From positions 3,678,684-3,742,683 of the forward strand of contig NZ_CP026004.1 of NCBI RefSeq assembly GCF_003086895.1: a stretch of DNA of 64,000 bases, in the 5' to 3' direction. The stretch's first letter is position 1. Every line of letters begins with the position of its first letter. The stretch comes from Stenotrophomonas sp. ESTM1D_MKCIP4_1. GTDB lineage: Bacteria; Pseudomonadota; Gammaproteobacteria; Xanthomonadales; Xanthomonadaceae. The position numbers and the translations under genes were made by a program. Positions 1-64,000 of the stretch are shown here, piece after piece. Under the pieces are notes generated by a model. It was not told where the DNA came from. It worked only from the letters and a program-made list of their open reading frames with translations, and searched no databases.

Positions 1-1
1 G

Positions 2-466
2 ACGGTACTGACGTCGCTGCCGGCAGCTGCATACAGCACAAAGGCCGTAGCCGAGCTCTACCAGGAGCGCTGGGAAATCGAACTGGGCTTCGGCGATCTC
101 AAAAGCTCGATGCAGCGAAATGCAGTGACCCTGCGCAGCAAGACCGTCGAGCTGGTGTATCAGGAAGTCTGGGGCCTGCTGCTGGCGTACAACATCATCC
201 GCCGCGAGGCGAGCCAAGCGGCCGTTGCCTACGGCCGCGCACCCTCGGAAATACGCTTCAAAACTGCCTGCCACTACATCGGCGCACAGCTGATCGTGAT
301 GGCTGCGGCGCAACCGGCATCGGCTACCGGGAGGCGCCTGTCCCAACTGCGGTCAGGAGTTGCCAGCCTCTTCCTGGAACACCGTCCCCGGCCGACAACG
401 CCGAGGACGGTGAAGATTTCCAAGATCCGCTATCCGGTAGATCGCAAGGCTGCACCGCTTAAGTGA
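2..466 (+). CDS. IS4-family transposase, C-terminal part (cut by window edge)
   Basis: This is the last ~154 codons of a DDE transposase; the reading frame runs in from the left edge, so the start lies outside the window. Near its beginning it carries the IS4-family YREK signature, Y-x2-R-x3-E-x6-K, visible as YQERWEIELGFGDLK. The E of this motif is the third catalytic acid of the DDE triad. The remainder is the usual helical C-terminal region with a basic tail. A short GC stem and eight T residues follow the stop. Whether the element is intact cannot be judged because its left part is missing. The family call is firm; activity is unknown. Confidence 0.85.
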   Translation, partial: TVLTSLPAAAYSTKAVAELYQERWEIELGFGDLKSSMQRNAVTLRSKTVELVYQEVWGLLLAYNIIRREASQAAVAYGRAPSEIRFKTACHYIGAQLIVMAAAQPASATGRRLSQLRSGVASLFLEHRPRPTTPRTVKISKIRYPVDRKAAPLK

Positions 467-475
467 ACAGCATTA

Positions 476-497
476 CGGCACTGCCGGGGTTTTTTTT
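476..497 (+). terminator. candidate Rho-independent terminator after the transposase
   Basis: A 4-bp stem (CGGC/GCCG, loop ACT) is followed by GGG and a run of eight T residues, 10 nt after the transposase stop. The stem is short but the T run is the longest near any gene end here. Confidence 0.4.
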
Positions 498-501
498 GTT
501 G

Positions 502-525
502 GTAGTGCCGGCCGCTGGCCGGCAA
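502..525. repeat. SMAG-type REP palindrome (GTAG...TGCCGGCC variant)
   Basis: It starts with GTAG and folds as TGCCGGCC-GCT-GGCCGGCA. It belongs to the same family as the copies at 32128, 53623 and 55047 and sits between the transposase and gshA. Confidence 0.8.
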
Positions 526-538
526 TCCCGCAACGCGA

Positions 539-1903
539 TCAATAAGCGAACTCGCGGAACACCGGGTCCACGTCGCCGTGCCAACGGCCATGGAACAGCG
601 CCAGCTTGCGCTCGGCCGGGGTCAGGCCCGACTCGACGATTTCCTGCAGCACGTCCAGGAACTTGCTTTCGTCCTGGCCATCGGCATTGCGCGCGGCGCG
701 GCGCTTGAGGCCTTCCACGGAAATCTTCACTGCTTCGCGGGCCAGATCACGCACGGTACCAGTGCGGAACGGCAGGCCCATCGCATGCTTCGGCACGCCA
801 TCGCGCAGCGCGTGGCGCTCGGCCAGGGTGAAATCACGCACCAGGTCCCAGGCCGCATCCAGTGCAGCGTCGTCGTACAGCAGGCCCACCCAGAACGCCG
901 GCAGCGCACACAGGCGGCTCCACGGGCCACCGTCGGCACCGCGCATTTCCAGGTACTTCTTCAGGCGCACTTCCGGGAAGGCGGTGGTCATGTGGTCCGA
1001 CCAGTCGCGCAGCGTCGGCAGCGCGCCCGGCAGCACCGGCAGCTTGCCCTGCATGAAATCGCGGAAGCTCTGCCCGCTGGCGTCGTGGTAGATGCCATCG
1101 CGGTAGGAGAAGTACATCGGCACGTCGAGCAGATAATCGACATAACGCTCGTAACCAAAGCCGTCCTCGAACACGAAGTCGAGCATGCCGGTGCGGTCAG
1201 CGTCGGTGTCGGTCCAGATGTGCGAGCGGTAGCTGAGATAGCCGTTCGGCTTGCCTTCGGTGAACGGCGAATCGGCGAACAGCGCGGTGGCGATCGGCTG
1301 CAGCGCCAGCGACACGCGGAACTTCTTCACCATGTCCGCTTCGGTGGCGTAATCCAGGTTCACCTGCACGGTGGAGGTGCGGGTCATCATGTCCAGGCCC
1401 AGCGAACCGACCTTGGGCATGTACGAACGCATGATCTTGTAGCGGCCCTTGGGCATCCACGGCATTTCATCGCGCTTCCACTTCGGCTGGAAGCCCATGC
1501 CGAGGAAGCCCAGCTGAAGCTCGCCGGCCACCTGCGCCACTTCATTCAAGTGGGTGCCGGTTTCCACACAGGTCTGGTGGATGGTTTCCAGTGCCGCACC
1601 GGACAGCTCCAGCTGCCCGGCCGGTTCCAGCGTCACCGACGCGTTGTCGCGCAGCAGGGCGATGGTGTTGCCGTTCTCCTGCACCGGCTCCCAGCCGAAG
1701 CGGGTCAGGCCGTTGAGCAGGGCTTCGATGCCACGCTCGCCCTCGAAGGTCGGCGGACGCAGGTCATCCAGGCGGAACCCGAACTTTTCATGCTCGGTAC
1801 CGATGCGCCACTGCGCGCGGGGCTTCTCACCGGAGGCGAGCACCTCGACCAGCTGCGAGCGGTCGGTAATGGGCGTATCGGCGACGTGGCTGGGGCTCGA
1901 CAA
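539..1903 (-). CDS. gshA: glutamate--cysteine ligase, plant/alphaproteobacterial type
   Basis: It makes gamma-glutamylcysteine from glutamate and cysteine with ATP, the first step of glutathione synthesis, in the cytosol. The sequence shows the conserved block [11 protein letters not shown] near the N-terminus, then [20 protein letters not shown] and, later, [13 protein letters not shown], all typical of the GCS2/plant-like class. I chose a TTG start (454 aa, the length I expect for this family). An in-frame GTG at 1969 would add 22 Pro/Ser-rich residues, but it overlaps a TATAGT hexamer at 1968-1973 that looks like a -10 element, so it is probably untranscribed. No good Shine-Dalgarno supports either start. 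The function is clear; the start is uncertain. Confidence 0.9.
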
Positions 1904-2055
1904 GGGGGAGGACTCGCTGGACAGTGGCAGGGGATGTGGGGCTGGGGGCCTTCCATCGCAAGGGCGCACTATAGCGTGGCGGCCCTTCGCATCATGCGAC
2001 GGTGACGGGTTTCAGCATCCTACCGACGACCTCTTGACCCCCGTACACTCAGGCC

Positions 2056-2760
2056 ATGAGCCGCCATTCACGACACCCGGAACTGCACCGCGCCGACCGC
2101 GTCGGTTGGCTGCGCGCCGCCGTGCTGGGGGCCAACGACGGCATCGTCTCGGTCGCCGGCCTGGTGGTCGGCGTGGCTGCCAGCGGCGCCTCGGCCGGGA
2201 CGATCCTGGCCACCGGCGTGGCTGGCACGGTGGCCGGTGCGATGTCGATGGCCGCCGGAGAATACGTCTCGGTGCAGACCCAGGCCGACACCGAAGCGGC
2301 CGATCTGGCCGTGGAAAAGCGCGAGCTGCACGAAGACCCGCACAGCGAGCTGGACGAGCTGACCGCCATCTACCGCCATCGCGCGCTGGAGCCTGCACTG
2401 GCCCGGCAGGTGGCCGAGCAGCTGACCGCACACGACGCACTGGGCGCGCACGCGCGCGATGAACTCGGCATCACCGATACCCTGCGGGCACGCCCGCTGC
2501 AGGCGGCGCTGGCCTCGGCGGGCGCCTTCACCTGTGGCGCTGCACTGCCGGTGCTGACCGCACTGTTTTCCAGCGCAGACCAGGTCAGCCTGACCACCAC
2601 CGCCAGCACCCTGCTGGGCCTGTGCCTGACTGGCGCCATGGCCGCCCGTGCCGGCGGCGCACCGGCCGTTCGTGGCGCGGTGCGGGTGATGTTCTGGGGC
2701 GCACTGGCGATGGTTGCCGCTGCCGGCATCGGCACACTGTTGGGAGCGCACCTGCCATGA
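2056..2760 (+). CDS. VIT1/CCC1-family membrane protein (putative Fe2+/Mn2+ transporter)
   Basis: A 234-aa integral membrane protein of the VIT1/CCC1 family, which moves iron or manganese across membranes. The N-terminal half has the family block WLRAAVLGANDGIVSVAGL and the second-helix motif AGAMSMAAGEYVSVQTQAD. A charged cytosolic stretch (about residues 75-140, rich in E, H and D) follows; in this family it is the metal-binding domain. Two or three more hydrophobic segments fill residues 150-234. The stop overlaps the start of the AraC-type gene by ATGA, so the two are probably translated together. The metal specificity cannot be read from sequence. Confidence 0.85.
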   Translation: MSRHSRHPELHRADRVGWLRAAVLGANDGIVSVAGLVVGVAASGASAGTILATGVAGTVAGAMSMAAGEYVSVQTQADTEAADLAVEKRELHEDPHSELDELTAIYRHRALEPALARQVAEQLTAHDALGAHARDELGITDTLRARPLQAALASAGAFTCGAALPVLTALFSSADQVSLTTTASTLLGLCLTGAMAARAGGAPAVRGAVRVMFWGALAMVAAAGIGTLLGAHLP

Positions 2761-3581
2761 CCACGATGCTGCCGCCCGACGTTGCCCTGCTGGCCGAGAT
2801 GGCGAGCCTGGCCGGCTGTGATCGCGCCGAAGGCTATGCCTGCATCACCGCGCGCCGCGAACATGGCGCCAGTTCGGTGGAGATACCGCAGCCCCAGTTC
2901 GTGATCCTGCTGGAAGGCAGCAAGCAGGTGCGTACCGCGCACCAGTCCCTCACCGCCCATGCGGGCGACATGCTGCTGTTCACCCAGCGCTGCCGCATCG
3001 ATGTGGTCAATACACCCGATGCAGCCACGGGCCGCTACCTCAGCGCCATCGTGCCGCTGTGCGCGGAAGTACTGGCTGCGGCGCGCACGCTCTGGAGCGA
3101 AGCATTGCCTTCGGCTGGCGCGGCGATCGCCCAGCCCCGCCTGGTCAACCACGGCACGGTGCTGCGACGCTGGCGCCAGGCACTTCAGGATGGGCATTAC
3201 AGCGAAGCGCGGCTGGCGCTGGCCGAGCTGGTACTGGCCTGGTGCCGGCAGGGCCACGGCAACCTGCTGCTGCCACAGGTGCCCAGCCTGGGCGAACAGA
3301 TCCGCGACCGCATTGCGGCCGAGCCGGCACGTGATTGGCAGTCGCGCGATGTGGAAGACCACTTCGCACTGAGCGGCGCGACCCTGCGTCGGCGCCTGGC
3401 GGCCGAGCGCACCAGCCTGCGGCAGTTGCTGACCGAGGCACGGCTGGCGCACGGCATGATGCTGCTGTACACGACCGAGCTGCCGCTGAAGACCGTGGCT
3501 GCACGCGCGGGCTATCGATCGGCGGCGAGTTTCAGCAAGCGCTTCGCCGAGCAGTACGGGCTGTCCCCGGCAGACATCTAA
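2757..3581 (+). CDS. AraC-family transcriptional regulator
   Basis: A 274-aa one-component regulator. The N-terminal ~150 residues should be the cupin-like sensing domain (QPQFVILLEGSKQV, then AHAGDMLLF). The last ~90 residues form the double helix-turn-helix, ending in AGYRSAASFSKRFAEQYG, a typical second AraC helix pair. The ATG chosen overlaps the VIT gene stop by 4 nt (ATGA), which indicates translational coupling; the frame stays open further upstream inside the transporter gene. It may control the transporter or a gene elsewhere; no operator was recognised. It is followed at once by the repeat-rich gap at 3582-4281. Confidence 0.85.
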   Translation: MTTMLPPDVALLAEMASLAGCDRAEGYACITARREHGASSVEIPQPQFVILLEGSKQVRTAHQSLTAHAGDMLLFTQRCRIDVVNTPDAATGRYLSAIVPLCAEVLAAARTLWSEALPSAGAAIAQPRLVNHGTVLRRWRQALQDGHYSEARLALAELVLAWCRQGHGNLLLPQVPSLGEQIRDRIAAEPARDWQSRDVEDHFALSGATLRRRLAAERTSLRQLLTEARLAHGMMLLYTTELPLKTVAARAGYRSAASFSKRFAEQYGLSPADI

Positions 3582-3592
3582 GGGTGGGGGTC

Positions 3593-3771
3593 GGCAGGGC
3601 TTGCAGCCCTGCACCTGCTGCAATCAACGTCAAAATCAAAAGCCTGCATTCCGTGGGATGGCGGGGCACTGTGGGTTTGCGGGGACGCCGTAAATACGTC
3701 CATGTAGGCTTGGTCGCCGCATCCATGCGGCTCACACCCCGCAAACCCACAGTGCCCCGCCTTCGACAGTT
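3593..3771 (+). repeat. long structured palindrome, copy A (covarying three-helix element)
   Basis: A composite element of about 180 bp. It begins with a short hairpin (GCAGGGC/GCCCTGC), then an A-rich link. A perfect 24-bp outer stem follows (3661-3684 with 3737-3760). The 52-nt loop contains two inner hairpins, both closing on a CC dinucleotide: TACGT-CC-ATGTA at 3695-3706 and GCCGCAT-CC-ATGCGGC at 3716-3731. It ends in CTTCGACAGTT. Copies B (3987-4177, inverted) and C (60596-60784) share the plan, but their stem sequences differ in a compensated way. No ORF fits it. Confidence 0.85.
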
Positions 3772-3790
3772 GGCCGGCGGCTGATGGTGG

Positions 3791-3949
3791 GTGCCGACCG
3801 TTGGTCGGCACATCTGTCGGATATCGGATAAATCATCCACGCACGGCGTGGATCTACTGCGACAGGCGGTTGGTAGGTGTCGACCTTGGTCGACACGATT
3901 TTTCTGTCAGATATCGACATCCGACCCCGTGCCGACCAACGGTCGGCAC
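3791..3949. repeat. cluster of four SMAG-like palindromes between two long elements
   Basis: Four short palindromes lie between copies A and B of the long element: GTGCCGACC-GTT-GGTCGGCAC (3791-3811), ATCCACGC-ACG-GCGTGGAT followed by CTAC (3835-3857), GTAG-GTGTCGACC-TT-GGTCGACAC (3873-3896) and GTGCCGACC-AAC-GGTCGGCAC (3929-3949). The same variants recur at 60832-60913. The rest of the 700-bp gene-free gap 3582-4281 is made of the two long palindromes and shows no coding signal. Confidence 0.8.
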
Positions 3950-3986
3950 CCACCAAAGCAGAACGCCGTTCCGACAGATCGCGGGG

Positions 3987-4177
3987 AACTGTCGAAGGCG
4001 GGGTGGGTCCGGTTGAGGGGGTGTGAGCGGCATGGATGCCGCGACCAAGCCTACATGGACGTATTTACGGCGTCCCCCTCAACCGGACCCACCCCGCCAT
4101 CCCTCAGGAAACCAGCCTTTGACGTTGCTTCGGCCGTTGCCGTTGCATTGAGCAGGTGCAGGGCTGCAAGCCCTGCC
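3987..4177 (-). repeat. long structured palindrome, copy B (inverted orientation)
   Basis: This is the same element as copy A, on the other strand. The 24-bp outer arms (3997-4020 with 4075-4098) pair perfectly but have a different sequence from copy A: the core is GGGTCCGGTTGAGGGG rather than CACTGTGGGTTTGCGGGG. The inner hairpin reads GCGGCAT/ATGCCGC instead of GCCGCAT/ATGCGGC. The flank carries CAACGG-type hexamer repeats and ends in the GCAGGGC/GCCCTGC hairpin. Copies A and B face each other, about 215 bp apart. Confidence 0.85.
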
Positions 4178-4281
4178 GCCCCCCCCCTGAGCATTCCACG
4201 CAGTGGTTTGAGCGCATCGCGCGCGCCCCACCCGGCACGCTGCACAGCGACGGAACAACCCGCCTTACCGAGCCCCACCTC

Positions 4282-5256
4282 ATGACCCTGCGTCACCTGC
4301 CCCTGCGCGGCGCCCTGCTGTTGGCCCTGTCTTCCCTGCCGCTGGCCGCCATGGCCGAAGCCACCTCCCCTGCCCCCACCCAACAGGTTCCGGGCGTCTA
4401 CCACCAGCGCATCGGCAGCCTGCAGGTCACCGCCCTGTTCGACGGCGTGGTCGCGTTGGGCCGCCAGCAGGTGGTCGATGTTTCCCCCGCCCTGGTCACC
4501 CGCCTGCTGGATGGCCGCTACGTGCCCGAGGACAAGAAGGGCCTGCAGACCGCGGTCAACGCCTTCCTGGTCCGCCAGGGCAAGCACCTGACCCTGGTCG
4601 ACACCGGCACCGCGCAATGCTTCGGCCCCGGCCTGGGCCAGGTGCTGGGCAACCTGCGTGCCGCCGGGGTGGACCCGGCCGGGATCGACGACGTCCTGCT
4701 CACCCACGCCCACCCGGACCATCTGTGCGGCGTGCTGGATGCCCAGGGCCAACCGGCCTATCCCAACGCCACGGTGTGGCTGTCCAAGGCCGATGCCGAT
4801 TACTGGCTTGACCCGGCCAGCGAGGCCGGCGCGCCGGAAGGCGTCCGCTTCGCCTTCCCCTTGGCACGCAATGCGGTGGCGCCGTACCAGGCCCACGGCA
4901 GGCTGCGCACGTTCCAGCCGGGGGATGCGCTGCCCGGTGGCGCGGTCGCCATGGATACCCACGGCCATACCCCCGGCCATGTCTCCTACCGGTTCGACAG
5001 CCAGGGGGAGTCGTTGCTGGTCTGGGGCGATGTGCTGCATTTCCACGCGGTGCAGTTCGCACATCCGGAGGCGGCATTCGAGGCCGATGCAGACCGCCCA
5101 GCGGCCATCGCCAGCCGTCGCGGCTTGCTGCAGCAGGCGTCGGCCAAGGGATGGTGGGTGGCCGGCGCGCACCTGCCGTTCCCCGGGCTGGGTCATGTGC
5201 GCCGCGAGGGCGAGGCCTATGCGTGGGTACCGGCGGAGTATTCGCCGTTGAAATGA
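4282..5256 (+). CDS. periplasmic MBL-fold metallo-hydrolase
   Basis: A 324-aa exported protein. The first ~25 residues are a signal peptide (RGALLLALSSLPLAAMA, cleavage expected just before EATS). The metallo-beta-lactamase zinc motif HxHxDH is present as THAHPDHLCG at residues 141-150, with the later ligands in DTHGHTPGH and a C-terminal GAHLPFPG. This matches hydrolytic MBL enzymes near the lactonase and quinone-oxidoreductase-associated groups; the substrate cannot be told. The ATG was chosen because it begins the signal peptide; the frame is open further upstream through the repeat region. It stands alone, with repeats on both sides. Confidence 0.85.
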   Translation: MTLRHLPLRGALLLALSSLPLAAMAEATSPAPTQQVPGVYHQRIGSLQVTALFDGVVALGRQQVVDVSPALVTRLLDGRYVPEDKKGLQTAVNAFLVRQGKHLTLVDTGTAQCFGPGLGQVLGNLRAAGVDPAGIDDVLLTHAHPDHLCGVLDAQGQPAYPNATVWLSKADADYWLDPASEAGAPEGVRFAFPLARNAVAPYQAHGRLRTFQPGDALPGGAVAMDTHGHTPGHVSYRFDSQGESLLVWGDVLHFHAVQFAHPEAAFEADADRPAAIASRRGLLQQASAKGWWVAGAHLPFPGLGHVRREGEAYAWVPAEYSPLK

Positions 5257-5270
5257 GCCGGTGAGCCCTT

Positions 5271-5346
5271 GTAGAGCCGAGCCCATGCTCGGCTACCGGG
5301 GCCGCACCGCGCTGCGCGCGGCAGCCGAGCGTGGGCTCGGCTCTAC
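5271..5346. repeat. pair of SMAG REP palindromes in inverted orientation
   Basis: GTAGAGCCGAGCC-ATG-CTCGGCTAC opens the unit and its inverse AGCCGAGC-GTGG-GCTCGGCTCTAC closes it, with about 25 GC-rich bases between. It lies between the converging MBL gene and engB and could act as a shared transcript end. Confidence 0.85.
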
Positions 5347-5383
5347 AGGAATGCGGCCGGGCAACGCCCGGCACGCTCCATTG

Positions 5384-5986
5384 TTACGCCAGACCCAACC
5401 AGCCGCCGATCACGCCGCGGGCTTCTTCCACGCCGGTACGGTCCTCACCGGAGAACACCTGCACGCTGACGCTGTCGCCGTAGGCCGCATGCAGTTCCTT
5501 GCGCACCTTCTGCAGGGTCTGCATCTGCTGGCTGCGGCTGAGCTTGTCGGCCTTGGTCAGCAGCGCGTGCGCCGGCATGCCGCGCTGCACCGCGTAGGAC
5601 AGCATCTGCCGGTCGTAGTCCTTCAGCGGGTGGCGGATGTCCATCACCACCACCAGGCCCTTGAGGGCTTCGCGGGTGCGGAAATACTTGTCGATGAAGG
5701 CCTGCCAGTGCGCCTGCAGGTCAAGCGGCACCTTGGCATAGCCGTAGCCCGGCAGGTCGACCAGGTGCGCTTCCGGGGTGATCTGGAAGAACACCAGCTG
5801 CTGGGTGCGGCCGGGGGTCTTGGACACGCGGGCCAGGGCGTTCTGCCGGGTCAGCGCGTTGAGGGCGCTGGACTTGCCGGCGTTGGAGCGGCCGGCGAAG
5901 GCCACTTCGGCCCCTTCATCGGGCGGCAGCTGCCGCACGTTGTGGGCCGAGAGGTGGTAACGGGCGCGTTCGATGAGCAATGACAT
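5384..5986 (-). CDS. engB: ribosome biogenesis GTP-binding protein YihA/YsxC (EngB)
   Basis: A 200-aa GTPase of the TrmE-Era-EngA-EngB group that acts in large-subunit ribosome assembly. All G motifs are visible: G1 GRSNAGKSS (residues 32-40), the G2 region TPGRTQ (58-62), G3 DLPGYGYAKV (77-86) and G4 TKAD (144-147). The ATG chosen starts MSLLIERARY, the usual EngB N-terminus, although the frame is open 134 codons further. It is divergent from the cytochrome c4 gene, with a ~157-bp gap that must hold both promoters. Confidence 0.95.
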   Translation of the reverse strand: MSLLIERARYHLSAHNVRQLPPDEGAEVAFAGRSNAGKSSALNALTRQNALARVSKTPGRTQQLVFFQITPEAHLVDLPGYGYAKVPLDLQAHWQAFIDKYFRTREALKGLVVVMDIRHPLKDYDRQMLSYAVQRGMPAHALLTKADKLSRSQQMQTLQKVRKELHAAYGDSVSVQVFSGEDRTGVEEARGVIGGWLGLA

Positions 5987-6143
5987 GTGCGTAGGATCGC
6001 ATGTTGCGGCGCCGCGCGCCCGTTCCAGGCCCCACGGGTGGGGAAAATGCTGCACTGCTTCGTTGACCGTGCGCGGAAACGGCGTTGATAATCCGGGCGA
6101 TGCCGGCGGCCGCCGCCCGGCCCGGTCCATACGGAGCTTTAGC

Positions 6144-6944
6144 ATGCGCCACGCTCGCGTTCTTGCCGTATCCGCTCTTGCCACCGCTGTCGTCGTTGCC
6201 GCTGCTGCCTTCGCGCAGACCACGCTGACCCCGCTGCCCGACAACGGGCCGATCCGCACCGCCTCGCTGGAAGTGGATTTCAGCAAGACCACCTGGGGGG
6301 ATGCCAAGGCCGGCCAGACCAAGGCCTCGGCCTGCGCGGCCTGCCATGGCGCCGACGGCAATGCCACGGTGGAGATGTACCCGTCCATCGCCGGCCAGAG
6401 CGAACGCTACGTGGCCCAGCAGATGGCCCTGATCGCCAACGGCCAGCGCAGTTCCGGCGCAGCGGTGGCGATGGTGCCCTTCGTGCAGAACCTCACCCCG
6501 CAGGACATGCGCGATATCGGCGCGTTCTTCGCAACCCAGAAGGCCACCGCTGGCATCGCCGACGATACGGTGGTCGCCGACGGTCCCTACAAGGGCATGA
6601 AATTCTACGAGATCGGCCAGCAGCTGTACCGCGGCGGCGACGCCACGCGCGGCCTGCCAGCCTGCATGGCCTGCCATGGGCCCAGCGGCGCCGGCAACCC
6701 CGGCCCGGCCTACCCGCACATCGGCGGCCAGCACGCCAGCTACGTCGCCCGCCGGCTCCAGGAATACCAGGCAGGGCAGACCAACGAAACCGACAAGGCA
6801 CACTTCCAGATCATGGCCGCCATCGCCCAGAAGCTGAGCGAGCAGGAGGTCCAGGCACTGTCCAGCTACCTGCAGGGCCTGCACAACAAGGCCGATGACA
6901 TCGCCGCCGAAGCCGCCGCCCCAGCACCGGCCGCCGCCCCCTGA
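6144..6944 (+). CDS. di-heme cytochrome c4
   Basis: A 266-aa periplasmic electron carrier. A signal peptide (residues 1-25, ending AAAAFAQ) precedes two cytochrome c domains. Each has a heme-attachment site: CAACH at 64-68 and CMACH at 174-178. The axial methionines are likely in the segments after each site (for example GLPACMACHGPSG and later QIMAAIAQKLS). An Ala/Pro-rich tail ends the protein. The family donates electrons to terminal oxidases. Two DsbA-like genes follow on the same strand, a sensible neighbourhood because heme attachment needs reduced thiols. GGAG lies upstream of the ATG. Confidence 0.92.
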   Translation: MRHARVLAVSALATAVVVAAAAFAQTTLTPLPDNGPIRTASLEVDFSKTTWGDAKAGQTKASACAACHGADGNATVEMYPSIAGQSERYVAQQMALIANGQRSSGAAVAMVPFVQNLTPQDMRDIGAFFATQKATAGIADDTVVADGPYKGMKFYEIGQQLYRGGDATRGLPACMACHGPSGAGNPGPAYPHIGGQHASYVARRLQEYQAGQTNETDKAHFQIMAAIAQKLSEQEVQALSSYLQGLHNKADDIAAEAAAPAPAAAP

Positions 6945-7001
6945 CCGCCACTGGTCGGCCCAGGTCGCCACGGCGGCCCGCGGCTGCGGTATGTTTCTTT
7001 C

Positions 7002-7033
7002 ACGCCGGCGGCTGCGCCGGCGTTGTTATTTTC
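7002..7033 (+). terminator. candidate terminator between cytochrome c4 and the first dsbA
   Basis: An 8-bp stem ACGCCGGC/GCCGGCGT (7002-7009 and 7016-7023) is followed by TGTTATTTT. It lies 58 nt after the cytochrome stop and 18 nt before the next ATG, so it could also limit read-through into dsbA. Confidence 0.45.
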
Positions 7034-7050
7034 AATGGAGATGCGTGTCG

Positions 7051-7701
7051 ATGAGGTTTATTCCCCGCCTTCTGCTGTCCCTGCTGGTGATGCTGCCGTT
7101 GGCCGTCTGCGCCGCCACCCCTGCCACTACCCCGCTGGTTGAAGGCAAAGACTACGAACGCATCGCCAAGCCCGGCCCGTTCCAGCCGCTGGCCGGCAAG
7201 ATCGAGGTGGTTGAAGTCTTCGGCTACACCTGCCCGCACTGCGCCCACTTCGAGCCCCAGCTGGAAGCCTGGGCCGCCAAGCTGCCGGCTGACGTGCGCT
7301 TCACCCCGGTCCCGGCCGCCTTCGGCGGTGCCTGGGATGCCTGGGCCCTGGCCTATTACGCTGCCGAGGAAGTGGGCGTGGCCAAGCGCAGCCACGCGGC
7401 CGTGTTCAAGGCCCTGCACGAACAGGGCTCGCTGCCCATGCAGAACGTCTCTGCCGATGAGCTTGCTACCTTCTACACCGCCTATGGCGTGAGCGCCGAC
7501 CGCTACAAGCAGGCCCTGCGTGGCGATGCGGTGCAGAAGAAAGTCGCCGAGGCCCGTGCCTTCGCCCAGCGCACCCAGGTGCCCGGCACCCCGGCCATCA
7601 TCATCAATGGCCAGTACCTGGTACGCGGCAACAGCTTCGAGGATCAGCTGCGCATCGCCTCCCGGCTGATTTCCGACGCCCGCGCCCGCGGCGGCCGCTG
7701 A
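7051..7701 (+). CDS. dsbA: thiol:disulfide interchange protein DsbA (periplasmic)
   Basis: A 216-aa oxidase that introduces disulfides into exported proteins. The signal peptide spans about residues 1-22 (LLLSLLVMLPLAVCAA). The thioredoxin-fold active site CPHC is at residues 61-64, the classic DsbA sequence. The cis-proline loop is QVPGTPAIIING. It is followed after ~106 nt by a second DsbA-like gene with a different active site and a lipobox. The ATG at 7051 is preceded by GGAG at a workable distance; an ATG at 7041 is out of frame. Confidence 0.92.
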   Translation: MRFIPRLLLSLLVMLPLAVCAATPATTPLVEGKDYERIAKPGPFQPLAGKIEVVEVFGYTCPHCAHFEPQLEAWAAKLPADVRFTPVPAAFGGAWDAWALAYYAAEEVGVAKRSHAAVFKALHEQGSLPMQNVSADELATFYTAYGVSADRYKQALRGDAVQKKVAEARAFAQRTQVPGTPAIIINGQYLVRGNSFEDQLRIASRLISDARARGGR

Positions 7702-7807
7702 ACCAATCCCGACCATCGACACGGCGCTGTTGCCGCCGCATGTCATCATTTCCCCCTGGCCGGCGCCCGCCGCCGGCCCCGCCTTTCCAGATGCTGGAGA
7801 CGTTTCG

Positions 7808-8632
7808 ATGAAGACCCGTATTGCTGCTTTCGCACTTGCAGCCCTGCTGCCGATCCTGGCGGCCTGCAAGGCCGACGACGGCACCGCCAACACCACTGCC
7901 CCGGCTGAGCCGGCCGCGACCCCGGCTGCGGCCGAGCCCGCTGCAGCCCCGGCTGCCGACGCCGCTGCCAGCACCGAAAGCGCAGCCCCGGCCGCCGCCG
8001 AGGCTGCCCCGGCCGCCGCACCGGCCCCGACCACCACCGCGCTGACCGGCCCGGCCCCGGTGGAAGGCAGCGACTACCAGGTCATCAGCAACGGCCAGCC
8101 GTTCCAGCCGGCCACCGGCAAGGTCGAAGTGGTCGAGATCTTCGGCTACGTCTGCCCGGCGTGCGCCGCCTTCCAGCCGCTGGTCGGCCCGTGGAAGGCC
8201 GGCCTGCCCAGCGACGTGAACTTCGTCTACGTGCCTGCCATGTTCGGCGGCACGTGGGACAACTACGCCCGTGCCTTCTACGCCGCGCAGACCCTGGGGG
8301 TGCAGGAGAAGACCCACGAAGCGCTGTACGCCGCCATCCACTCGCAGCAGACCCTGAAGGGTGAGCGCGGCGTCGACCCGGTCGAGGACATCGCCAAGTT
8401 CTACGCCGGCTACGGTGTGGATCCCAAGCAGTTCGCCGCCACCATGGGCAGCTTCGCGGTGAATGCCAAGACCAACTCGGCCAAGCAGTTCGCCCAGCGC
8501 AGCCAGATCAGCGGCACCCCGTCGATCATCATCAACGGCAAGTACCTGGTGAAGGGCAAGAGCTTCCCGGACATGCTGCGCATTGCCGACCACCTGATCG
8601 CCCGCGAACGCGGTGCGGCCCAGGCTCACTGA
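7808..8632 (+). CDS. DsbA-family lipoprotein with Ala/Pro linker
   Basis: A 274-aa DsbA homologue. A lipobox, LPILAAC with Cys20, ends the signal peptide, and the next residues K-A-D-D do not resemble a simple inner-membrane retention signal. Residues ~28-82 are a low-complexity Ala/Pro/Glu linker. The thioredoxin fold follows, with active site CPAC at 116-119 and cis-Pro loop ISGTPSIIING. It is about as long as the upstream DsbA in its folded part, so the extra length is the tether. It looks like a tandem duplicate whose redox site has shifted from CPHC to CPAC. The partner proteins are unknown. Confidence 0.9.
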   Translation: MKTRIAAFALAALLPILAACKADDGTANTTAPAEPAATPAAAEPAAAPAADAAASTESAAPAAAEAAPAAAPAPTTTALTGPAPVEGSDYQVISNGQPFQPATGKVEVVEIFGYVCPACAAFQPLVGPWKAGLPSDVNFVYVPAMFGGTWDNYARAFYAAQTLGVQEKTHEALYAAIHSQQTLKGERGVDPVEDIAKFYAGYGVDPKQFAATMGSFAVNAKTNSAKQFAQRSQISGTPSIIINGKYLVKGKSFPDMLRIADHLIARERGAAQAH

Positions 8633-8655
8633 TCCAAGAGAAAGCATTACCGGCC

Positions 8656-9423
8656 GTGACTTCCCCCGCCACACGGACCCTGCGCTTGCTGACGGCCAAC
8701 ATCCAGGCCGGCTCAAGCACCCGCCGCTACAGCGACTATGTGACCCGCAGCTGGTCACATGCGCTGCCGGCGGGGCGCAAGCGCAGCAGCCTGGACGCGA
8801 TCGCCACCCTGGCCCGCGGCCATGACATCGTCGGCCTGCAGGAGGCCGACCCGGGCAGCCTGCGGTCGGGCTTCACCAACCAGACCCACTACCTGGCCCA
8901 GCGTGCCGGCTTCAATTACTGGAGCCACCAGCCGAACCGGCGCATGGGCGGGGTTGCATCCAGCGCCAACGGCCTGTTGAGCAAGCTGGAACCGGTGGAA
9001 GTACAGGACCACGCCCTGCCCGGCCGTATCGGCGGGCGCGGCGTGCTGCTGGCCAAATTCGGCGATGGCGAAGACGGCCTGGCCGTGGCCGTGGCCCACC
9101 TGTCACTGGGCGCCGGTTCGAGGATGTCCCAGCTCGGCTTCATCGCCGAGCTGCTGTCCGACCACCCCAATGCCGTGCTGATGGGCGATTTCAACTGCCT
9201 GGCCGAACGCCCGGAAATGCAGGTGCTGTACCAGAAGACCCGGCTGCAGCCGCCGGGCTGCGTGGTGCCGACCTTCCCCAGCTGGCGCCCGGACCGGGCC
9301 ATCGACCACATCCTGGTCAGCAGCAACCTGCAGACCCGCAGCGTGGAAGCCGTACCGGCCGCGTTCTCCGACCATCTGGCCCTGGCCATGTCCATCGACG
9401 TACCGGCCGACGCCCTGCGCTGA
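8656..9423 (+). CDS. endonuclease/exonuclease/phosphatase-family protein
   Basis: A 255-aa protein of the DNase I-like EEP superfamily, which hydrolyses phosphodiesters or phosphomonoesters with a divalent metal. Recognisable blocks are LLTANIQAGSS at the N-terminus, DIVGLQEADPGS (metal-binding Glu), the central VAHLSLG, LMGDFNCL (Asp-x-Asn pair) and the C-terminal FSDHLALAMSI (catalytic Asp-His). No signal peptide is evident. The start is a GTG 23 nt after the preceding gene's stop, so it is probably co-transcribed with the DsbA-like lipoprotein. The substrate is unknown. Confidence 0.85.
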   Translation: MTSPATRTLRLLTANIQAGSSTRRYSDYVTRSWSHALPAGRKRSSLDAIATLARGHDIVGLQEADPGSLRSGFTNQTHYLAQRAGFNYWSHQPNRRMGGVASSANGLLSKLEPVEVQDHALPGRIGGRGVLLAKFGDGEDGLAVAVAHLSLGAGSRMSQLGFIAELLSDHPNAVLMGDFNCLAERPEMQVLYQKTRLQPPGCVVPTFPSWRPDRAIDHILVSSNLQTRSVEAVPAAFSDHLALAMSIDVPADALR

Positions 9424-9441
9424 CTCACCGCCCCTGGAAAA

Positions 9442-9498
9442 GGGGACGGTGGGGATCAAGTCGCTTGTTCCACAAACGACTTGATCCCCTCCGTCCCC
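9442..9498. terminator. large stem-loop between converging genes (bidirectional terminator)
   Basis: GGGGACGG-T-GGGGATCAAGTCG pairs with CGACTTGATCCCC-T-CCGTCCCC around a 14-nt loop, a stem of about 21 bp. It fills the gap between two converging genes. A-rich bases precede it and TTTT follows, so it could end transcripts in both directions. The shape also fits a repeated genomic palindrome. Confidence 0.6.
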
Positions 9499-9502
9499 AT
9501 TT

Positions 9503-10372
9503 TCATGCGACCACCGGGGTTCTCAACCGCCGCGCGGTCATCGTGCTGCCCACCGAAGCCACCACGGTGCAACCGATGGCCAGCCACTGCACGCCCTGCA
9601 GGTGCTCGTGCAGCAGCAGCATCGCCCACAGCGCGGCCACCGCCGGTTCCATGCTGATCAGGATGCCGAAGGTTTCCTTGGGCAGGCGCTTGAGCGCCAT
9701 CATTTCCAGCGACATCGGGATCGCACTGGACACCAGCGCCACCAGCAGCCCCGCCAGCAGGATGTCCGGCTGCAGCAGCGCCATGCCAGCGTGGGCCACG
9801 CCCACCGGCACCACCACCAGCGACGCGGCCAACAGCCCGAGCGACACCGTATGGCCGGCATGCAGGTGACTGGCACGCTTGCCGAATACGATGTACAGCC
9901 CCCAGCACGCGGCCGCACCCATCGCGTACAGCACCCCGGCCGGGTCCAGCGCCGGCCCGCCGCCCAGCGGCAGCAGCAGCAACAGGCCCACCAGCGCGCA
10001 GCCCACCCAGAGGAAGTCGATCGGCCGCCGCGAGGACAGCATCGCCACCGTCAGCGGACCGGTGAACTCGATGGCCACCGCAATGCCGAACGGAATGGTG
10101 CGGATGGCCATGTAGAACAGCAGGTTCATCAGGCCCAGGGTCAGCCCGTAGCGCAGGATGGTCATCGCATCCACGCGACCGGTCTTCCAGCGCCACGGCC
10201 GCCAGAACAGCAGCAGCAAGAGCGCCGAAAAACCTACGCGCAGCGCGCTGGTGCCCTGCGCACCGACCAGCGGGAACAGGTGTTTGGCATAGGAGGTGCC
10301 GATGGCCAGCGCGGTAACCGAGCCGAGCACCGCCAGCACCGGCAACAGCGGCGCGAATCGGGAAGTCTGCAT
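9503..10372 (-). CDS. EamA-family exporter, RhtA-like (threonine/homoserine efflux)
   Basis: A 289-aa inner-membrane protein of the drug/metabolite transporter superfamily with about ten hydrophobic segments and two EamA repeats. The N-terminal block GTSYAKHLFPLVGAQGTSAL strongly resembles E. coli RhtA, an exporter of threonine and homoserine. The later EFTGPLTVAMLSSRR and MEPAVAALWAML are also typical. It is divergent from an Lrp/AsnC regulator, with only 72 bp between the start codons. That arrangement is common for amino-acid exporters and their sensors. The substrate is inferred from homology only. Confidence 0.85.
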   Translation of the reverse strand: MQTSRFAPLLPVLAVLGSVTALAIGTSYAKHLFPLVGAQGTSALRVGFSALLLLLFWRPWRWKTGRVDAMTILRYGLTLGLMNLLFYMAIRTIPFGIAVAIEFTGPLTVAMLSSRRPIDFLWVGCALVGLLLLLPLGGGPALDPAGVLYAMGAAACWGLYIVFGKRASHLHAGHTVSLGLLAASLVVVPVGVAHAGMALLQPDILLAGLLVALVSSAIPMSLEMMALKRLPKETFGILISMEPAVAALWAMLLLHEHLQGVQWLAIGCTVVASVGSTMTARRLRTPVVA

Positions 10373-10444
10373 GCGCCCAGTCTATTGCGCTGGCGCCGAG
10401 CACTTGGCTCAATTGACGACCCGTTCGTGCAACTTCTGCTCGCC

Positions 10445-10927
10445 ATGGCCACCGCTCCCGTGCTGGACAGTTTCGACCGCGCCATCCTCGGCCTGCTGCA
10501 GCAGGACAACGCCCTGCCGCAACGGCAGATCGCCGAGGCCGTGCACCTGTCCACGCCCGCCGTGCAGCGGCGCATCAAGCGCCTGCAGGACGGCGGCGTG
10601 ATCGCGGCCAACGTGGCCGTGGTCGACGCCGCGAAGGTCGGCCGGCCGTTGACCATCATCGTCGAGGTCCGCGTGGTCAGCGAGCAGCGTGACCGGGTGG
10701 CCCCGTTCCGCCGCCGCGTGCAGGACGACCCCGCCGTGCAGCAGTGCTACTCGATCACCGGCGACGGCGATTTCCTGCTGCTGCTTTCGGCGGCCTCAAT
10801 GGAGGAGTACGAAGCGATCACCGAACGACTGTTCGGCGGCGATGACAACATCGAACGCTTCCGCACCTCGGTGGCGCTGGGCACATTGAAGCGCAGTTTC
10901 TCGGTACCGCTGGCACCGCTTGTGTAG
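10445..10927 (+). CDS. Lrp/AsnC-family transcriptional regulator
   Basis: A 160-aa regulator. Residues ~8-55 form the winged helix-turn-helix (DRAILGLLQQDNALPQRQIA, then LSTPAVQRRIKRLQ). The rest is the RAM amino-acid-binding domain with the block QQCYSITGDGDFLLLL. It probably senses an amino acid and controls the divergent RhtA-like exporter; the short gap between them would hold the operator. The TAG stop is formed by the GTAG of the SMAG palindrome that begins at 10922, so repeat and gene end overlap. Confidence 0.88.
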   Translation: MATAPVLDSFDRAILGLLQQDNALPQRQIAEAVHLSTPAVQRRIKRLQDGGVIAANVAVVDAAKVGRPLTIIVEVRVVSEQRDRVAPFRRRVQDDPAVQQCYSITGDGDFLLLLSAASMEEYEAITERLFGGDDNIERFRTSVALGTLKRSFSVPLAPLV

Positions 10928-10951
10928 AGTCGAGCAAGCTCGACTCTACAC
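10922..10951. repeat. SMAG REP palindrome that supplies the lrp-type gene's stop codon
   Basis: A perfect 14-bp stem, GTGTAGAGTCGAGC and its complement, with a 2-nt AA loop. Bases 10925-10927 are the TAG stop of the upstream regulator gene. The position also suits a terminator. Confidence 0.85.
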
Positions 10952-10960
10952 ACCCATACC

Positions 10961-11512
10961 ATGAGCACATTGCCCTCCCCTGCCCGACGCCTCCGCCGCT
11001 GGCTGCTACGCGGCGCATCGCTGCTGATCGCGTGCATTGCCGCACTGGCCGTGTGGAACAGCCCGTGGGCCGCCGCCCCCAGGATGCTCTGGTCGTTGGC
11101 ACGCATGCCGCCCGCAACCGCTTTGCCGGTGCCGGTGGATGGCGTGCAGCCCAGGCAGATCGCCGACACCTTCGGCGCCCCGCGCGGGCGCGACCGCAGC
11201 CACGCCGGCATCGACATCTTTGGCAAGCGCGGCACCCCGGTGCGCAGCGCTACGGTTGGGGTCATCAGCGATGTGCGCGAGAGCGGGCTGGGCGGCCGCC
11301 AGGTGTGGGTGATCGGGCCCGGACGCGAGCGCTACTACTACGCGCATCTGGAAGGCTGGGCCGAGGGCCTGGCACGCGGCCAGGTGGTGCAGGCCGGGCA
11401 GCTGCTGGGCTATGTGGGGGACACCGGCAATGCCAAGGGCACGCCGCCGCACCTGCACTGGGGCATCTACGGCAAGGACGGCGCCCGCGACCCGTTACCA
11501 CTCCTCCGCTGA
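10961..11512 (+). CDS. M23-family zinc metallopeptidase, membrane-anchored
   Basis: A 183-aa LytM-type peptidase that should act on peptidoglycan cross-links in the periplasm. A hydrophobic N-terminal segment (about residues 15-37) is a signal anchor. The zinc ligands and catalytic His are in RSHAGIDIF (H81, D85) and PPHLHWGIY (H164, H166), the complete HxxxD/HxH pattern, so it looks catalytically intact, unlike EnvC-type activators. It starts 33 nt after the Lrp-type gene, beyond the SMAG palindrome. It lacks LysM or SH3 targeting domains. Confidence 0.87.
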   Translation: MSTLPSPARRLRRWLLRGASLLIACIAALAVWNSPWAAAPRMLWSLARMPPATALPVPVDGVQPRQIADTFGAPRGRDRSHAGIDIFGKRGTPVRSATVGVISDVRESGLGGRQVWVIGPGRERYYYAHLEGWAEGLARGQVVQAGQLLGYVGDTGNAKGTPPHLHWGIYGKDGARDPLPLLR

Positions 11513-11550
11513 CGGCCGGCCGCCGCCAGGCATACCCGCCGCTCCATCCG

Positions 11551-11598
11551 CCTGAACGTTCAGGATTTGTAAACAGGAATAGTTCGCATTATTATTCC
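11551..11598 (+). promoter_or_regulatory. perfect palindrome and Fur-like site upstream of TonB receptor
   Basis: CCTGAACGTTCAGG (11551-11564) is a perfect 14-bp palindrome. About 11 nt further, 11576-11598 reads GGAATA...TATTCC around CATTAT, in an AT-rich patch inside GC-rich DNA. It partly resembles a Fur box (about 10 of 19 positions to the classical consensus by my alignment). Both lie 107-154 bp before the siderophore-receptor ATG. Iron control is plausible but not shown. Confidence 0.4.
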
Positions 11599-11704
11599 GG
11601 CCGTTTACGGTTGGGCCAGGACGGCCGGCCCCCCTCACTTCCCGTTGCGCCACGCCCCCGCGGATTCCGGTCGGCCCACCGCACGTGCTCGTCCAGGAAC
11701 GCTC

Positions 11705-13870
11705 ATGTACCGTCATACCCCCCGTCTTCCGCAGCCGCGCCGGCTGTCGGCCGCCGTGTTCACTGCTCTGTGCCTGGCCGCCGCGCCGGCCGCCTTCGCC
11801 GAAACCGCCGCCGACCCGACCACCCTCGACAAGGTCGTGGTGAAGGGCGAGCGCGCCGAAGGCTACTCGGTACGCAGGACGTCCGCCGGTACCCGATTCG
11901 ACCTCACCCCGCGCGAGATCCCGCAGTCGGTCAGCATCATCAGCCACCAGCGCATCGAGGACCAGAACCTCGACGACATCATCGACGTGCTGGGCAACAC
12001 CACCGGCGTCAGCAGCACCCAGTCGGACACCGAGCGCACCGAGTTCTATGCACGCGGCTTCTACATCGACAGCTACCAGTTCGACGGCCTGCCCACGCAG
12101 ATGGTGCAGAACTGGAGCTACGGCGATTCCGGCCTGGATCTGGCCCTGTACGACCGCGTCGAAGTGGTCCGCGGCGCCACCGGCCTGCTGACCGGCGCAG
12201 GCAATCCGTCGGCATCGGTCAATCTGATCCGCAAGCACGCTGACAGCGCCGAGCTGACCGGCAGCGTGTCGGTGAACGTTGGCAGCTGGGGCCGTACCCG
12301 CAGCACCGTGGACGTCACCACCCCGCTGAACGCCAGTGGTTCGGTGCGCGCCCGCGTGATCGGCAGCTACCTGGACACCGATGCGCAGATGGACCGCTAC
12401 AACCAGCACAAGACGCTGGGCTATGCGGTCATCGACGCCGACCTGACCCCGGATACCCAGCTGAGCGTGGGTTACGACTACCAGCAGAAGCGCGCCAACG
12501 GCGCCACCTGGGGCGGTTTCCCGATGCTGTTCTCCGATGGCACCAGCACCGGCTACGACGAATCGTTCAACGCCAGCCCGAACTGGACCTACTGGGATAC
12601 CACCAGCAAGCGCGCCTTCGCCACGTTGGAACACGCCTTCAACGATGACTGGAAAGTCCGCATCGGCGCGACCCATGACGAAACCAAGGCCGACGACAAG
12701 CTGTTCTACCCGGCCTACAACGACTGGGTCACCGGCGCTTCGTTCTTCGACAAGAACACCGGTGCCGGCATCTCGCCGTCGGCCGGCTTCTACAACACCG
12801 AACGCAAGGTCAATGCGGTGGACGGCTACTTCAGCGGCGCGTTCGAGCTGTTTGGCCGCAAGCACGAAGTGATGGGCGGCCTGAGCTACAACAAGCGCGA
12901 GTACGCCAACTACGGCGATTACCAGATCGGCGGCGCCGGCCTCGCCTGGGATCCCTTCTCCAGCTACCTGAACTGGAACGGCAACATCAGCGAGCCGAAC
13001 TGGAACGCACTGGCCCTGGCCAGCGAAGGCACCATCACCCAGAAGGCCGGCTACGCCGCCGCACGCCTGTCGCTGGCTGATCCGCTGAAGCTGATCATCG
13101 GTGCGCGTTACACCGACTGGAAGAGCGAAGGCGAAGGGGCCGACCGCTCGCACAAGGTGACCACGCCTTATGCGGGCCTGGTGTTCGACATCAATGACAC
13201 CTACTCGACCTATGCGTCCTACACCGAAATCTTCCAGCCGCAGATGCTGAAGGACCGCAACGGCAGCTACCTTGATCCGGTCGACGGCAAGAGCTACGAA
13301 GTGGGCGTCAAGGGCGCGTGGTTCGACAACCGGCTGAACGCCTCGGTCGCCGTGTTCCGCATCGAGCAGGACAATGTTGGCCAGTCCACCGGCGAGCCAG
13401 TGATCGGTGGAACCGGTGGCGAGACCGCCTACATCGCCGCACGCGGCACCGTCAGCCGTGGCTTCGAGTTCGAGCTGAACGGCGAACTGGCGCCGGGCTG
13501 GAATGCCACCTTTGGCGCATCGCGTTACGTCGCCAAGGACATCAACGATGCGGACATCAACACCAACCTGCCGCAGACCACGCTGAAGCTGTTCACCAGC
13601 TACACCCCGCAGTCGCTGCAGGAACTGACCGTGGGCGGTGGCGCCAACTGGCAGAACCGCATCTACTACGCGGTGCCGGCCTACGGCCGCATCGAGCAGG
13701 ACGGCTACGCGCTGGTCAGCGCCTTCGTGCGCTACCGCATCTCGCCGGAGTTCAGCGTGCAGGCCAACCTCAACAATCTGCTGGACAAGAAGTACTACTC
13801 GCAGATCAATGGCTACGGTGCATTCGGCGACGGCCGCAACGGCTCGATCACCTTCACCTGGTCGTTCTGA
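11705..13870 (+). CDS. TonB-dependent siderophore receptor
   Basis: A 721-aa outer-membrane receptor. The signal peptide ends near residue 34 (AAAPAAFAETAAD). A TonB-box-like stretch LDKVVVKGE follows, then the plug domain (REIPQSVSIISHQRIEDQN, DIIDVLGNTTGV) with the siderophore-receptor motifs YARGFYIDSYQFDG and DRVEVVRGATGLLTGAG. The beta-barrel ends in the terminal aromatic residue SITFTWSF. These plug motifs match the FhuE/FpvA/FoxA type of ferric-siderophore receptors, without a signalling N-terminal extension. The ligand cannot be named. An AT-rich Fur-like site lies upstream and a GC hairpin downstream. Confidence 0.92.
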   Translation: MYRHTPRLPQPRRLSAAVFTALCLAAAPAAFAETAADPTTLDKVVVKGERAEGYSVRRTSAGTRFDLTPREIPQSVSIISHQRIEDQNLDDIIDVLGNTTGVSSTQSDTERTEFYARGFYIDSYQFDGLPTQMVQNWSYGDSGLDLALYDRVEVVRGATGLLTGAGNPSASVNLIRKHADSAELTGSVSVNVGSWGRTRSTVDVTTPLNASGSVRARVIGSYLDTDAQMDRYNQHKTLGYAVIDADLTPDTQLSVGYDYQQKRANGATWGGFPMLFSDGTSTGYDESFNASPNWTYWDTTSKRAFATLEHAFNDDWKVRIGATHDETKADDKLFYPAYNDWVTGASFFDKNTGAGISPSAGFYNTERKVNAVDGYFSGAFELFGRKHEVMGGLSYNKREYANYGDYQIGGAGLAWDPFSSYLNWNGNISEPNWNALALASEGTITQKAGYAAARLSLADPLKLIIGARYTDWKSEGEGADRSHKVTTPYAGLVFDINDTYSTYASYTEIFQPQMLKDRNGSYLDPVDGKSYEVGVKGAWFDNRLNASVAVFRIEQDNVGQSTGEPVIGGTGGETAYIAARGTVSRGFEFELNGELAPGWNATFGASRYVAKDINDADINTNLPQTTLKLFTSYTPQSLQELTVGGGANWQNRIYYAVPAYGRIEQDGYALVSAFVRYRISPEFSVQANLNNLLDKKYYSQINGYGAFGDGRNGSITFTWSF

Positions 13871-13877
13871 TGTCCAT

Positions 13878-13899
13878 GGCGCCGGGGCAACCCGGCGCC
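13878..13899 (+). terminator. hairpin after the siderophore receptor gene
   Basis: A 9-bp stem GGCGCCGGG/CCCGGCGCC with a GCAA loop lies 8 nt after the stop. There is no T run, so it may stall or protect the mRNA rather than end it alone. Confidence 0.4.
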
Positions 13900-13908
13900 A
13901 TCGCTCTT

Positions 13909-13966
13909 GTAGCGTCGAGCTTGCTCGACTGAACCGCGAAAAGCAGTCGAGCAAGCTCGACTCTAC
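13909..13966. repeat. inverted pair of SMAG REP elements
   Basis: GTAGCGTCGAGC-TT-GCTCGACT and its inverse AGTCGAGC-AA-GCTCGACTCTAC, separated by ~15 nt, form a REP dimer between two converging TonB-receptor genes. It is followed at about 13978-14060 by three degenerate ~33-bp repeats built on GCACCCCGCCCGGTCGGTC. Confidence 0.85.
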
Positions 13967-14105
13967 CAAAGCGCCGCAAGCACCCCGCCCGATCGGTCAC
14001 AGCGCAGCATGCACCCCGCCCGGTCGGTCCAAAGTGCGGCATGCACCCCGCGCAGTCGGCCCAACACAGCGCGCCCCGTCGCCGCCCGGCCCCAGCACAG
14101 CAAGC

Positions 14106-14132
14106 GCCGCGCCGGGATGATCCCGGCGCGGC
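14106..14132 (-). terminator. strong hairpin after the minus-strand TonB receptor
   Basis: A perfect 12-bp stem GCCGCGCCGGGA/TCCCGGCGCGGC with a 3-nt loop lies 10 nt beyond the receptor's stop. No T run follows on the minus strand. Confidence 0.5.
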
Positions 14133-14141
14133 ACCCTTCCA

Positions 14142-17003
14142 TCAGAACCGCAGGTCCGCGCGCATGTACCAGTAGCGGCCACGCGGGATGTCATAGGTGG
14201 AGGCGTCGTAGCCGTTCAACGAGCACGACAGGCAGATCGGCGGATCCTTGTCGAACACGTTGTTCAACCCAGCAGTCAGCTGCAGCCCCTTCATCCACTC
14301 GATCCTGTAGCCCACCTGGGCATCATGGAACGTGGTTGCCGCCAGCGTGTTGGTGCCTGCGGTCTGGTTGCTGCACACCGGGAAGGCGACCGCATCACCG
14401 CAGTCTTCCGTCAGCTCGGAAATGTGGCGCACCGTCCAGTTGGCGCTCCAGTTGCCCAGCGTCCAGCCCAGCGAGAGATTGCTGGTCCACTCGGGAATGG
14501 AGCTGTCGGCCACTTCGATGCCCGGCCCCTGCGGCTGCTTCTGCCCGGCCGCGCCCGTGGCTTCGTAACGGCCCACGAAGGTGTTCTGCCAGCCAATCTT
14601 GAACTGGCCCGCCGCGCTCTGCGGCAGCGTCCAGTGCAGATCCACATCCCAGCCATCGGTCTTGATCGAACCCAGGTTGGTCAGCCGGTTGTTGAACCCG
14701 TTGATGCCACCGGTACTGGCGCGGGTAATGCCATCGCAGTACAGGGGGTCCAGCGTGTCCACGCACAGGTCCAGCTGGGTCTGCGCGTTGATGGCCTGGA
14801 TCGCACCATCAATGGTGTGCCGGTAGAACGTCACATCCACGTCGAAGCGCTCCGACCAGCCGGTGTTGTTGCCGAACCACGGGCTCCAGACAAAGCCGGC
14901 GCTGAAGCTGCGCGAGCGCTCCGGGTCCAGCTCGCGGTTGCCACCGGTGGTGACTGAGATCTGCGAGTTGGCCTGCTGGAAGCCCGTGGGCACGCCCAGC
15001 GCAGCACAGTTGGCGGCACTGCCTCGAGGCGCCGTGCCCCCCAGGCCGATCGAGCACGGATCGAAGATCTGCAGGTCGGCACGCGCGGCAGAGCCGTACA
15101 GCTCACCGATCGACGGCGCACGGAAGCCTTCGGCGTAAGTCGTACGCAGCACGAAGTCATTGGTCACCTGCCAGCGCAGGCCGTACTTGGGGGTGAACTC
15201 GCCGCCAAAGGTCGAGTAATCCGAATAGCGCCCGGCCAGACTCAGGTCCAGCTTGCCGCCATAGGAGGGCGCGGCAAACAGCGGGACGTTCAATTCCAGA
15301 TAGGCTTCATTGACGTCATAGGAGCCGGACGTCGGTTGCGATGGCACGCCGTTGTAGTGGCCGATCACCGTCAGCGGATCGGGCTGGTACCAGCCCTCAT
15401 ATTTGCGATGTTCCAGACCGGTCGCGAAGGACACCGCGCCGGCCGGCAGGTTGAACAGCTCGCTGGACAGATTGGCGGTGAACAGGGTCAGTTCGTTCTG
15501 GCTGCGGTCGCGCACCACCGGCTGGATCCACTGCAGCATCTCCGGGGTGATCGAACCGGCGCCGCCGAAGATGTCCAGCGGCACGCAGCCTGCCGTGGCG
15601 GCACAGAGCGCCGGATCGCCCAGCGCCAGGTTGATGTTGTAGATGTTGTAGCTGCCGTAGTTGGTCTGGGTGGCCTTGTTCTTGCTGTACATGCCATTGA
15701 CGTCCCAGTACCACTGTCGGTCCGCCGCCTGGAAACTCCCCTCCAGACCGGTGGCGACATACTGCGTATCCACCTTCTGTTCAAACACGCGCGCGCCGCC
15801 TTCCACCGGGCGACGGCCGATCATGATCAGGTTGTCCGACGAGTCCAGGGTGAAGCCGAACGGGTTGTACGGGTTCAATGCGGAGATGACGATGTTGTCC
15901 GCCAGCGGATTGCCGGTGCCCGCCTCGGGACCGAAGAACAGCGGCTCCGGCGCGGCCTGGTTGGTCGACTCGCGGCGGTTGCCCAGCGCCTTCACATACC
16001 ACTGCACGTTGTCGCTGACGTCGAAGCGGAACTGCCCGAAGATGCCTTTGCGCTCGGACGGCGTCAGCACCATGTTGTATTCGGCGAAGTTGAAGCGATC
16101 GGCGGTAGTGAAACAGTGATAGCTGTCGCTACGGTCGCAGCCGGCGCTGCCGTCATAACTTGGGTTACTGGCTCCAGAGTTGGGAACAATGTTCTGCACT
16201 GCCCCGGTGTTGGGATCGATGAACATGAAGCGGCCCTGCGGAATGCCGCCACTGCCAAAGGCAAGTCCAGTACCAGGAATTGGCAATCGCGACTGCTCGC
16301 GATCGCGTGCATACACCGGATCCTGCTTGGTCCAGCTGCCGCCCACGAACACGCTGTAGCGATCGCCCCGCGTGCCCCAGGCCAGGTCCACGCCCTTCTG
16401 CGTACCATCGCCCTTGCTGTATTCGCCGTAATTCAGTGTCACCTGGCCGCCATCGAAATCACGGCGGGTGATGATGTTGACCACGCCGGCAATGGCGTCG
16501 GAACCGTACAGCGAGGAGGCTCCGTCTTCGAGCACCTCGATGCGTTCAACAATCGCCAGCGGAATGGTGTTCAGATCGGTCGCCGCACCCACGCCCGAGG
16601 CGGAGGATTCATTGACCCAACGGATGCCATCGACCAGCACCAGCACGCGCTTGGCACCCAGGTGGCGCAGATCGACCTGCGCCGAACCCGCACCGACGCC
16701 GCTGCCATCGGGTGGGAAGCCGAAGTTGCCGGAAGAGTTGAACTTGGCATTCAACGCCGAACCGGAACCGGTGAGCTGCTGCAGCACTTCACCGATGGAG
16801 TTCAGGCCGGTGCGTTCGATCTCGCTGCGGGTGAGGGTCTGGATCGGCACCTGGCCTTCCACCTCAGCGCGCTTGATGCGCGTGCCGGTCACTTCCACGG
16901 CATCCAGCGTCGTGGCGGTCTGCGCCATTGCGGCCAGTGGGGCCAGGGCGGTCACGCACAGGGCAACAGCAACCGCCAACGGGCGGTGATGCAGGTGATT
17001 CAT
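14142..17003 (-). CDS. large TonB-dependent outer-membrane receptor
   Basis: A 953-aa receptor. The signal peptide ends at about residue 28 ([10 protein letters not shown]), then [20 protein letters not shown], which holds the TonB box and the VEVTGTRI motif common in Xanthomonadaceae receptors. The plug follows ([50 protein letters not shown]). The long barrel has several Cys-containing loops and ends in a terminal F (MRADLRF). This subfamily usually takes up carbohydrates, peptides or other large nutrients rather than siderophores; the substrate is not evident. The ATG is preceded by GGAGAGAGAG. An ExbD/TolR gene lies upstream on the same strand, about 280 bp away. Confidence 0.92.
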
Positions 17004-17251
17004 TCGCTCTCTCTCCAAAGGAATGTCGGGACATGGACTGCCGCGCTCCCCCCTGCAATGGCGGCAGTGTCTCCTTTGTAAACAAGCGGTAAAAATCACG
17101 ACGTGACGGCAGACACTCTTTCACGCGGAATTGACGGATTTTCCGAACGAACCCCTCAATTCATGGCAGGGAAACACGTGCTCGCGGGCGCATGGCCCTC
17201 CCCTCCTGACCCCTTCTGCCCGATGGACGGCCACGCGAGGATGCCCAGAAA

Positions 17252-17277
17252 GGCGGCCGACCCATGGTCGGACCGCC
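17252..17277 (-). terminator. hairpin downstream of the ExbD/TolR gene
   Basis: GGCGG-C-CGACC-CAT-GGTCG-GA-CCGCC forms an imperfect 10-bp stem 10 nt beyond the stop codon on the minus strand. The 283-bp gap 17004-17286 holds this hairpin and the receptor's ribosome binding site; nothing else was recognised. Confidence 0.45.
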
Positions 17278-17286
17278 CTGCAACCG

Positions 17287-17694
17287 TCATCGCACGAACG
17301 CGATGCGCTCCATCCCCGTCGCCTCGGCCGCCGCCAGGATCCGCGCCATGCCTTCGTACTCGGCAGACGGATCGGTCGCAATGCGCAGCTCCGGCAGGTT
17401 ACCGGCGTGCTGGCCGGCTTCGGTCCGCAGGCGGGCCTGCAGATCACCGATGGCCATCGGCTGGCCATTCCAGTTCAGCTGGTTGGACGCATCCAGCCGC
17501 AGCTCGATCGGTGGCGGTGGATCGGGGCGGTCGACCACCCGGTCGGTCGCCTGCGGCAACTGCACCGCAATGGGCCGCGACAGCATCGGCGCGGTAACGA
17601 TGAAGATGATCAACAACACCAGCATCACATCCACCAGCGGCGTGACATTGATCTCCGCCAAGGGGCCGCTCTTTCCTGCGCTACTGAACGCCAT
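17287..17694 (-). CDS. ExbD/TolR-family biopolymer transport protein
   Basis: A 135-aa inner-membrane protein with one membrane span near residues 18-40 (NVTPLVDVMLVLLIIFIVTAP). This span carries the essential aspartate of the ExbD/TolR family in PLVDVMLVLLIIF. The periplasmic domain follows. Such proteins pair with ExbB/TolQ to pass proton-motive force to TonB or TolA. No exbB or tonB lies next to it here, so it is either a stand-alone extra copy or its partners are elsewhere. The start has a clear AAGGAG. Its position before a TonB receptor suggests a shared role. Confidence 0.9.
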   Translation of the reverse strand: MAFSSAGKSGPLAEINVTPLVDVMLVLLIIFIVTAPMLSRPIAVQLPQATDRVVDRPDPPPPIELRLDASNQLNWNGQPMAIGDLQARLRTEAGQHAGNLPELRIATDPSAEYEGMARILAAAEATGMERIAFVR

Positions 17695-17855
17695 GTGCCA
17701 CTCCTTGCACCCGGGCCGTTCGCCCAAGCCGACAGTACGTCGCCTGCACAGGCCAAGGGCAGTGCTCGCCGGAGAAACATTCAGCTGCCGTTGCCCGCGC
17801 CGTACGTGCACGCGATGCGAAACTGAATTCAGGCAGGCCCCGCTATGCTGGAGCC

Positions 17856-19829
17856 ATGACCCGACGCTCTTCGACCGCCCTGTCCCTGCTCCCGCTGTCC
17901 GCATCGCTGCTGATCGGCTGCGCCAGCGCCCAGTCACTCGATGCCCAGAGCGGCTCGCTGAAGGCCGCCATCGACGCGGCCGAACGCGGCCAGCTCGATC
18001 CCGGCCAGGCCGCCGCCCTCAGCCGCCATCCGGCCTATGGCTGGGTCGAGTTCGCCCAGCTTCGCCGCAACATCGATACGGTCGATACCAGCCAGGCGCA
18101 GGCCTTCCTCAAGCGCTATGACGGGCAGGCCGTGGCCAACAGCTTCCGCAGCGTCTGGCTGCCCTCGGTGGCCCGCCGCCAGGACTGGCCCACCCTGCTG
18201 GCCAACTGGGCACCCACCGACAACCTTGGCCTGCGATGCGCCCAGCTGACTGCACGCCAGACCACCGGCAAGGTCGACCCGCAGTGGATCAGCGAAGCGC
18301 AGGACCTGTGGCGCAAGAACGGCAAATCACTGCCCGATGCCTGCGACGCCGTGTTCGCCGTGCTGCAGGCGCAGGGCGGCTTGAGCGACGCATTGCGCTG
18401 GGAGCGCATCGACGCGGCCGCCGATGCGCAGCAGCCGGCCGTGATGCGCAGCGCCGCGCGCGGCCTGCCCGCCGCCGATCTGACACTGGCAAACACCTAT
18501 GCCGCCTTCGTCGACAAGCCCAATGCCAGTGCACTGAACTGGCCGCGCAATGAGCGCAGCCGGCGCATCGCCACCGACGGACTGGAAAAACTGGCCAAGG
18601 CCGACCCCGATGCCACCGAACAACAGCTGCCCCAGTACGCCCAGGCGCTGGGCCTGAGTGCCGAACAGCAGGGCCAGGTGCGTTACCAGATTGCACTGTG
18701 GACGGTCGCCTCGTACCTGCCCGATTCCGCGCGCCGTCTCAACGCCGTGCCCGAATCAGCCTACGACGAGCGCCTGCACGAATGGCGCGTGCGCGAGGCG
18801 ATGTCGCGCGGCGACTGGCCGGCCGCGCTCGCTGCCATCCGCAAGATGGGCAACAAGCAGCGCAGCGATTCGCGCTGGGCCTACTTTGAAGGGCGCATGC
18901 TGGAAAAGACAGGGCAGGCACAGCAGGCGCAGCCGCTGTTCCGCACCGCAGCGCGTGCCCCCACGTTCCATGGGTTCCTGGCGGCCGACAAGCTGCAGCA
19001 GAACTACACGCTGTGCCCGTGGAAGCCGAACGACGGCTCGCAGGCGCAGGCCACCATCGCCCGCGACCCCGCCATCCAGCGTGCCATGGCGCTGTACCAG
19101 ATTGATCGCACCGGTTGGGCCGTGGCCGAGTGGAACAGCGCACTGGCCCGCTTCGATGACACCCAGCGCCGCCTGGCCGTGCGCGTGGCGCAGGACAACG
19201 GCTGGTTCGACCGCGCCGTGTTCGCGCTGGGCAAGCAGCCGCAGGAACAGCGCCTGTACGATCTGCGCTTCCCGCTGCACCACGACAGCACCATCCGCCG
19301 CGAATCGGCACGCAACGCCATCGACCCGGCCTGGGTGGCCGCCGAAATCCGCGCCGAGAGTACGTTCACCCCGCGCGCGCGCTCGCCTGCCAACGCCATG
19401 GGCCTGATGCAGGTGCTGCCCGCCACCGGTGCCAGCGTCGCCCGCAACATCGGCCTGACCGCCTACGGCGGCGCCGACAGCCTGTACGACCCGGACACCA
19501 ACATCGCCATCGGCACGGCCTACCTGCGCCAGCTGATGAACAAGTACGACGGCCTGCCCTATGTGACCATCGCCGCGTACAACGCCGGGCCGACCCCGAC
19601 CGCACGCTGGCAGACCCAGCGCCCGGGCTTCGATCCGGACCTGTGGATCGAGACCATCAGCTACAAGGAAACGCGCGAGTACGTCGCCCGCGTGCTGGCC
19701 TTCAGCGTGATCTACGACTGGCGCCTCAACGGCAATGCACTGCCGCTGAGCGACCGCCTGATGGGCCGCCTGGTGGACAAGCGAAAGGCGTTCACCTGCG
19801 CTACCGATGCGGACCAGGGCGGGGACTGA
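17856..19829 (+). CDS. slt: soluble lytic murein transglycosylase
   Basis: A 657-aa periplasmic enzyme that cleaves glycan strands of peptidoglycan, leaving 1,6-anhydro-muramic ends. The N-terminal signal ends in LLIGCAS, a lipobox-like Cys22 that may make it a lipoprotein. A long superhelical region fills residues ~40-480. The C-terminal SLT domain has the catalytic Glu at about residue 501 in IRAESTFTPRA, then NAMGLMQVLPATG and AAYNAGP, the standard motif order of family 1A Slt70. The length matches the family. A small membrane-protein gene and cca follow on the same strand. Confidence 0.93.
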   Translation: MTRRSSTALSLLPLSASLLIGCASAQSLDAQSGSLKAAIDAAERGQLDPGQAAALSRHPAYGWVEFAQLRRNIDTVDTSQAQAFLKRYDGQAVANSFRSVWLPSVARRQDWPTLLANWAPTDNLGLRCAQLTARQTTGKVDPQWISEAQDLWRKNGKSLPDACDAVFAVLQAQGGLSDALRWERIDAAADAQQPAVMRSAARGLPAADLTLANTYAAFVDKPNASALNWPRNERSRRIATDGLEKLAKADPDATEQQLPQYAQALGLSAEQQGQVRYQIALWTVASYLPDSARRLNAVPESAYDERLHEWRVREAMSRGDWPAALAAIRKMGNKQRSDSRWAYFEGRMLEKTGQAQQAQPLFRTAARAPTFHGFLAADKLQQNYTLCPWKPNDGSQAQATIARDPAIQRAMALYQIDRTGWAVAEWNSALARFDDTQRRLAVRVAQDNGWFDRAVFALGKQPQEQRLYDLRFPLHHDSTIRRESARNAIDPAWVAAEIRAESTFTPRARSPANAMGLMQVLPATGASVARNIGLTAYGGADSLYDPDTNIAIGTAYLRQLMNKYDGLPYVTIAAYNAGPTPTARWQTQRPGFDPDLWIETISYKETREYVARVLAFSVIYDWRLNGNALPLSDRLMGRLVDKRKAFTCATDADQGGD

Positions 19830-19880
19830 CCGACGCGGCATATCCTGCCGGGCACAGCCCGGCGCTGCCTGGGAACACCG

Positions 19881-20120
19881 ATGAGCCTGCTGGCCTGGAC
19901 CACACTGTTCGCCGCCTGGTGCCTGCTGGCCACCTGGGTGCTGCGCTGGGGAGGCGCAGCCTGGATGGAAGGCTGGAAATCACTGGCCTTCGTCGACAGC
20001 TGGGGCAGCCTGTGGGACGAGGCGCAGATCAAGCTGTATTTCCTCTGCCTGTGGATTGTGTACGCGCTGTGGTTCCTGGCCGGGGTATTCGTACCGGAAT
20101 GGCGCAGCCTGCCCCTGTAG
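19881..20120 (+). CDS. small two-segment membrane protein of unknown function
   Basis: A 79-aa protein I do not recognise. It has two hydrophobic segments (about residues 4-23 and 52-71) separated by a Trp-rich stretch (WMEGWKSLAFVDSWGSLWDE) that could lie on the membrane surface. It starts 51 nt after slt in the same direction, so it may be in the same transcript. The stop codon TAG is formed by the GTAG of a SMAG element. The codon pattern and position between two solid genes support it being real. Confidence 0.65.
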   Translation: MSLLAWTTLFAAWCLLATWVLRWGGAAWMEGWKSLAFVDSWGSLWDEAQIKLYFLCLWIVYALWFLAGVFVPEWRSLPL

Positions 20121-20199
20121 CGCCGAGCCTGCTCGACTGGCTTTGGTAGAGTCGAGCCTGCTCGACTGAATCCGAGCAGTCGAGCAAGCTCGACTCTAC
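20117..20199. repeat. array of three SMAG REP units between the small membrane protein gene and cca
   Basis: Two direct units (GTAGCGCCGAGCC..., GTAGAGTCGAGCC...) are followed by one inverted unit ending in CGACTCTAC. The first GTAG provides the upstream TAG stop. The array ends 26 nt before the cca start. Confidence 0.85.
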
Positions 20200-20224
20200 G
20201 AATGGCCATGCGATCATCCGCACC

Positions 20225-21445
20225 ATGAAGATCTATCTTGTCGGCGGCGCGGTACGCGACCGCCTGCTGCAGCGCCCCGCCGGCGACCGTGACTGGGTGG
20301 TGGTCGGTGCCACGCCCGCGCAGATGGAAGCGCAGGGCTACACCGCTGTGGGCCGTGATTTCCCAGTGTTCCTTCACCCGAAAACCGGTGAGGAGTACGC
20401 GCTGGCGCGCACCGAGCGCAAATCCGGCCGCGGCTATCGCGGGTTCGTGGTCGATGCCGATCCAGCGGTCACCCTGGAAGAAGACCTGCAGCGCCGCGAT
20501 TTCACCATCAATGCCATCGCCTGCGACGAAGCCGACGGCACGCTGGTTGATCCCTATGGTGGCGCGCGTGACATCCAGCAGCGCGTGCTGCGCCACGTCG
20601 GCCCGGCCTTCGTCGAGGATCCCCTGCGCGTGCTGCGTGCGGCGCGCTTCATGGCGCGCTTCGCTCCGCTGGGTTTCACCGTTGCCGAAGAGACCATGGC
20701 GCTGATGCGCGAGGTCGCCGCCAGTGGCGAGCTGGACGCGCTGGTGCCCGAACGCGTGTGGCAGGAACTGCGCAAGGCACTGGCCTGCGAACGCCCGTCG
20801 GCCTTCCTGCGCACCCTGCATGACGCGCATGCGCTGGGCCCGATCCTGCCCGAACTGGAAGCGCTGTACGGCGTACCGCAGCGTGCTGAGTTCCACCCCG
20901 AAGTGGATACCGGCATCCACCAGGAGATGGTCAGCGACATGGCCGCCCGGCTGGCACCAGGCGACGATCTGGTCGGCTTCGCCGCGCTCACCCACGACCT
21001 CGGCAAGGGCCTGACCCCGCCGGACGAATGGCCGCGCCACATCATGCACGAGCAGCGTGGCCTGAAGCCGCTCAAGGCGCTGTGCGCGCGCCTGAAGATT
21101 CCCACCGAGCACCAGCAACTGGCCGAAGCCGTCTGCCGCGAACACTTGAACGTGCACCGCATCGACGAACTACGCGATGCCACCGTGCTGGAACTGCTGT
21201 GCCGCTGCGACGCGCTGCGCCGGCCCGAGCGCGTGGCCCGCATCGCCCTGTGCTGCGAGGCCGACAAGCGCGGCCGTCTGGGCTTTGAAGAAGGCGATTA
21301 CCCGCAGGGCGAAACGCTCAAGCGCCTGCACCAAGCGGCGCTGTCGGTACAGGCGCGTGATCTGGACCTGACCCACCTGAAGGGCCCTGTGGTGGGCGAG
21401 GCGCTGGCGAGGGCGCGGGTGAAGGCGATTGCAGCCGCGCGGTAG
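20225..21445 (+). CDS. cca: CCA-adding tRNA nucleotidyltransferase with HD domain
   Basis: A 406-aa enzyme that builds or repairs the 3' CCA end of tRNAs using CTP and ATP. The class II signature is at the start: [12 protein letters not shown], then [12 protein letters not shown] (metal-binding Asp pair) and the [14 protein letters not shown] block. The C-terminal half has an HD phosphohydrolase motif (LTHDLGKG near residue 257), as in E. coli Cca, which adds phosphatase activity. Length matches the bacterial multifunctional form. It is separated from the minus-strand T6SS island by about 45 bp. Confidence 0.95.
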
Positions 21446-21490
21446 AGACGTGCGGTTTGCTTACGGCAGTGCGGTGTCAGAAGTCGATGC

Positions 21491-22240
21491 TCAATACCTG
21501 AAGTAGGTATCGCCCAAGGCGGGGTGATCGCCCACTCTTTTACTCAAATTGGTGATGCGCCTCAGATTCAGATACCTCCAATTTACCCAACCAAGAGATT
21601 TGAATATTGAGTCAGCCATCCTTGCATAACGCGTGAAGCGAGATCCAATCCTGATACCAATAATGCAAGACACAAAAACGCAACCAGCAAATGTGTAAAT
21701 CAACCACTTCAGGAACATCCAGTCCAATGGCGCCTCGTCAATCGACCCCATTCCGACCGCGATAGTAAATGCCGCAGCACTAGGCAATGAGAACATCAGC
21801 GTGTATTTCAAAACACCGATCCAGTGTGCCCCGCTCCCAGAGCTGATATAGGGGTATGACACAATCAGCCTCTTATCCTCATCCAGTACCGATAGAGCAA
21901 AAAATCTTTTATCTTCGCCCATACTTCCAACGATCTTTACTCGATCCCCCTCACTGAAGGGCCAGTTCCAAAGCAATCCTTCCACCTGAATTTCGCCAAG
22001 TCGGAACTCGACTCTGGTAACCGGCTCAGCCATCTCCTCAGCTGACATCATCGCCATCCCAGCTGCAGGCCCGCTCAGCCCCAGCGCGGCTGCAATGGCA
22101 CCAGTAGCCGCGATGCCTGATCGATCGCCGTCTTGCCAGAATACAGTTTCCACAACGTGTCTGACTCGAAGATCGGAGATGATGCCGGTTTCGATATCAA
22201 GCCCCCCATTCCCGGATGACACATCAGCTTCGATTTTCAT
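21491..22240 (-). CDS. membrane immunity-type protein 1 of the T6SS island
   Basis: A 249-aa protein with a soluble N-terminal half (ETGIISDLRVRHVVETVFW, AAALGLSGPAAGMAMMSAEE, VEGLLWNWPFSEGDRV) and two hydrophobic segments around residues 140-200. It ends in GDTYFRY. Databases label relatives 'putative type VI secretion system effector', but position and membrane topology fit an immunity protein better. It overlaps the stop of the orphan toxin gene by ATGA, the arrangement expected for a toxin and its antidote. Two paralogues lie at 23811 and 24598. Base composition is clearly lower in GC than the flanking housekeeping genes. Confidence 0.75.
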   Translation of the reverse strand: MKIEADVSSGNGGLDIETGIISDLRVRHVVETVFWQDGDRSGIAATGAIAAALGLSGPAAGMAMMSAEEMAEPVTRVEFRLGEIQVEGLLWNWPFSEGDRVKIVGSMGEDKRFFALSVLDEDKRLIVSYPYISSGSGAHWIGVLKYTLMFSLPSAAAFTIAVGMGSIDEAPLDWMFLKWLIYTFAGCVFVSCIIGIRIGSRFTRYARMADSIFKSLGWVNWRYLNLRRITNLSKRVGDHPALGDTYFRY

Positions 22241-23751
22241 CGCGCCCTCAACGTAACCGAGCCAATAGCCTGGTCAAACGCCAGCTTCTGTTCTCGCGTT
22301 GTGGAATATGGATTTCCACCAAAGATGCGCTCACCTTTTCCACGCGCAGCGTTTCTTCCGAATGCATTGTTCATACACCACTTTTCCAAATCGTTCGGAC
22401 TGATGGCCCATATCAAGACTTCAATGACGAGCAGAGCCAAGGCAACTTGCCAGCCACTCAATCGCAGAATCCATACGCCAAGGCGCTTCATGGCCTGCGA
22501 CGCAACGACACTCCCACCCTCCGTAGCCGCTGCCGCTTCAAGCCCTGCTCTCACCCCTCTGAGCGCCAAAGTCAATGAGTTGCGCCCCAGACTGCGCTCG
22601 ATGACCGGAGACGAGTAGGCGAGTGCGGTCAGAAACTGCGCTCCGCCCCCATTAAAAGTAACAAATGCTTTAATATTCAAAAGAACACTGACAGCGATCT
22701 CTTGCTGCTCGCGAGCATCTTGGGCGTCTGAATAACTGTAGTACGCCCCAATAAAACTCCCTGCTCCCGCCATCACACTCCCGGCAGCTTTCATCCGCAT
22801 GGCACTCGTACTACCCACACCAAAAAACTCCTTGGCCACCGTTTCATGCACACTGGTGTACACAACCACCAGCGACATACCGGACGCCAGTAACGTCGCG
22901 TAATCGCGCGTATCCTTGTCCACCTTCGCTGCCAGATTGATGAAGTTCACCATCTCCAGCACACCTGTCAGCGAGCTCAGCCGGACTGCGTTGCGGCTGC
23001 TCTCCGCCGCGGTTTGCCACCGCTTGCGCATCGCCAAAGCGCCGTGATTCAGTTCCAGGTCCCGAAGCGCGAACTGCATCGGCAGCGCACTGCCTTTGCC
23101 GCGATAGAACCGGATCCGTTCCAGAAAGTAGCGCTTGCCCTGCTGGCCATGGCTTAGTTCATCGGCCACCAGGCTGATTGCCTCATCGCGCTCCATCAAC
23201 GCACGCGTCAGAAGCACGAACCGGACCATGGCATTGCCGGCGGTATCCTGGATGCCTTTCATCGGGAATCGGTTCAGAAGGTACGCGCCGGCCGTGGTGA
23301 CGAAGCGATCAACGCCAGTGTCGCGAAGGATGCGGGCACTGGCGGTGGAGGGCGCAGCCTCCTTCTGCGCCACCTCCAACTTGCGATAAAGGGTCAAGAA
23401 AGACTTCAGATGTGCGGTGCCTGCGACGAATGCCGCCCAGCTTGCGCCGGCCACCTCAAGAACTGTGTCGGCCCCGACCTGCGCTGCCGAGAGTGTCTGC
23501 TCCAACTCCTGGCGAAGCTCTTCCTGATTGTGCGCGACGACTCGCCAGAGCAGGGATCGTCGTCCTGTAACTTTCAGGTCGTCGGCCAGTTCAGTCAGCA
23601 ATTCACGGCCGATCTCGTGCATACCGAGCACCGCAATCGCCTCAGTGATGATCTCTTCAAACCACACCCCGTGCGCCGCCGACTGACCATCGAAGTCCTC
23701 CAGCGTCACAGGAAGCAACTCATGGCGGCGCCAAGCGACCAGCACAGTCAT
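22237..23751 (-). CDS. orphan C-terminal half of a VasX-like T6SS toxin
   Basis: This encodes about 504 aa aligning with roughly residues 465-974 of the full-length toxin at 25341-28265. It lacks the N-terminal VasX domain needed for loading, so alone it should not be secreted by VgrG. Homology begins at DPRMTVLVAWRRHELLPVTL versus APKMRVLVAWLRHDLLLVTM. The first part is nearly identical at DNA level, whereas the C-terminal ~150 residues have diverged. Hydrophobic segments near the end (ALALLVIEVLIWAIS) fit a pore-forming tail. An in-frame TTG at 23814, overlapping the immunity-2 stop, is another possible start. It resembles the displaced toxin tips of polymorphic toxin loci. Confidence 0.75.
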   Translation of the reverse strand: MTVLVAWRRHELLPVTLEDFDGQSAAHGVWFEEIITEAIAVLGMHEIGRELLTELADDLKVTGRRSLLWRVVAHNQEELRQELEQTLSAAQVGADTVLEVAGASWAAFVAGTAHLKSFLTLYRKLEVAQKEAAPSTASARILRDTGVDRFVTTAGAYLLNRFPMKGIQDTAGNAMVRFVLLTRALMERDEAISLVADELSHGQQGKRYFLERIRFYRGKGSALPMQFALRDLELNHGALAMRKRWQTAAESSRNAVRLSSLTGVLEMVNFINLAAKVDKDTRDYATLLASGMSLVVVYTSVHETVAKEFFGVGSTSAMRMKAAGSVMAGAGSFIGAYYSYSDAQDAREQQEIAVSVLLNIKAFVTFNGGGAQFLTALAYSSPVIERSLGRNSLTLALRGVRAGLEAAAATEGGSVVASQAMKRLGVWILRLSGWQVALALLVIEVLIWAISPNDLEKWCMNNAFGRNAARGKGERIFGGNPYSTTREQKLAFDQAIGSVTLRAR

Positions 23752-23810
23752 CCTTGGGTCCAACTGGTCTGAAACTTTCCGGCCACCGCTCCAACATTGA
23801 TGCTCAAAAT

Positions 23811-24530
23811 TCAATATCTGAAATAGGTATCACCCAAAGCGACATGATCACCCGCCCGACGCTTCTTCTTAGTCATTATACGAAGATTAATCCCCCTAGC
23901 CCCCTTCCACCCAAGCGTAGAAAAAACCGAATCCGCCAATTTAGCGTACCTGACAAATCTACGACCAACTCGATACCCAATTACACAAAAAACAAGAACT
24001 CCCACCAAATACGACTGAACCAAAAGGTAAAATGGCGCATAAAATTTCCATGCATAGAAAGCTATTACCAACCCCCACCACGAAATTGAGATCACAAGCG
24101 AATATTTAAGCACCGAAATCCAATGCGCCAACGTATCAGCACTGACATGAGGATAGGAAACAATAATCCTTCTATCCTCATCAATAACTGAGATAGCAAA
24201 GAACCTTCCTTCGTCGTTCTGTGCACCGACAACGCGAACAACCTCACCCTCGTTGAAAGGCCAGTTCCAGAGAAGCCCTTCCACATCCATTTCATCAAGT
24301 CTGAACTCAACTTTGGCAACTGGCTCTTCCGTTTCCTCCGCAGACATCATGGCCATGCCGGCAGCCGAACCACTGAGACCTAATGCGGCGGACAGCGCAC
24401 CGGTCGCAGCCATTCCTACTCGATCGTCTTCTCGCCAGAAAATGTTTTCCATCACGTGTTGAACTTTGAGACCGGAGATAACTCCGCTCTCCATTTCAAG
24501 CAAAGCCTCTTTGCCGTCACTCATTTGCAT
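23811..24530 (-). CDS. membrane immunity-type protein 2 of the T6SS island
   Basis: About 239 aa, paralogous to the proteins at 21491 and 24598. It shows the same order: ESGVISGLKVQHVMENIFW, AALGLSGSAAGMAMMSAEE, VEGLLWNWPFNEGEVV, SYPHVSADTLAHWISVLKY, two membrane segments and the ending LGDTYFRY. The ATG at 24530 was chosen because AGGGAG lies 7 nt upstream; the frame stays open 79 codons further without homology. It is the most AT-rich gene of the window. It probably protects against the orphan or a lost toxin variant; specificity is inferred. Confidence 0.75.
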   Translation of the reverse strand: MQMSDGKEALLEMESGVISGLKVQHVMENIFWREDDRVGMAATGALSAALGLSGSAAGMAMMSAEETEEPVAKVEFRLDEMDVEGLLWNWPFNEGEVVRVVGAQNDEGRFFAISVIDEDRRIIVSYPHVSADTLAHWISVLKYSLVISISWWGLVIAFYAWKFYAPFYLLVQSYLVGVLVFCVIGYRVGRRFVRYAKLADSVFSTLGWKGARGINLRIMTKKKRRAGDHVALGDTYFRY

Positions 24531-24597
24531 ACCACTCCCTGAGGGGCCGGATCGAAACCAGGCCAGCAGCGCCCCCACACTGCCTATTTGATAGCCA

Positions 24598-25344
24598 CTA
24601 GTATCTGAAGTAGGTATCCCCAACGCCTGAAGCATCGCCCTTTCGCGCCTGAGCGAACTTTCCAGACCTGAGATTAATCTTCGTGGGATCGCTCCAATCC
24701 AGCGCAGTGAACACGCGGTCTGCCATCCTCGCAAATCTAGATAGACGACGCCCGATCCTCCATCCAATCACTCCAAAAATTGAGGCTCCGGCAATGCAGG
24801 CGCCAGAAATAACTTCTAACTTACTATCGGATTTGACGTCCCAAACAAAGGCAGTTGCGAGAACAGCCGCCCCCCCCCACCAAACAACTGAGATCGCCAA
24901 GGAAATCCAGAAGACACGCAGCCAGTGCGAGGCACTGCCTGCCGTAACATGAGGATAGGAAACGATCAGCCTCTCATCCTCGTCCAATACAGAGATCGCA
25001 AAGAACGTTCCGTCGGGCCATCGCTTGCCCACCACTCTAACGCTCTGCCCCTCCCTAAACGGCCAGTTCCACAGCAGCGCAGACACCGATAGATCTCCCA
25101 GCATGAACCTAACTCGCACCACTGGCTCCGCCCCCCCTTCGCTTGACATCACGGCCATGCCTGCTGATGGCCCGCTCAAGCCAAGCGCCGCTGCAACTAC
25201 ACCCACTGCGGCCATTTGCTCTCGATCGTCAGAACGGGACAGAACATCCTCGAACGCATGTTCAACGAAAAGTTCCGAGATCACACCGGCCTCTGTATCC
25301 AGCGGAATGTTGCTCGGAACATCCATGTAACGTGCGCCTTTCAC
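24598..25344 (-). CDS. membrane immunity-type protein 3, paired with the full-length toxin
   Basis: 248 aa, same family: EAGVISELFVEHAFEDVLS, AALGLSGPSAGMAVMSSE, SALLWNWPFREGQSVRVVG, SYPHVTAGSASHWLRVFW, two membrane segments and GDTYFRY at the end. Its ATG overlaps the toxin's stop by 4 nt (ATGA), so toxin and immunity are translationally coupled. That makes it the best candidate for the cognate antidote of the full-length VasX-like toxin. VasX of Vibrio is likewise neutralised by a membrane protein (TsiV2), although the sequences need not be related. Confidence 0.8.
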   Translation of the reverse strand: MKGARYMDVPSNIPLDTEAGVISELFVEHAFEDVLSRSDDREQMAAVGVVAAALGLSGPSAGMAVMSSEGGAEPVVRVRFMLGDLSVSALLWNWPFREGQSVRVVGKRWPDGTFFAISVLDEDERLIVSYPHVTAGSASHWLRVFWISLAISVVWWGGAAVLATAFVWDVKSDSKLEVISGACIAGASIFGVIGWRIGRRLSRFARMADRVFTALDWSDPTKINLRSGKFAQARKGDASGVGDTYFRY

Positions 25345-28265
25345 GACTGCGACCTCGTAGTTACTTTCCCGACTGCTTTGTCAAACGCGTCCTTCTGCTT
25401 CAGAACGGCCACCTGCCGGTTCCTACTATCGCTGGCCGAGGGAGGAACTTTACTAGCTGCCCTCCCGAATACATTGGACTCGCACCACTTCTCGAGATCG
25501 TTCGGGCTGATTGCCCACACGGTCGCTTCAATCACAAGCAGTGCCAACGTAATCTCCCAACCGCCCAAGCGCAGTATCCAAGTGCCAAGGCGCTTCATAG
25601 CCTGACTGGACAAAACGAGTTCCCCTTCCCTCGCGGCCGCAGCCTCTATCCCGGCCCTCAACCCACGAAGACCTAAACTCAACTTGTTTCGCCCCAGATG
25701 ACGCTCTAGAACTGGAGAGGAATAGGCCAGCGCGGTGAGAAAGTTCGCACTACCAACCGCTGACGTTAGCGCTGCCTTCATCAGCAAAGCCGCGGCAGAC
25801 CAGTGCTGCCCATCTTCAAGCCGACTTTTGAAGTCCGACAAGCTGTAGGCTGCCCCAATAAAACTACCCGCTCCCGCCAGCACACTGCCGGCAGCCTTCA
25901 TCCGAATGGCACTGACACTACCCGCCCCAAAGAACTCCTTGGCTACGGTTTCATGCACACTGGTGTACACAGCCAAAAGCGACATGCCGGACGCCAATAA
26001 CGTCGCATAGTCGCGAGTGTCCTTATCGACCTTTGTTGCCAGATGGATGAAGTTCACCATCTCCAACACGCCAGTAAGGGAATTCAGACGGACAACATTA
26101 CGGCTGCTCTCCGCCGCTGCCTGCCATCGCTTGCGCATTGCCAGTGCACCATGGTGCAGCTCCAGATCGCGGAGCGCGAACTGCATCGGCAGTGCACTAC
26201 CCTTCTTGCGATAGAACTGGATGCGCTCCAGGAAATAGCGCTTGCCCTGCTGGCCACTGCTCAGCTCTTCGGCCACCAGGCTGATCGCCTCATCGCGCTC
26301 CATCAATGCCCGCGTCAGGAGCACAACGCGGACCATGGCATTGCCGGCGGTATCCTGGATGCCTTTCATCGGGAATCGGTTCAGGAGGTACGCACCTGCG
26401 GTAGTGACGAAGCGATCAACGCCACTGTCGCGAAGGATGCGGGCACTGGCGGTGGAGGGCGCAGCCTCCTTCTGCGCCACCTCCAACTTGCGATAAAGGG
26501 TCAAGAAAGACTTCAGATGTGCGGTGCCTGCGACGAATGCCGCCCAGCTTGCGCCGGCCACCTCAAGAACTGTGTCGGCCCCGACCTGCGCTGCCGAGAG
26601 TGTCTGCTCCAACTCCTGGCGAAGCTCTTCCTGATTGTGCGCGACGACTCGCCAGAGCAGGGATCGTTGTCCTGTAACTTTCAGGTCGTCGGCCAGTTCA
26701 GTCAGCAATTCACGGCCGATCTCGTGCATACCGAGCACTGCAATCGCCTCAGTGATGATCTCTTCAAACCACACCCCGTGCGCCGCAGACTGACCATCGA
26801 AGTCCTCCATCGTCACCAACAGCAGGTCGTGGCGGAGCCAGGCAACCAGCACACGCATCTTGGGTGCCATCCGGTCGAGTACCTGACGCGCCATCGCATC
26901 CATGTTCTTCTTGAATGCGGCGAAACGCGGCTCATCTATCAGCGGCCAGTATTTGTTTTTCCACGCGTCCTGGGCGTCCTGCAGATAGAGCGGCAGGAAC
27001 TGCCGCTCATATTCCCGCGCGAGTTCCCGCTTTTCCTCCTCGGGAAGCTTTACCTTGGGATCCCATGAGGGAAGCGAGGGATTGCCTAGCCGGCGCTGCC
27101 GCTCCGCTTCGCGCACCGTCTGTGACACGTAGTTTTTTGCCATCACCGCACCATTGAGCTCCAGCAGCTGCGAGATCTGTTCGATCTGATCAACGGCGCT
27201 GACTTCCAGCTCGCGCTCACTGTTGAACTGGTTGATGCAGCCGACCAGATCGTTGCAGTAGCCACTGAGCTCGTGCACGACGCCAACCGCATCCCACAGA
27301 CCCAGCAGCATTGGCGGATACTCCTGGCGACCACTGCCAATGCGTCCGTTGCTGCTGTGTTTCTGCAGGCGCTCAAGGCGCTGTTGGCGCGGGTCGACAC
27401 CTTCGCTACGAGGGTGATCCCGCCGGGACCAGGGGTAACGCGTACCATGCGCTCGCAACCGTGCCTTGCGAAGCGCTCCGTCCGGATTGGAGGCAACCGG
27501 GAGCGCACCGCTGTACGGAAGGTCTGGCGGATCGCCCGAGGGGTTGTCCAGCCATCGATACTCCATGATCGATGCCAGGGCACTGGCATCATTCAGTGGC
27601 GCCTGGTCGCCTTCCGCTCTCGCCGACGTGATCCATCTGGCAGGCTCAATCGACTGCATCCGCGCGGCGCGGAGGGCCGGATCAGCGCCATAGCGATCCA
27701 GTGTCGCTGGCGTCCAGGGGTGTTGGGAGTAGGCGAGCCAGACCGTCCCGCACAGATACGGGCGCTGGATAGTGATGAACTCCGTGCGCATCGGATCATG
27801 GCCACTACGGCCGCAACTGGGCAGGCCACCGCCTGCGATAGCGCGCGCACTGTAGGCGGTGGGCTGTCGCCACAGAGTGCCGTTCGCGGCGATGGCGTAG
27901 CATTCCCAGTATTCCGGACCGTAGGGGCCCTGCTCGTAGTACAGGTACAGCAGACCTTGGCGCAACGTCCTTAGCGCGTAGGTGTATTCCCCCGCGCTGA
28001 CATCAACATCGGTGGCATGTGCAGGTGACAGGCCACCAAGGCCCGCGTTGCAGCTGGCAGGCACTACCGTGTAGCGCACCGGCAGGATGGCCAGCCCTGT
28101 GGAGCGGCAGACGTCGCAGGCCGATTTCTCTGTCTCGTCCGGCCGCGTTGCAGTAACCGCCGGAAGATCGACGATGTCTGAACTTCCTGTGCTGCGGATC
28201 CCCACATTGCTGTCACCCGTGAAGGGCCCGCTGGAGTCGTACCCAGCTCTGCTATCGCGCGGCAT
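25341..28265 (-). CDS. full-length VasX-like T6SS effector (putative pore-forming toxin)
   Basis: A 974-aa effector. Near residues 50-70 it has the block CDVCRSTGLAILPVRYTVVP, which I recognise as the start of the VasX N-terminal region shared by VasX and the BTH_I2691 effector family. This region continues to about residue 300 (ALRTLRQGLLYLYYE, PYLCGTVWLAYSQHPWT). The C-terminal half is helical with several hydrophobic segments (YATLLASGMSLLAVYTSV, GSVLAGAGSFIGAAY, TLALLVIEATVWAIS), consistent with pore formation. Its ATG overlaps the end of the DUF4123 gene by 14 nt and has AAGGGAGA upstream. DUF4123 adaptor before and immunity gene after is the textbook order. Confidence 0.85.
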   Translation of the reverse strand: MPRDSRAGYDSSGPFTGDSNVGIRSTGSSDIVDLPAVTATRPDETEKSACDVCRSTGLAILPVRYTVVPASCNAGLGGLSPAHATDVDVSAGEYTYALRTLRQGLLYLYYEQGPYGPEYWECYAIAANGTLWRQPTAYSARAIAGGGLPSCGRSGHDPMRTEFITIQRPYLCGTVWLAYSQHPWTPATLDRYGADPALRAARMQSIEPARWITSARAEGDQAPLNDASALASIMEYRWLDNPSGDPPDLPYSGALPVASNPDGALRKARLRAHGTRYPWSRRDHPRSEGVDPRQQRLERLQKHSSNGRIGSGRQEYPPMLLGLWDAVGVVHELSGYCNDLVGCINQFNSERELEVSAVDQIEQISQLLELNGAVMAKNYVSQTVREAERQRRLGNPSLPSWDPKVKLPEEEKRELAREYERQFLPLYLQDAQDAWKNKYWPLIDEPRFAAFKKNMDAMARQVLDRMAPKMRVLVAWLRHDLLLVTMEDFDGQSAAHGVWFEEIITEAIAVLGMHEIGRELLTELADDLKVTGQRSLLWRVVAHNQEELRQELEQTLSAAQVGADTVLEVAGASWAAFVAGTAHLKSFLTLYRKLEVAQKEAAPSTASARILRDSGVDRFVTTAGAYLLNRFPMKGIQDTAGNAMVRVVLLTRALMERDEAISLVAEELSSGQQGKRYFLERIQFYRKKGSALPMQFALRDLELHHGALAMRKRWQAAAESSRNVVRLNSLTGVLEMVNFIHLATKVDKDTRDYATLLASGMSLLAVYTSVHETVAKEFFGAGSVSAIRMKAAGSVLAGAGSFIGAAYSLSDFKSRLEDGQHWSAAALLMKAALTSAVGSANFLTALAYSSPVLERHLGRNKLSLGLRGLRAGIEAAAAREGELVLSSQAMKRLGTWILRLGGWEITLALLVIEATVWAISPNDLEKWCESNVFGRAASKVPPSASDSRNRQVAVLKQKDAFDKAVGKVTTRSQS

Positions 28266-29190
28266 GTGACCCGTCTCCCTTGATCGCACCTGCGTGTGCG
28301 GACGCCCCAATACGGATGTCCTGCCACTCCTTGTCTCCAATCCGTCGAACCAGCTCGCCATACCGCTCGCCCTGGCCGACTTGCGCAAGCAATGTCTGGA
28401 TCGTGGAATGCCTGTGGAAGTAGGGCCCGATCGAGAGCCCGTGCGTGGCGAACAGATCCAGGTCAGTACCGCTGGATACGCCACAACGGCGCCCCTCTGC
28501 GACGCTGCGCTGCACCTGTGCGAAGGTGACGCGATCCGGAGGAGTTCCGGCTTGCAGCGCGCGAATCCACGCCTGGTTCAATGCACCAATGCTCTCCACC
28601 TCCGGCCAAGGCACGGCAGGGTCACCGGGCACTGCAGGCGCGACGGTATTGCTGACTGCCCACTCTGCCCATCGATCCAGGAACAGCCACGTGGTGACAC
28701 CTTCAAACCGATACGCCCGTTGCGAACGCGATGAGCACTGCAGGAACAGATCCGTCACCATCGGGTCGTAGAAGCGCAGCCACCGCTTCCGGCCCTGTGC
28801 ATGCGGGCAGTGCGCGACCGCGCGCTCGGCAAGCTGCCTGGCCAGTTGTCGTGTCAGCAACCGCGTCCATACCCATGCGCAGGCGCGCTGTGGCCGGCCG
28901 GCCAGCAACCACGCTGCGGAGCGCTGCGCCATCGCCATGGCTACCGCCTCGCCGGACAGCACTGAATGCATGCCTTTGCTCAGGTCCAGCGGAATCAGGG
29001 ACGGCCACTGGGCAACCGGTATCTGCCGAATGGCAATCGGAACCGGCGCTATCCCGACCGATTCCAGCAACGCGTCGAAGGCCTCGTCCATCTCACATCG
29101 TTCCACAGTGGGCTGCATCAGCAGATGGCATTGCCCTGCGCTGCTGCGGTCGGTACCGATCAACTTTTCGCACAGTGATTCAACCGACAT
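28252..29190 (-). CDS. DUF4123 T6SS effector adaptor (Tap/VasW type)
   Basis: A 312-aa protein. Proteins with DUF4123 act as chaperones that load a specific effector on its VgrG. The family core is visible as AWVWTRLLTRQLARQLAER and RWLRFYDPMVTDLFLQ (about residues 105-175). The first gene codons overlap the vgrG stop by 11 nt and its end overlaps the toxin start, so vgrG, adaptor and toxin are one translational unit. This parallels vasW, the DUF4123 gene next to vasX in Vibrio. The C-terminal third is variable, as expected for effector-specific binding. Confidence 0.85.
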   Translation of the reverse strand: MSVESLCEKLIGTDRSSAGQCHLLMQPTVERCEMDEAFDALLESVGIAPVPIAIRQIPVAQWPSLIPLDLSKGMHSVLSGEAVAMAMAQRSAAWLLAGRPQRACAWVWTRLLTRQLARQLAERAVAHCPHAQGRKRWLRFYDPMVTDLFLQCSSRSQRAYRFEGVTTWLFLDRWAEWAVSNTVAPAVPGDPAVPWPEVESIGALNQAWIRALQAGTPPDRVTFAQVQRSVAEGRRCGVSSGTDLDLFATHGLSIGPYFHRHSTIQTLLAQVGQGERYGELVRRIGDKEWQDIRIGASAHAGAIKGDGSHAAR

Positions 29191-31936
29191 CGGCGTATCC
29201 CTCCTGTCGGCACACGGCTGCGTTCAAGTGCGGCTCACAGCCCTTGAACCGCCCGGTTGGAACATCTGCCTCCCCCGCCACACTCGCCGGCCCCATCCAC
29301 TCCCGCTGGCTCGCCTTGAACTCCACTTTCCCCGGCGCGCCCAGCTCGATGTCGTCGCCCTCGATCCGGATGTAGGCCCCCGCCGCCGTGGCCAGCAGAT
29401 GCTTGCTCGGCGCCGACAGCATCACGTCTGCTTCGGTGCTGGCAATGCGCACCTGGGTCTTGGCCGCCACGATCGCCTGGTTCTTGTGCGCGCGTGCGCT
29501 CACCTTGCCCTGCGCGGCGTGCAGTGCGATGCCGCGTTCCTGGTTCGGGCTCTCGCCGCTGGGCTGCTCACCGGCGGTGTACAGCACCAGGCCACCGGCA
29601 ACCGCCAGCGTCAGCGATCCCTGCGTCATCCAGTTCAGCGCCACGCCGCTGGCCAGGGTGGTGTGCGTGCCGCTCACCCAGACCTGGTCGGCCGGGGTCA
29701 GGCTCAGCACGCCGGCCACGCCGCTGCCCAGCAGGATGGGCGCGCTCCAACCGGGTGCTTCGCCGTCGCCACCGCTGATGCTGCCGGACACGCTGCCGCT
29801 GTGGGTGGCGCGCAGGTGCTCCTGTAGTTCGCCCAGGGTCGTATCTGCGGGCAGCTCGGCCGGATCGCTCGGCAGCTGGGCCTGTTGGTTGGCGGCCGAT
29901 TCGGCCAGCTGCTGCAGCAGCTGCTGCCCTTCCTGCAGCTGGCTCAACGCCTGCGGTGCGGCCATCTGCGGCGTGCCCTGCTCGGTGGTCAGCAGCAGGC
30001 CGCGGCCTGCGCGCAGTGCGCCCTGTGCCTGCGTGGCCAGCTCCACGCCAAAGCCACGCTCGCCGTCGCGCACGTTGTCCTGGCCGCCCTTCAGGTGGCC
30101 CAGCGTCAGCGTGGTCTCGTGCTGGGTGGTGGACAACTGGGCACGACCCTGCCCGGGCGTGTCGTCGAAGCGCAGCTGCTGGTAGCCGCCGGTGCCGCCC
30201 TGGCTGTCGGCCAGCGCCTGGCTCTTGAAGCCGGTATACACCGCCGCGTGGTCATTGCCCTCGAACCATGCCGCCGCGTTGCCGGTGGCGTTGCCGCCAC
30301 CGCCGTTGATCTGGTTGTGCTGCGCATCCTGCTGGCCACGGCCGTTGTAGACCGCACCCACCACCACGGGGCGATCGATGTCGCCTTCCAGGAACGCCAC
30401 CAGCACTTCCTGCCCGCGCCGTGGCAGCACCACGCCGCCCCAGTTGTCGCCGGCCCACGGGGTCATCACCCGCACCCAGGTCCAGGCGCCGCCGTTGGCC
30501 GGGGCGTTGTCATCCCCGCCGGGATGGGCCAGGCCGTTGCTGGCGTTGCCACCGCGCTGCCAGGGGAACTGCACTTTGATCCGGTGATCGCGGTCGGACA
30601 GCAGCGGGTCGCCATCGCTGACCACGATCGCGCTGAGCGTGCCGGTGATCGTCGGCCGCGGATGCAGGTGCGCGCCGTGGCCATCCTCAGTCTGCGGGCG
30701 ATAGACCACCTCAGCCGGAATGGCCACGAAGCGGTTGTCGTAGAACGCGGTGGACACCTCGCCGGGGGCATCGCCATAGGCCAGCCCGGACAGTGCGCCG
30801 GGCAGTGCCGGGGCCGCGACGCTGGCCGGGCCCAGGGTCTTCTCCAGCGCATCAAACACCTCGGCATCGAGGTTGTTGCGCGCCTGGTGCCGCACCGACA
30901 GGCACAGGAAACGGGCGTCCTCGCCTACCTGCGGGTGCTGCGACAGCCCGAATCGTGCACCGGGCGCCAGCACGCGCCACTGTCCGGCGCCGTCGATGGT
31001 CTGCGCGCGCACGCGCAGTGCATCCAGGTGCTGCTGTGCGCGGCGCTGGCCGCGGGCATTGTCCTGCCAGCCGTAAGGACCGCAGGTGTCACGGTCGATG
31101 ATGCCCAGGTCGTTGCCCTGCCCGGCCTCGGCACTGGCCTGGCGGCGCTCCAAAGTGCGGTAATCCCAGGTGGCACGCTCGACCTTGCCCGGCCGCCAGC
31201 GGTTGGCGGTGGACCATTGCTGCACGCTGTCGCTGCGCTCGCTTTCGTCGCGGCGATGGAAGCGCACGACACCCAGCTCGGCGGTGTCGTGGCTGTGGTC
31301 GGCCAGCACCAGCGTGTGCGTGCCGAAGTCCGTGCCGCCGGGCTCACCGGCATGCTCGAACCAGTAGTAGATGCCTTCCTCGGCCAGCAGGCGCTGGAGG
31401 AAGGCCAGGTCGCTTTCCTGGTACTGGGTGGTCAGGCTGCGCCGCGCGTACTGGCTGGCATCACCCAGCGACCAGCGCCAGGCCGGCGCCAGTGCGCCGT
31501 AATCGGCGAACAGGTCCTCGACGATCTCGACCACGGTCTTGTCGTGGAAAACGTAGCTGTCCACGCGCTGCGAGAGGAAGGCCAGCCACGGCTGCAGGCG
31601 CAGGCGGTAGCGCGCCAGGCCGCCATTGCTGCCCAGGCGCTCAGCGGCGGTGATGCGCCCGTGCAGCGGACGCACGCTGCCATCGGCCTGCTGCAGCTGC
31701 AGCAGCGCGCCCTGCCCGATCAGCGGCGCCAGCGACAGGCCCGCATCCAGCGACAACGCCGTGATCGTCCACTGGAAGCCGATGCCGTCGATCTGCTCGA
31801 CGCCATCGAGGGTTTCGGCCACCAGCACGTCACTTCCCAGCGACGTATGCAGCCTGAGAAAACGATGCACATCGTGTGGCTTCGCCAGCGCCGAGCGCAG
31901 GGCAAACCAGTGCAGAGCAGGAGCGGAACCGTCCAT
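29180..31936 (-). CDS. vgrG: T6SS spike protein VgrG (TssI)
   Basis: A 918-aa trimeric spike subunit that sits on the Hcp tube and carries effectors. The N-terminal gp27-like part starts FALRSALAKPHDVHRFLRLH and includes RLRLQPWLAFLSQRVDSYVF. The gp5/OB-fold region has GDPLLSDRDHRIKVQFPWQR and WTWVRVMTPWAGDNWGGVVL. A DUF2345-type C-terminal extension follows (GISLH-like ERGIALHAAQGKVSARAHKN), ending after FKGC. The ATG at 31936 is preferred because family homology begins right after it; the frame is open 30 codons upstream. No other T6SS core genes are in the window, so this is a remote vgrG island. Confidence 0.93.
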   Translation of the reverse strand: MDGSAPALHWFALRSALAKPHDVHRFLRLHTSLGSDVLVAETLDGVEQIDGIGFQWTITALSLDAGLSLAPLIGQGALLQLQQADGSVRPLHGRITAAERLGSNGGLARYRLRLQPWLAFLSQRVDSYVFHDKTVVEIVEDLFADYGALAPAWRWSLGDASQYARRSLTTQYQESDLAFLQRLLAEEGIYYWFEHAGEPGGTDFGTHTLVLADHSHDTAELGVVRFHRRDESERSDSVQQWSTANRWRPGKVERATWDYRTLERRQASAEAGQGNDLGIIDRDTCGPYGWQDNARGQRRAQQHLDALRVRAQTIDGAGQWRVLAPGARFGLSQHPQVGEDARFLCLSVRHQARNNLDAEVFDALEKTLGPASVAAPALPGALSGLAYGDAPGEVSTAFYDNRFVAIPAEVVYRPQTEDGHGAHLHPRPTITGTLSAIVVSDGDPLLSDRDHRIKVQFPWQRGGNASNGLAHPGGDDNAPANGGAWTWVRVMTPWAGDNWGGVVLPRRGQEVLVAFLEGDIDRPVVVGAVYNGRGQQDAQHNQINGGGGNATGNAAAWFEGNDHAAVYTGFKSQALADSQGGTGGYQQLRFDDTPGQGRAQLSTTQHETTLTLGHLKGGQDNVRDGERGFGVELATQAQGALRAGRGLLLTTEQGTPQMAAPQALSQLQEGQQLLQQLAESAANQQAQLPSDPAELPADTTLGELQEHLRATHSGSVSGSISGGDGEAPGWSAPILLGSGVAGVLSLTPADQVWVSGTHTTLASGVALNWMTQGSLTLAVAGGLVLYTAGEQPSGESPNQERGIALHAAQGKVSARAHKNQAIVAAKTQVRIASTEADVMLSAPSKHLLATAAGAYIRIEGDDIELGAPGKVEFKASQREWMGPASVAGEADVPTGRFKGCEPHLNAAVCRQEGYADVG

Positions 31937-32127
31937 GGAGCAGCGCGCGCAGGGCCAAGGGGCCACGAGCGTGTTGCGGGAACACGGACAGTTGAAGAGG
32001 CAAACGCGACACGTGAAACGCCGCATCCGCGAAACGCAGGTGCGGCAGGGGCGCTGGCCGCTCTAGGAGTAGTACGAAATGCCTACGGTGGTACAGACAG
32101 TGTCAGCCGTTGCCCACCCGATCACAG

Positions 32128-32151
32128 GTAGTGCCGGCCGCTGGCCGGCAA
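32128..32151. repeat. SMAG-type REP palindrome upstream of vgrG
   Basis: GTAGTGCCGGCC-GCT-GGCCGGCAA, the same variant as at 502-525. It is in the 233-bp gap 31937-32169 between the SseB-like gene and vgrG, where no clear promoter was seen. Confidence 0.8.
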
Positions 32152-32169
32152 CCAGAAACCCCGGTGGTA

Positions 32170-32604
32170 TCAGTGCGCCATGCCGCGGGTAATCGCCGCG
32201 GCGCGCTCCTTCAGCTGGGTCACCGCATCGGGAATCATCTCCATGCCCACGTCCAGGCCCGGGTTCAGCACGAGGCCCACGCCTTCGCCAATGCCCGCCA
32301 GCAACGCATGCACGGCAATCGGCATGGCGTGGGCGAACTGCGGCAGCTGCTCATGCCAAAGGCCGGCGCGCTCGGGCGCAGTGAACACGGCGAACATGGG
32401 CTCACCGCCCTCGCTGGTGAGCACCAGCGGCGAAATGCTCTCGTCCCAGGCGCCGTCCTCGCCGATGGCCTTGTCCAGCAGCACGAACACCGGCGCGGTC
32501 AGCAGGCCATCCAGGAACTGCGACGCGGTCAGCGTACCGTCCTGTGCCTGCAGCAGGCGGACCTCCAGGTCGTTGAGGGGTTCAAACGGCGTGTCGTGGT
32601 CCAT
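32170..32604 (-). CDS. SseB N-terminal-domain protein
   Basis: A 144-aa soluble protein. The segment LNDLEVRLLQAQDGTLTASQ, followed by LLTAPVFVLLDK, and the block SPLVLTSEGGEPMFAVFTAPE with later LLAGIGEGVGLVLNPG match the SseB N-terminal domain. Despite its name the domain is widespread in cytosolic proteins of unknown role and does not itself imply secretion. The ATG at 32604 begins MDHDTPFEPL; the frame is open 30 codons further. It is upstream of vgrG on the same strand but separated by 233 bp and a REP element, so a T6SS link is unproven. Confidence 0.75.
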   Translation of the reverse strand: MDHDTPFEPLNDLEVRLLQAQDGTLTASQFLDGLLTAPVFVLLDKAIGEDGAWDESISPLVLTSEGGEPMFAVFTAPERAGLWHEQLPQFAHAMPIAVHALLAGIGEGVGLVLNPGLDVGMEMIPDAVTQLKERAAAITRGMAH

Positions 32605-32690
32605 GGTCGGTTCCGGTACGTGATTACAGGGCACCACTTTAGCAGGATGGGAGCATGCCCTACCTGCCGGATCCGCCGTCCGGCGAGCGG

Positions 32691-33050
32691 TCAACGACCG
32701 ATCAGGCTCTCGGCAGGAATGCCCAGGTTGCGGTGGAGATTACGGATCATTTCCAAGGTCAGCCCGCGCTTGCGGTTCAGCACCTCATAGACCCGATTGA
32801 GCTGGCCGATGGAAGGCACGAGGTCCTTTACCGTCAATCCACCCTGCTCCATGCGGAAACGGATCGCTTCAATGGGATCTGGCAGCTCGATCGGGTAGTG
32901 CTTCGCTTCATAGGCCTCGACAAGCGTCGCAAGGATCTCGAAACGATCCCCTTCTTCACTGCCGATCGCAGGCTCGTTCTCGAAATAGGCCTCAAGCTCG
33001 CGCAGTGCGATCTGGTAGTCACTTTCGGTACGGATGGGGCGAATGTTCAT
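32691..33050 (-). CDS. HigA-like antitoxin/transcriptional regulator without adjacent toxin
   Basis: A 119-aa protein of the COG5499 HigA type. The N-terminal half has the typical IRTESDYQIALRELEAYF and GSEEGDRFEILATLVEAYE. The C-terminal half holds a helix-turn-helix (VKDLVPSIGQLNRVYEVLNR). In complete modules a HigB toxin gene lies directly upstream. Here the 60 bp before the start lead into an unrelated zinc-ribbon membrane gene, so the antitoxin looks solitary. It may act as a stand-alone repressor or protect against toxins elsewhere. Confidence 0.85.
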   Translation of the reverse strand: MNIRPIRTESDYQIALRELEAYFENEPAIGSEEGDRFEILATLVEAYEAKHYPIELPDPIEAIRFRMEQGGLTVKDLVPSIGQLNRVYEVLNRKRGLTLEMIRNLHRNLGIPAESLIGR

Positions 33051-33110
33051 TTTCCCTCCACAGTCGAGACTGTCTATTCGATCTTTGGGACATATGCAGA
33101 TCCAGCGCCA

Positions 33111-33452
33111 TCAGCCTGCCCCAGCCCCTGACCGCCACATCCACCCCGCCACGGCCAGCCCAGCCACCACCACCAGCATCACTGGCAGCCCAAAGCGATG
33201 CCGGAACGGAATCGGCACCCCGCCCCGCTGCTGGTCCATGGTCTCGGTGACCAGCACCCAGCCATGCTCGCAACCGGTACACGCCAGCTCGTAGCGGCGC
33301 TGGTAAACGAAGCCGAACACCAGGTCGATGCGCGCCATGCGGTAGCGCAGCTGTGGGGCGAAGTCGGTTTCAGCCTGGCAGCGCAGGCAATGATGGACCT
33401 CGGTCGGACCCACCACGATCACCCGTTCCTGCTGCCCGATCAGCATCATCAT
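33111..33452 (-). CDS. zinc-ribbon membrane protein of unknown function
   Basis: A 113-aa protein I do not recognise. Two CxxC pairs (HHCLRCQAE about residue 21 and LACTGCEHGW about residue 57) suggest a metal-bound zinc ribbon. A single hydrophobic segment near residues 90-107 (LPVMLVVVAGLAVAGW) anchors the C-terminus. The ATG is ambiguous because the protein begins M-M-M. It sits 3 nt after the S41 peptidase gene on the same strand, so they are probably one operon. Confidence 0.7.
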   Translation of the reverse strand: MMMLIGQQERVIVVGPTEVHHCLRCQAETDFAPQLRYRMARIDLVFGFVYQRRYELACTGCEHGWVLVTETMDQQRGGVPIPFRHRFGLPVMLVVVAGLAVAGWMWRSGAGAG

Positions 33453-33455
33453 CGG

Positions 33456-34496
33456 TCAGCCCCCGGCACACGCAGGCTGGGCCAGCAGCCAAGCCTGGGC
33501 GGCAGCAACGGTCGCTGCATCGCCGCGGGTGTGCTGGTCAGGCTTGATCTTCAGCCCGTCGCCGTGGCCAGTGCGGTCCTGCATTACGCTGGTGGTCAGC
33601 ACCAGCGAACTGCCATCGACCAGCGGACGCACCACATTGGCGGTAGACACGCCGCGGGTTGGCTCGCCGAAACTGCGCGTGTGCGGGCGGCCACGGAAGG
33701 CCAGCACGGTCGCCTCACCGGAGCTGGCGGTGATCGGCCCGGTCAGCACGGCGACAGGCGCGTCCCTGCGCTTCAGCAGATACCCCGGCGCGCCCAGGTC
33801 AACGATGACACGCGCGCCCAGCCGCACGCCCGAAATCGTCAACTGCCAGACAGAGGGGCCGTCGGCAGTGGCGAGCGAACCCACGGTCTCGTCAGCGACG
33901 GCGGTGACCCTCAGCAGCGGCGCGGTGCCCAGCAGCATGGGCCACATGTTGCCGCCGGTATTACCACGCAGATCCACGATCCACCCGCAACGGGTGCCGT
34001 TGTCCTGCTCACGGATCGACGCCTGCCAGCGCGATGCGCGCTCCTGCATCTGCTGCTGCATGGCCGGACCCGGCGCGGCAGCGAATCCGCCGATGCTGAC
34101 CCAGCCGATACGAGGATCCAGAGGAGGAGCATCGATGGCGGTGGCAGGCGCACCAGGTGCGGCAGCGCGTGCGGTGTTGGCTCGACCCATCCGCTGCCCT
34201 TCCGCCCGCATCCGTTCCGCGCTGATCCAGGCGCCGTGGCCTCCCGAACTGCGGCCGATGGCCTCCTTCAGTACGTCGCGTATCTTTTCCGGGTTGCCCT
34301 GCGCTGCGCTCATGCGCGCGCGGATTTCCGGCCAGTCCACACGATCGCGGTAGAGCGCTTCGCGCTCCAGCATGTCCACCAGTTCGATCTGTGCCTGCCG
34401 CGTGGGCAGTTCGATGGCTGCGGCGGGTACCGCCAGCATGTTCATGGCAACCGCAGCGGCCAGGGCCAGCGTTGCGATGCGGAAATCGACGGGCAT
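33456..34496 (-). CDS. S41-family (C-terminal-processing-like) serine peptidase, exported
   Basis: A 346-aa protein. The signal peptide covers residues 1-27 (LALAAAVAMNMLAVPAAA). The S41 catalytic core is recognisable: GWIVDLRGNTGGNMWPML (residues 171-188), the substrate-side block, then GPITASSGEATVLAF with the nucleophile at Ser258 or Ser259. The family uses a Ser-Lys dyad or Ser-His-Ser-Glu tetrad. No PDZ domain is seen, unlike CtpA/Prc, so it resembles the tricorn/IRBP-like short members. The ATG at 34496 has AAGGAAC upstream; the frame is open for another 126 codons that look non-coding. Confidence 0.83.
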   Translation of the reverse strand: MPVDFRIATLALAAAVAMNMLAVPAAAIELPTRQAQIELVDMLEREALYRDRVDWPEIRARMSAAQGNPEKIRDVLKEAIGRSSGGHGAWISAERMRAEGQRMGRANTARAAAPGAPATAIDAPPLDPRIGWVSIGGFAAAPGPAMQQQMQERASRWQASIREQDNGTRCGWIVDLRGNTGGNMWPMLLGTAPLLRVTAVADETVGSLATADGPSVWQLTISGVRLGARVIVDLGAPGYLLKRRDAPVAVLTGPITASSGEATVLAFRGRPHTRSFGEPTRGVSTANVVRPLVDGSSLVLTTSVMQDRTGHGDGLKIKPDQHTRGDAATVAAAQAWLLAQPACAGG

Positions 34497-34701
34497 TCGA
34501 CGTTCCTTCGTCGGAAGAGTGAAACACCAGCATACGCCTTCAAAAAGCGCGCGGCGTGTCGGTTTTGGCACTCCAGCAGGCCCGCGCGTTTTTACAACTT
34601 TACTCATGTCCTTGCCGGACTGAAACCGCGTTGGTGGCTCTGCCAGCGCGCTTTGCACTGGCCGGGATTGGCGTCCTGAATCAAACATCAAATCGATCGA
34701 G

Positions 34702-34719
34702 TTGCCGCCTGAGCGGCAA
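34702..34719. other. stem-loop in the gap upstream of the S41 gene
   Basis: TTGCCGC-CTGA-GCGGCAA is a perfect 7-bp hairpin in the 376-bp gap between the divergent S41 gene and the gene at 34873. A T-rich patch follows about 70 nt later (GGCTTTTTTCGC). I see no gene in this gap, and no defined promoter. Confidence 0.35.
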
Positions 34720-34872
34720 TCACGACAATGCACCTGCTCGCCCATGGTGGGCGGTGCGTGGGGATCCTCGCGATCCGTCGGCTTTTTTCGCTTTGATTTT
34801 GACCGGCACGCCAACCCGCACCGCCCGCCACCTTGCATCCCGCAGGTGGCCTTGCCCTGTGAGGTTGTCACC

Positions 34873-35304
34873 ATGAAAAAGCCTTCCCCTGCCTATCCCT
34901 GCCTGCATGCCGTGCTGGGCGATGCCCTGGCCGGCCTGGACTTGCCCGATGCCACGGCCGAAGTGCTGGAAAATGCCTTGAACGACGCCGAGGAGGATGC
35001 CCCGCCCTCTGCGTTCTTTGCCCGGTTGCGCGGCAGCGCACGCGGCCATGCGGCCGACGGGCAGCCGTGGCGCGAACGGAAGCTCAGCGATACACGGATG
35101 CGTGCGTTCGCCGAAAGCACGCGTTGCCTGGCAGCGGTATCGGCGTGCGGGCGTGTACTGCTGGCGGCACAGGCCGCGCGTGAACTGGATGATGCGCAGG
35201 CGCAATGTCCACCGCAGGTGGAGGAAGGATCGCTGCATGCGGTGATGGTGCTGGCCGACCATGCCGGCGCGCTGGTGGCGGCGGATGCGTGTGCGGGCAC
35301 ATGA
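34873..35304 (+). CDS. hypothetical soluble protein
   Basis: A 143-aa protein that I do not recognise. It is predicted helical, with acidic stretches (ENALNDAEEDA) and no signal peptide or membrane segment. GAGGT lies upstream of the ATG. It ends 9 nt before a SMAG array. Support comes from an open frame with normal codon bias and a plausible ribosome site; without homology it remains a moderate call. Confidence 0.55.
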   Translation: MKKPSPAYPCLHAVLGDALAGLDLPDATAEVLENALNDAEEDAPPSAFFARLRGSARGHAADGQPWRERKLSDTRMRAFAESTRCLAAVSACGRVLLAAQAARELDDAQAQCPPQVEEGSLHAVMVLADHAGALVAADACAGT

Positions 35305-35312
35305 CATTGCCG

Positions 35313-35422
35313 GTAGAGTCGAGCTTGCTTGACTGCTGTTGGATGGCGACGGCGGTGCACAGAGCAGCCGAGCGCAGGCTCGGCTGTACGAAATCTGAGC
35401 AGTCGAGCAAGCTCGACTCTAC
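35313..35422. repeat. SMAG array of three REP units that provides the autotransporter stop codon
   Basis: Units at 35313 (GTAGAGTCGAGCTTGCTTGACT), a central AGCCGAGCGCAGGCTCGGCT and an inverted unit ending at 35422. On the minus strand the last unit reads GTAGAGTCGAGC, and its TAG (35421-35419) is the stop of the autotransporter gene. Confidence 0.85.
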
Positions 35423-38400
35423 CAATCGGCACGCAGGCCGATGTTGCCTTCGATGATGCGGCGCTTCTCGTTCCTGTCACCGCCCAGTTCGCGCGTGTAG
35501 TCGGCCACGGCATACGCGCTGATCGTCCGGTTGAAGCGCGCGACCACGCCAACACCGGCTTCCAGCGCGCGCGAGCGCTGCGAGTTGATGATCGTGTCGC
35601 CGTCAAACTGGATGCGATCTTCGCCGGAGCGGCCGTGCCAGTAGTTCACCTTGAAGTACGGCTGCCAACCGTTGTCGGCCAACTGGTAATCACCGGCCAG
35701 GCGCAGGCCGAGGCGGCCGGTCCAGGCATTGTCGCTGTCGAAGCGCACGGCAGACACCAGGTCACGCTGGTCATCCAGCGAACTGCGCTGCCAGATCACC
35801 TGCACCTGTGGTTCCAGCCACCACGCCGACTGCCCGAACCGCAGCAGCGGCTTGCCTGCTTCCAGCGACAGCGTGGTGCCATCGCCTTTCACATCGATAC
35901 CCAGCCCGCGCGAGGAGCGCGCGCGGCCGTCGTAGCGGCTCTGCATCGCCACGGCGTCGAGGTAGCCGCCGCCGCTGCCGGTCAGCGTCCAGTACAGGCC
36001 CACGTGCTTGTCATCCAACCGGCTCTGACCGACCTGTACGTTTTCCCATCCCAGCGCCAGGCCGGTCGTCCTGCCTTCGGCCCGGGTTCGGCCCACGAAC
36101 ACGCCGATCTGGTTGCGGTGGTCGTCAGCGGCCGCGGCCCGCACATCCAGCCCCGCCTGTACCCCCATCACGTCGCCATCAAAGCCCGGCTGCGCGTCGC
36201 CCTTCCAGTGGATCTCGCTGCCCTGTCCCACCAGCCGTCCCCAGGCCGTGCGGAAGGCGCCGTTGCTGTACAGCAGGCGCTGTTCGCCCTGGCGTTCGTG
36301 GAAGGTGCCCAGGCTGGCCAGCGACGTCTCGCGCAGCAACGGCGGTACGACGGTGTAGGCCGCGGTTTCCAAGCGATACAAAGGCACCACATCGCCCTGC
36401 GCCGGGCGTGCACCCGGGCTTGGCGGAGTGGAACCGGCGCCGGGGAGGCTGCTGCCGGCCACCGGCACGTCGGGCACGGCGGGATCGCTGGGCGGTGCCA
36501 CCGGCACCGGCTCCGGTGGGGGTGGAGGCGGGGCATTCTCACCGGCCGTCAGGTCCGGATCGATGGGATCCTCCGACGGCGGTGGCGGGGCCGGCGCGAT
36601 GGGCGGTGGCGGTGCCACATCGGGCGTGGGCGGCGGAGGCACCGCATTGATGCCGATGCCATTGGGTGCCGGAACGGGACCGGCCACCAGCGTCGAACGC
36701 AGATACCAGTTCTCGCCCGTACCCGCGCTGACGCCGCCCTTGAACAGGAAGTACTCGTAGGCGCCCGCGGACACGGGTGCGAACAGCGAGAACGCATTGG
36801 CCGCCGTGGTACCGCCGTTCAGTGCCTGCACCACCAGGATGCCGTCGGCGAGCGTGGCCGCGCCACCACCGCCCGCGTTGAGAATGCCGATGCCGGTCGT
36901 GCCGCTGGCGGTGCCACCGTCGATCACCAGGCGGTCGCTGTCAGCCCCGTCCCCTGCCAGCACGGTGCGCAGATAGAGGCCACCGCTCTCGCCGCGGTAG
37001 TTGCCACGAACAGTGAAGACATCGCCCGCGCCGCTGCCGGTCAGGTCGATACGGCCGGCGTTGACCACATCCACCAGCGCCGCCGCAGTAAACGGCCGCA
37101 GCGCATGCGCACCGTTGCCTGCGTAGAGCGTGCTGGTGTCATCCAGGGTAAGCGTGCCGGTGCCCGTGCCACTGTCGCCGAGCACCAGATCGCCGTCGAA
37201 TGTCAGTTCAGTGCTGTTGGCCAGGCTGATCGCTTCCCAGTTCTGGAAGCGCGCGACGCCCGTGGTCTTGACGTTGCTGAAGTCGAGCCGGTCATTGCCG
37301 CTGCCGCCATCGAACAAGGGCACCGCGCCAAGGTTGGCCTGGTTGAGATTGCTGAGCGTGGCCACGTCATTGTCCGGCCCGCCATCGATGGCGCCATAGA
37401 TGATGCCGCCGCCGTTCCAGTTGAAGGTGTCGTTGCCGGTGCTCAGCAGCACCTGCCCGCGCACGGTGCCATCGGTGATGGTCACGCTGTCATTGCCGCC
37501 GCTGACGCTGATGTTGCCGCCGATGTAGGCCGTGCCGGAAATGATGATAGTGTCGGTATCAAAACCGGTGACCACGTTGCCGTCGACCGTGCCGCCTGAC
37601 TGGTCCCACAGGTTCCTGTCCAGTTTCATGTTGACCCGGCCGATGCGGCCGCCGGTCATCCATGCCTGGTCGCCATCCTCGAAGGCGCCGATGATGCGGC
37701 CGCCGCTCATGCGGAAGGTATCGATGTTGTCGCCCTGTTGCAGCGCGCCGAGGGTGCCGCCGGTCATGAGGAAATCGTCGCTGCCGCTGCCCTGCACCAC
37801 CACGCCGGTCACCGTGCCGTCGCTGACCGTCATCTGGTCAGCGCCATTGCCCTGGTCGACGCTGTCGAGGGTGCCGCCGCTGAGCAGGAGCACATCGTTG
37901 CCATCGCCCTGCAGCACCGCCCCGGTGATGTTGCCGGCCTGCATTTCCAACCGATCATTGCCGGCACCGAACTGCACCGCAGTGCGGCCACTGATCGTGC
38001 CCCGGTTGACCAGCACGCTGTCACCTGCACCGACAAACTGCAGTGCCGTGTTGTTGCCGGTGCTGATGCTGCCGAGGTTGTCGACGCGGCTGCCTCCGCC
38101 CAGCTGCACGGCAACGCCACCCACCGAACTGATCACCCCCTGGTTGGAAAGCTGATGGCCACCGGCCCCCAGCAGGGAAATGGCGCTGCCGCCTCCCCCC
38201 TGCTGCAGCTGCGCTCCACTGGCGACAGTGACGGTGATGCCGGCCTGGCCACTGGCGCTGATGGGCACGGTCTGCGGGTTGGGGGCCGCGGTGCTGCAGG
38301 TCACCGTCTGCCCGGCGACGGGCGCAACGTTGTCGCAGCCTGCCCAAGCGAGGGGCACCGTGGCGGCCAGGACGGCAGGAAGTGCCAACGCCTGCAGCAG

Positions 38401-38451
38401 GCAGCGGGTGAGACGGCACACGCGCGGAGCGCTCGACAGGGCAACGGACAT
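35419..38451 (-). CDS. autotransporter (type Va) with repeat passenger
   Basis: A 1010-aa autotransporter. The extended signal peptide ends near residue 37 (TVPLAWA). The passenger (residues ~38-610) is built of short beta-solenoid-like repeats with motifs such as GGTLD, GNDRLEM, GNDVLLLSGG and GNDSVTITDG, and has only two Cys, near its start. A Pro-rich hinge (about 620-725, PPPPTPDVAPPPPIAP) precedes the ~270-residue beta-barrel, which ends in a terminal aromatic (NIGLRADW), the outer-membrane insertion signal. AGGAGT precedes the ATG. The passenger function is unknown, but such repeats usually serve adhesion or surface binding. The stop codon lies within a SMAG repeat. Confidence 0.88.
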   Translation of the reverse strand: MSVALSSAPRVCRLTRCLLQALALPAVLAATVPLAWAGCDNVAPVAGQTVTCSTAAPNPQTVPISASGQAGITVTVASGAQLQQGGGGSAISLLGAGGHQLSNQGVISSVGGVAVQLGGGSRVDNLGSISTGNNTALQFVGAGDSVLVNRGTISGRTAVQFGAGNDRLEMQAGNITGAVLQGDGNDVLLLSGGTLDSVDQGNGADQMTVSDGTVTGVVVQGSGSDDFLMTGGTLGALQQGDNIDTFRMSGGRIIGAFEDGDQAWMTGGRIGRVNMKLDRNLWDQSGGTVDGNVVTGFDTDTIIISGTAYIGGNISVSGGNDSVTITDGTVRGQVLLSTGNDTFNWNGGGIIYGAIDGGPDNDVATLSNLNQANLGAVPLFDGGSGNDRLDFSNVKTTGVARFQNWEAISLANSTELTFDGDLVLGDSGTGTGTLTLDDTSTLYAGNGAHALRPFTAAALVDVVNAGRIDLTGSGAGDVFTVRGNYRGESGGLYLRTVLAGDGADSDRLVIDGGTASGTTGIGILNAGGGGAATLADGILVVQALNGGTTAANAFSLFAPVSAGAYEYFLFKGGVSAGTGENWYLRSTLVAGPVPAPNGIGINAVPPPPTPDVAPPPPIAPAPPPPSEDPIDPDLTAGENAPPPPPPEPVPVAPPSDPAVPDVPVAGSSLPGAGSTPPSPGARPAQGDVVPLYRLETAAYTVVPPLLRETSLASLGTFHERQGEQRLLYSNGAFRTAWGRLVGQGSEIHWKGDAQPGFDGDVMGVQAGLDVRAAAADDHRNQIGVFVGRTRAEGRTTGLALGWENVQVGQSRLDDKHVGLYWTLTGSGGGYLDAVAMQSRYDGRARSSRGLGIDVKGDGTTLSLEAGKPLLRFGQSAWWLEPQVQVIWQRSSLDDQRDLVSAVRFDSDNAWTGRLGLRLAGDYQLADNGWQPYFKVNYWHGRSGEDRIQFDGDTIINSQRSRALEAGVGVVARFNRTISAYAVADYTRELGGDRNEKRRIIEGNIGLRADW

Positions 38452-38642
38452 ACAGCACTCCTGGGCCGGGGGAATCAGGAATTGCGGATATGGACACTGC
38501 TGGCGTGGGAGGGCGCCATGGCGGGTTCGTGCAGGCACGTTATGCCGTATGCATCACGTTGCGGATGTGAAATCGCGCGGGGCTCACGCCGCCTGCATGT
38601 GCATGAAAGCATTCATGTATTCGAGAATTGAGTGCATGGCGC

Positions 38643-38827
38643 ATCCACGCATGGCGTGGATCTACCGGCACGGGCAACGGGTGCGGGAATCCACGCATGG
38701 CGTGGATCTACCGGCACGGGCAACGGGCGCGGGAATCCACGCGTGGCGTGGAGCTACCGGCACAGGCAACGGGTGCGGGAATCCACGCATGGCGTGGAGC
38801 TACAGTAGATCCACGCCATGTGTGGAT
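38643..38827. repeat. 46-bp tandem array of REP palindromes
   Basis: ATCCACGCATGGCGTGGATC followed by TAC occurs at 38643, 38689, 38735 and 38781, an exact 46-bp period. The 23-nt spacers are conserved (CGGCACGGGCAACGGGTGCG). The third and fourth copies carry small changes that keep most of the hairpin. A single inverted unit GTAGATCCACGCC-ATG-TGTGGAT closes the array at 38805-38827, 11 nt from the end of nagX. Confidence 0.9.
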
Positions 38828-38838
38828 AGCGCAGCCCT

Positions 38839-39906
38839 TCAGATCTTCAGATAAATGCGACGCCGGTCCAGCCACCACGCCACGCCCCACCACAGCGCGA
38901 CGAAGGCCACGGCCTGCAGCATGGAGGCCAGTTCCAGCGCCGCCGGCATCGCCGTGGCCAACTGCTGCCACACCCAGCCCCACGCGCCCGTGGCCAGCAA
39001 CACCACCGACATCACCGACGCCCCCAGATAGGCGGTGATGGCATTCACACCGAAGCGGCGGCCCAGTGCGGGCCAGCCCCTCTGGTCAATCAACACATGC
39101 GCCAGCCACAGCGCCAGCGCCGCCAGGCCGCCGGTCCACAGCACATAGCTGGGCGTCCACAGCTGCTTGTTGAGCGGCAGCACCGACGCCAGCAGCAGGC
39201 CCAGCACGCCGGCCGACACGCCCAGTGCAGCCAGCGCCGCCGCGCGCCCATTGCGCAGCAGGCCACCGGCCAGCAGGCCCAGCACCGTGCTGGCCAGTGC
39301 TCCGAGCGTGCTCAGCAGCCCTTCCGGGTCATGGCCAAGGCCTGTGCCAGGCTGCCACTGGTAGACGAACGGCGCGAACAGGAAGGTATCCAGGCGGCTG
39401 GCCGGGTTGGTCCATGGCGCCAGATCGCCGATGCCCAGCAGCAGCCCCGTGTAGCCCACCAGCAGGGCGACCAGCAGCGCCCACTGCGTGCGTGGCCGCG
39501 CGTAGACAGCCACCACCCCCACAACGCCGGCACACAGGGCGATGCGCTGCAGGACACCCCAGATGCGGAAATGGGGCGTGTGCAGCGCCCACCACACGAG
39601 CAGGTGCAGCAGCACGCCCGCGATGGCGATGCGCAGCGCCCGTTCCAACACACCCCTGGCCAATGCGCCCCGCGCGGCGAGGTCATGCGCGCGAGGCGCC
39701 ACACTGAATGCCATCGACACGCCGACCAGGAACAGGAAGAACGGAAACACCAGGTCGGTGGGCGTGCAGCCATGCCACTCGGAATGGCGCAGCGGTGCGA
39801 ACACCGCACTCCAGTCACCGGGGTTGTTGACCAGCAGCATCGCCGCCACGGTAAGCCCGCGCAGGGCATCGATCGAGCCCAGCCGGCGTGGCGGCGCAGC
39901 GTTCAT
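38839..39906 (-). CDS. nagX: NagX-like inner-membrane acyltransferase-family protein (DUF5009)
   Basis: A 355-aa membrane protein with about ten hydrophobic segments. The N-terminal block RLGSIDALRGLTVAAMLLVN and PTDLVFPFFLFLVGVSMAF are hallmarks of the DUF5009/heparan-alpha-glucosaminide N-acetyltransferase-like family, which in proteobacterial chitin loci is called NagX. Its role is not settled: proposals include acetylation or transport of amino sugars across the inner membrane. Its ATG shares one base with the nagA stop, so it is part of the nag operon. Confidence 0.82.
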   Translation of the reverse strand: MNAAPPRRLGSIDALRGLTVAAMLLVNNPGDWSAVFAPLRHSEWHGCTPTDLVFPFFLFLVGVSMAFSVAPRAHDLAARGALARGVLERALRIAIAGVLLHLLVWWALHTPHFRIWGVLQRIALCAGVVGVVAVYARPRTQWALLVALLVGYTGLLLGIGDLAPWTNPASRLDTFLFAPFVYQWQPGTGLGHDPEGLLSTLGALASTVLGLLAGGLLRNGRAAALAALGVSAGVLGLLLASVLPLNKQLWTPSYVLWTGGLAALALWLAHVLIDQRGWPALGRRFGVNAITAYLGASVMSVVLLATGAWGWVWQQLATAMPAALELASMLQAVAFVALWWGVAWWLDRRRIYLKI

Positions 39907-41054
39907 CAGGCCGCCTCGTACTGTCCGGCAATCCAGGTGCCCCTCACCTGCAGGGCGTCGTCCAGCAGCACCAGATCGGCCTGGTAGCCCTCGGCGATGT
40001 GGCCCAGGCGGTCATCCACGTTGAGGAACTCCGCCGGATAGGTGGATGCCATGCGCGCCGCCTCGGCGAGCGGCAGGCCAAGCAGCTGCACGGTGTTGCG
40101 CACGGCCGTGGCCATGTCCAGCGCCGAACCTGCCAATGCGCCCGCAGCATTGCGGACCACGCCGTCGATGGCGGTAATGGTCTCGCCGTACAGCACGTAG
40201 CTGGGGTCGTCGGCGCCGACCGGTGGCATCGCATCGGTCACCAGCAGCAGGCGGCCACGCGGCTTGGCGGCCAGGGCCACACGCAGGCTGGCCGGGTGCA
40301 CGTGCACGCCGTCGACAATGATGCCGATCCAGCTGTCGCGGTCTTCCAGGGCGGCACCGACCGCGCCGGGCTCGCGCCCCTGCAGCGGCGACATCGCGTT
40401 GTACAGATGGGTGAAGCCGCGCACGCCGGCATCCAGGCCATCGCGGATTTCTTCGTAGGTGCCGGCGGTATGCCCGGCCGCCACGATCACCCCACGTTCG
40501 ACCAGCGCGCGGATCGTCTCCAGCGGGACGCGTTCCGGCGCCAGGGTCAGCAGGGTCACGCCGTTGTCCAGCGACGCGGCCAGGGCGATTTCCGCCGCAT
40601 CGGGCACGCGGAATTTGCTCGCATCGTGGGTGCCCTTGCGCGCCGGCGCGATGTACGGCCCTTCCAGGTGGATGCCGATGACGCCGGGCACGCTCTGCGC
40701 GATCGCCTCGCGCATCGCGGCGATCGCCTCGCGCATCACCTCCACGTCGTCGCTGATCAGGGTCGGCAGCATCGCCGTGGTACCAAAGCGGCGATGTGCC
40801 TGCGCGATGGTGCGCAGCGATGCGACATCGGGCGTGTTGTTGAACAACGCACCGCCGCCGCCGTTGACCTGCACATCGATGAAGCCGGGCAGCAGCCAGC
40901 CGCCGCCCAGATCCACCTGCTCGCCGGCCTGGCCCAGCTGCGGTGCCGCATCGGGCAGCAGGGCGATGATCCGGCCGTCCTCGATCACCACCGCCAGGTC
41001 ATCACGGAAATCATCGCCGGTGAGCACGCGGGCGTTGCGCAGAACCGTGGCCAT
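39906..41054 (-). CDS. nagA: N-acetylglucosamine-6-phosphate deacetylase
   Basis: A 382-aa cytosolic amidohydrolase that removes acetate from GlcNAc-6-phosphate. Family landmarks are all present: LLPGFIDVQVNGGGG (residues ~55-70), GIHLEGPYIAPARKGTHD (metal-binding Glu), VAAGHTAGTYEE, RGFTHLYNAMSPL and LLLVTDAMPPVG with the catalytic Asp. The ATG overlaps the stop of nagB-II by ATGA. Longer upstream frame is only the other side of nagB-II. It works with NagB-II downstream in the pathway to make fructose-6-phosphate. Confidence 0.95.
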   Translation of the reverse strand: MATVLRNARVLTGDDFRDDLAVVIEDGRIIALLPDAAPQLGQAGEQVDLGGGWLLPGFIDVQVNGGGGALFNNTPDVASLRTIAQAHRRFGTTAMLPTLISDDVEVMREAIAAMREAIAQSVPGVIGIHLEGPYIAPARKGTHDASKFRVPDAAEIALAASLDNGVTLLTLAPERVPLETIRALVERGVIVAAGHTAGTYEEIRDGLDAGVRGFTHLYNAMSPLQGREPGAVGAALEDRDSWIGIIVDGVHVHPASLRVALAAKPRGRLLLVTDAMPPVGADDPSYVLYGETITAIDGVVRNAAGALAGSALDMATAVRNTVQLLGLPLAEAARMASTYPAEFLNVDDRLGHIAEGYQADLVLLDDALQVRGTWIAGQYEAA

Positions 41055-42082
41055 CAGACCGTCTCCGTGACCTTGTTCAGGTGCGGCGGCAGATCCGGGT
41101 TGAAACCACGGCGGACCGCCAGCGCGTTGATGGCGCGGTAGAAGCTCTGCACGGTCAGCAGCGGCGCACACAGCGGGTGCGGCGCGGCGGCCACCGGCAG
41201 GTTGCCACCGGCACCGGCCATCCACACCTGGGCACCGCGTCCACTGAATTCTTCCACCACCGCACGGGTGCCCGCGCCGGTTTCATCCGGCTGGGCGAAG
41301 GCCAGTACCGGGAAGCCGCGACCCACCAGGGCCATCGGGCCATGCTTGACCTCGGCCGAGCTGTAGGCTTCTGCGTGCAGGCTGCAGGTTTCCTTGAACT
41401 TGAGCGCCGCTTCCTGCGCCGCGCCCAGGCCGAGGCCCCGGCCCAGCACGAACAGGTTGGTGGCATCGACCAGACCGTCGGACAGCGCGGTCCAGTCACA
41501 CTGCCACGCCGCACGCAGTGCATCGGGCAGCAGGTCCAGCGCGTTGCGCAGGCTGCTGTCCTGCTTCCAGTAGGCGGCCAGCTGCAGCAGCGCGGCCAGC
41601 GAGGCCAGGTAGCTCTTGGTGGCCGCGACGCTCTTTTCCGCGCCGGCATGCAGCGGGATGACCGTGTCGGCCAGCTGTGCCAGCGGCGAATCCTCGACGT
41701 TGACCAGCGCCACCACGCGTGCGCCCGCCGCCTTGGCGGCTTCGGCGTTGCGCAGCAGGTCCGGGCTCTTGCCCGACTGGGAAATGACGATGAACAGCGC
41801 ACCGCGCAGCTGCAGCGGCGCGGCGTAGACCGAACCTACCGACGGCGAGGCCGAGGCGACCACCAGCCCCAGCTGGGTTTCCAGCAGGTACTTGCCATAG
41901 GTGGCGGCATGGTCGGAGCTGCCGCGCGCGCAGGTCACCACGAACGGCGGCGGCGCTGCGCGCAGGCTGGCAGCCAGCGTTTCCATCGTGGCGTGGTTGC
42001 GTGCGAACTGGCGGGCAACCACGTCGGCCGCTTCAGCAGCCTCGGCGAACATCAGGGTGGCGGTGGGGTCGGACAGCGACAT
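41054..42082 (-). CDS. nagB-II: SIS-domain glucosamine-6-phosphate deaminase (NagB-II)
   Basis: A 342-aa sugar isomerase-domain enzyme that replaces classical NagB in many proteobacteria: it converts glucosamine-6-phosphate to fructose-6-phosphate and ammonia. Two SIS domains are seen: the first with VTCARGSSDHAATYGKYLLE and VISQSGKSPDLL (residues ~47-115), the second with LGRGLGLGAAQEAALKFKE and SSAEVKHGPMALV. It resembles the isomerase half of GlmS but lacks the glutaminase domain. It is coupled to nagA by ATGA and lies 7 nt after the LacI gene. Confidence 0.92.
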   Translation of the reverse strand: MSLSDPTATLMFAEAAEAADVVARQFARNHATMETLAASLRAAPPPFVVTCARGSSDHAATYGKYLLETQLGLVVASASPSVGSVYAAPLQLRGALFIVISQSGKSPDLLRNAEAAKAAGARVVALVNVEDSPLAQLADTVIPLHAGAEKSVAATKSYLASLAALLQLAAYWKQDSSLRNALDLLPDALRAAWQCDWTALSDGLVDATNLFVLGRGLGLGAAQEAALKFKETCSLHAEAYSSAEVKHGPMALVGRGFPVLAFAQPDETGAGTRAVVEEFSGRGAQVWMAGAGGNLPVAAAPHPLCAPLLTVQSFYRAINALAVRRGFNPDLPPHLNKVTETV

Positions 42083-42089
42083 GGCGGAC

Positions 42090-43157
42090 TCAGGCGGGAT
42101 CGGAAGGAAGGGGGCGCACGCTGGCCGGGCGCATCGGTGCGGTGGAGCCGCGCACCACCAGCTGCGGGACGAAACCCTGGTTCTGCAGGGCGGCCGGTGC
42201 ATCGTCGTAGGCATCGCTGCGCAGCTGCGCGATGAGCAGGCGCGCGGCGTGGCGGGCGATGTCCTCGGTGGCCTGCTTGGCCGTGGTCAGCGGCGGCCAG
42301 GACTGGCGCGAGAACGGGCTGTCCTCGAAGCCGGCGATGGACAGGTCGTAGGGCACGTTCATGCCGGCCGACTTGGCGGCGGCCAGCACGCCGGCCGCGA
42401 TTTCGTCGTTGGAACCGAAGATGGCGGTGGGCGGTTCGCGCAGCGCCAGCAGACGGCGCGCACCCCGGAAACCATCGTCGAAGGTGTAATCGCCCTGCAC
42501 CACCAGATGCTTGTCCACGGTCATGCCGTAGTCCTTCAGCGCAGCCTCGTAACCGGCGTAGCGTTCGCCCGATGACCGGTGCGAGGAACCGCCCCAGAGG
42601 AAGCCGATGCGCTGGTGGCCGAGCTGGATCAGGTGTTCGGTGACTTCGTAGGCGGCCTCGCGGTCGTCGACGAACACGCAGGCGCCGTCGGCCGGATCTT
42701 CGGTGGCGGCGATGATGCGCACCAGCTTGATGCCGCGCGCGGTGAGCGTCTGGATCAGGTCGCGGCGCTCGGACATCGGCGCGGTCAGCACCAGACCGGC
42801 CAGGCGCGAACGCTGCACCCAGTCGGCCAGTTCATCGGCCAGCATGGGCGAACTGGAATCACACGGATGGATCTGCAGGCCGAAGCCGGTTTCGCGGCAG
42901 GCGGCAAGCACGCCGTTCTGCACGCCGATGATGTGGTACGGGTTGGGGTTGTCGTACACCAGCCCGATGACGAACGTGGTGCCGCTGCGCAGGTTGCGCG
43001 CCGACGGATCGGGTTCATAGTCGAGCTCGGCGATGGCACGCAGCACCCGCGCGCGGGTGGCCTGCATCACCGACGGTTCGTTGTTGATGACCCGCGACAC
43101 CGTCTTCAGCGAGACCTTGGCCTTTTCGGCAACGTCCTTGATGGTCGCTCTGCGCAT
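42090..43157 (-). CDS. LacI-family repressor of the GlcNAc locus (NagR/NagQ type)
   Basis: A 355-aa regulator. The N-terminal helix-turn-helix reads IKDVAEKAKVSLKTVSRVIN (residues 5-24) with the hinge region to about 60. The periplasmic-binding-like domain follows (GTTFVIGLVYDNPNPYHIIG, TAIFGSNDEIAAGVL, LSIAGFEDSPFSRQSWPPLT). The ATG at 43157 is preferred over one 11 codons earlier because AGGAA lies 8 nt before it. Xanthomonas nag loci have two LacI-type regulators, NagR and NagQ; only one is here and I cannot tell which. Its likely targets are the palindromes at 44535-44788. Confidence 0.88.
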   Translation of the reverse strand: MRRATIKDVAEKAKVSLKTVSRVINNEPSVMQATRARVLRAIAELDYEPDPSARNLRSGTTFVIGLVYDNPNPYHIIGVQNGVLAACRETGFGLQIHPCDSSSPMLADELADWVQRSRLAGLVLTAPMSERRDLIQTLTARGIKLVRIIAATEDPADGACVFVDDREAAYEVTEHLIQLGHQRIGFLWGGSSHRSSGERYAGYEAALKDYGMTVDKHLVVQGDYTFDDGFRGARRLLALREPPTAIFGSNDEIAAGVLAAAKSAGMNVPYDLSIAGFEDSPFSRQSWPPLTTAKQATEDIARHAARLLIAQLRSDAYDDAPAALQNQGFVPQLVVRGSTAPMRPASVRPLPSDPA

Positions 43158-43196
43158 CGGTTTTTCCTGGGGTTGGCTGCCGTCCATCATCGCCGA

Positions 43197-44486
43197 TCAG
43201 CCCTGGTCCTGCGGCAGCCCGGCGCGATGGCCGATGACCGAATAGAACAGGATGTACAGGTAGCAGGGCACCATCAGCAGGACAAAGACCAGCTGGAAAT
43301 CGATGTGCTGCTTGAGCACCGCGAACAGCTGCGGAATGATGGCGCCGCCCGCGATGCCCATCACCAGCAGGGCCGAACCGGTTTCGGTGAAACGCCCCAG
43401 GCCGCGGATGGCCAGCGGGAAGATGGCCGGCCACATCATCGCGTTGGCAAAGCCCAGCAGCGCCACGAAGGCCACCGAGACATAGCCGTGGGTTGCCCAG
43501 GCCCCCAGGCAGAACAGCACGCCCAGCATCGCCGAAACCGTCAGGTAGCGCGACTGCGACACCACGCGGGGAATCAGCGCCAGGCCGACCACGTAGCCGA
43601 TGAGCATGGCGAACAGGGTCAGCGAGGTGAACATCTTGGTCTGGTCCAGCGGCAGGTCGAAACCATGGCCGTAGGTACCGATGGCATCACCGGCCATCAC
43701 TTCCACGCCGACGTACACGAACAGGCACAGCACGCCCAGCCACAGGTGCGGGAACTGGAAGATGCTGCGGCGTTCGGCGGCGCCCGCTGCGACTGGCGTG
43801 GCGTTGGCTTCGGACGGCTTGATTTCCGGCAGCGGCGAGAACAGCACCGCCACCGCCAGCACCACCAGCACACCGGCCATGGCCAGGTACGGTGCGTGGA
43901 TCTTGGCCGCGAATTCGTTGAGCAGCTGCGCCTTGGTGGCTTCATCGGCAGCGGCCACGCTGGCCGACAGATCGCCGATGCCGTGCAGCACCAGCGTGCC
44001 GATCAGCACCGGCGCCAGCATGCCCGCGATCTTGTTGCAGATGCCCATCAGCGCGATGCGGCGCGCGGCTGTTTCGATCGGGCCGAGAATGGAGATGTAG
44101 GGGTTGATGGCGGTCTGCAGCAGCGCCAGGCCACTGCCGATCACGAACAGGCCGCCGAGGGCGCCCGGGTACCAGCGCTGGGTAGCGAATTCGCCGAACA
44201 GCGCCGCGCCACCGGCCATCACCAGCAGGCTCAGGCTGAGCCCCTTCTTCATGCCGGTGCGGCGAAGGATCCACGACGACGGCAACGCCAGGAAGAAGTA
44301 GGACAGGTAGAACACCATCAGCACCAGGAAGGCGCCGACTTCGCTGAGCTCGAAAGCGAGCTTGACGAAGGTGATCAACGGGCCGTTGAGCCAGGTGAAG
44401 AAGCCGATCAGGAAGAACAGCACGCCGACGATGGCGATGGAGGCGGCAACATTGGGACGTGCGCTTGCGGCGGTGACGGCGGACAT
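43197..44486 (-). CDS. nagP: GlcNAc permease NagP (MFS, FucP family)
   Basis: A 429-aa inner-membrane symporter with 12 hydrophobic segments. The FucP/NagP landmarks are GFFTWLNGPLITFVKLAFEL (first helices), LPSSWILRRTGMKKGLSL and LQTAINPYISILGPIETAARR. It imports GlcNAc without phosphorylation, which explains the separate kinase gene across the divergent gap. The ATG chosen begins MSAVTAASARP; the frame is open further upstream. A LacI-type palindrome sits about 50 bp before the start. Confidence 0.92.
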   Translation of the reverse strand: MSAVTAASARPNVAASIAIVGVLFFLIGFFTWLNGPLITFVKLAFELSEVGAFLVLMVFYLSYFFLALPSSWILRRTGMKKGLSLSLLVMAGGAALFGEFATQRWYPGALGGLFVIGSGLALLQTAINPYISILGPIETAARRIALMGICNKIAGMLAPVLIGTLVLHGIGDLSASVAAADEATKAQLLNEFAAKIHAPYLAMAGVLVVLAVAVLFSPLPEIKPSEANATPVAAGAAERRSIFQFPHLWLGVLCLFVYVGVEVMAGDAIGTYGHGFDLPLDQTKMFTSLTLFAMLIGYVVGLALIPRVVSQSRYLTVSAMLGVLFCLGAWATHGYVSVAFVALLGFANAMMWPAIFPLAIRGLGRFTETGSALLVMGIAGGAIIPQLFAVLKQHIDFQLVFVLLMVPCYLYILFYSVIGHRAGLPQDQG

Positions 44487-44534
44487 CGGATGGGCTCCTG
44501 CGGCGACGACCGCGGGCGGTGTCGGAGAGTGGCT

Positions 44535-44554
44535 GGGAACAACGTTGTCACATT
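44535..44554. promoter_or_regulatory. LacI-type operator candidate, nagP side
   Basis: GGGAACAACGTTGTCACATT is centred on AACGTT, with partly matching flanks (GACAACGTTGTC-like). It lies about 50 bp upstream of the nagP start, where a repressor would block the promoter. It resembles the GACAACGTTGTC motif I associate with NagR in Xanthomonas and related groups. Confidence 0.5.
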
Positions 44555-44711
44555 CTTTCGATGGAGCCCAGCGGTTTGTCAACTTCATTCAAGACCCGCT
44601 GCGGGCGGTTGTGCATTGCGCAACGCCGTCCTGCCGATCCGCGATGAATACGCGGCGTGCCTACAGCCTCTTGCCACAACGGCTTCCGGGTGAAGGCCGG
44701 GTAAAGATCAT

Positions 44712-44723
44712 GTAAACGTTTAC
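44712..44723. promoter_or_regulatory. perfect LacI/CcpA-like palindrome
   Basis: GTAAACGTTTAC is a perfect 12-bp palindrome with the central CG typical of LacI-family operators. It lies in the middle of the nagP-nagK gap and differs from the two neighbouring sites, so it may belong to a second LacI-family regulator. Confidence 0.45.
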
Positions 44724-44770
44724 CGGACCACGCATCCGTTGCGCCGCAGCAACGAAAGTGTCACGAACTC

Positions 44771-44788
44771 GTTGACATCGTTGTCAAC
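44771..44788. promoter_or_regulatory. LacI-type operator candidate, nagK side
   Basis: GTTGACA-TCGT-TGTCAAC is an 18-bp palindrome-like site about 70 bp upstream of the nagK GTG. It shares TTGTCA with the nagP-side site. The 370-bp gap 44487-44856 contains these three sites and no gene. Confidence 0.5.
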
Positions 44789-44856
44789 GCAGTTACAGAC
44801 TCGCCCCATCGCCGGGCCTTCCGCAGGTCCGGTTCCCACCTGCAGCAGGAGCCCGC

Positions 44857-45873
44857 GTGACCGCCAGCCATCCCGCCCCGGCCCATGTCCTGTCCCGAGT
44901 CGCGCCCTCGTTCCTGGCCGCCGACGTCGGCGGTACCCATGTGCGCGTGGCCAGGGCCCAGGCCAGCGGCGACGACGCACACCCGGTGCAGCTGCTGGAG
45001 TACCGCAAGTACCGCAATGCCGACTACCCTGGCCTGAGCGCGATCCTCACCGACTTCCTCGGTGACAACGCGCGGCCCAGCCAGTGCGTGGTGGCCACCG
45101 CCGGATTCGCCCGCGAAGACGGCACGGTGATCACCGCCAACCTGCCGTGGCCGCTGTCGGCCCGCCAGGTGGAGGCCGAGGTGGGCCTGCAGCACGTACA
45201 CATCGTCAACGACTTTGAAGCGGTGGCCTATGCCGCCGCGCAGGTCGACGCCAGCGGTGTGCTGCACCTGTGCGGCCCCGAGACCGCAGCGCGCGGCCCG
45301 ACCCTGGTGGTCGGCCCCGGCACCGGCCTGGGCGCGGCGTTGTGGATCCCCACGCCGAATGGCCCGGTGGTGCTGGCCACGGAAGCCGGCCAGCCGACCC
45401 TGGCGGCCAGCACGGAACTGGAAATGGCCATCGTCCGCCACATGCAGCGCGAGCGCGCGCACGTGTCGATCGAACATGCGCTGTCCGGCCCCGGCCTGAT
45501 GAACCTGTACCACGCCATCTGCGCACTGCAGGGGCAGACCCCGGTACTGGCCAGCCCCGATGCGGTGACCGCTGCAGCCATGGCCGGCACCGATGCACTG
45601 GCCCGCCAGGCGCTGGACGTGTTCTGCGGCCTGCTCGGCAGCACCATCGGCGACATGGCGCTGTTCTATGGCGCGCAGGGCGGTGTCTACCTGGCCGGCG
45701 GCATCCTGCCGCAGATCCGCGAATACCTCCATGCCAGCGCCTTCGTCGAACGCTACCTGCAGAAGGGGCCGATGGGCGAAGCACTGGCACGCATCCCGGT
45801 GAAGGTGGTCGAGCACGGGCAACTGGGCGTCATCGGCGCCGCCAGCTGGTTCCTGCTCCACGCCAACGCCTGA
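44857..45873 (+). CDS. nagK: glucokinase-family GlcNAc/glucose kinase (NagK-type)
   Basis: A 338-aa ATP-dependent sugar kinase of the bacterial glucokinase family (Glk fold). The N-terminal phosphate-binding loop is LAADVGGTHVRVARA; sugar and ATP motifs follow (ITANLPWPLS, IVNDFEAVAYAAAQ, LVVGPGTGLGAALW, GVYLAGGILPQIRE). In this locus it would phosphorylate imported GlcNAc, although the fold alone does not separate glucose from GlcNAc. The start is a GTG with GCAGGAGC upstream. It is divergent from nagP and leads into the TonB receptor and hexosaminidase genes. Confidence 0.9.
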   Translation: MTASHPAPAHVLSRVAPSFLAADVGGTHVRVARAQASGDDAHPVQLLEYRKYRNADYPGLSAILTDFLGDNARPSQCVVATAGFAREDGTVITANLPWPLSARQVEAEVGLQHVHIVNDFEAVAYAAAQVDASGVLHLCGPETAARGPTLVVGPGTGLGAALWIPTPNGPVVLATEAGQPTLAASTELEMAIVRHMQRERAHVSIEHALSGPGLMNLYHAICALQGQTPVLASPDAVTAAAMAGTDALARQALDVFCGLLGSTIGDMALFYGAQGGVYLAGGILPQIREYLHASAFVERYLQKGPMGEALARIPVKVVEHGQLGVIGAASWFLLHANA

Positions 45874-45876
45874 ACC

Positions 45877-45915
45877 GCAGTACGCAGCAAGCAGTACGCA
45901 GCACCGCAGTACGCA
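45877..45915 (+). repeat. three direct repeats of GCAGTACGCA
   Basis: GCAGTACGCA occurs at 45877, 45891 and 45906, at 14- and 15-nt spacing, just after the nagK stop and before the receptor gene. It could be a regulator site or a slippage product; no hairpin is obvious. Confidence 0.7.
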
Positions 45916-46023
45916 CGACGCGCTGTAATCGCACCATCGCGCCCGGCAGCCCCTGCTGGCGCCAGGCATGACCTGCCATTCGTTCGCCGCCGACAACGCA
46001 CACCAGTGATGAGGAGAGACATC

Positions 46024-48648
46024 ATGAACACCCGCAAGACTCTGCTTTCGGCAGCCATCGTCGGCTGCCTCGCCTTCTCGGCGCACGCCCAGCAGGCAAC
46101 GCCCCAGGACCTGGACACCGTACAGGTGGTGGGCATCCGCGCCAGCCTGGAAAAATCGCTGGACACCAAGCGCAACAACGTCGGTGTGTCCGAAGCGATC
46201 ACCGCCGAGGACATCGGCAAGTTCCCCAGCACCAACGTGGCCGAAGCGCTGTCGCAGATCCCGGGCGTCACCCTGGACCGCCGCTTCGGCCAGGGTGAGC
46301 GCGTCAGCATCGACGGCACCGACCCCAGCCTCAACCTGTCCTTCCTCGACAACCACCCGGTGGCGCAGGCCATCTGGCTGTATGGCGAGCAGCCCAACCG
46401 CGGCTTCGACTACACGCTGCTGGCCCCGCAGATCCTGGGCCGCGCGGAAATCATCAAGTCGTCCGAAGCGCGACTGACCGAAGGCAGCCTCGGCGGCACC
46501 GTGCTGATGCACACCCGCCAGCCGCTGGACCTGAAGCAGAACGAAGTGGCCGCCTCGGTGGGCTACAGCTACAGCCAGCAGGCCAGCGAAGGCAAGCCGA
46601 ACGCCGCCGTGCTGTACAGCTGGAAGAACAACGACGAGACCTTCGGCGTGGCCGTGTCGGCCCAGCACTACGAAGAAGCCGTCGACCGCCAGGGCAAGGA
46701 AGTATTCGGCTATACCAAGGCCAGCACGTTCCCCAATGCCACGGGCGTGGCCGCCGACGTGGACGTGCCGAATTCGTTCAATGCCGCCTGGTTCCAGCAG
46801 GAACGCAAGCGCGACAGCGCTGTGGTCAACCTGCAGTTCAAGCCGACCGATGAGCTCGAGTTCAACCTGAGCGGCATGTACATCAAGGAAAAGTTCGACA
46901 ACTACAACCAGTCGCTCTATTCCTTCCTGACCTGGAATCCGGGCACCGTCAACGCCGTCGATCAGCTCGGCGACGTGCGCAATGGCGTAGCCACCAGCGG
47001 CCACTCCAACGCCAGCGCCATCGCCAACAGCGGTACGCTGATCTATGACAACAACGTGCGCCTGTCCGAAGTGGTCACCAAGGGCGTGGACCTGCGCGGT
47101 GCCTGGAAGGGCGAAAGCTGGGGCGTGACCGGCCAGGCCGGCCAGAGCAAGTCCGACAACAAGAACTTGGCCCAGTACTTCATCGAGCCGTTCTACAACG
47201 GCGGCTACAGCTGGAACATGGACAAGGGCATCACCTTCGATGACCCGGCAGGCGCCCGCGACCCGGCCAACTGGGGTTCGGCCGGCGGCTGGTTCGGCAA
47301 CAACGGCGTGTTCGCCACCGAGAGCAAGGACACCTACGCCCAGCTCGATTTCAACGTGCAGTTCGACAGCATCTTCAACCAGCTGCAGTTCGGCGTGCGC
47401 CACGGCAAGCACGATGAAGCCTTCACCCTCAACGTGTACGGCGGCGTCACCCCGGGCACGCTGGCCGACGTGGGCACCATCGGCCTGACCGACATCCAGG
47501 GCTTCACCACCGACCAGGGCCGCCACGTGCAGGCCGGCCGCGACAACGTGCTGAACTGGGTGCGCAACAGCCCGATCGACTACAGCAACCCCGATCCGGC
47601 CAGCTACCTCAACAACAGCTGGGCGCTGACCCAGACCAACAACGCGGCCTACGCGCAGCTGAACTTCTCCAACGGCCCGCTGCGCGGCAACCTGGGCGTG
47701 CGCTACGTCGATTCCAAGACCGAAGGCAGCGGCTTCGTCTACGGCGGTACGCCCACCCTGACCGACCTGGACAGCAAGTGGCAGACCCGCACCAAGAAGG
47801 AAGACTTCGTGCTGCCGTCGTTGAACGTCGCGTGGGACACCGACAACGACTGGGTTTTCCGCTTCGCTGCGGCCAAGGTGATCGCCTGGGCGCCGTACAA
47901 CCAGATGGTCAACAACACCTTCCTCAACGACACCACCCTGACCGGTTCGGGCGGCAACGCCGATCTGTCGCCGTATGAGTCGTGGAACTTCAACGCCTCG
48001 GCCGAGTACTACTACGCGCCGCAGGCCGTGGTGGCCTGGTCGGTGTTCTACAAGAAGATCGACAACTACATCGATACCTCGGCCACCATCGAGCGCCAGT
48101 ACAACTCGATCCGCGACACCTCGCCGGCCACCTGGACGAACCTCGTCGGTACCAACGGCTGCACCGCCGATGGCTACTGCGATTACAGCATCCAGCGGCC
48201 GCGCAACGCCGGCAGCGGCCACGTCAAGGGCTTCAACATCAGCTTCCAGCAGCCCTTCGGCGAAAGCGGCTTCGGCCTGACCGCCAATTACACCTACGCC
48301 AACGGTGAGAACAACACCGGCGATCCGCTGCCGTACCAGTCGCGCAATGCCATTGCGTTCAGCCCGTACTACGAGAAGGGCCCGATCAATGCGCGCCTGA
48401 CCTACAACTGGCGTGACAGCTACCTGGCCGGCGGTTACGTGGCCGGTGCCGCCCCGTCCAGCGTGGACGACTACGCGGAACTGGGTGCCAGCTTCGGCTA
48501 CACCTTCAACGACAACTGGTCGCTGACGGTGGACGCGCAGAACCTGCTGGACGAGACCTACTTCCAGTACCTGGGCGACAAGGAACACCTGGCCGGCAAG
48601 TACAAGAGTGGCCGCCGCTACATGGCCACCCTGCACTTCAAGTTCTAA
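46024..48648 (+). CDS. TonB-dependent receptor of the GlcNAc/chitooligosaccharide locus
   Basis: An 874-aa outer-membrane receptor. The signal peptide ends around residue 24 (CLAFSAHAQQ). DTVQVVGIRASLEKSLDTKR is the TonB box and plug start that is typical of carbohydrate-type receptors in Xanthomonas and Caulobacter. The plug has ISAEDIGKFP-like ITAEDIGKFPSTNVAEALSQ and VSIDGTDPSLNLSFLD. The barrel ends in a terminal F (ATLHFKF). GAGGAGAGA precedes the ATG. Its position between the kinase and hexosaminidase genes argues for uptake of chitin fragments. Confidence 0.9.
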   Translation: MNTRKTLLSAAIVGCLAFSAHAQQATPQDLDTVQVVGIRASLEKSLDTKRNNVGVSEAITAEDIGKFPSTNVAEALSQIPGVTLDRRFGQGERVSIDGTDPSLNLSFLDNHPVAQAIWLYGEQPNRGFDYTLLAPQILGRAEIIKSSEARLTEGSLGGTVLMHTRQPLDLKQNEVAASVGYSYSQQASEGKPNAAVLYSWKNNDETFGVAVSAQHYEEAVDRQGKEVFGYTKASTFPNATGVAADVDVPNSFNAAWFQQERKRDSAVVNLQFKPTDELEFNLSGMYIKEKFDNYNQSLYSFLTWNPGTVNAVDQLGDVRNGVATSGHSNASAIANSGTLIYDNNVRLSEVVTKGVDLRGAWKGESWGVTGQAGQSKSDNKNLAQYFIEPFYNGGYSWNMDKGITFDDPAGARDPANWGSAGGWFGNNGVFATESKDTYAQLDFNVQFDSIFNQLQFGVRHGKHDEAFTLNVYGGVTPGTLADVGTIGLTDIQGFTTDQGRHVQAGRDNVLNWVRNSPIDYSNPDPASYLNNSWALTQTNNAAYAQLNFSNGPLRGNLGVRYVDSKTEGSGFVYGGTPTLTDLDSKWQTRTKKEDFVLPSLNVAWDTDNDWVFRFAAAKVIAWAPYNQMVNNTFLNDTTLTGSGGNADLSPYESWNFNASAEYYYAPQAVVAWSVFYKKIDNYIDTSATIERQYNSIRDTSPATWTNLVGTNGCTADGYCDYSIQRPRNAGSGHVKGFNISFQQPFGESGFGLTANYTYANGENNTGDPLPYQSRNAIAFSPYYEKGPINARLTYNWRDSYLAGGYVAGAAPSSVDDYAELGASFGYTFNDNWSLTVDAQNLLDETYFQYLGDKEHLAGKYKSGRRYMATLHFKF

Positions 48649-48670
48649 GCCTGCACCCAGCTGCACATCG

Positions 48671-48698
48671 CGACGGGCCCGGATTTCCGGGCCCGTCG
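48671..48698 (+). terminator. strong hairpin between the receptor and hexosaminidase genes
   Basis: A 13-bp perfect stem CGACGGGCCCGGA/TCCGGGCCCGTCG with a 2-nt TT core lies 22 nt after the receptor stop. No T run follows, so it may cause partial termination or RNA protection within the operon. Confidence 0.45.
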
Positions 48699-48773
48699 TA
48701 CGATGGGACACCGGAATCGCCGCCTGCGCGGCGGCCACGCGCGGCACAGCGAGCCGCCCACCACAGGAGTGAG

Positions 48774-51110
48774 ATGATGCGACCCTTCCCCCTTGCCGGC
48801 ATGCTGCTGGGCCTGGCGATGCTTCCCGCCGCTGTCCATGCCGCCGATGCGCCGGCACTGGATACCGGCCCCGGCCCGCAGCTGCGCGCCGGCAGCCTGA
48901 TGCTCATCCCCGCCCCGGCCAACGTGCAGCGCAGCCAGGGCAAGGGCATCACCCTGGCTGCAGGCACATCCCTACGCGCCGACAGCGAAGCCGAGCAGCG
49001 CGTAGCGGGCCAGTTCGCCGATCTGCTGGCCCGCAGCGGCGGCCCGCACCTGCGCCTGGCCACCGGCAAGGCCGATGCCAAGGCCGGTGGCATCCGCTTC
49101 CAGATCATCCCCACCTTCCGCGACAGTGGCGAAGGCTACACGCTGGAAAGCACCGCGCAGGGCGTGCTGGTGCAGGCCGGCAATGAAACCGGCCTGTTCT
49201 ACGGCGCCACTACCCTGGCCCAGCTCGCGACCGGTGGCAGCCAGGGCCAACTGCCCGCCGTGCAGATCCAGGATGCACCGCGCTTTGTCTGGCGCGGCTT
49301 CATGCTCGACTCGGCGCGCCACTTCCAGAGCCTGGATGAAATCAAGCGCGTGCTCGATGCGATGGCCGCGCACAAGCTCAACACCTTCCATTGGCACCTG
49401 ACCGATGACCAGGGCTGGCGCATGGAGATCAAGCGCTACCCGAAGCTGACCGACGTGGGCAGCTGCCGCCTGCCGGCCGGAGACGGCGGCATCGATCCGG
49501 TGACGAAGCAGGAATACCCGTACTGCGGCTTCTACACGCAGGACCAGATCCGTGAAGTGATCGCCTATGCGGCGAAGCTGCACATCCAGGTGATTCCGGA
49601 AATCGACGTGCCCGGCCATGCCACCGCCGCCATCGCCGCCTACCCGGAACTGGGCTCGATCAGCACCCCGCTGAAGCCGATCAGCGAATGGGGCGTGTTC
49701 CCGAATCTGTTCAATGTGGAAGACAGCACCGTCACTTTCCTGGAAAACGTGCTGGAGGAAGTGATCCAGCTGTTCCCGGCGAAGTACGTGCACGTGGGTG
49801 GCGACGAGGCGGTCAAGGACCAGTGGATTGCCTCCAGGCAGGTGCAGAAGCGCATGCGCGAGCTGGGCATCAAGGATGAGATGGCGATGCAGAGCCACAT
49901 CATCAAGCGCCTGGAAACCTTCCTGGAAGAACACGACCGCCGCCTGATCGGCTGGGACGAGATCCTCGAAGGCGGCCTGCCACCGCAGGCCACGGTGATG
50001 TCCTGGCGCGGCACCGAAGGCGGCCTGGCCGCCGCCAGCAGCGGCCATGACGTGGTGATGTCGCCGGTCAGCCACCTGTACCTGGATTACCTGCAGACCG
50101 GCTCGCCCAACGAACCGCCGGGCCGCCCGGCCCAGGTCAACCTGGCCAAGCTGTACAACTTCGAGCCGGTGCCGGCCGAACTGGCCGCCGACAAGCGCGG
50201 GCACATCCTCGGCCTGCAGGCGAACATGTTCACCGAGCACACGCGCAGCTACGCACGCCTGCAGCACAACCTGTTCCCGCGCCTGGCCGCGGTGGCTGAA
50301 ACCGGCTGGAGCGCAACCGAGCAGCGCGACTTCCGCGATTTCCTCGCCCGTCTGCCCGCGCAGCTGCAGCGTTACCGCGCGTGGGGACTGGCCTATGCGC
50401 AGACCCCGTTTGAAGTCGGCGTGGGTTACAGCGATGACCGTGCCGCCAACACCGTGACAGTCTCGCTGGCCAACCCGCTGGGCTATGAAGTGCGCTACAG
50501 CACCAACGGCACGCCGGTGACGGCCGCCTCGCCGCTGTACCAGCAGCCGCTGACCCAGCCGCTGCCGGCCACCGTACAGGCCGCTGCGTTCTTCCAGGGC
50601 CAGCCGCTGGCCGCTGCGCCGACCGTGGCTGCGTTCACCGCGCAATCGCTGCTCAGCCGCCACAGCCAGGAACTGCGCAGCTGCGTGGGTGAAAAGGGCC
50701 TGGTGCTGCGCCTGGAAGACGACGGCCCGCGCGAAGGCGCGCGTACCGTGTTCACCGTGGACATCTTCCAGCCCTGCTGGCGCTGGCCGGCTGCACAGCT
50801 GGATGGCATCAGCACAGTGGAGGTACGCGCCGGGCGCATTCCGTACTACTTCCAGCTGGCGCACGATGAGCCCGCGCGGAAGTTCGAGAAAGCGAAGAGC
50901 CGCACTGGCGAAATGCTGATCCGTCGTGGCGACTGCACCGGCAAGGTCGTCGCGCAGGTGCCGCTGCCGGCCGCACCCGACGCCGACGGCTTCGTCACCC
51001 TGCGCGCGGCGCTGCCGAAGGGGGTGTCGGGCACGGACGATCTGTGCATCAACTTCACCGGCGATACGCGCCCGGCGATGTGGGTGCTGGATGAGGTGAC
51101 GCTGCGGTAG
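48774..51110 (+). CDS. beta-N-acetylhexosaminidase, GH20
   Basis: A 778-aa exported enzyme that releases GlcNAc from chitooligosaccharides. A signal peptide covers residues 1-23 (LLGLAMLPAAVHA). The GH20b domain (about 40-165) precedes the catalytic barrel, with RGFMLDSARHFQSLDEIKR, NTFHWHLTDDQGWRMEIK, the VIPEIDVPGHATAAIAAYP block and the catalytic pair Asp344-Glu345 in HVGGDEAVKDQW. A C-terminal beta-rich domain with a Cys-containing tail follows. Two adjacent ATGs exist; AGGAGTG suits either. The TAG stop comes from a SMAG element. It supplies GlcNAc to NagP. Confidence 0.94.
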   Translation: MMRPFPLAGMLLGLAMLPAAVHAADAPALDTGPGPQLRAGSLMLIPAPANVQRSQGKGITLAAGTSLRADSEAEQRVAGQFADLLARSGGPHLRLATGKADAKAGGIRFQIIPTFRDSGEGYTLESTAQGVLVQAGNETGLFYGATTLAQLATGGSQGQLPAVQIQDAPRFVWRGFMLDSARHFQSLDEIKRVLDAMAAHKLNTFHWHLTDDQGWRMEIKRYPKLTDVGSCRLPAGDGGIDPVTKQEYPYCGFYTQDQIREVIAYAAKLHIQVIPEIDVPGHATAAIAAYPELGSISTPLKPISEWGVFPNLFNVEDSTVTFLENVLEEVIQLFPAKYVHVGGDEAVKDQWIASRQVQKRMRELGIKDEMAMQSHIIKRLETFLEEHDRRLIGWDEILEGGLPPQATVMSWRGTEGGLAAASSGHDVVMSPVSHLYLDYLQTGSPNEPPGRPAQVNLAKLYNFEPVPAELAADKRGHILGLQANMFTEHTRSYARLQHNLFPRLAAVAETGWSATEQRDFRDFLARLPAQLQRYRAWGLAYAQTPFEVGVGYSDDRAANTVTVSLANPLGYEVRYSTNGTPVTAASPLYQQPLTQPLPATVQAAAFFQGQPLAAAPTVAAFTAQSLLSRHSQELRSCVGEKGLVLRLEDDGPREGARTVFTVDIFQPCWRWPAAQLDGISTVEVRAGRIPYYFQLAHDEPARKFEKAKSRTGEMLIRRGDCTGKVVAQVPLPAAPDADGFVTLRAALPKGVSGTDDLCINFTGDTRPAMWVLDEVTLR

Positions 51111-51197
51111 AGCCGAGCCCACGCTCGGCTGCCGTTGCCCCATCCACGCATGGCGTGGATCTACGGGTCATGCCATCCACGCATGGCGTGGATCTAC
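51107..51197. repeat. three SMAG REP units after the hexosaminidase
   Basis: GTAGAGCCGAGCCCACGCTC (its TAG is the hexosaminidase stop) and then two ATCCACGC-ATG-GCGTGGATCTAC units at about 51141 and 51175. They separate the nag locus from the VanZ-like gene. Confidence 0.85.
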
Positions 51198-51236
51198 GGG
51201 GTCGGATCCCTTTCCACAGGAAAGGGCTCTGACCCC
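51198..51236. repeat. GGGGTC...GACCCC palindrome with GGAAAGGG core
   Basis: GGGGTCGGATCCCTTTCC-ACA-GGAAAGGGCTCTGACCCC forms an imperfect 18-bp stem. A second copy with the arms swapped lies at 60961-60999. It is distinct from SMAG in sequence. Confidence 0.8.
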
Positions 51237-51249
51237 GGGACCGGCACCC

Positions 51250-51642
51250 TCAGCCCCGCCAGCGCAGCAGCAGGTCGCGCAGCGGGGTCAGTGCGGTCGC
51301 CAGCCCCGACAACACGCCTACCGTATTGGCCAGTGCATCCATCGGATCCGCACTGCGGGTGCTGGTCAGTGCGCCCTGCGCGAATTCGATGCCCACGCCC
51401 ATCAGCACCAGCCCCGCCCCCGCCCACAGCAGCGGCGTGCCACGGCGGAACAACTGCACTGCACTGCCGGACAGGATGAAGTACGCCAGGAAGTGCTCGA
51501 CCTTGTCGCTGTTTTCCGGCAGCTGCAACGGCGGCGGCGGGATCAGGCAGACCACGATCACCACCAGCACCGCCAGCCCCCACAGCCCGGCCCACAACAC
51601 CGGGCGACGCAGCGGCTTGAGGGCCGCCAACGCCGCGCTCAC
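51250..51642 (-). CDS. VanZ-like membrane protein
   Basis: A 130-aa protein with four hydrophobic segments. The VanZ-family core is recognisable as NSDKVEHFLAYFILSGSA (residues ~44-61) and GVGIEFAQGALTSTRSADPM, with the conserved K-x2-H-x3-Y and E-x2-Q patterns. VanZ confers teicoplanin resistance in one context, but most chromosomal members have unknown roles. Its ATG overlaps the stop of the upstream methyltransferase gene by ATGA. Confidence 0.82.
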   Translation of the reverse strand: MSAALAALKPLRRPVLWAGLWGLAVLVVIVVCLIPPPPLQLPENSDKVEHFLAYFILSGSAVQLFRRGTPLLWAGAGLVLMGVGIEFAQGALTSTRSADPMDALANTVGVLSGLATALTPLRDLLLRWRG

Positions 51643-52823
51643 AGGCGCCAGCTCAAGTCACCCAGCTCGAACGCCGGTTCAAAATCCACCTCGCGCTGCA
51701 GGCCGATCACCTGGAAGCGCTCACCCATCTCGGTCGGCAGGGTCAGCTTCTTGACCTGGTCGCGCAGCTGGATGCGGCCCACTTCATCGGTGCGCTCTTC
51801 GGCCAGCACCAGCACCTGGTCCAGTCCGTTGCCCAGCAGGAAACTGGACTGGCTGCAGTAGCCGGCCAGCTCGAATCCACCGTGCAGGCCGGCCTCGGCC
51901 ATGGCGGTGAAATCCACCGATGCGGTGATGTCCTGCAGGCCCGGCCAGCGGTACACCTCGTTGTGCACGTGGTGGCGGTAGAACGCGCGCACGGTGCCGT
52001 CATCGCGGTCCTGCTGGTAGAACTCGCCACGGTTGTAGCCGTAGTCGACAAACAGCATTGCCCCCCGCTGCAGGCCACCGGCCACCGCCTGCAGCCAGTA
52101 CGGCAGCTGCGGCAGCACTTCGGAGCGATAGCCATCGGCGAAGGGCTTTTCCAGATAGCGTTCAAGATGGCGCACCGCGCCGTTGAGCAGGATGTCGGCC
52201 GGCTGCGCGCCGCGCATGAAGTTGCCATCCCCATCCAGTTCGACGGTTTCCTCGTAAACCTCGCCCTCCTTGATGAGGAAGCGTGGGGTCGGCAGCGCGT
52301 CGATCACCTCGTTGGCGAACACCACGCCGTCCCATTCGTCATCGAACGGGCGGTCGACCCATTCCACGCGGCTGGCCAGTTCGGCCGGCAGGTTCTGCTG
52401 CAAGCGCTGCTGCTGGCGCTGGCGCAGATCGGCACTGGGTTCAAGAATGGCGTAGCGGGCCGGCAGTGCGTCCAGTTCAGCCAGGCGCAGCAGCACGGCC
52501 TCGGCAAAAGCGCCCGTACCGCCGCCCAGTTCCAGCATGCGCGCGTGTGCATCGAGCTGGCCGAACACCGGCGCCAGCGCGTTGGCCACGCTGCCTGCGA
52601 AGAGGCTGCCCAGCTCGGGCGCCGTGGTGAAATCACCGCTGCCGCCGAACTTGCTGGCCCCGGCGCTGTAGTAGCCCCAACCGGGGGCGTACAGGCACAG
52701 TTCCATGAAGCGCGAGAACGGGATCGCCCCGCCCTGCGCAAGGATTTCAGCACGCAGGGCGGCCGCCAGCTGGTCGCTGTGGGCCAGGGCGTCGGCGTCG
52801 GGCAGGGGGAACGTGGGCTGCAT
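51639..52823 (-). CDS. class I SAM-dependent methyltransferase, NDUFAF7/DUF185 family
   Basis: A 394-aa protein of the MidA/NDUFAF7 family, whose mitochondrial member methylates an arginine of a complex I subunit. N-terminal block IPFSRFMELCLYAPGWGYYS and GSGDFTTAPELGSLFAGSV are diagnostic. The SAM-binding motif is MLELGGGTGAFAEAVL (about residues 95-110), with the later VVFANEVIDALPTPRF. The ATG at 52823 begins MQPTFPLPDA; the frame is open much further upstream without homology. It is divergent from the pteridine reductase gene. The bacterial substrate is unknown. Confidence 0.88.
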   Translation of the reverse strand: MQPTFPLPDADALAHSDQLAAALRAEILAQGGAIPFSRFMELCLYAPGWGYYSAGASKFGGSGDFTTAPELGSLFAGSVANALAPVFGQLDAHARMLELGGGTGAFAEAVLLRLAELDALPARYAILEPSADLRQRQQQRLQQNLPAELASRVEWVDRPFDDEWDGVVFANEVIDALPTPRFLIKEGEVYEETVELDGDGNFMRGAQPADILLNGAVRHLERYLEKPFADGYRSEVLPQLPYWLQAVAGGLQRGAMLFVDYGYNRGEFYQQDRDDGTVRAFYRHHVHNEVYRWPGLQDITASVDFTAMAEAGLHGGFELAGYCSQSSFLLGNGLDQVLVLAEERTDEVGRIQLRDQVKKLTLPTEMGERFQVIGLQREVDFEPAFELGDLSWRL

Positions 52824-52881
52824 GGTGTCTTCAAATGCGGTGACAATGGTGCACAGGATAGCCGAGCCTTGGAGGACCCTC

Positions 52882-53619
52882 ATGCGTGACACCGCCCCCG
52901 TGGCCCTGATCACCGGCAGCGCCCGCCGTATCGGCGCAGCCATCGCCCGCCAGTTCCATGCCTGTGGCTGGTCGGTGGTGCTGCACGCCCATACGTCCAG
53001 CGCCGAACTGCAGCAGGCCGCGTTCGACCTGGAGAATATCCGCCCGGGCAGCGTGCTGGCCCTGCAGGCCGATCTGCGCGACGGCGCGGCCCTGCCCGAT
53101 CTGGTGGAACAGGCCGTGGCCCACTTCGGCCGCCTGGACGCGCTGGTCAACAACGCCTCCAACTTCTTTCCCACCCCGCTGGGCCAGATCACCGCCGAGG
53201 CGATGGATGAGCTGTACGCGGTGAACGCCCGCGCGCCCCTGCTGCTGTCACAGGCCGCTGCGCCCCACCTGCGCCGCCAGCAGGGCTGCATCGTCAACCT
53301 GACCGACCTGCACGGCACCGACCCGATGCGCGACCACATCGCCTACACCATGGCCAAGGCGGCGCTGGAAATGGCCACCCGTTCGCTGGCGCTGGAACTG
53401 GCACCGAAGGTGCGGGTGAATGCCGTGGCACCGGGCGCGATCCTGTGGCCGGAACAGGGCAAGGATGACTTCGCCCGCGAGGCGCTGCTGGCCCGGACGC
53501 CGCTGGCGCGCATCGGTACCGTCGAAGAGATTGCCGAAGCCGTGTACTGGCTGGTGGCCGAGGCCAGCTTCGTCACCGGCCATACCCTGCGCGTTGATGG
53601 TGGGCGTACGGTCAGTTGA
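52882..53619 (+). CDS. pteridine reductase (short-chain dehydrogenase, FolM/PTR1-like)
   Basis: A 245-aa SDR enzyme. The NAD(P)-binding motif is ALITGSARRIGAAIARQFH (residues 8-26, with RR favouring NADPH). The LVNNASNFF block and catalytic Tyr-Lys in IAYTMAKAALEMATRSLALE follow. The TGSARRIG variant and NNASNFFPTPLG are typical of pteridine reductases, which reduce biopterin or dihydrofolate. It faces folK, another pterin enzyme, across a REP pair, which supports the folate/pterin role. GGAGGACC precedes the ATG. Confidence 0.85.
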   Translation: MRDTAPVALITGSARRIGAAIARQFHACGWSVVLHAHTSSAELQQAAFDLENIRPGSVLALQADLRDGAALPDLVEQAVAHFGRLDALVNNASNFFPTPLGQITAEAMDELYAVNARAPLLLSQAAAPHLRRQQGCIVNLTDLHGTDPMRDHIAYTMAKAALEMATRSLALELAPKVRVNAVAPGAILWPEQGKDDFAREALLARTPLARIGTVEEIAEAVYWLVAEASFVTGHTLRVDGGRTVS

Positions 53620-53622
53620 CCT

Positions 53623-53673
53623 GTTGCCGGCCAGCGGCCGGCGCTACCGGTATCGCCGGCCGCTGGCCGGCAA
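53623..53673. repeat. two inverted SMAG-type palindromes between converging genes
   Basis: TTGCCGGCC-AGC-GGCCGGCGCTAC and GTATCGCCGGCC-GCT-GGCCGGCAA lie in the gap between the pteridine reductase gene and folK and could serve both as transcript ends. Confidence 0.8.
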
Positions 53674-53677
53674 ACCC

Positions 53678-54163
53678 TCATTCCAGGTCAACAACCTCGA
53701 ACGCTTCGCCATGCTGGCGATGCGCACGCCACAGCGTGGCCAGATCCTGGCCGGTCACCGGATCGATGAACTCCGGGGCGATGTCCGCCAGCGGCTTCAG
53801 CACGAAGGCGTGCTTCAGTTCCGGGCGCGGGATGCGCAGATGGCCGGGACCTTCCACCACCAGGTCGCCGTAGAACACCACGTCGATATCCAGCGTACGG
53901 TCGGAGAAGCGCGGTCCGCTGCGGTCGCGGCCATGGGCGTCTTCCAGTGCGTGCAGCCAGTCATCCAGCTCCTGCAGCGGCAGGTCCGTTTCGATCGCGA
54001 CGCCGTTGTTGAGGAAGGCCGGGCCATCGAAGCCCACCGCAGCGGTGCGGTAGGCCGGTGACACCCGCAGCGCGCCGAAGCGCTCGCGCAGGGCCGTCAC
54101 CGCGGCGTGGAGGTAGCGGCGGGGCTGGACGTTGCTGCCCAGGCTCAGGAGCACGGTGGTCAT
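53678..54163 (-). CDS. folK: 2-amino-4-hydroxy-6-hydroxymethyldihydropteridine pyrophosphokinase
   Basis: A 161-aa folate-pathway enzyme (HPPK) that transfers pyrophosphate from ATP to the pterin. Landmarks: VLLSLGSNVQPRRYL at the start, VSPAYRTAAVGFDGPAFLNN, and the metal-binding RFSDRTLDIDVVFYGD. IPRPELKHAFVLKPLADIAP follows. The ATG at 54163 begins MTTVLLSLGSN; an upstream ATG would add 13 non-homologous residues. It is divergent from the Anbu-like gene and converges on the pteridine reductase gene. Confidence 0.94.
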   Translation of the reverse strand: MTTVLLSLGSNVQPRRYLHAAVTALRERFGALRVSPAYRTAAVGFDGPAFLNNGVAIETDLPLQELDDWLHALEDAHGRDRSGPRFSDRTLDIDVVFYGDLVVEGPGHLRIPRPELKHAFVLKPLADIAPEFIDPVTGQDLATLWRAHRQHGEAFEVVDLE

Positions 54164-54257
54164 GCGGTTCCGGTGGCGGCGTTCTGGGGGGTGCGTGGGC
54201 ATGCCGTCATCACGGCGGCCTGCCTACACTCCGGGACGCACATGATAGGACACCCAC

Positions 54258-55007
54258 ATGACCTATTGCGTTGGAATCGAGGTGGACGAAGGCCTGGTCT
54301 TCGCCGCCGACACCCGGACCAATGCCGCGCTGGACGATGTCCGCGTGCACCGCAAGCTGCACGTGTTCGAGTATCCCGGCGAGGCGACCTTCGTGCTGAT
54401 GGCCGCTGGCAACCTGGCCACCACCCAGTTGCTGGTATCGCGCCTGCAGCGGGATGCCACTGAAGCACGCACGCCCAATCTCCGGCAGATGCGACACCTC
54501 TTCGAGGCCGCCGCCTACGTGGGCGGGCTGCTGGTGGACAGCCAAGTGAAGTGCCAGCACACCGAACACGGCCACGATGGGGTCAATACCCAGGCCACGC
54601 TGATCTTCGGCGGGCAGATCGCGGGAGAGCAACCGGGGCTGTACATGATCTACCCGCTGGGCAACGCCATCGCCGCCTCGCCGGAGACGCCGTATCTGCA
54701 GATCGGTGAATCGAAGTATGGCAAGCCCATTCTCGACCGCATCCTGGGCCCGGCCACGCGCCTGGAAGATGCCGCGCGCACGGCGCTGCTGTCACTGGAC
54801 TCGACCCTGCGTTCCAACCTGTCGGTAGGCCTGCCGATCGACATGGTGATGCTGCGCAAGGGCGAACTGCGGGTGGCCCAGCAACTGCGCTTCACCGCTG
54901 ATTCGCCGCTGTATGCTGAAATCCACAACAACTGGTCGCGGCGGCTGGAACAAGCGGTAGCGAGCCTGCCGCGGTTCCCGTGGGAAGCGCCCGGCACCGA
55001 CGCGTGA
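54258..55007 (+). CDS. Anbu-type proteasome-like peptidase
   Basis: A 249-aa Ntn-hydrolase of the Anbu family (ancestral beta subunit). The sequence begins M-TYCVGIEVDEGLVFAADT: removal of Met exposes the catalytic Thr, and Asp18 and Lys33 (gene numbering) fit the proteasome active-site pattern. NTQATLIFGGQIAGEQPGLY and SVGLPIDMVMLRKGEL continue the family. Anbu genes are often in an operon with an alpha-E protein, a transglutaminase and an ATP-grasp protein; none is here, so it stands alone. Natural substrates are unknown. Confidence 0.88.
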   Translation: MTYCVGIEVDEGLVFAADTRTNAALDDVRVHRKLHVFEYPGEATFVLMAAGNLATTQLLVSRLQRDATEARTPNLRQMRHLFEAAAYVGGLLVDSQVKCQHTEHGHDGVNTQATLIFGGQIAGEQPGLYMIYPLGNAIAASPETPYLQIGESKYGKPILDRILGPATRLEDAARTALLSLDSTLRSNLSVGLPIDMVMLRKGELRVAQQLRFTADSPLYAEIHNNWSRRLEQAVASLPRFPWEAPGTDA

Positions 55008-55046
55008 AGCCAGCCAGCCGGCTCGACCGATAGATGAAACCGACGG

Positions 55047-55117
55047 GTAGTGCCGGCCGCTGGCCGGCAACCGCAACCATCCTGCCGCGCGGGCAGCCGG
55101 CCAGCGGCCGGCGCTAC
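55047..55117. repeat. inverted pair of SMAG-type REP palindromes
   Basis: GTAGTGCCGGCC-GCT-GGCCGGCAA and its inverse ending GGCGCTAC lie between the Anbu-like gene and the hybrid sensor gene, which converge. Confidence 0.8.
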
Positions 55118-55119
55118 CG

Positions 55120-56631
55120 TTATTCCAGCGCTTCGGCCACCGCGCGGAACACCTGCTGCATCTGCAGCGGCTTGCGCAGCACGTGCACATCGATGCCCGG
55201 CGGGAAGGCGCGGGTATCCAGTTCCACCGCCGCCTCTTCCAGCACCAGCGCCGGTCCGGCATAGCCCAGCGTGGCCATTTCGCCCAGCAGCTGGCTGGCC
55301 GGCAGCAGCTTGGAGCCGGCATCGGCAATGACCAGCGCCGGCATCGCTTCCTGCTGCATCCAGCGCAGCGCGGCCGGGCCATCCGAGGCAAGCTGCAGCT
55401 GGTAGCCCTGGCTGGACAGCGCGTTGCCCAGCAGCGACAGGCGGGTGGCCTCGCCATCGACCACCAGGATGGACTGGCCACTGCCCAGCGCCACCAGCTG
55501 CTCGACCGGTTCACCGCCCACGGCCAGTTCGTGCATGGGCAGCCGCAGCTCGAAGCGCGTGCCCTGCCCCAGCTGGCTGCTGACATGGATGCTGCCGCCG
55601 GCCCCTTCCACGATGCGCTTGCAGGACATCAGGCCCAGGCCGGTACCGTCGGCCTTGGTGGTGAAGAAGGGATTGAACAGGTGCGACAGCGTATCGCCAT
55701 CCATGCCGATACCATCGTCGACCACCACGATGCGCAGCCAATCCACGCCTTCGCGCTCACCGGCATGGCCAGCGGTCAGGCTCAGACGGCCGCCGTGCGG
55801 CATCGCCTGGATCGCATTGAGCGTCAGGTTCAGCAGCACCTGCTGCAGTTCGGTGTAGTTGGCGTCGACCGCCAGCCCCTCGTCCCGCACGTCCAGTTCC
55901 AGGGTCACCGTCTCGGGCACGTTGCTGCGCAACAGCAGCGCCACGGCCTGGAACAGATCATCGATGAAGACCCGCTCGCTGGGATTGCGCGAACCGCGCA
56001 CGAAGGACAGCATCGACTCGGCCATCTCGTGGCCACGACGGCCGCATTCGGCGATGACATCGGCCAGGTGGTGCAGCTGCGGGTCGTCGGTACGCGCCTT
56101 GAGCAGGTCCGGCATGATCAGCAGTGGCTGCAGGATGTTGCGCAGGTCATGGCTGAGGCCGGCGGCGAGCAGCGAAAGGCTTTCCAAACGCTGGGCGCGC
56201 ATCAGCTCGGTTTCCACGCGCAGTCGTTCCACCGCGCTGCGTGCATCGCGCACGGCACGCGCCACCGCCGAGGGCAGGCGCGCCGGATGGTGCTTGATGA
56301 TGTAATCGTTGGCGCCCTTCTGCAGCGCCTCCACTGCGTTTTCTTCACCCATCGTGCCGGAGACGAAGATGAAGGGAACATCCGGCGCGGTCTCGCGCAC
56401 GATGCGCAGGGCTTCGTCTCCGGAAAAACCGGGCATGCTGAGGTCGGAAAGCACGATGTCCGGCGCGAAGCTGGCCAGCGCCTGGCGCAGCTCGCGCTCG
56501 CTTTCCACGCGCTCGAACCGCGCATCCAGGCCCGCGTCGAGCATCTGTTCGGACATCAGCTCGGCATCTTCCGCTGAATCTTCCACCAGCAGGATGCGCA
56601 GTGCCCCAAGGGTCGGACCGGTCAAAGGCAT
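55120..56631 (-). CDS. hybrid signalling protein: receiver - histidine kinase - receiver
   Basis: A 503-aa cytosolic protein. An N-terminal receiver has its phospho-acceptor at Asp63 (PDIVLSDLSMPG). The histidine kinase core follows, with His161 in LAAGLSHDLRNILQP and the ATPase N box LNLTLNAIQAM, then DDGIGMDGDTL and KADGTGLGLMSCKRI. A C-terminal receiver-like domain (SILVVDGEATRLSLLG, VIADAGSKLL, VLRKPL) has weaker motifs. No membrane segment or DNA-binding output is present. It starts 4 nt after the preceding response-regulator gene, in a three-gene operon. Confidence 0.88.
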   Translation of the reverse strand: MPLTGPTLGALRILLVEDSAEDAELMSEQMLDAGLDARFERVESERELRQALASFAPDIVLSDLSMPGFSGDEALRIVRETAPDVPFIFVSGTMGEENAVEALQKGANDYIIKHHPARLPSAVARAVRDARSAVERLRVETELMRAQRLESLSLLAAGLSHDLRNILQPLLIMPDLLKARTDDPQLHHLADVIAECGRRGHEMAESMLSFVRGSRNPSERVFIDDLFQAVALLLRSNVPETVTLELDVRDEGLAVDANYTELQQVLLNLTLNAIQAMPHGGRLSLTAGHAGEREGVDWLRIVVVDDGIGMDGDTLSHLFNPFFTTKADGTGLGLMSCKRIVEGAGGSIHVSSQLGQGTRFELRLPMHELAVGGEPVEQLVALGSGQSILVVDGEATRLSLLGNALSSQGYQLQLASDGPAALRWMQQEAMPALVIADAGSKLLPASQLLGEMATLGYAGPALVLEEAAVELDTRAFPPGIDVHVLRKPLQMQQVFRAVAEALE

Positions 56632-56635
56632 GGCC

Positions 56636-57076
56636 TTACTCGAGTTCCGGTGCCTGGTTGATCAACGCCCAGAACTTGCCCAGGGTCTGCACCGCGCCAA
56701 AGAACTGGTCCACGTCCACCGGCTTCACCACGTACGCGTTCACGCCCATGTCCCAGCTGCGCGCCAGGTCGCTTTCCTCGCGCGAGGACGACAGGATGAC
56801 CACCGGCAGGCGCTTGAGTTCGTCGTGTTCGCGGATCTGCCGCAGCACTTCCAGTCCGTCCATGCGCGGCATCTTGATGTCCAGCAGCAGCACCGCCGGC
56901 AGGCCCTCCTCGCGGCCGGACCACGCACCGCGGCGCAGCAGGTAGTCCATTACTTCCACGCCGTCCTCGACGTGCACGATGGGATTGGCCAGGCGGGCTT
57001 CCTGCAGTGCGTCGATGGCCATTTCAGCGTCGGCCGGGCTGTCTTCGGCCAGGAGAATGGTACGCAGCGTCGTCAT
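56636..57076 (-). CDS. single-domain response regulator (Rcp1-like)
   Basis: A 146-aa stand-alone receiver. Acidic pocket E11-D12 (LLAEDSPADAE), phospho-acceptor Asp66 (AVLLLDIKMPRMDGLE), switch Ser/Thr in VVILSSSREESD and Lys118 (NAYVVKPVD) are all present. The insert GAWSGREEGLP is typical of the Rcp1/CheY-like regulators paired with phytochrome-type kinases. Its ATG overlaps the upstream kinase stop by ATGA, so it most likely passes phosphate between the membrane kinase and the hybrid protein. Confidence 0.9.
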   Translation of the reverse strand: MTTLRTILLAEDSPADAEMAIDALQEARLANPIVHVEDGVEVMDYLLRRGAWSGREEGLPAVLLLDIKMPRMDGLEVLRQIREHDELKRLPVVILSSSREESDLARSWDMGVNAYVVKPVDVDQFFGAVQTLGKFWALINQAPELE

Positions 57077-58887
57077 GCGGAGGGCCCTTGGTTGACTGCA
57101 TCCAGCGAGGGAGGCAGGTAGAAGTGGAAGGTGGCGCCGACGTCGGGCGTGGCTTCGGCCCAGATGCGGCCGCCGTGGCGGGTCAGCACGCGGCGTACGC
57201 TGGCCAGGCCGATGCCGGTGCCGGCGTAGTCACTGGCCTTGTGCAGGCGCTGGAACACACCGAACAGCTTGCCGGCGTAGGCCATGTCGAAGCCGGCGCC
57301 ATTGTCGCTGACGGTGAACTGATGACCGCCGTCGGCCTGCTGCTGGTAATCCACGCGGATCCGCGCCGGGGTGCGGTTGCCCGAATACTTCACCGCGTTG
57401 CCAAGCAGGTTCAGCCACACCTGGCGCATCATGTTCTCGTCGGCCACCACGATCGGCAGGGGCGCGATGGTCCACTCCACGTGGTGCGCCACGCCGCTGC
57501 TTTCGGCATCGGTCTTCACGTTGGCGTCGAGCATCGCGCGCGTATCGGCCACCAGCGTCTGCATGTCCACCGCCTGCTGGCGCATCGCCGCGCGCCCCAG
57601 CCGCGAATAGACCAGCAGGTCGTCGATCAGCGCGGCCATGCGCCGTGCCGAACCGGAGATGACATCCAGATAGTGGTGGCTCTTCTCGTCGGCGCGCTCA
57701 CCCAGGTGCCGCGAGAGTTTGTCCGAGAAGCCGGCCACATGCCGCAGCGGTGCACGCAGATCATGCGATACCGAATAGCTGAAGGCTTCCAGCTCGCGGT
57801 TCACCTCCGAGACCTGGGCCACCTTGCCTTCCAGCTGGCGGTTCAGTTCTTCCACGCGCCACTGCACGGCGCGCTGCACGGTCACGTCGCTGATCGTCAT
57901 CAGCACCACTTCATCATCGGTGTCGGGCAGCGGCATGCGCCGCGCGTTGATGAGCAGGTAGCGCACGCTGCCATCGGTACGCTGCTCATGCTCGAAATCC
58001 CACAGCTCGCGCCCGCGCAGCAGCACATCGGACAGGCGCTGGCGCACCACCGGATCCTGCCACGCGCCCTCGCCGACATCGGCCAGCAGCGTGCCGTCGG
58101 CGCGTTCGTCCTGCAGTCCGTACAGGTCGGCGAAGGCCGTATTGTGCAGCTGCACGCGCAGGTCGCGGTCGAGCAGCACGATGGGTTCGCGCACGGTCTG
58201 CAGCACTGAAGCGGCGCGCGCGGCCGACCGAAGCGACTGGTGTTCGGCCTGCAGGCGGCGGCCGATCTGCCGCTGCAGCAGCCACAGCACCAGGCCCAGC
58301 AGGCTCAGCTGCACCACCAGCGAACTCCAGGACACCAGCTCGGTCTGCCGGCGCTGCCGCGCCGCCTGCTCGGCACGGGCAGCCAGCAGCTTGCGTTCGC
58401 TGGCCTGCAGCTCTTCAACCAGGCCACGGATCGGGTAGCGCGTACTCATGTCCTGGACCAGTTCGCGCTGATCGCTGTTGGGCTCCGACCGTGCAAGCTC
58501 GCGGGCCAGGGCCATCCGCCCTTCCAGCATCGATTCGATGCGGCCGATGCGGATCAGCTGGTCGGGATTGTCGCGGGTCATCCGGGCCAGTTCGGTCAAC
58601 CGCCCGGGTATGGCGTCCGCCTTGGCCATGCGTTCGCGCAGACCCGGCGCGTCCAGTCCCTTGGACAGGGTCAGCGCCGCCGATTCGACATCACGTACAT
58701 CGGTCTGCAGCTGCTGCAGGGCCACACCCACGGCCTGGGTGTGGGCGACCCAGGACATCGCCTGTTCGCTTTCCTGCTGGAGGTGGCGCAGCGTGAGCCA
58801 GGGGACGACGATGATCGCCACAGCCGCCAATGACAGGGCAGGCAGCCGCCAACGGTCCCGGATGTCATCACTGAACGCCAGCGCCAT
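57073..58887 (-). CDS. membrane sensor histidine kinase (CHASE3-like sensor, PAS, HisKA, HATPase)
   Basis: A 604-aa kinase. Two membrane segments (about residues 15-33 and 187-204) flank a helical periplasmic domain of ~150 residues, resembling CHASE3. A PAS domain follows (VLQTVREPIVLLDRDLRVQL, about 228-340). The phospho-acceptor is His375 in SYSVSHDLRAPLRH, close to the phytochrome-type kinase core. The ATPase motifs are LNLLGNAVKYSGN, SDNGAGFDMAYAGKLF and YAGTGIGLASVRRVL. It leads an operon with a single-domain regulator and a hybrid kinase. The stimulus is unknown. Confidence 0.9.
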   Translation of the reverse strand: MALAFSDDIRDRWRLPALSLAAVAIIVVPWLTLRHLQQESEQAMSWVAHTQAVGVALQQLQTDVRDVESAALTLSKGLDAPGLRERMAKADAIPGRLTELARMTRDNPDQLIRIGRIESMLEGRMALARELARSEPNSDQRELVQDMSTRYPIRGLVEELQASERKLLAARAEQAARQRRQTELVSWSSLVVQLSLLGLVLWLLQRQIGRRLQAEHQSLRSAARAASVLQTVREPIVLLDRDLRVQLHNTAFADLYGLQDERADGTLLADVGEGAWQDPVVRQRLSDVLLRGRELWDFEHEQRTDGSVRYLLINARRMPLPDTDDEVVLMTISDVTVQRAVQWRVEELNRQLEGKVAQVSEVNRELEAFSYSVSHDLRAPLRHVAGFSDKLSRHLGERADEKSHHYLDVISGSARRMAALIDDLLVYSRLGRAAMRQQAVDMQTLVADTRAMLDANVKTDAESSGVAHHVEWTIAPLPIVVADENMMRQVWLNLLGNAVKYSGNRTPARIRVDYQQQADGGHQFTVSDNGAGFDMAYAGKLFGVFQRLHKASDYAGTGIGLASVRRVLTRHGGRIWAEATPDVGATFHFYLPPSLDAVNQGPSA

Positions 58888-58952
58888 GATCCATCGTCAA
58901 CGAAGCGATGTCGCCAATATAGCGCAGCCGGTCAGTGCAATAGAACACGACA

Positions 58953-58978
58953 AGGGGCGCCCCCTGCGGGACGCCCCT
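58953..58978 (-). terminator. hairpin after the BON-domain gene
   Basis: AGGGGCG pairs with CGCCCCT around a GC-rich inner loop, 25 nt beyond the stop on the minus strand. The opposite side holds the start region of the sensor kinase gene, so it isolates the two genes. Confidence 0.5.
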
Positions 58979-59003
58979 GTCCACTTCAAAGCAACCGCGG
59001 CGA

Positions 59004-59378
59004 TCAGCGCTTGGCGGCGGCGTTGACCTTCAGCGCGGCCGAATCGACGCGGGTGACGCCCTTGATGCCCTTGGCGGTGGTCACGGCCTTGTCCTTCTCT
59101 GCCTGGGTCGCCACGGTGCCACTGAGGCTGACCACGCCGTTGACCGTTTCCACCTTCACCTCGGTGCCGGGTACGTTGCTGCTGGCCAGCAGATCAGCCT
59201 TGACCTTGGTGGTGATCCAGCTGTCGGTCACCGGCTCGTTGGAGTCGTGGCGGTCGGCGTGGGTCATGGCGGCGTGGTCGGTGGTCTTCGGCGGATCCTT
59301 TGCCATCACGGCCGACGAAGACAGGGCCAGGCCCAGGGTCAGCGACGAAGCGATCAGGGTACGGGTCAGGGTGCTCAT
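59004..59378 (-). CDS. periplasmic BON-domain protein (OsmY-like)
   Basis: A 124-aa exported protein. The signal peptide ends near residue 26 (LGLALSSSAVMAK). A single BON domain follows: SWITTKVKADLLASSNVPG, VETVNGVVSLSGTV and VTRVDSAALKVNA. BON proteins such as OsmY bind membranes or assist envelope proteins under osmotic stress. There is only one BON copy, so it is shorter than OsmY. It is divergent from the oxidoreductase gene, with 171 bp between the starts. Confidence 0.88.
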   Translation of the reverse strand: MSTLTRTLIASSLTLGLALSSSAVMAKDPPKTTDHAAMTHADRHDSNEPVTDSWITTKVKADLLASSNVPGTEVKVETVNGVVSLSGTVATQAEKDKAVTTAKGIKGVTRVDSAALKVNAAAKR

Positions 59379-59549
59379 CGTGCGGTGCTCCTTCTGGATG
59401 TGCTGCCAGTCTGGACAGGTCGTTGTGTTGCAGGCGTCGGGCTTTGGTCACGCTGCCGTGAACCCTTCAGCGGGAAGTGCAACGGTTCAGTTTTGCCTCG
59501 CCCGCAGCCACGTTCTACGCTCTGTCTCCCCCACCCTGCGGAGCCGTCC

Positions 59550-60593
59550 ATGCGCCCCGACCTGCAACTGGCCCTGATCGGCTACGGCCTGGCCGGCCGT
59601 GTCTTCCACGCCCCGCTCATCCAGCACACGCCTGGGCTGGCCCTGCACAGCATCGTCAGTTCGCAGCGCGACACGCTGCTGCGCAGCTTCAGCGATGTGC
59701 ACGTGCGCGCCACTGCGCAGGAGGTGTTCGATGACCCGGCGGTCGACGCGGTGGTGATCGCCACGCCGAACGAGCAGCATGCACCGCTGGCCATGGCCGC
59801 GCTGGCCGCCGGCAAGCATGTGCTGGTGGACAAGCCCTTCGCGCTGGACGTCGCCGAAGCAGATGCGGTGCTGGCCGCCGCGCAGCGCGCCGGACGCATC
59901 GCCACAGTGTTCCAGAATCGGCGCTTCGATGCGGATTTCCTCACCCTGCAGGCGTTGCTGGCCGCAGGCACGCTGGGTGAAGTGGCCGAATGCCATGCCC
60001 ATTTCGACCGCTACCGGCCGCACGTGCGCGATCGCTGGCGCGAACAGGCCGGGCCCGGCAGCGGCCTGTGGTACGACCTCGGCCCGCACCTGCTGGACCA
60101 GATGCTGGTGCTGTTCGGCTGGCCGCAGGCGATCGATGCCGATCTGGCCGTACAGCGCGACGGCGGCAGCGGCATCGACTATTTCCACGCGGTACTGCAT
60201 TACCCGCGGCATCGCGCCATCGTGCATGCCGGTTCACTGGTGGCGGCGCCGACGCCGCACTTCGCGGTGCATGGACGCGAGGGCAGCTGGATCAAGCATG
60301 GGCTGGATGTGCAGGAGGCACAGCTTCGCCGTGGCGTAGCGCCGGGTGCGCCCGGCTGGGGCATCGACCCGCGGCATGGCGAGCTGCTGCGCTGCGATGC
60401 AGAGGACAACGTGCAGCGCACTACCGTGGACAACCTGCAGGGGGACTACCGGCGGCTGTACGCGCAGTTCGCGGCGGCACTGCAGGGCGAAGGCGAACCC
60501 ACGGTGAGTGCGCTGCAGGCGCGGCAGCTGATGCAGTTGCTGGAGGCCGGATTGCAGAGTGCGCGCGAGGGACGGCGGGTGGTGCTGGGCTGA
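59550..60593 (+). CDS. Gfo/Idh/MocA-family NAD(P)-dependent oxidoreductase
   Basis: A 347-aa oxidoreductase. The N-terminal Rossmann fold has LALIGYGLAGRVFHAPLIQ, and the substrate-side motif VLVDKPFALDVAEADA includes the conserved Lys of the EKP-like box. The C-terminal domain has SGLWYDLGPHLLDQMLVLFG with the usual Asp-x3-His pair. This GYGLAGRVFHAPLI form matches the YdgJ/YhhX group. The substrate is probably a sugar or inositol derivative but is not known. GCGGAG lies before the ATG. Repeats follow immediately after its stop. Confidence 0.87.
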   Translation: MRPDLQLALIGYGLAGRVFHAPLIQHTPGLALHSIVSSQRDTLLRSFSDVHVRATAQEVFDDPAVDAVVIATPNEQHAPLAMAALAAGKHVLVDKPFALDVAEADAVLAAAQRAGRIATVFQNRRFDADFLTLQALLAAGTLGEVAECHAHFDRYRPHVRDRWREQAGPGSGLWYDLGPHLLDQMLVLFGWPQAIDADLAVQRDGGSGIDYFHAVLHYPRHRAIVHAGSLVAAPTPHFAVHGREGSWIKHGLDVQEAQLRRGVAPGAPGWGIDPRHGELLRCDAEDNVQRTTVDNLQGDYRRLYAQFAAALQGEGEPTVSALQARQLMQLLEAGLQSAREGRRVVLG

Positions 60594-60595
60594 CC

Positions 60596-60784
60596 GGCAG
60601 GGCTGCGTCCTGCACCTGCTCAATGCAACGGCAACGGCAACGGCAACGTCAAAAGCCTGCATTCCGTGGGATGGCGGGGCGGGTCCGGTTGAGGGGAACG
60701 CCGTAAACCCATCCATGGGGGCTTGGTCGCGGCATCCATGCCGCTCACACCCCCTCAACCGGACCCACCCCGCCTTCGACAGTT
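60596..60784 (+). repeat. long structured palindrome, copy C
   Basis: This has the same plan as copies A and B. The 24-bp outer arms (60673-60696 with 60751-60774) pair with one mismatch and share copy B's sequence type. Inner hairpins are CCCAT-CC-ATGGG (60708-60719, a compensated change from TACGT/ATGTA) and GCGGCAT-CC-ATGCCGC (60729-60744). The flank has four GCAACG-type hexamers in a row. It begins 3 bp after the oxidoreductase stop. Confidence 0.85.
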
Positions 60785-60831
60785 TCCGCGGGCTGTTGAA
60801 ACCTGCTGCTGATGGTGGGTTCTGTTGGTGG

Positions 60832-60999
60832 GTGCCGACCGTTGGTCGGCACGGGCTCGGATCGGGTAGGTGTCGACCTTGGTCGACACAGTAGATCCAC
60901 GCCATGCGTGGATGACGTGGAAATGGTTTGTAGAGTCGAGCCATGCTCGACTGCCGTGCCGGGGTCAGAGCCCTTTCCTGCGGAAAGGGATCCGACCCC
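60832..60999. repeat. cluster of REP palindromes upstream of gnd's end
   Basis: Five palindromes follow one another: GTGCCGACC-GTT-GGTCGGCAC (60832-60852), GTAGGTGTCGACC... (60866-60889), GTAGATCCACGCC-ATG-CGTGGAT (60891-60913), GTAGAGTCGAGCC-ATG-CTCGACT (60930-60952) and the GGGGTC...GACCCC element (60961-60999). Together with copy C they fill the 416-bp gene-free gap 60594-61009. Confidence 0.85.
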
Positions 61000-61009
61000 G
61001 CTGCAGGGC

Positions 61010-61915
61010 TTACGACTTCTTGATGGCGTGGCCGCCGAACTCGTTGCGCATCGCCGACAACAGGCGATCGGTGAACGAATTGGATTCGCGCGAGCGCAGG
61101 CGTTCCAGCAACGACAGGGTGATGACCGGTGCCGGCACGTCCAGCGCGATGGCTTCGGCGACGGTCCAGCGGCCTTCGCCGGAATCTTCCACGTAGGGAG
61201 CGATGCCATCCAGCGAGGGATTGCGCTTGAGCGCTTCGGTGCTCAGATCCAGCAGCCACGAACGCACCACGCTGCCGTGGCGCCAGACCTCGGCCACCTG
61301 AGCCAGGTCCAGTTCCATCTCCTGCTTGCGTTCCATCAGCGCGAAACCTTCGGCATAGGCCTGCATCATTCCGTACTCGATGCCGTTGTGGACCATCTTC
61401 GTGAAGTGGCCGGCACCGGAAGGGCCCACGCGGCCCCAGCCACGGTCTTCGGCCGGCGCCAGCGTGCGCAGCAACGGCGCGATCTGTTCGACCACCGACG
61501 CTTCACCGCCCACCATCAGGCTGTAGCCCTCCTGCAGGCCCCACACGCCACCGCTGGTGCCGCAGTCCACATACCCCAGATCGTCCTGGGCGAGTGCCTT
61601 GGCACGGCGGATCGAGTCCTGGTAGTTGGAGTTGCCGCCGTCGATGACGATGTCGCCCTCGGCCAGGTGCGGGGTCAGATGGCCCAGGGTCTGGTCGACC
61701 GTTTCACCGGCCGGCACCATCAGCCACACCACGCGCGGCACCGGCAGTGCGGCAACCGCTGCCGCCAGCGAATCGACGACCTCCAGGCCCGCCTCGGCAG
61801 CGCGCTGGCGCGCGGCTTCGCCAGGGTCGTAGCCGACCACGCGGTGGCCGCCGCGATGCAGGCGTTGGGCCATGTTGGCGCCCATGCGGCCGAGGCCGAT
61901 CATTGCAATGTCCAT
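61010..61915 (-). CDS. gnd: 6-phosphogluconate dehydrogenase, decarboxylating, short (YqeC/GntZ-like) form
   Basis: A 301-aa enzyme of the pentose phosphate pathway that oxidises 6-phosphogluconate to ribulose-5-phosphate. The NAD(P) motif is IAMIGLGRMGANMAQRLHR at the N-terminus; VIDGGNSNYQDS, YVDCGTSGGVWGLQEGYSLM and GAGHFTKMVHNGIEYGMMQA carry the substrate and catalytic Lys-His residues. The length is that of the short, often NAD-preferring form rather than the ~470-aa E. coli enzyme. It ends inside the repeat cluster and lies 10 nt after the next gene on the same strand. Confidence 0.93.
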   Translation of the reverse strand: MDIAMIGLGRMGANMAQRLHRGGHRVVGYDPGEAARQRAAEAGLEVVDSLAAAVAALPVPRVVWLMVPAGETVDQTLGHLTPHLAEGDIVIDGGNSNYQDSIRRAKALAQDDLGYVDCGTSGGVWGLQEGYSLMVGGEASVVEQIAPLLRTLAPAEDRGWGRVGPSGAGHFTKMVHNGIEYGMMQAYAEGFALMERKQEMELDLAQVAEVWRHGSVVRSWLLDLSTEALKRNPSLDGIAPYVEDSGEGRWTVAEAIALDVPAPVITLSLLERLRSRESNSFTDRLLSAMRNEFGGHAIKKS

Positions 61916-61925
61916 TGTTTCACCT

Positions 61926-63179
61926 TCAGTTGGGGTCTAGGGTCAGGCTGCCTGGCCGGCCGGTCGCCGCGCAGTGGCGCAGCTGCGCCTCGCGCCAACG
62001 CCGATAGAGCGTGGTATGCAGATTGTGCAACGCCAGGTCGATGGAAAACGACGTGCGTGGGTTGCGGTCGAGCAGGCGGATGATGTGATAGCCGATAGGA
62101 CGTATACCGCGTGGGTGCACATAGATCACGAACTGCTGGTAGAACGGATCGTCCAGCAGCTGGTCCATGCGCGCCAGCGTGGCCCGGTAACGCGGTTGCA
62201 GCTGCGCGCGCAGCGCCGGGTCGCGTTCGTACAGCAGGCGCTCGAAATAGCGGCGGCCAAGGCGTGGGATGCCCTGCGCCAGCGTCCACAGCTCGGCGTT
62301 GCGCTGGTCGTACCAGGCCAGCCCGCCGTGCGTGGCCAGCGCCTGCGCTGCCTCCGCCCCCACGTCGACGACGATGAAGTTCTCCGCCTGGTTGCTCAGG
62401 TCATCCAGCGTGGCATTGTCGCCCACGTGCTCGATGAAACCCGGCACGCCGAGGAAGGCGCTGCGCCCCATCGCGGCGGTGCGCACGGCCTTGCCATCGG
62501 CGAAGAACGCACCGGCCTTTGCGCCCAGCAGGATGCTGTCGGTATCGTGCAGGCCCAGAAAGGTGCCGATGGACAGTTCGCCGGCGGAAAACCCTTCATC
62601 AAAGGCCGCGTCACCGTACAGCTCGCGCTGGGTGGCCAGCTGCGCGACCTGGCGGCCCACGCCACATTCGGCGCGCACGTTGCCATGGTAGAAGGCATCC
62701 AGTGCGCGGCTGTTGCCGTGCTGCGGCGTGTAACCGCGACCGAAGGAACGCGTGTTCTGCCAGCCCTGCGCGGCTGCGCCGCGTGCGCCGAAACCAATCC
62801 AGCCCAGCTGCAGGCCACTGAAGCGGAAGCCGGAGTTGTCCTGCAGGGCCTGCGCTGCACGCTGCGCTGCGGCGCCCAGCACGAAGGTGTAGGCGCAGAG
62901 CGTGGCCGGGTCATCCAGCAGGCGCTGCAGCACGGCCTGCCGCGCATCCTCGGCCATCTCCGCTGGCCAGCGCACCCGCAGGTCACCTGCCTGCTGCGCA
63001 GCCTGCAGCGATGCGCGCGTGCACACCGGTCCGCCCTCGATCTGCGGTGCGTCGACGGCAGCCGTCTCGAAGCGCCAGCCCAGCCGCTGCAGCAGGCCCT
63101 GTTCGCAGCGGCTGCTCGCGGCGCTGCCCAGCAGGGGCCAGCTCAGCAGCAGGGCCAGCCCCAACGCCCTGCCCTTCAC
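61926..63179 (-). CDS. exported protein of uncertain function, faintly transglutaminase-like
   Basis: A 417-aa protein with a signal peptide (residues 1-21, LALLLSWPLLGSAAS). I do not recognise it with certainty. Two blocks recall bacterial protein-glutamine gamma-glutamyltransferase (Tgl): AFYHGNVRAECGVGRQVAQL, where the Glu-Cys pair resembles the Tgl nucleophile site, and NQAENFIVVDVG, resembling the Tgl GEN motif. The length is greater than Tgl and the match is from memory only. It lies 2 nt after the DUF2242-type lipoprotein gene and before gnd, so it is probably in an operon. Confidence 0.6.
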   Translation of the reverse strand: MKGRALGLALLLSWPLLGSAASSRCEQGLLQRLGWRFETAAVDAPQIEGGPVCTRASLQAAQQAGDLRVRWPAEMAEDARQAVLQRLLDDPATLCAYTFVLGAAAQRAAQALQDNSGFRFSGLQLGWIGFGARGAAAQGWQNTRSFGRGYTPQHGNSRALDAFYHGNVRAECGVGRQVAQLATQRELYGDAAFDEGFSAGELSIGTFLGLHDTDSILLGAKAGAFFADGKAVRTAAMGRSAFLGVPGFIEHVGDNATLDDLSNQAENFIVVDVGAEAAQALATHGGLAWYDQRNAELWTLAQGIPRLGRRYFERLLYERDPALRAQLQPRYRATLARMDQLLDDPFYQQFVIYVHPRGIRPIGYHIIRLLDRNPRTSFSIDLALHNLHTTLYRRWREAQLRHCAATGRPGSLTLDPN

Positions 63180-63181
63180 GG

Positions 63182-63847
63182 TCAGCCCTGATCGTCGGTC
63201 GGTTGCGGGGGCGTCGGTTGCGGGGGGCGCTCGGGTACGGGCGGGGCCGGTACGGGTGCGGGTGCGGCCGCCGGCGCCGGTTCCTGCACGGCCGCCGGTT
63301 GCGGGGCCGCTGCCGGCTTGGCCACCGCAGGCAGGTACTGGTGCAGGCGGTCGAAGAAGCGGCGGTAGAAATCGGCATCGGTGATCGTGCTGCTGGCGAC
63401 CTTCACCAGCGAATCGTCGTTGCTGCCGAACGGCAGCGACACCGAGCCCAGTGCCCCCACGCCCACGCTGGCCGAGGTCGGGCTCTTCTTCAGCGCATAG
63501 CGGTCCTGCACGGCGCTGACGAACACCAGCGCCTGCTCGCTGCCGCGCGGCGCGCAGGAAATGCGCAGCACCAGCTGCTCATGGTCATCCTCGCGCACCT
63601 GGAAATTCTTGTTGCCCTCCACCTGCCCATCATCGGCACGTGCAATGGCATAGCCCTGGCTGAGCAGGGTACGGCGGGCCGCTTCACAGGCCTCGGCCGG
63701 GCGGCCATCGACGGTGCGCGAGAAGGTGTCGCCCGAATCGAAGGACTCGCGCAGCAGACTGTTGTCGGCAGCACGGCCACCGCAACCGGCGAGGACGCAC
63801 GTGCTGGCGAGGGCCAGCAGGGACAGCGAAAGACGGGAGGCCCGCAT
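63182..63847 (-). CDS. DUF2242-type lipoprotein
   Basis: A 221-aa lipoprotein. The signal ends in a lipobox, TCVLAGC, with Cys22. The folded part has a DUF2242-like pattern: EACEAARRTLLSQGYAIARA, EGNKNFQVREDDHEQLVL and YALKKSPTSASVGVGALGSV. The C-terminal ~50 residues are a Pro/Ala/Gln linker. AGGAG precedes the ATG; the frame stays open 48 codons upstream without homology. Its function is unknown. It begins the operon that continues with the protein at 61926. Confidence 0.78.
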   Translation of the reverse strand: MRASRLSLSLLALASTCVLAGCGGRAADNSLLRESFDSGDTFSRTVDGRPAEACEAARRTLLSQGYAIARADDGQVEGNKNFQVREDDHEQLVLRISCAPRGSEQALVFVSAVQDRYALKKSPTSASVGVGALGSVSLPFGSNDDSLVKVASSTITDADFYRRFFDRLHQYLPAVAKPAAAPQPAAVQEPAPAAAPAPVPAPPVPERPPQPTPPQPTDDQG

Positions 63848-63945
63848 GGGTACTCCTGCGAGAACGGAAGCCCCGAGGGTAGCCCCGGTGCCGTGTGCGG
63901 CAGGTCGAAACGCCCGCCCCCGTTGCTCCCGGTTCATCGACGTCC

Positions 63946-63967
63946 GCCGGGCATGGCCCGGCGCTAC
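63946..63967. repeat. REP-like palindrome at the right edge
   Basis: GCCGGGC-ATG-GCCCGGC followed by GCTAC matches the inverted SMAG ending. The last ~150 bp of the window contain no other recognised feature. Confidence 0.65.
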
Positions 63968-64000
63968 CGGAAAAACGAACGGGGCCGGCATTGCCGACCC

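Follow-up and report, generated by a model that had tools for sequence, protein, structure and literature searches.

A palindromic element of the YPAL/RU-2 type in Stenotrophomonas and other Gammaproteobacteria, with a covarying three-way-junction core and two loops resembling Csr/Rsm sites

The window, i.e., the whole analysed stretch of 64,000 nucleotides from Stenotrophomonas sp. ESTM1D_MKCIP4_1, contains three copies (A, B and C) of a dispersed element, at the coordinates previously assigned to them in a preliminary description, as a sequence check confirmed. Copy A starts 12 nt past the stop of an AraC-like ORF (stop at 3581) and faces copy B, whereas C is a lone copy; both A and C start shortly behind stop codons. 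The loop pattern of the element was matched three times in the window, with 0.00 matches expected from 100 dinucleotide shuffles. In the following, the strand on which the element was originally described is termed the described strand and its opposite the complement. The features are as follows:

~3583..4187, no strand: facing block with A (+) and B (-) as its two inverted ends, seen as inverted repeats I1, I2 and I4
3791-3811 and 3929-3949, within the facing block: SMAG-like GTGCCGACC palindromes between A and B
3593..3659, plus strand: 5' extension of A, comprising a GCAGGGCTTGCAGCCCTGC hairpin, a CAACGTCAAAA-type tract and TTCCGTGGGAT, common to other copies of the same genome
3660..3761, plus strand: whole fold of element A, P1 arms 3660-3684 and 3737-3761, 25/25 Watson-Crick pairs, z -7.33
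3685..3711, plus strand: conserved core of A with P2 (GCC/GGC), bulge and HP1 (3695-3706); core pattern present in 37/369 Gammaproteobacteria
3716..3731, plus strand: hairpin P3 of A, loop AUGGAU on the complement, identified by covariation and loop letters
3997..4098, minus strand: whole fold of element B, P1 arms 4074-4098 and 3997-4021, 25/25 Watson-Crick pairs, z -7.60
4047..4073, minus strand: conserved core of B, HP1 4052-4063, identified by loop-pattern match and pairing
4027..4042, minus strand: hairpin P3 of B, identified by loop-pattern match and pairing
60596..60672, plus strand: 5' extension of C, beginning 2-3 nt past a called gene's end (60593)
60673..60774, plus strand: whole fold of element C, P1 arms 60673-60697 and 60750-60774, 23/25 Watson-Crick pairs, z -6.51
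60698..60724, plus strand: conserved core of C, HP1 60708-60719, identified by loop-pattern match and pairing
60729..60744, plus strand: hairpin P3 of C, identified by loop-pattern match and pairing

Each copy represents a 102-nt structure with a 25-bp outer stem (P1) and two inner hairpins, arranged as P1 arm, core with P2, 5-nt bulge and HP1, hairpin P3 and second P1 arm. Pairing of the outer arms, as proposed in the preliminary description, was observed in every copy, the two unpaired P1 positions of C being A.C mismatches. The z values listed above refer to RNA folding, for which 0/200 shuffles were equally good; folds calculated with DNA parameters were also far from shuffled sequences (z -5.0 to -8.0). 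Variation of the inner hairpins between copies was likewise found, but a split of A from B and C in all helices, as initially assumed, does not hold: A and B share the HP1 stem TACG..TGTA, whereas C has CCCA..TGGG. Moreover, the inner loops had been misread as a CC dinucleotide; with the base pairs that are maintained across families, the loops comprise six bases of the form NTCCNT. Overlooked features are the short GCY/RGC helix and, within its 5-nt bulge, a pair that covaries. The helix GCCG/UGGU suggested by RNAalifold was discarded in favour of GCY/RGC, with double changes in two GCY/RGC pairs vs none. Rfam searches at the gathering score yielded no match at A, B or C. Elsewhere in the window (34740-34835), a C4 antisense RNA (RF01695), a phage immunity RNA, was recognized with 50.5 bits vs a gathering score of 45.

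Within the 4.48-Mb genome that contains the window, 39 places were found at no more than three mismatches from the loop pattern, and the broader core pattern ACGCYGYRARYNCNTCCNTGNRRGCTY was matched exactly 75 times. The surroundings of the 58 best model hits and the window together provided 76 elements, which do not include every copy; one copy carrying an insertion (L258) escaped the pattern. According to a home-made codon-usage gene caller, for which gene starts are rough, 75/76 elements lie outside called genes (two overlap a gene end) and one lies inside. Of these 76, 56 form 28 facing (+,-) pairs, in which the structures are 144-453 nt apart in 27 cases and ~862 nt apart, around a gene, in one; the remaining 20 elements occur alone or in one same-orientation run of three. 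Over all loci sampled, with places repeated, neighbour orientations were (+,-) 123, (-,+) 9, (-,-) 8 and (+,+) 7. Facing pairs at two loci (L302 and L272) flank non-transposase genes, as named by eye. In an alignment of 30 copies from this genome (29 distinct), 98.0% of cells are paired and 20/38 pairs feature double-sided changes; the covariation score amounts to 0.431 vs 0.118 for shuffled alignments (0/500 as high), with slid controls at no more than 0.060. The proposed selection on a folded form is supported by covariation within this genome.

A model built from these 30 copies matched 12/60 genomes of the family (own genome included), at 1 to at least 58 places each, 58 places having been scored per genome under stricter filters. 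Within the class, the core pattern was present in 37 of 369 sampled Gammaproteobacteria (own genome included), with patchy distribution and up to 428 occurrences, and the reversed pattern gave 0 matches among the rows listed for these 369 genomes. Exact cores numbered 428 in genome G306, 64 in a Stenotrophomonas other than our own and none in a third; in the phylum sample, counts across this genus were 0, 64, 75 and 96. In the phylum sample, 16/299 genomes carry the core, all of them Gammaproteobacteria (16/114 by hand count), and it was absent from 185/185 Pseudomonadota outside this class (hand count of rows). Hence, recurrence beyond the own genome was obtained in family, class and phylum searches alike. 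A scan of named records provided at least 120 stretches, all listed ones being titled Stenotrophomonas or [Pseudomonas] hibiscicola. Plasmids and phages gave no match with copy A as query; with the core as query, partial matches were detected in six plasmid records, two of which are the pDCA twins, and E. coli genomes showed no match at E 0.01.

Individual loci revealed further arrangements. One of them (L355, G655:C1:94000-96200) is a head-to-tail array of six elements with a period of ~227 bp. Some G306 copies (L286-L300) add a CGCCATGGATGGCG hairpin with an AUGGAU loop on the described strand. Furthermore, the sole exact core of two congeneric species (L203 and L204) is located at the same place, next to purH/purD-like genes (names by eye).

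Judged by its sequence, the core of A, B and C is that of YPAL/RU-2, a Yersinia palindromic repeat: the reverse complement of core and P3 is present in RU-2 as given in PMC2759123, and folding of RU-2 yields identical loops for P3 and HP1. The elements share with YPAL/RU-2 the core sequence, the three-way junction, the long palindrome, the intergenic location and the many copies, the palindromic, multicopy and intergenic character having been found in the own genome as well; they differ in unrelated arms, and the present family is class-wide, with facing pairs in Stenotrophomonas. In the parts of the literature consulted, YPAL is described for Yersinia and Erwinia carotovora. It is reported to generate duplications of 3-26 bp, to target sites located at a dyad symmetry or next to one, to leave some sites empty while others are occupied, and perhaps to influence the stability of RNA (excerpts of PMC2229807). 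Copy numbers given for it range from 2 (Y. ruckeri) to 144 (Y. enterocolitica) in Yersinia, with 3 in E. coli (excerpt of PMC2847712), and it is listed as a structured family in an excerpt of PMC2267715.

Covariation was also evaluated class-wide in 33 elements, of which 30 represent one other genome each, two are from the window and one is from a plasmid. This set comprises 22/30 class-search loci (L181-L210), eight family genomes (one each), the two window copies and the left copy of pDCA; L188, L191, L197, L198, L201, L204, L205 and L207 were dropped due to short arms, odd loop length or repetition of a locus or genome. Double changes were observed in 18/21 pairs, HP1, P2 and P3 included, and 91.2% of cells are paired. 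The covariation score of 0.583 vs 0.176 for shuffled alignments (0/500 as high; slid controls no more than 0.145) extends the earlier three-copy observation to a wider set. Moreover, the pair within the P2 bulge covaries, with T-A in 106, C-G in 37 and others in 4 of 147 unique cores. The conserved core of ~52 nt looks like a folded, RNA-like three-way junction that has been kept from Yersinia to Stenotrophomonas, whereas the arms are not conserved.

Arms of different genomes are without any likeness to each other (by eye) and range from G+C-rich to A+T-rich. Nonetheless, they pair over 22-60 bp in 25/30 class-search loci, the arms of the other five being short or interrupted (2-13 bp), which is also the case for many G306 copies. 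In G306, the core occurs in repeats with at least two terminal sequences, TATACCC... and AATTCCCAATTTGAG..., and with a third arm type. Since arms are unrelated between genomes, it is tempting to assume that the core was inserted into the loop of host palindromes, which would now make up the P1 arms. No core-less version of the arms of A or B was seen at their intergenic site, and core-less relatives in G306 resemble deletions (among the matches listed). As outer arms move blockwise, the three window copies alone could not have shown covariation, which the wider sets do show; selection on folding thus stands, and the arm differences between A, B and C that had been put forward for it are weak evidence, reflecting wholesale replacement besides paired changes. 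Arm-to-arm copying or gene conversion between copies, keeping arms complementary without any functional fold, would be in line with arms swapped as blocks between species at one locus and with the rarity of G.U intermediates on the described strand. Such copying predicts neither the strand asymmetry of mismatches described below nor the class-wide covariation in HP1, P2 and P3, and is considered very improbable.

The orthologous region between the AraC and MBL-fold genes was readable from gene to gene in 22/30 loci (own included). Both elements are present in 15 of these, one in five and none, by pattern, in two; at position A, three arm types were distinguished by eye, with seven species each, plus one odd one. 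It follows that the positions are old and that arm sequences were replaced as blocks. Among more distant Stenotrophomonas, elements are missing in 11/12 loci, most of which have a short intergenic region, implying that the block was inserted after the AraC stop codon, or was lost in these more distant species. The empty sites in relatives that the preliminary description called for, and the empty and filled sites known of YPAL, accordingly have their counterpart at A/B. Comparison of flanks among sampled loci showed mosaics, replacements and deletions and no clean empty sites (among the matches listed). Mobility in the own genome is suggested by the patchy distribution and this one insertion polymorphism.

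Other palindromic repeats were seen, by eye, inserted exactly in hairpin loops of A/B, namely in HP1 (L216, L224, L226) and P3 (L229), with remnants at L221, L227 and L240, as if the hairpin tips were targets for such repeats. At another intergenic site, one Stenotrophomonas holds an element and a second one GGGGTCGGATCC-type palindromes (L177 vs L089), as if repeats replaced one another in place.

The elements might originate from ISAs1-family insertion sequences, either as their termini or as derivative MITEs. Plasmid pDCA carries an ISAs1-family IS (L301, ~2937-4508) whose 16-bp inverted repeats (CAGGGCAATCGCACTA) enclose a facing pair of elements and which shows a 10-bp duplication (by eye). 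Moreover, ISAs1 genes occur in 8/37 core bearers vs 41/332 others. However, 30 further ISAs1 loci, several of them truncated at contig ends, yielded no element, the pDCA IS is present in only two plasmid records that are identical across the IS, and neither the own genome nor G331 has an ISAs1 gene. A derivation from ISAs1 is nearly refuted by these data and has hardly any probability left; capture of an element pair by the pDCA IS is likelier.

Mismatches in P1 were analyzed for information on the strand under selection. In 339 unique elements, non-Watson-Crick pairs on the described strand are A.C in 312, G.U in 53 and other in 167 cases, corresponding to C.A 197 and A.C 115 vs G.T 40 and T.G 13; most pairs of P1 consist of a G in the 5' arm and a C in the 3' arm. 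Ratios of A.C to G.U are 161:24 in Stenotrophomonas, 44:16 in G306 and 107:13 elsewhere. As the set contains near-duplicates, the comparison was repeated with genomes as units and all Stenotrophomonas pooled into a single group, giving more A.C in 27, more G.U in three and ties in six (sign test 8e-6; two of the genomes, G114 and G250, share one locus). An A.C mismatch on one strand is a G.U pair on the opposite one, and the A.C excess therefore suggests that selection acts on pairing of the complement in single-stranded form. P3 lacks this bias (A.C 10, G.U 13 in all, described strand). The functional single strand, as far as the base pairs tell, thus seems to be the complement; the preliminary description was right about a folded single-stranded form, for which covariation speaks, and had chosen the opposite strand for it. 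A functional RNA read from the described strand was rejected on the P1 mismatches, though HP1 folds better there. Transcription-linked mutation of the complement would yield the same P1 bias and would also imply transcription of this strand.

It is possible that the selected strand is single-stranded DNA. The fold would then be a transposition intermediate whose loops are read by a hairpin-recognising transposase or relaxase, with a coincidental likeness to Csr sites. Strand asymmetry would arise equally for one DNA strand, the G306 core sits in repeats with different termini, and YPAL is reported to be mobile with 3-26 bp duplications (excerpt of PMC2229807). On the other hand, folding as DNA is much less stable (about -42 to -47 vs -80 to -83 kcal/mol for RNA), no candidate enzyme was found, and free and fixed loop letters match the Csr rule in two hairpins; a DNA intermediate is accordingly rated as rather unlikely, at about one half of the weight given to the RNA reading.

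This loop likeness is seen on the complement, where both inner loops read C-ANGGAX-G. The HP1 loop is A N G G A X with fixed letters in 33/33 class-wide elements and, being part of the search pattern, is not independent of it. P3 lay outside this pattern; its loop has A in 31, G in 33, G in 31 and A in 31 of 33 elements, with N and X free, and A.GGA was found in 326/339 unique elements, a constancy that is largely due to common descent within Stenotrophomonas. In both hairpins the free letters coincide with the free letters of the Csr/Rsm rule, and the stems below the loops vary freely. The two GGA triplets are ~20 nt apart, a spacing within range for one CsrA dimer. High-affinity Csr/Rsm sites are described as an ANGGAX hexaloop straight on a stem, C-G-closed in RsmZ (excerpt of PMC4005645), which is the sequence found here, and in CLIP data on E. 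coli CsrA the peaks show an enrichment of AuGGAug within short stem-loops (excerpt of PMC5694010).

In line with a CsrA reading, the own genome encodes one CsrA. Other results qualify this reading. CsrA was found in 33/37 core bearers vs 280/332 others (matched by hand), which is no clear enrichment; bearers without a match are G253 (98% complete, four cores), G400 (85%), G067 (75%) and G158 (67%). In 150 of the 339 elements sampled for openness, HP1 was less open at the complement's GGA (mean 0.63) than at the UCC of the described strand (0.85), with openness of P3 on either strand (0.93 and 1.00). When the complement is folded to minimum energy, HP1 appears in C and is absent from A and B. 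Conservation is as strong in other unpaired segments of the core as in the loops; together with the covarying P2 bulge pair, this implies that two Csr sites do not account for the entire core. No paper treating CsrA and YPAL together was found in the open-literature collection searched, outside of which most subscription papers lie, and searches on CsrA, repeats and sponges gave nothing relevant among the matches listed.

As an alternative without CsrA, the element might mainly act as a YPAL-like 3'-UTR hairpin guarding the upstream mRNA against decay. The gene upstream is co-oriented in 45/76 own-genome elements and then often ends 75-110 nt before P1, and a role in RNA stability was proposed for YPAL (excerpt of PMC2229807). 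Against this, orientation is opposite in 30/76 (one unclear), 34 G306 elements show no preferred gene orientation, and stability alone needs no conserved loops, bulge or junction. The variable gene orientation in the own genome also counts against the CsrA reading. This protective role as the main function is judged improbable, somewhat more so than the DNA intermediate.

Ysr224 (Rfam RF02770), the nearest RNA family, has the same core letters; its best score was 33.6 bits (E 2.3e-4, in L036), below the gathering score of 70, with 27.1 bits at B and 20.9 bits at A, and the stem alone gave some miRNA families equally high scores. It is modelled on the described strand, opposite to the complement favoured here. 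CsrB/RsmZ-type sponge RNAs likewise possess multiple hairpins whose A(N)GGAX loops have a closing C-G pair (excerpt of PMC4005645); the element differs by two sites per copy, dispersed mobile copies and no known promoter or terminator. The SMAG/GTAG (REP) repeats are also dispersed Stenotrophomonas palindromes, SMAG-like units being located between A and B, but they are 20-40 bp long, carry a GTAG tag and have another sequence. The TwoAYGGAY RNA motif, known here from a table row in PMC2864571, is alike by name alone, as its two AYGGAY loops are fitted by AUGGAU and AUGGAC; six loci gave no Rfam match to it at E <=5, with inclusion of the model in the searched set unconfirmed.

Based on these results, the element is interpreted, with about even odds of being right, as a mobile, non-autonomous YPAL/RU-2-type palindrome that carries an RNA three-way junction and likely a double Csr/Rsm site on the complement. 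In this interpretation, the core would fold into a junction of the outer stem P1, the bulged hairpin P2/HP1 and hairpin P3. The complement would be transcribed by read-through from neighbouring genes, and the RNA would display two C-ANGGAX-G hairpins, with GGAs ~20 nt apart, on the long P1 stem. Binding of CsrA/RsmA to both loops would be the likeliest action, each copy thus placing a ready-made double Csr/Rsm site in an intergenic region, where it could act as a leader or 3'-UTR site or as one unit of a dispersed sponge; P1 may additionally shield the transcript. More tentatively, and with less than an even chance, the family could constitute a class-wide mobile Csr/Rsm sponge, i.e., a selfish palindrome with two putative high-affinity CsrA/RsmA hairpins, replaceable arms and host-specific termini.

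As a YPAL-type mobile palindrome, the element is new in breadth, structure and proposed partner. YPAL has been known, in the excerpts cited above, as mobile hairpins possibly affecting mRNA stability; here, its core is class-wide, selected on one strand and equipped twice with a loop of a protein-binding type. One RNA core on dozens of unrelated arms furthermore represents a natural experiment. If CsrA/RsmA binds, existing CLIP and RNA-seq data would be directly re-readable, and mobile repeats would rewire or buffer a main post-transcriptional regulator. If the family acts as a mobile sponge, dozens to hundreds of dispersed copies would titrate, or locally recruit, the global regulator of their host.
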